From Desulfovibrio sp. (GTDB lineage Bacteria > Desulfobacterota > Desulfovibrionia > Desulfovibrionales > Desulfovibrionaceae): 9,480 nt of DNA. The position numbers were made by a program, and so were the translations under genes. The stretch covers positions 1 through 9,480 of the forward strand of contig JALHHV010000125.1 of the NCBI GenBank assembly GCA_022837365.1, read 5' to 3'. Under the pieces are notes generated by a model. It was not told where the DNA came from and searched no databases. It saw only the letters and a program-made list of their open reading frames with translations. Below are positions 1-9,480 of this stretch, in pieces. Position 1 is the first letter of the stretch, and each line of letters opens with the position of its first letter.

Positions 1-434
1 GTGCCCACTCCGCCGGGCATGACCACGTAGGCCATGGCGTACTTGATGAACATCAGCTTGCGCACGAAGAAGTAGCGGAAGTCGCAGCGCGTCTTCACGT
101 ACTGGTTGGCGCCCTGTTCCATGGGCAGATGGATGTGCAGGCCCACGGACGTGCCGCCCGCTTCATGGGCGCCCTTGTTACCCGCTTCCATCAGGCCGGG
201 GCCGCCGCCGGTGATCACGCCGTACCCGGCCTCCACCAGTTTGCGGGCAATGGTCTCGGTTTCCATGTACAGGGGGCTGTCCGGCTTCACCCGCGCGGAC
301 CCGAAGATGGACACGCAGCGGTCCAGGTCGCTCAGCGTCTCGAATCCGTCCACCAGTTCGGCCATTATCTTGAAGAGCCGCCACGACTCCTTTATGGACA
401 GGCTGTCAATCACGTACTGCTTGGAAGAACCCAT
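1..434 (-). CDS. LOG-family (TIGR00730-type) Rossmann-fold nucleotide-binding protein, partial
   Basis: The reading frame starts at the ATG on 434-432 and is still open at base 1, so the C-terminal part lies outside the window; 144 residues are visible. Recognisable elements are FGSAR (residues 44-48), the glycine-rich nucleotide-binding loop TGGGPGLMEA (75-84), the FFVRK segment (122-126) carrying the arginine that in LOG enzymes helps catalysis, and the start of the PGGxGT motif (140 onward), whose catalytic Glu is beyond the edge. Members of this family hydrolyse nucleoside 5'-monophosphates to free base and ribose 5-phosphate (cytokinin-activating LOG, PpnN relatives); many were mislabelled lysine decarboxylases. 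The exact substrate here cannot be told. An AAGGAG site lies six bases upstream of the ATG. The gene is divergent from the beta-CASP gene. The family call is firm, the function only at family level. Confidence 0.88.
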   Translation of the reverse strand, partial: MGSSKQYVIDSLSIKESWRLFKIMAELVDGFETLSDLDRCVSIFGSARVKPDSPLYMETETIARKLVEAGYGVITGGGPGLMEAGNKGAHEAGGTSVGLHIHLPMEQGANQYVKTRCDFRYFFVRKLMFIKYAMAYVVMPGGVG

Positions 435-734
435 TGCACACTCCTTGAGTTTTGCGCACTATACGGATTCCGCGCAGCCTGCGCAACGCTCGGGAATCGT
501 TCGCGGGTTGGCGTGCCGGGGAATCATCCCCCGGCCGAGAGAACCCCCGGCCAGCGAATTCCGTGCCTTCGCGCCGTTGCGCGGCACGTGCGCCCATGCG
601 TGCCCCGCATGACCGGTACCCCCGCATGCCCGGCACATCCGAACGCACCCCTAACGTATCCAACGGCGCTTCCGGCATCTCCGCATCGTACGCCATCCGC
701 GCCCTTCACCACTCACCGGAACCAGAGGAACGGC
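435..734. other. Divergent intergenic region between LOG and beta-CASP genes
   Basis: These 300 bases separate two divergent starts. Apart from the minus-strand promoter near 458-486 I see only short hairpins: GGCACG at 583-588 pairs with CGTGCC at 599-604, overlapping ATGCG/CGCAT at 596-600 and 606-610. No convincing plus-strand -35/-10 pair for the beta-CASP gene is visible. Open frames cross the region but lack ribosome binding sites and family resemblance. Confidence 0.5.
441..486 (-). promoter_or_regulatory. Sigma-70-type promoter and ribosome binding site of the LOG-family gene
   Basis: Read on the minus strand, TTGCGC (486-481) is followed after exactly 17 bases by TATAGT (463-458). 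This would put the transcription start near 451 and leave a leader of about 17 bases containing AAGGAG (446-441), six bases before the ATG at 434. The -10 matches 5 of 6 consensus bases and the -35 4 of 6. The assignment is inferred from sequence only. Confidence 0.55.
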
Positions 735-2345
735 ATGAACATACAGTTTCTGGGAGCCGCGCAGACCGTCACCGGCTCGTGCTACATGCTGGAAGCCAAC
801 GGCGCCCGCTTCGCCATCGACTGCGGCATGCACCAGGGCAACTCCGAAATCGAAAAGCGCAACGTCGATACGGACATCTACCGCCCCGGCGACATCGCCT
901 TCTTTCTCGTCACCCACGCCCACATCGACCACACCGGCCTTCTGCCGCGCATGACGCGCGAAGGCTTCAAGGGCGACATCTACTGCACTCCGCCCACGCG
1001 CGACCTGATGGACATCATGTTGCAGGATTCCGCGCACATCCAGGAAATGGAAGCGGAGTGGGAAACCCGCAAGCAAAGCCGCTTCGGCAAGCGCAAGCCG
1101 GTGGACCCCCTGTACACCATGGCCGACGCCCAGAACGCCGTGCGCAGGCTGCGCCCCGTGGAATACAACGCCCCGTTCGAGCCCGCGCCGGGCATCCGCG
1201 TCACCTACAAGGACGCCGGGCACATCCTGGGTTCCGCGTTCCTCGAAATCGAGGTGACGGAAAACGGCACCCCCACGCGGCTGGTATTCTCCGGCGACCT
1301 TGGGCGGCCCAACCAGCTCATCGTCAACGACCCCGACCACCCCGCCCGGCCCGACTACCTGTTCATGGAGTCCACCTACGGCGACCGCGACCACAAGAAC
1401 TCCGAGAACAGCCGGGCCGAACTGGCGGAAGCCATCGCCTACAGCCACGGCCTTGGCGAAAAGGTGATCATTCCCGCCTTTGCGGTGGAGCGCACCCAGC
1501 AGGTGCTGTACACCCTGCACATGCTGTGGCAGGACGGCAAACTGCCCGCCGACATGCCGGTGTACATCGACAGCCCGCTGGCCATCCGCGCCACGGAAAT
1601 CTTCCGCAAGCACCCCCGCTTCTACGACGACGACCTGAAGGCCGCCTACGCGCGCGGCGAAGATCCGCTGAGCCTGCCCAACCTGCGCTACACCCTGAGC
1701 AGCCAGGAATCGCAGGCGCTCAACGGCATGAAGGGTCCGGCGGTGATCATTTCCGCCAGCGGCATGTGCAACGCCGGGCGCATCAAGCACCACCTGCGTC
1801 ACAACCTGTGGCGGCAGGGGGCGTCCATCGTGTTCGTGGGCTACCAGGGCGTGGGCACGCCGGGCCGCAAGATCGTGGACGGCGCCCAGACCATCCGCCT
1901 GTTCAACGAAGACGTGGCGGTGAACGCCAGGGTGTTCACCATCGGCGGGTTTTCGGCCCACGCCGGGCAAAGCCACCTGCTCGACTGGGTGGGGGCCTTC
2001 CAGCACAAGGACATGGAAGTGTTTCTGGTGCACGGCGAAGAAAAGGCCCAGACCACCCTTTCGGAAAAGCTGCACGAGCGCTACGGTCTTACCGTGCACG
2101 TGCCCACCTACATGGAAGAGGTGACGCTGAAGCCGGGCCGCACCATGCTTACCGCGCCCGACGAAAGCCGCGCCCACCCGCGCGTGGACTGGGAATTCCT
2201 GCTGGGCGACACCGAGGCCAAGGTGGCCATGCTGCGCCAGCGTCTGGCCGGGGTGGAAAAGCGCCCGTGGGTGGAGCAGGTGGACATCCGCGACCGGATG
2301 GCCGACCTGAACAGGGAAATTTTGAGTCTGCTTTCGCAGGTCTAG
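735..2345 (+). CDS. Metallo-beta-lactamase / beta-CASP RNA-processing protein (CPSF-like exonuclease family)
   Basis: This 536-residue protein is full length for bacterial YSH1/CPSF73-like beta-CASP enzymes (TTHA0252-type), which are zinc-dependent RNases. The zinc ligands are all visible: HAHIDH at residues 61-66, His163 in AGHILGS, Asp188 in SGDLG and the C-terminal His433 in LVHGE. The inserted beta-CASP domain shows motif A as Glu212 in MESTYG, the very conserved SASGMCNAGRI (340-350) and motif C as His409 in FSAHA. I chose the ATG at 735 because the protein fold starts there with MNIQFLGAAQTVTGS and an AGAGGAA site lies four to five bases upstream; the frame is open further upstream (to about 129) but that part is not conserved. 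It is monocistronic, divergent from the LOG gene and followed by a repeat-rich gap. The RNA target is unknown; in bacteria such proteins can be exo- or endoribonucleases. Cytoplasmic, with no signal peptide. Confidence 0.93.
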   Translation: MNIQFLGAAQTVTGSCYMLEANGARFAIDCGMHQGNSEIEKRNVDTDIYRPGDIAFFLVTHAHIDHTGLLPRMTREGFKGDIYCTPPTRDLMDIMLQDSAHIQEMEAEWETRKQSRFGKRKPVDPLYTMADAQNAVRRLRPVEYNAPFEPAPGIRVTYKDAGHILGSAFLEIEVTENGTPTRLVFSGDLGRPNQLIVNDPDHPARPDYLFMESTYGDRDHKNSENSRAELAEAIAYSHGLGEKVIIPAFAVERTQQVLYTLHMLWQDGKLPADMPVYIDSPLAIRATEIFRKHPRFYDDDLKAAYARGEDPLSLPNLRYTLSSQESQALNGMKGPAVIISASGMCNAGRIKHHLRHNLWRQGASIVFVGYQGVGTPGRKIVDGAQTIRLFNEDVAVNARVFTIGGFSAHAGQSHLLDWVGAFQHKDMEVFLVHGEEKAQTTLSEKLHERYGLTVHVPTYMEEVTLKPGRTMLTAPDESRAHPRVDWEFLLGDTEAKVAMLRQRLAGVEKRPWVEQVDIRDRMADLNREILSLLSQV

Positions 2346-2403
2346 GTTGGCATCCGACCCGAAGGGCGCGAAGCGTGCCCGTCAAGCGAGCTTGGGAGCT
2401 TTG

Positions 2404-2442
2404 CCCCAGCCGTAGGCGAGTCAACGAGCCGTACGGATGGGG
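2404..2442 (-). repeat. Palindromic unit C (inverted copy)
   Basis: CCCCAGCCGT (2404-2413) and ACGGATGGGG (2433-2442) pair with one mismatch. Read on the minus strand, the 39 bases match unit B (2633-2671) at 33 positions without gaps. One of the differing pairs is compensatory: C-G here is T-A in unit B at the third stem position. Confidence 0.7.
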
Positions 2443-2512
2443 ACAGCAACGATACGGGCATCGTGTGCAGAGCGGTCAAACTTCGCCTGCCATGGCTTTG
2501 CTGTCCTTGTCC
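2435..2512 (+). repeat. Long-range inverted repeat enclosing about 48 bases
   Basis: GGACAGCAA (2441-2449) is a perfect inverted match to TTGCTGTCC (2498-2506). The pairing extends outward by six more pairs (2435-2440 with 2507-2512), three of them G-U or U-G, giving a possible 15-pair RNA stem. It overlaps the right arm of unit C, so the two folds would exclude each other. Confidence 0.5.
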
Positions 2513-2524
2513 GCGCGTTGCGGT

Positions 2525-2564
2525 CCCTAGCCGTAAGGTTCGCAGGCTCACCTAACGGCTAGGG
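2525..2564 (+). repeat. Palindromic unit A
   Basis: CCCTAGCCGTAAGG (2525-2538) and CCTAACGGCTAGGG (2551-2564) form a 14-position stem with a single mismatch and a 12-base loop. No T-run follows, so it is not a typical intrinsic terminator. It shares the preceding word TGCGGTCC with unit B. Confidence 0.75.
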
Positions 2565-2632
2565 CAAGACTCGCGTTGCGCGCTCGCCTAACGGCTAAGG
2601 CTCGGTCAAATACGATAAGAGCGCGCTGCGGT

Positions 2633-2671
2633 CCTCATCCGTAAGGCTCGAAGACTCGCCAACGGCTGAGG
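2633..2671 (+). repeat. Palindromic unit B
   Basis: CCTCATCCGTAAGG (2633-2646) pairs with CCAACGGCTGAGG (2659-2671), imperfectly, around a 12-base loop. Relative to unit A the third and fourth stem pairs have changed on both sides (C-G to T-A and T-A to C-G), so pairing is preserved while sequence changed. Confidence 0.7.
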
Positions 2672-2770
2672 CATGTTCCCTCATGGCAGGCTCGTTTTCC
2701 TTGCCAACGGACAAAACTCCTAATTTTGAGACAGCACAGAGACGTCAGTTTTCAATGCTTCAGGAGATAC

Positions 2771-3292
2771 ATGCGCATCATCGCAGGTGAATACGGCGGC
2801 CGCGTGCTGAAGACGGCCGAAGGACCGGGCTACCGGCCCGCCATGGGCAAGGTGCTGCGCGTGCTGGACCTGTACGCGGGCAGCGGCAGCCTGGCCTTCG
2901 AGGCGCTGAGCCGGGGCGCGGCCGAGGCGTGGTTCGTCGAGGCCGCCCCCAAGGCGGCGGAACTCATCCGCAGGAACGCGCAAACGCTGGGCATCGCCCC
3001 GGAGCGCTGGCAGGTGGTGCAGGAAGACTGCAACAAGCTGTTGGCGCGCCGGGCGCGCACCACCTTCGACGTGGTGTTCATAGACCCGCCCTACGGCGAG
3101 GGGCAGTTGTCGCCCACGCTGCGCAACGCGGTGCGCAACGGCTGGCTGGCCGACGGGGCCATCGTGGCCGTGGAAGTGGAAGCGCGCCTGCCGCTGGACC
3201 CGGAACGGGAGAACGCGGCGCTCGTGCCCATCGTGGACCGGACCTACGGACAGACGAGGATCGTGCTATGGACGACGCGCGAGAACGGGTAG
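2771..3292 (+). CDS. rsmD: 16S rRNA (guanine(966)-N2)-methyltransferase RsmD, with internal deletion
   Basis: RsmD methylates G966 of 16S rRNA with S-adenosylmethionine during small-subunit assembly. The start MRIIAGEYGG with KTAEGPGYRP is the family's N-terminal signature; LDLYAGSG (32-39) is the SAM-binding motif, EALSRGA (44-50) follows as usual, and IDPPY (104-108) is the catalytic DPPY motif. ATG 2771 is preceded by AGGAG four bases away, and the family sequence begins there. The protein is 173 residues, shorter than usual. Between GKV (26-28) and VLDL (31-34) only two residues stand where relatives have about 16-19, including the conserved RExLFxxL helix, so a block of roughly 14-17 residues is missing in frame. 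Activity is therefore doubtful although the catalytic motif is intact. It is first in an operon: its last 25 bases overlap the start of coaD. Confidence 0.88.
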   Translation: MRIIAGEYGGRVLKTAEGPGYRPAMGKVLRVLDLYAGSGSLAFEALSRGAAEAWFVEAAPKAAELIRRNAQTLGIAPERWQVVQEDCNKLLARRARTTFDVVFIDPPYGEGQLSPTLRNAVRNGWLADGAIVAVEVEARLPLDPERENAALVPIVDRTYGQTRIVLWTTRENG

Positions 3293-3969
3293 GGCGTCTT
3301 GCCATCTACCCCGGCACCTTCGACCCGCTGACCAACGGGCACGTCAGCCTCATCCGCCGGGGCTGCCAGATCTTCGACAACGTGGTGGTGGCCGTGGCCG
3401 CCGACACGCCGAAGACGCCGCTGTTCTCGCTGGACGAGCGGGTGCGCATGGCGGAAGAGGTGTTCGCCGGGCATCCCGCCATCACCGTGGAGCCGTTCAC
3501 CGGCCTGCTGGTGGACTACGTGGAGCGGCGCGGGGCCAACGTGATCCTGCGCGGGCTGCGCGCGGTGTCCGACTTCGAGTACGAATTCCAGCTGGCTCTG
3601 ATGAACCGCAAGCTCAAGCGGCACATCCAGACCGTGTTTCTGATGACGGACTACCAGTGGCTGTACATCAGCTCCACCATCATCAAGGCGGCGGCCAGCC
3701 TGGGCGGCGACATCAAGGGCCTGGTGCCGGAAAACATCTACCGCAAGCTGCGCGAGAAGTACGGCTACCCCTATCCGCTGGGCGACGATATCGACCTTGG
3801 AATAGGGGGAATAGGGGGAACCGGTGCGGCGGGTTCCGCCTTCGGGGCGGGCCTGGGCAACGGAGGCTTCCTGCCGCGCGGGGGCACCAGCGCCGAAGGC
3901 AACGGCTGCCTTGGCCCCGATGACGAGGGCTACGGCGGGGGGACGCCGCCCATGGCCCCCACGTTTTGA
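3268..3969 (+). CDS. coaD: Phosphopantetheine adenylyltransferase CoaD, with glycine-rich C-terminal extension
   Basis: CoaD transfers AMP from ATP to 4'-phosphopantetheine, the penultimate step of coenzyme A synthesis in the cytoplasm. The nucleotidyltransferase signature is complete: YPGTFDPLTNGH (14-25, with the TxGH motif), KTPLFSLDERVRM (49-61), RGLR (95-98), EYEFQ (104-108) and ISSTIIK (134-140). The normal enzyme of about 165 residues ends near KYGYPYP (164-170). This protein is 233 residues, and the remaining 60 or so are a low-complexity tail rich in Gly, Ala and Pro. The tail begins in a perfect 9-base tandem repeat (AATAGGGGG twice, 3801-3818). The start ATG at 3268 lies inside rsmD with GAGGA seven bases upstream, so translation is probably coupled. 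The stop codon overlaps the putative miaA start. The core is certain; the tail may be disordered and dispensable. Confidence 0.93.
   Translation: MDDARERVGRLAIYPGTFDPLTNGHVSLIRRGCQIFDNVVVAVAADTPKTPLFSLDERVRMAEEVFAGHPAITVEPFTGLLVDYVERRGANVILRGLRAVSDFEYEFQLALMNRKLKRHIQTVFLMTDYQWLYISSTIIKAAASLGGDIKGLVPENIYRKLREKYGYPYPLGDDIDLGIGGIGGTGAAGSAFGAGLGNGGFLPRGGTSAEGNGCLGPDDEGYGGGTPPMAPTF
3801..3818 (+). repeat. Tandem 9-base repeat in coaD tail
   Basis: AATAGGGGG occurs twice back to back, encoding the GIGGIGG part of the CoaD extension. A run of this kind is prone to replication slippage; because the unit is nine bases long, copy changes keep the frame. Confidence 0.8.
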
Positions 3970-4901
3970 AGACTGTGGCCGTGACCGGTTCTTCTGTTTC
4001 GCATACGCCGCGTGACGCCGACGCCCCCATCCGCGTGATCTGTCTGGTCGGCCCCACGGGGGCGGGCAAGACGGCGGCGGCGCTGCATCTGGCGCGCACC
4101 TTCGGGGGCGGGGTGGTCAACGCCGATTCGCGGCAGGTCTACCGCGACTTCCCCGTCATCACCGCACAGCCCTCGCCGGAGGAACGCGCGGTGTGCCCCC
4201 ACCTGCTGTACGGCTTTCTGCCCTGCACGGAAAAGATCAGCGCGGGCGTGTGGACCGACAAGGCCACGGCGGCCATCGAGACCCTGCGCCGGGACGACCT
4301 GCGCCGGGACGACGACATCCCCCGTGTGGACCCGGCCATCGGCGCGCGGCTGGAGCGCCAATGCGACGAACTGGGCGCGCCCGCGCTGCATGCCCGGCTG
4401 GCGGCCATCGACCCGGAGTACGCCGCGCGCATCCACCCCAACGACCGGCAGCGCACCGTGCGTGCGCTGGAGGTGCACGAAGGCACCGGGCGCACCCTGT
4501 CGTGGTGGCACGCCCGGCCCGTGCCGCCGCCGCGCTTCGCGGCGCTGCGCCTGGGCATGGACATGAGCCTGGACGAGTTGACGCCCCGGCTCGACCGGCG
4601 CATCGACCTCATGCTGGAGGCGGGCGCGCTGGACGAGGCGCGCGCGGCCCGCGCCCTGTGCGACGACCCGGCCGCGCCGGGCTGGTCGGGCATCGGCTGC
4701 GCCGAACTGTACCGCCACCTTACCGGCGAACTGACCCTGGCCGAGGCCCGGCTGCTGTGGCTGCGCAACACCCGCGCCTACGCCAAGCGGCAACTGACGT
4801 GGTTCCGGGCCGACAGGCGCATCCGCTGGGTCAGGCCCGACGACCTCGACGCCATGGCCACGCTGGCCGCCGCCTTCCTGCGCGGCGAGGGCGCGGAGTA
4901 G
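3966..4901 (+). CDS. miaA: tRNA dimethylallyltransferase MiaA, lacking the conserved GGTxLY block
   Basis: MiaA adds dimethylallyl to N6 of A37 in tRNAs reading U-starting codons. Visible family elements are the P-loop GPTGAGKT (29-36), NADSRQVYRD (52-61), HPNDRQRTVRALEV (157-170), GIGCAELY (242-249) and AYAKRQLTWFR (271-281). Family members have, after the DxxI region, a segment of the form GR-PLLVGGTxLY-ALLEG-P just before DPxxRxxLE. Here that segment is absent: IETLRRDDLRRDDDIP runs straight into RVDPAIGARLE (120-130), and the replacement is coded by a perfect 15-base tandem duplication (4284-4313). The enzyme may thus be inactive. The start is uncertain: TTG at 3966 overlaps the coaD stop but has no good Shine-Dalgarno; GTG at 3975 or 3981 are alternatives, and the conserved part begins only near residue 23. 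Confidence 0.85.
   Translation: MKTVAVTGSSVSHTPRDADAPIRVICLVGPTGAGKTAAALHLARTFGGGVVNADSRQVYRDFPVITAQPSPEERAVCPHLLYGFLPCTEKISAGVWTDKATAAIETLRRDDLRRDDDIPRVDPAIGARLERQCDELGAPALHARLAAIDPEYAARIHPNDRQRTVRALEVHEGTGRTLSWWHARPVPPPRFAALRLGMDMSLDELTPRLDRRIDLMLEAGALDEARAARALCDDPAAPGWSGIGCAELYRHLTGELTLAEARLLWLRNTRAYAKRQLTWFRADRRIRWVRPDDLDAMATLAAAFLRGEGAE
4284..4313 (+). repeat. Perfect 15-base tandem duplication inside miaA
   Basis: CTGCGCCGGGACGAC is present twice in direct succession, encoding LRRDDLRRDD. It lies exactly where the conserved GGTxLY segment of MiaA is missing, so the duplication and the loss may come from one rearrangement. Confidence 0.85.
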
Positions 4902-5016
4902 GGCGGGCCGCCACGGCGCGCGCTGTCCGCCTCCGGTACCCTTCCACCCCGCCGCCAGCTTGCCCGTTCCCCTCTCCCTCCGCTCTTCAGGCCCGCCGCC
5001 GGTCCCGCCTGCCGGG

Positions 5017-5046
5017 GCGTCACGTGCCGCGCGAAATGCGTCACGT
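5017..5046 (+). promoter_or_regulatory. Direct repeats upstream of the yeeE promoter (possible activator site)
   Basis: GCGTCACGT occurs at 5017-5025 and again at 5038-5046, a spacing of 21 bases or two helical turns, ending three bases before the -35 hexamer. The same face of the helix and this position are typical of an activator that touches RNA polymerase. The regulator is unknown. Confidence 0.4.
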
Positions 5047-5049
5047 CAG

Positions 5050-5078
5050 TTGTCACATACTCACCTGTGATGTACCAT
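5050..5078 (+). promoter_or_regulatory. Sigma-70-type promoter of the YeeE/YedE operon
   Basis: TTGTCA (5050-5055) and TACCAT (5073-5078) are separated by 17 bases, giving an expected transcription start near 5085 and a leader of about 18 bases with AGGGAGG (5091-5097) before ATG 5103. An inverted repeat, TCACA (5053-5057) and TGTGA (5066-5070), fills most of the spacer and could be a repressor operator. The promoter position supports the start at 5103 over the in-frame GTG and ATG at 5067-5072. Confidence 0.5.
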
Positions 5079-5102
5079 GCGCCAAACCTCAGGGAGGCGT
5101 TC

Positions 5103-5633
5103 ATGAATGCACAGGGTACCGTGAATCCGGGCCGCAGGCCGTGGAGCCCCTACGTGGGCGGCGCGCTGAGCGGCCTTCTGGTGGTGGCGTCGGTGTGGGT
5201 GACGGGCAAGTTCTTCGGCGCGTCCACCACCTTTGTCCGTTCGGCGGGCTTCGTGGAGCGGGTGTTTTCGCCCGAGCGGGTGGCCGCGCTGGAGTACTTC
5301 GTCAAGGAAGCGCCCAAGGTGGACTGGCAGTGGATGTTCGTGGCCGGGATATTCGTGGGGGCGCTGCTGGCGTCGCTGGCCTCGGGCACCTTCCGCTGGC
5401 AGGGGGTGCCGCCGGGCTGGGCGGAGCGGTTCGGCCCGTCCAGGCTGCGGCGCGGCGTGGCGGCCTTCTGCGGCGGCGTGCTGGCCATGTTCGGCGCGCG
5501 CCTTGCCGACGGCTGACCCAGCGGACACGGGCTGAGCGGTTCGCTTCAGCTTTCGGTGAGCGGCTTCGTGGCGCTGGCCTGCTTCTTCGCGGGCGGGCTG
5601 GTGATGGCGCGCATCCTGTACCGGGGGAGGTAG
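5103..5633 (+). CDS. YeeE/YedE-family transporter half with in-frame TGA, candidate selenoprotein
   Basis: YeeE/YedE (DUF395) membrane proteins take up thiosulfate (TsuA) or related sulfur and selenium species through conserved cysteines. Start ATG 5103 has AGGGAGG five bases upstream. Hydrophobic segments lie near residues 17-36, 77-95, 117-134 and 148-170. GARLADG (131-137) leads into codon 138, TGA (5514-5516), then PSGHGLSG; relatives read G-C-T/P-S-G-H-G-I/L-S-G, so the TGA replaces the conserved cysteine. The same frame continues for 38 sense codons of membrane-like, family-like sequence to TAG at 5631-5633, two bases before the next gene. With readthrough the protein is 176 residues; without it, a 137-residue stump losing the motif and last helix. 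A hairpin suitable as bacterial SECIS follows the TGA. I infer selenocysteine at 138. The alternative is a TGC to TGA nonsense mutation or a sequencing error. Strong coupling to the next gene suggests the two halves form one transporter. Confidence 0.82.
5514..5550 (+). promoter_or_regulatory. UGA codon with SECIS-like hairpin
   Basis: Fourteen bases after the TGA (5514-5516), bases 5531-5538 pair with 5542-5550 to give eight Watson-Crick pairs with a single bulged U at 5545 and a three-base loop G-U-U (5539-5541). The loop starts 22 bases after the UGA and begins with G, which fits the known bacterial SECIS rules (small apical loop with an early G, roughly 16-37 bases from UGA). In the E. 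coli fdhF element the bulged U lies on the 5' arm; here it is on the 3' arm. The fold was derived by eye. Confidence 0.6.
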
Positions 5634-5635
5634 CC

Positions 5636-6160
5636 ATGGACCTTACGTACGGACTCGTCACGGGCATCCTGTTCGGGATATTCCTGCAACGCTCCGAAGT
5701 GCTGCGCCATGACCGGCAGTTGGGCGCGCTGCGCCTGCGCGACATGACCATCGTCAAGTTCATGCTCTCCACCGTGGTGGTGGCCATGGTGGGCGTGTAC
5801 CTGCTGGTGGACCTGGAACTGGCGAAGCTGTCGGTGAAGCCGCTGGTGCTTGGCGGCAACGTTGTCGGCGGGCTGGCCTTCGGGCTGGGCTGGGGTCTGC
5901 TGGGCTACTGCCCCGGCACCTCGCTGGGGGCGCTGGGCGAAGGCCGCTGGGACGCCCTGTGGGGCATCCTGGGCAGCCTGTGCGGCGCGGCCCTGTACGC
6001 CGAAGCCTACCCGGTCATGAAGGCCACCCTGCTGACCTGGGGCGATTTCGGCAAGATCACCCTGCCGCAGGTGCTGGGGGTGAACCACTGGGTGGTCATC
6101 GTGCCGCTGGCGTCGGGCGCGGTGCTGCTGTTCCGGTGGTTCGAGCGCAAGGGATTGTAG
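5636..6160 (+). CDS. YeeE/YedE-family transporter, second half
   Basis: This 174-residue integral membrane protein is the partner of the preceding gene. ATG 5636 follows GGAGG (5626-5630) by five bases; the SD lies within the last codons of the upstream gene, so translation is coupled. Membrane segments are visible near 3-17, 40-60, 74-92, 105-122 and 150-167. Its signature is GYCPGTSLGALGEGRWDA (90-107), the second-half counterpart of the motif with TGA in the upstream gene; Cys92 here is a normal TGC. In single-chain YeeE/YedE proteins both cysteine motifs sit in one polypeptide around the pore, so the two genes most likely give a heteromeric transporter of thiosulfate, another sulfur compound or selenium compound. 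No TusA/SirA or rhodanese gene lies beside it within the window. A hairpin 26 bases after the stop may end the operon. Confidence 0.85.
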   Translation: MDLTYGLVTGILFGIFLQRSEVLRHDRQLGALRLRDMTIVKFMLSTVVVAMVGVYLLVDLELAKLSVKPLVLGGNVVGGLAFGLGWGLLGYCPGTSLGALGEGRWDALWGILGSLCGAALYAEAYPVMKATLLTWGDFGKITLPQVLGVNHWVVIVPLASGAVLLFRWFERKGL

Positions 6161-6186
6161 ATACGGAACAATGACAGGCTTCCGGA

Positions 6187-6212
6187 CCGCCGCTCCCGTA
6201 TCGGAGTGGCGG
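6187..6212 (+). terminator. Terminator-like hairpin after the YeeE/YedE operon
   Basis: CCGCCGCTCC (6187-6196) pairs with GGAGTGGCGG (6203-6212) over ten positions including one G-U, with a six-base loop. The following sequence is CCCGTTGCGTTT and then nine Gs (6225-6233), so the U-tract is poor; it may be a weak or Rho-assisted terminator. Confidence 0.5.
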
Positions 6213-6429
6213 CCCGTTGCGTTTGGGGGGGGGCAGTCCGGCTGCCCGGCGCCGTGGGGTGAAACGGAGCAACCGCCCGGAACATGGCCGTGGTGCTTGC
6301 CCGCCAGGCCATCACCCCCTATGCTGGGCGAAACGCGGCGTCGGGTTTCCGACTGCGGCGCATGCCCGGCCCGGTTTCGGCGGAAGGCCGACCCGACCGG
6401 GCTTTGGCGGGCGCGAATCGCACGGCCCT

Positions 6430-6445
6430 TGGCGCGGAATTTGCT
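6430..6445 (+). promoter_or_regulatory. Sigma-54 (RpoN) type promoter for the lytic transglycosylase
   Basis: TGGCGCG (6430-6436), four bases, then TTGCT (6441-6445) matches the consensus TGGCACG-N4-TTGCW at all defined positions but one, with the invariant GG and GC elements at the correct spacing. The transcript would start near 6456 and carry a leader of about 120 bases. An enhancer-binding activator would be needed; no clear palindrome for it was identified. Chance occurrence in GC-rich DNA remains possible. Confidence 0.45.
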
Positions 6446-6576
6446 TTTGCCAGGGCATGGCGCAGTCACGGAACACGGATCACAGGGCGGCATGCAGGGA
6501 TGCGGGCGCACCGGGCAGCCCGGTCGAGTTGGGCAGGCCGGGTACGCCGAATGCCGTCGGCAACGGAGGATGGTGG

Positions 6577-7815
6577 GTGAAGCGGAAACGCACGGCATAC
6601 GGCGGCCTGTTGGCTGCGGCGGCGCTGGCGGTGGGCGTGCTCGGCCTGGTGGCCGGGTTCGTGCCCGACGCGGGCAGCCCGTTCGTGCGCGCTCCGCTGA
6701 GCGACAGGGTGTTGCGCGCCAGGCCCGCCATCGAACGTCCCGTGGCCGAGGGTGAGCAGTGGCGCATGCGCGCCGCCGTGGCCCGGCCCGGCGATGCCCC
6801 CGCGGTGATCAACCCGGCCAGTCCGGCAGATCCTGCCAGTCCGGCAGATATTGCCAATCCGGCTGACGGGGCCGCCATGGCTGTGCTGGCCGATGGCGTG
6901 CTGGAAGAATTCTCCCCCCTTCACCCGGTGTCCCCGATCAGCTTTGTCGGGGGCGGTGTGGCCGTGTCCACCGTGGACGGGCACCGCACCGTGGACGCCA
7001 TGGCCGATGCGTCGCCCATGATCCTGCCGGGGCTGGACCCCTTGCGCGTCGATGGCGGTCGTCCGGGTGACCCCATGCAGCCCACCCTGGTTGCCGAGCC
7101 CGCCTTCTACGGCGAAGCCCTGGACCAGGCCGGGCGTCCGCTGCGCTGGACGCGCGGCGAAACGTCCCGGCTGCTGGCCAGGGAGTGCGCCGCCACCCGG
7201 CGTTCCGCCGTGGCCGGGGTGCGCCGGCCGGCGTACGGAGGCGCCTCGCGCGAGATGCTGGCGGCCGCCACGCCCGAACAGATGCTGCTGCGCGCCCGCC
7301 AGTACCGCGACATGGTGGACCGCTACGCCCGGCGCTACAACCTTTCCCCGCGCCTGGTGCTGGCCATCATGCACGCCGAGAGCGGGTTCAACCCCAACGC
7401 GGTCAGCCCGGCGCAGGCCCTGGGGCTGATGCAGATCGTGCCGGAAACCGCCGGGGGCGAGGTGCACGCCTACCTGCACGGCACGCCCGGCCAGCCGCCG
7501 CGCGACGCCCTGTTCGACCCCGGCACCAACATCCGGTACGGCACGGTGTACCTGCACCTGCTGTCCAACCGGCACTTTCCCGACATCGCCAACCCGGCCA
7601 CCCGCGAACTGTGCGTCATCGCCGCCTACAACGGCGGCCCCAACGCCCTGCTGCGCGTGTTCGACGCCGACCGCGACAAGGCCGTGGCCCAGATCAACGC
7701 CATGACCACCCAGCAGGTGTACGACAAGCTGGTGCGCCACATGCCCGCCGACGAATCACGCAAGTACGTCGACAAGGTGCTTGCCTCGCTGGAGAACTTT
7801 TCGTCCGTCCACTAA
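6577..7815 (+). CDS. MltC-like membrane-anchored lytic murein transglycosylase
   Basis: Lytic transglycosylases cleave the MurNAc-GlcNAc bond of peptidoglycan, forming 1,6-anhydroMurNAc. The catalytic domain (about residues 238-405) has the SLT signature: LAIMHAESGFNP (262-273) with the likely catalytic Glu268, ALGLMQIVPETAG (281-293), LFDPGTNIRYGTVYL (312-326) and AYNGG (350-354). It resembles E. coli MltC closely in layout, ending in ADESRKYVDKV. The N-terminus, KRKR followed by a hydrophobic stretch (9-28), is a signal anchor without a lipobox, unlike lipoprotein MltC. GTG 6577 was chosen because GGAGGA (6565-6570) lies six bases upstream and the basic/hydrophobic start follows. Residues 30-235 form an Ala/Pro-rich, low-complexity linker with no recognised domain, including three hexapeptide repeats coded at 6817-6870. 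Total 412 residues. Location: periplasmic, tethered to the inner membrane or released. Confidence 0.88.
   Translation: MKRKRTAYGGLLAAAALAVGVLGLVAGFVPDAGSPFVRAPLSDRVLRARPAIERPVAEGEQWRMRAAVARPGDAPAVINPASPADPASPADIANPADGAAMAVLADGVLEEFSPLHPVSPISFVGGGVAVSTVDGHRTVDAMADASPMILPGLDPLRVDGGRPGDPMQPTLVAEPAFYGEALDQAGRPLRWTRGETSRLLARECAATRRSAVAGVRRPAYGGASREMLAAATPEQMLLRARQYRDMVDRYARRYNLSPRLVLAIMHAESGFNPNAVSPAQALGLMQIVPETAGGEVHAYLHGTPGQPPRDALFDPGTNIRYGTVYLHLLSNRHFPDIANPATRELCVIAAYNGGPNALLRVFDADRDKAVAQINAMTTQQVYDKLVRHMPADESRKYVDKVLASLENFSSVH
6817..6870 (+). repeat. Three 18-base tandem repeats in the transglycosylase linker
   Basis: Units at 6817-6834, 6835-6852 and 6853-6870 start GCCAGTCCGGCAGAT, GCCAGTCCGGCAGAT and GCCAATCCGGCTGAC. 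They encode ASPADP, ASPADI and ANPADG. The repeat keeps the frame and lengthens a flexible periplasmic spacer. Confidence 0.8.
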
Positions 7816-8006
7816 CGGCTGTTCCCGGATAGTCCTTCAGGGGGTCGCACGGTCCGGACCCGCCTCGCGGCGTTGTGTTGCGAACCGAAAGGGCGTAATG
7901 GGGGATGGTCGCGCCGACCGGCGCGCCGCCATGCCCGGCGGGCACGGCATTACCGTCCGTGGTCGCCCCCGCGCGGGGCCAACCGTTCCGAACACAGGAG
8001 TCGTTC

Positions 8007-8516
8007 ATGAAAAGATATGCCCTCGTACTGCTGGCCCTTGCCGCCATCGTGGCGCTTGCCGGGTGCAACCAGCCCAAGTCCGGCGGCATCGCCGTGGTGA
8101 ACACCGCCCGCGTCTACCAGGAAAGCGAGGCGGGCAAGGCCGGGGTGAAGCACCTCGAAACGCTGCACGAGGAAATGCAGAACCAGCTCAACCAGATGCA
8201 GGAATCGTTGCAGCAGGACCAGAGCGACGACAACAAGCGCAAGTTCCAGGAAGCCTTCGCCGACTACCAGAAGCGCATGGGCGCCGAACAGCAGCAGGTC
8301 ATCTCCGTCCTGAACGAAAATCTGCAGAAGGTGCTGGACACCTACCGCGAAAAGAACGGCCTCGACGTCATCGTGGGCAACGACAACGTGCTCTCCGCCG
8401 GTCCCAGCGCCGACGTCACCGGCAACATCGTGGCCGAACTGAACAAGCTGAACATCACCTTCAAGCGCATGGAAGCGGAAGCCCCGGCCGCGCCGGCGGA
8501 AGCCCCCAAGCAGTAG
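8007..8516 (+). CDS. OmpH/Skp-family periplasmic chaperone-like lipoprotein
   Basis: Skp (OmpH) trimers hold unfolded outer-membrane proteins in the periplasm between coiled-coil arms. This 169-residue protein starts MKRYALVLLALAAIVALAGC, a signal peptide with lipobox LAGC and acylated Cys20; Asn at +2 would not act as an inner-membrane retention signal in the enterobacterial Lol rule. GIAVVNTARVYQES (27-40) is the first strand and helix of the Skp body, residues 41-113 are a charged, Gln/Glu/Lys-rich helical hairpin, and LDVIVGNDNVLSAGPSADVT (118-137) is the returning body segment that closes the fold. An Ala/Pro-rich tail ends the protein. ATG 8007 has AGGAG six bases upstream. Classic Skp has a cleaved, non-lipid signal, so this is a membrane-tethered variant; its partner proteins are unknown. 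A strong terminator follows. Confidence 0.85.
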   Translation: MKRYALVLLALAAIVALAGCNQPKSGGIAVVNTARVYQESEAGKAGVKHLETLHEEMQNQLNQMQESLQQDQSDDNKRKFQEAFADYQKRMGAEQQQVISVLNENLQKVLDTYREKNGLDVIVGNDNVLSAGPSADVTGNIVAELNKLNITFKRMEAEAPAAPAEAPKQ

Positions 8517-8563
8517 CGCCCGGCGCGTGCCCGCGCCGCGCATGGCCGACAGATGGCAATGAC

Positions 8564-8596
8564 AAGGACGCCCCGGCAGGCCGGGGCGTCCTTTTT
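8564..8596 (+). terminator. Intrinsic terminator of the OmpH/Skp-like gene
   Basis: AAGGACGCCCCGG (8564-8576) pairs perfectly with CCGGGGCGTCCTT (8581-8593) around the loop CAGG, giving 13 pairs, and runs into TTTTT (8592-8596). It lies 47 bases after the stop codon and separates this gene from the convergent one; read in the opposite direction the T-run is weak. Confidence 0.93.
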
Positions 8597-8636
8597 CTTC
8601 GTCCGGAACCGGGCGCGGCGGGAAGGCCGTCCCGGC

Positions 8637-9480
8637 TCATTCCTTGCGCAGCGACTGCACCAGTTCTCGGTAACGCGGGGTGTTGGACACTTCACGCAGG
8701 GCGGCTTCGATGCGTTGGGCGGTGGCGGCGTCCACGCCCCTGGCCACCATCAGGTAGCGCGGTTCGGCCGGGGGAGTGCCCGGCACCGGCCGCAGGGTCA
8801 GGGCCGCGCCCAGGTCGGGATGGGCGCGCAGCAGATGGGCGGCCTCTTCATGGCCCATGAAGGTGATGTCGTAGCTGCCGCTGGCGATGTCGCGCAGCAT
8901 CCGCGCGTTGTCCTCGCGGGTGCGGGCGGGCGAGGTGCCCGTGCGCGCCAGCGCGGAGGCCAGCCAGTCGCCGTACCAGTAGCCGTCGCCCAGCACCACG
9001 CGCAGCCCCCCGGCCAGCAGCGAATCCAGGGACCGTGCGGAGGCGGCCAGCCCCGCGTGGGTGCGGCGCACCACGATCACCGGCGGCAGCGGATCGTACA
9101 GCGGGCCAAGGAACCGGGCGTACGCCTCCCGTTCCGGCGTGCGGTAGATACCCGGCGCGCACGCGAACGGCGCACCGGCGCTGAATGTGGCGAGGATGCC
9201 GGTGAAGGTGCTGGTGACCAGGCGCGGCTTCAGCCCCGCGCGCTCCAGGACGGCCAGGGTCATTTCCACCAACGGGCCGTCCTGCCTTTCGCGGGTCACC
9301 GTGAAGAACGGCGGACGGTGGTAGACGTGGACGGCGATCTCGCGCGGCGCGGATGGCGGGGCGGCCTGCGATGCCGCGTGGCCCGCGCGCGCGGGAACCG
9401 CGCAGACGGCCAGCGCGAGCAGCAGGGCGGCAATCAGGCGGCGGGTGGGCCTGAAGGGGAAGGGCCGGGCGTGTTGCAGG
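8637..9480 (-). CDS. Periplasmic amino-acid-type substrate-binding protein (SBP family 3), 5' end outside window
   Basis: The frame ends at TGA 8639-8637 and is open through the right edge, giving at least 280 residues; no ATG with a ribosome site is seen, so the start is probably just beyond 9480 (GTG at 9299 would remove the signal and first strand). The visible N-terminal part has PTRR, then LIAALLLALAVCAVPARA, a Sec signal peptide ending in an A-x-A-like site. EIAVHVYHRPPFF begins the first lobe, followed by DGPLVEMTLAVLERAGL, a typical family-3 pattern of ligand-binding strand and helix. GSYDITFMGHEEA and YLMVARG mark the second-lobe region and return to the first. Such proteins bind amino acids or similar small solutes for an ABC importer or a sensor. 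No permease is in view and the ligand cannot be deduced; orphan Desulfovibrio-type family-3 proteins are common. Confidence 0.8.
   Translation of the reverse strand, partial: LQHARPFPFRPTRRLIAALLLALAVCAVPARAGHAASQAAPPSAPREIAVHVYHRPPFFTVTRERQDGPLVEMTLAVLERAGLKPRLVTSTFTGILATFSAGAPFACAPGIYRTPEREAYARFLGPLYDPLPPVIVVRRTHAGLAASARSLDSLLAGGLRVVLGDGYWYGDWLASALARTGTSPARTREDNARMLRDIASGSYDITFMGHEEAAHLLRAHPDLGAALTLRPVPGTPPAEPRYLMVARGVDAATAQRIEAALREVSNTPRYRELVQSLRKE

Follow-up and report, generated by a model that had tools for sequence, protein, structure and literature searches.

Does the TGA inside a YeeE/YedE-type gene of Desulfovibrio sp. end the protein, or is it read as selenocysteine (Sec)? The gene, here called gene 1, lies in a stretch of 9,480 nucleotides that was analyzed as a whole and is referred to as the window. 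It starts at ATG 5103, carries a TGA at nt 5514–5516, continues for 38 codons and ends at TAG 5631–5633. The ATG of gene 2 is at nt 5636, 2 bases past this stop. Re-reading the frame recovered what an earlier sequence-only reading had described, namely an unbroken run of 38 codons past the TGA, a TAG and tight coupling to a second half-gene. The residues around the TGA are L-A-D-G-[TGA]-P-S-G-H-G-L-S-G. We consider it probable, at roughly 0.88, that gene 1 encodes a half-length YeeE/YedE (PF04143) protein in which the TGA is read as Sec, directed by a stem-loop at nt 5531–5550. This reading is built on sequence comparison. Papers are cited by their PMC numbers. The features are as follows.

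5091–5097, + strand: putative Shine-Dalgarno-like AGGGAGG, seen in the sequence just upstream of ATG 5103
5103–5633, + strand: half-transporter gene 1, C-terminal-half type, PmpA/YedE1-like (PF04143 profile and phmmer), 176 residues if the TGA is read through
5514–5516, + strand: in-frame TGA, codon 138, predicted Sec, aligned to Cys293 of StYeeE
5531–5550, + strand: predicted bacterial SECIS stem-loop, apical loop GUU at 5539–5541, one unpaired U in the 3′ arm
5636–6160, + strand: half-transporter gene 2, N-terminal-half type, PmpB/YedE2-like (PF04143 profile and phmmer), 174 residues

The transporter gene pair

The Sulf_transp profile (PF04143, cut-off 27 bits) matches both genes. The match to gene 1 spans the TGA (88.7 bits, residues 11–166, profile positions 174–309), and gene 2 scores 55.3 bits at profile positions 16–149. 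With phmmer, gene 1 aligns to residues 232–329 of the Spirochaeta YeeE, which places residue 138 at C293. Gene 2 aligns to residues 4–119 of 6leo; its Cys92 corresponds to Cys91 of StYeeE, and its Leu23 occupies the position of Cys22. In StYeeE, Cys293 is the first relay cysteine, Cys91 the second and Cys22 the third (PMC11073785). Of the PmpAB pair, PmpA corresponds to the C-terminal half, including the Cys293 position, and PmpB to the N-terminal half, including Cys91 (PMC11582611). Zero-valent sulfur uptake by YedE1E2 requires the conserved Cys in both halves (PMC10812762).

Judged by these alignments, the pair is a split two-gene form whose layout is closest to PmpAB of Serratia and YedE1E2 of Cupriavidus pinatubonensis, which also consist of two half-genes, a C-terminal half with the Cys293 position and an N-terminal half with Cys91. 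The halves of the known systems are described as about 130 aa, whereas those of the window are 176 and 174 aa, and in the window a predicted Sec replaces the Cys of the C-terminal half. Spirochaeta thermophila TsuA/YeeE (PDB 6leo, 6lep, 8j4c, 8k1r) belongs to the same family and has two of its three relay positions in common with the pair. However, it is a single chain of 330–350 aa, in place of two genes, and has a third relay residue, Cys22, where gene 2 has Leu. The earlier reading had named TsuA-type YeeE as background, but the pair is no TsuA equivalog; gene 1 reaches 43.8 bits and gene 2 48.8 bits against the TsuA equivalog NF052577, whose cut-off is 400. The YeeE equivalog NF041049 (cut-off 645) was likewise rejected, with 30.5 bits for gene 1 and 20.7 bits for gene 2. 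No YeeD/TusA-type protein was found among the 10 window proteins scanned. AlphaFold2 models were poor, with mean pLDDT values of 60.9 and 69.6.

YedE relatives have been linked to selenium use or transport (PMC9312934, PMC11582611), which would favor a protein that carries a genuine Sec and serves as a transporter or sensor of a selenium compound, not in sulfur transport. Against this, the models for selenium YedE/FdhT give weak matches only, NF033796 (cut-off 350) with 28.0 bits for gene 1 and 26.7 bits for gene 2, and TIGR04112 (cut-off 200) with 28.6 bits for gene 2. No known selenium-metabolism protein is present either among the 10 window proteins scanned, the transporter pair aside. We regard a selenium-dedicated function as unlikely, but as the best placed of the alternatives to a Sec-containing sulfur transporter.

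The upstream neighbors, at nt 3–4901 of the window, are LOG-type and beta-CASP proteins, an RsmD-like methyltransferase, a CoaD-like transferase and MiaA; RsmD, CoaD and LOG are names that go with the Pfam matches of these genes. Downstream, nt 6574–9479 hold a lytic transglycosylase, an OmpH-like protein and solute-binding proteins. In three of the 72 related loci described below (L081, L087 and L093), an NAD(FAD)-dependent disulfide-reductase-like gene with the motif GGVAAGMSAA directly follows the transporter pair.

Codon 138 and the stem-loop behind it

Related loci were collected from best matches only, and the search pattern for the motif predetermines the residues that flank codon 138. 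A total of 74 loci were fetched. Two of them, L009 and L032, end at a contig edge before the motif, and 72 were read. The codon 138 column holds TGA in 33 of these, the window included, and TGC or TGT in 39. The comparison thus agrees with the sequence-only reading, which had placed the in-frame TGA at the conserved Cys codon of a YeeE/YedE-type gene; the column is TGA or Cys in 72 of 72 loci. Removing the Cys duplicates L017, L018 and L089 leaves 33 TGA and 36 distinct Cys loci.

The genome-contig scan gave 15 loci. Of 59 genomes, that of the window plus 58 from relatives, 40 had a match; an in-frame TGA was seen in the window's genome and in those of seven relatives. In a phylum sample, 137 of 395 genomes had a match; here the TGA is placed at codon 138 only where the locus was fetched, and elsewhere it denotes an in-frame TGA within the match. 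Within the genus, five distinct copies were readable, and all encode Cys by TGC; the same-genus genome G002 (93% complete) has no match to the gene 1 protein. A partner motif of the GYCPGT type stands beside gene 1 in all 72 loci, and its Cys codon is TGC or TGT, never TGA. Within this 72-locus sample, Sec is used in one transporter half only.

Other stops are found in frame inside the match, TAA in G103:C3 and G162:C70 and TAG in G023:C8 and G168:C13; these are more distant paralogues or fragments. Two Cys copies, L007 and L008, come from assemblies titled Acholeplasmataceae, which are perhaps mis-named or mis-binned. To our knowledge, this group is not expected to carry YeeE/YedE-type copies like these.

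The bacterial SECIS (bSECIS) model calls for a stem-loop whose loop starts with G, often then G or U, 16–37 nt from the UGA (PMC13188914). The stem-loop of the window agrees with this description, having the loop GUU at a spacing of 22 nt from the TGA. Across the 32 other TGA loci (27 distinct), 96.8% of the cells for the eight named pairs hold a standard pair, a value reached by none of 500 shuffles. Two-sided changes, such as C-G to U-A, are seen in three hairpin pairs of these loci, a number reached in 5 of 500 shuffles. For additional pair types the TGA-locus hairpin does no better than shuffles (352 of 500). The 36 distinct Cys loci have standard pairs in 68.4%, and 141 of 500 shuffles are as high. 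Because the structure was derived from the TGA loci, controls slid along those very sequences are biased in favor of the hairpin, and contrasting the TGA with the Cys loci is the fairer test.

In that contrast, at least 7 of the 8 stem pairs are kept in 32 of 33 TGA loci vs 6 of 36 Cys loci (Fisher 2e-12, indicative only because the rows are related). The sole TGA locus below this level, L100, folds in another register. The loop opens with G followed by G or U in 33 of 33 TGA loci vs 10 of 36 Cys loci. GGT, the synonymous Gly codon from which the loop takes its U, is used in 30 of 33 vs 4 of 36. In the window, 8 of 8 pairs form and the loop codon is GGT. When the 42 nt after the TGA were folded at lowest energy, five of the 33 TGA loci (L006, L083, L084, L086 and L091) gave a different structure; L006 gave the hairpin in a separate fold.

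A covariance model from which both the window and the TGA codon had been withheld matches the window at nt 5517–5558 with 62.7 bits (E 1.4e-12), and the next best match in the window has 13.5 bits. The model also picks up the corresponding motif in 35 of the 36 Cys loci, with 17.7–61 bits and E values up to 1, because it carries protein-coding conservation as well. Therefore the score alone cannot separate Sec from Cys. Two Cys loci, L094 (61.0 bits) and L090 (57.7 bits), score close to the window. L094 has TGC, and its nt 1879–1923 retain the TGA-type hairpin with 8 of 8 pairs, perhaps as a relic SECIS after a recent change from Sec to Cys. Another TGC copy, L002 of Desulfovibrio sp. A2, has a near-intact hairpin at its nt 3412–3456, in a shifted register like that of the TGA locus L095.

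Could the TGA be a nonsense mutation, or a sequencing or assembly error, in an ordinary Cys-type gene? The TGC of the five same-genus copies is one base away, and the genome is fragmented into 589 contigs. Yet the same TGA recurs at 32 other loci, the fully paired hairpin with its GGT codon is not brought by a fresh error, and the frame past the TGA, considered next, has not decayed. We judge a mutation or error to be quite improbable.

The frame past the TGA and the selenocysteine machinery

Had the TGA become a stop, decay of the 38 codons behind it might be expected, and such decay, together with relatives that all encode Cys, had been named as an outcome that would count against Sec. No decay was seen. 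In codons 139–176, 7 synonymous and no nonsynonymous changes separate the window from L002, its closest Cys relative. The comparisons with L001, L019, L020 and L021 give 6–9 synonymous and 6 nonsynonymous changes, with omega of 0.21–0.35, the counts being small and the same-genus comparisons not mutually independent. Upstream of the TGA omega is 0.14–0.26. By these substitution patterns, the frame of gene 1 past the TGA is under purifying selection.

Database entries could be taken to favor a true stop, with the 137-residue half as the functional product of a programmed truncation. When the 137-residue form was the query, 115 among the best 120 of 2288 matches were absent from the full-length list. 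All 115 are proteins of at most 140 aa whose sequences, read at the protein level, break off within the motif, directly ahead of the Sec column, though gene callers that heed stops would yield such ends regardless. The full-length query gave, among the best 120 of 4395 matches, 118 with Cys at the motif and 2 without the motif. The codons past the TGA are under purifying selection, as noted, and encode a hydrophobic segment at residues 150–168; 101 aligned rows show little or no variation in the motif residues from the codon 138 column on; and the hairpin is kept in TGA loci, not in Cys loci. A true stop is thus very improbable, with only the decoding alternative treated below rated lower. That standard annotation would give a truncated 137-residue protein, as the sequence-only reading had expected, fits at least 115 database proteins of the family that stop directly ahead of the expected Sec codon, and under-annotation of the Sec form is therefore probable. 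Three of the 115 short entries (P0122–P0236) are named 'putative effector of murein hydrolase'.

Reading of the TGA as Sec calls for selA, selB, selC and selD, and the search for them in the window's genome, a 75.5% complete assembly, succeeded in part. selA was found with 604.9 bits (cut-off 267.9) and selD with 358.8 bits (cut-off 125), the latter itself with an in-frame TGA. Four genes for formate dehydrogenase alpha (fdhA) with an in-frame TGA are present as well. selB was not found above the cut-off in this assembly, the top match being EF-Tu, and neither was tRNA-Sec (selC), for which the top candidate was a tRNA-Trp. The gap is probably due to incompleteness of the assembly, because seven of seven other same-genus genomes have selB and tRNA-Sec, the latter at 80–84 bits. 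A second match of the tRNA-Sec search, at 49 bits, is in all seven of these genomes and absent from the window's assembly. The TGA-bearing fdhA and selD genes lie on contigs C208, C355, C562 and C290 of the window's genome, G000 (loci L072–L075 and L055/L070), and the fdhA of C562 is split into several frames.

In the 59-genome search, selB was present in all seven TGA-bearing relatives. In the phylum sample it was present in 37 of 40 genomes with an in-frame TGA and in 34 of 37 without (77 of the 137 matched genomes). selB fails to separate the two groups, and its presence is therefore no positive test of Sec.

Decoding of the UGA as another amino acid, as Trp or through a suppressor, found no point in its favor and is the least credible alternative of all, given that TGA is an ordinary stop in two neighboring genes (ends at 3969, + strand, and 8637, − strand) among the nine window genes whose stops were read, that Cys stands in 39 of 39 non-TGA loci, although the search motif fixes the flanking residues, and that the genome holds Sec machinery genes and other TGA-containing selenoprotein genes. 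The Sec/Cys column, the SECIS-type hairpin, the lack of decay, selA and selD, and the other selenoprotein genes with TGA together support the earlier proposal that codon 138 would be read as Sec.

Predicted Sec and Cys versions of a proposed sulfur-relay transporter

A Sec-containing YeeE/YedE family protein is already listed, with one example accession, in two reviews, PMC13188914 of 2026 and PMC9312934 of 2022, which answers a point on which the earlier reading had professed no knowledge. The former gives the motif as GUxSG and counts several transporter subunits as predicted to contain Sec. The window gene, with GUPSG at residues 137–141, is a further member of this catalogued but little-studied kind and not a first. 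It shares the Pfam family and the motif with the catalogued protein, and is likened to it by these only; it differs in that its genus otherwise has Cys (the five distinct readable copies). The 2026 review credits PMC2398784 and PMC5029168 for the Sec form, and the name YeeE/YedE was not found in the main texts of these two papers. Sec/Cys switching, one-sided Sec and the extent of shortened entries are details not met in the reviewed passages. A search of the open-licence PMC literature on YeeE, PmpAB or sulfur transport together with selenocysteine found no experiment on Sec in transporter subunits; it brought up the two reviews, work on transporters of the Cys type and, judging from titles and abstracts, unrelated studies.

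To follow Sec and Cys through the family, a protein tree of 69 loci was made with residue 138 masked. The fewest Sec/Cys changes on it are 13 (12–13 over bootstrap trees). Six of them are forced by well-supported branches; the tree does not show the direction of the Sec/Cys changes. The window falls in a clade with the five Cys copies of its genus (support 100/99). In a DNA tree of both genes with codons 138–153 left out, the window pairs with L002 (support 99/97), a pairing that is weak in the protein tree (89/21); their DNA is 92.2% identical over 1040 bases outside these codons. At least 7 of 8 hairpin pairs are kept in four of the five same-genus Cys copies vs 2 of the 31 other Cys loci. 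Because these copies mostly keep the pairs, there is a hint that Sec was ancestral in the genus and Cys the replacement. The hint is weak, since the same-genus Cys copies share descent.

Sec is a stronger nucleophile than Cys with a lower pKa, and the selenolate is the better leaving group. A mechanism may be outlined on this basis. SelB with Sec-tRNA would read the UGA at nt 5514, directed by the hairpin, and insert Sec at residue 138. The products of genes 1 and 2 would pair into one YeeE-like transporter, in which Sec138 would replace the first relay Cys (Cys293 in StYeeE) and take the sulfane sulfur end of the substrate. The sulfur would then be passed to Cys92 of the partner (Cys91 in StYeeE). 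Binding or uptake of sulfane sulfur, or of thiosulfate, may be faster at Sec138 than at a Cys, and selenolate chemistry would suit transient binding or selenosulfide exchange. Should decoding of the UGA fail, for example at low selenium, the product would be a protein of 137 residues without the motif and the last hydrophobic segment.

A wider picture is conceivable, though we hold it tentatively and would sooner bet against it than for it. The family may be a membrane chalcogen-relay transporter whose entry position, and that position only, has repeatedly gained and lost Sec. Sec would speed sulfur import or tie it to selenium, and relic SECIS elements would mark recent replacements of Sec by Cys. 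If repeated switching did occur, sister copies within one genus would be Sec and Cys versions of a transporter with more than 90% identical DNA. Redox reactions are considered the role of most selenoprotein families in prokaryotes (PMC9312934), and Sec has been predicted in transporter subunits (PMC13188914). The window and L002, with predicted Sec and with Cys at the same relay position, would lend themselves to a direct comparison of what a transporter gains from Sec.
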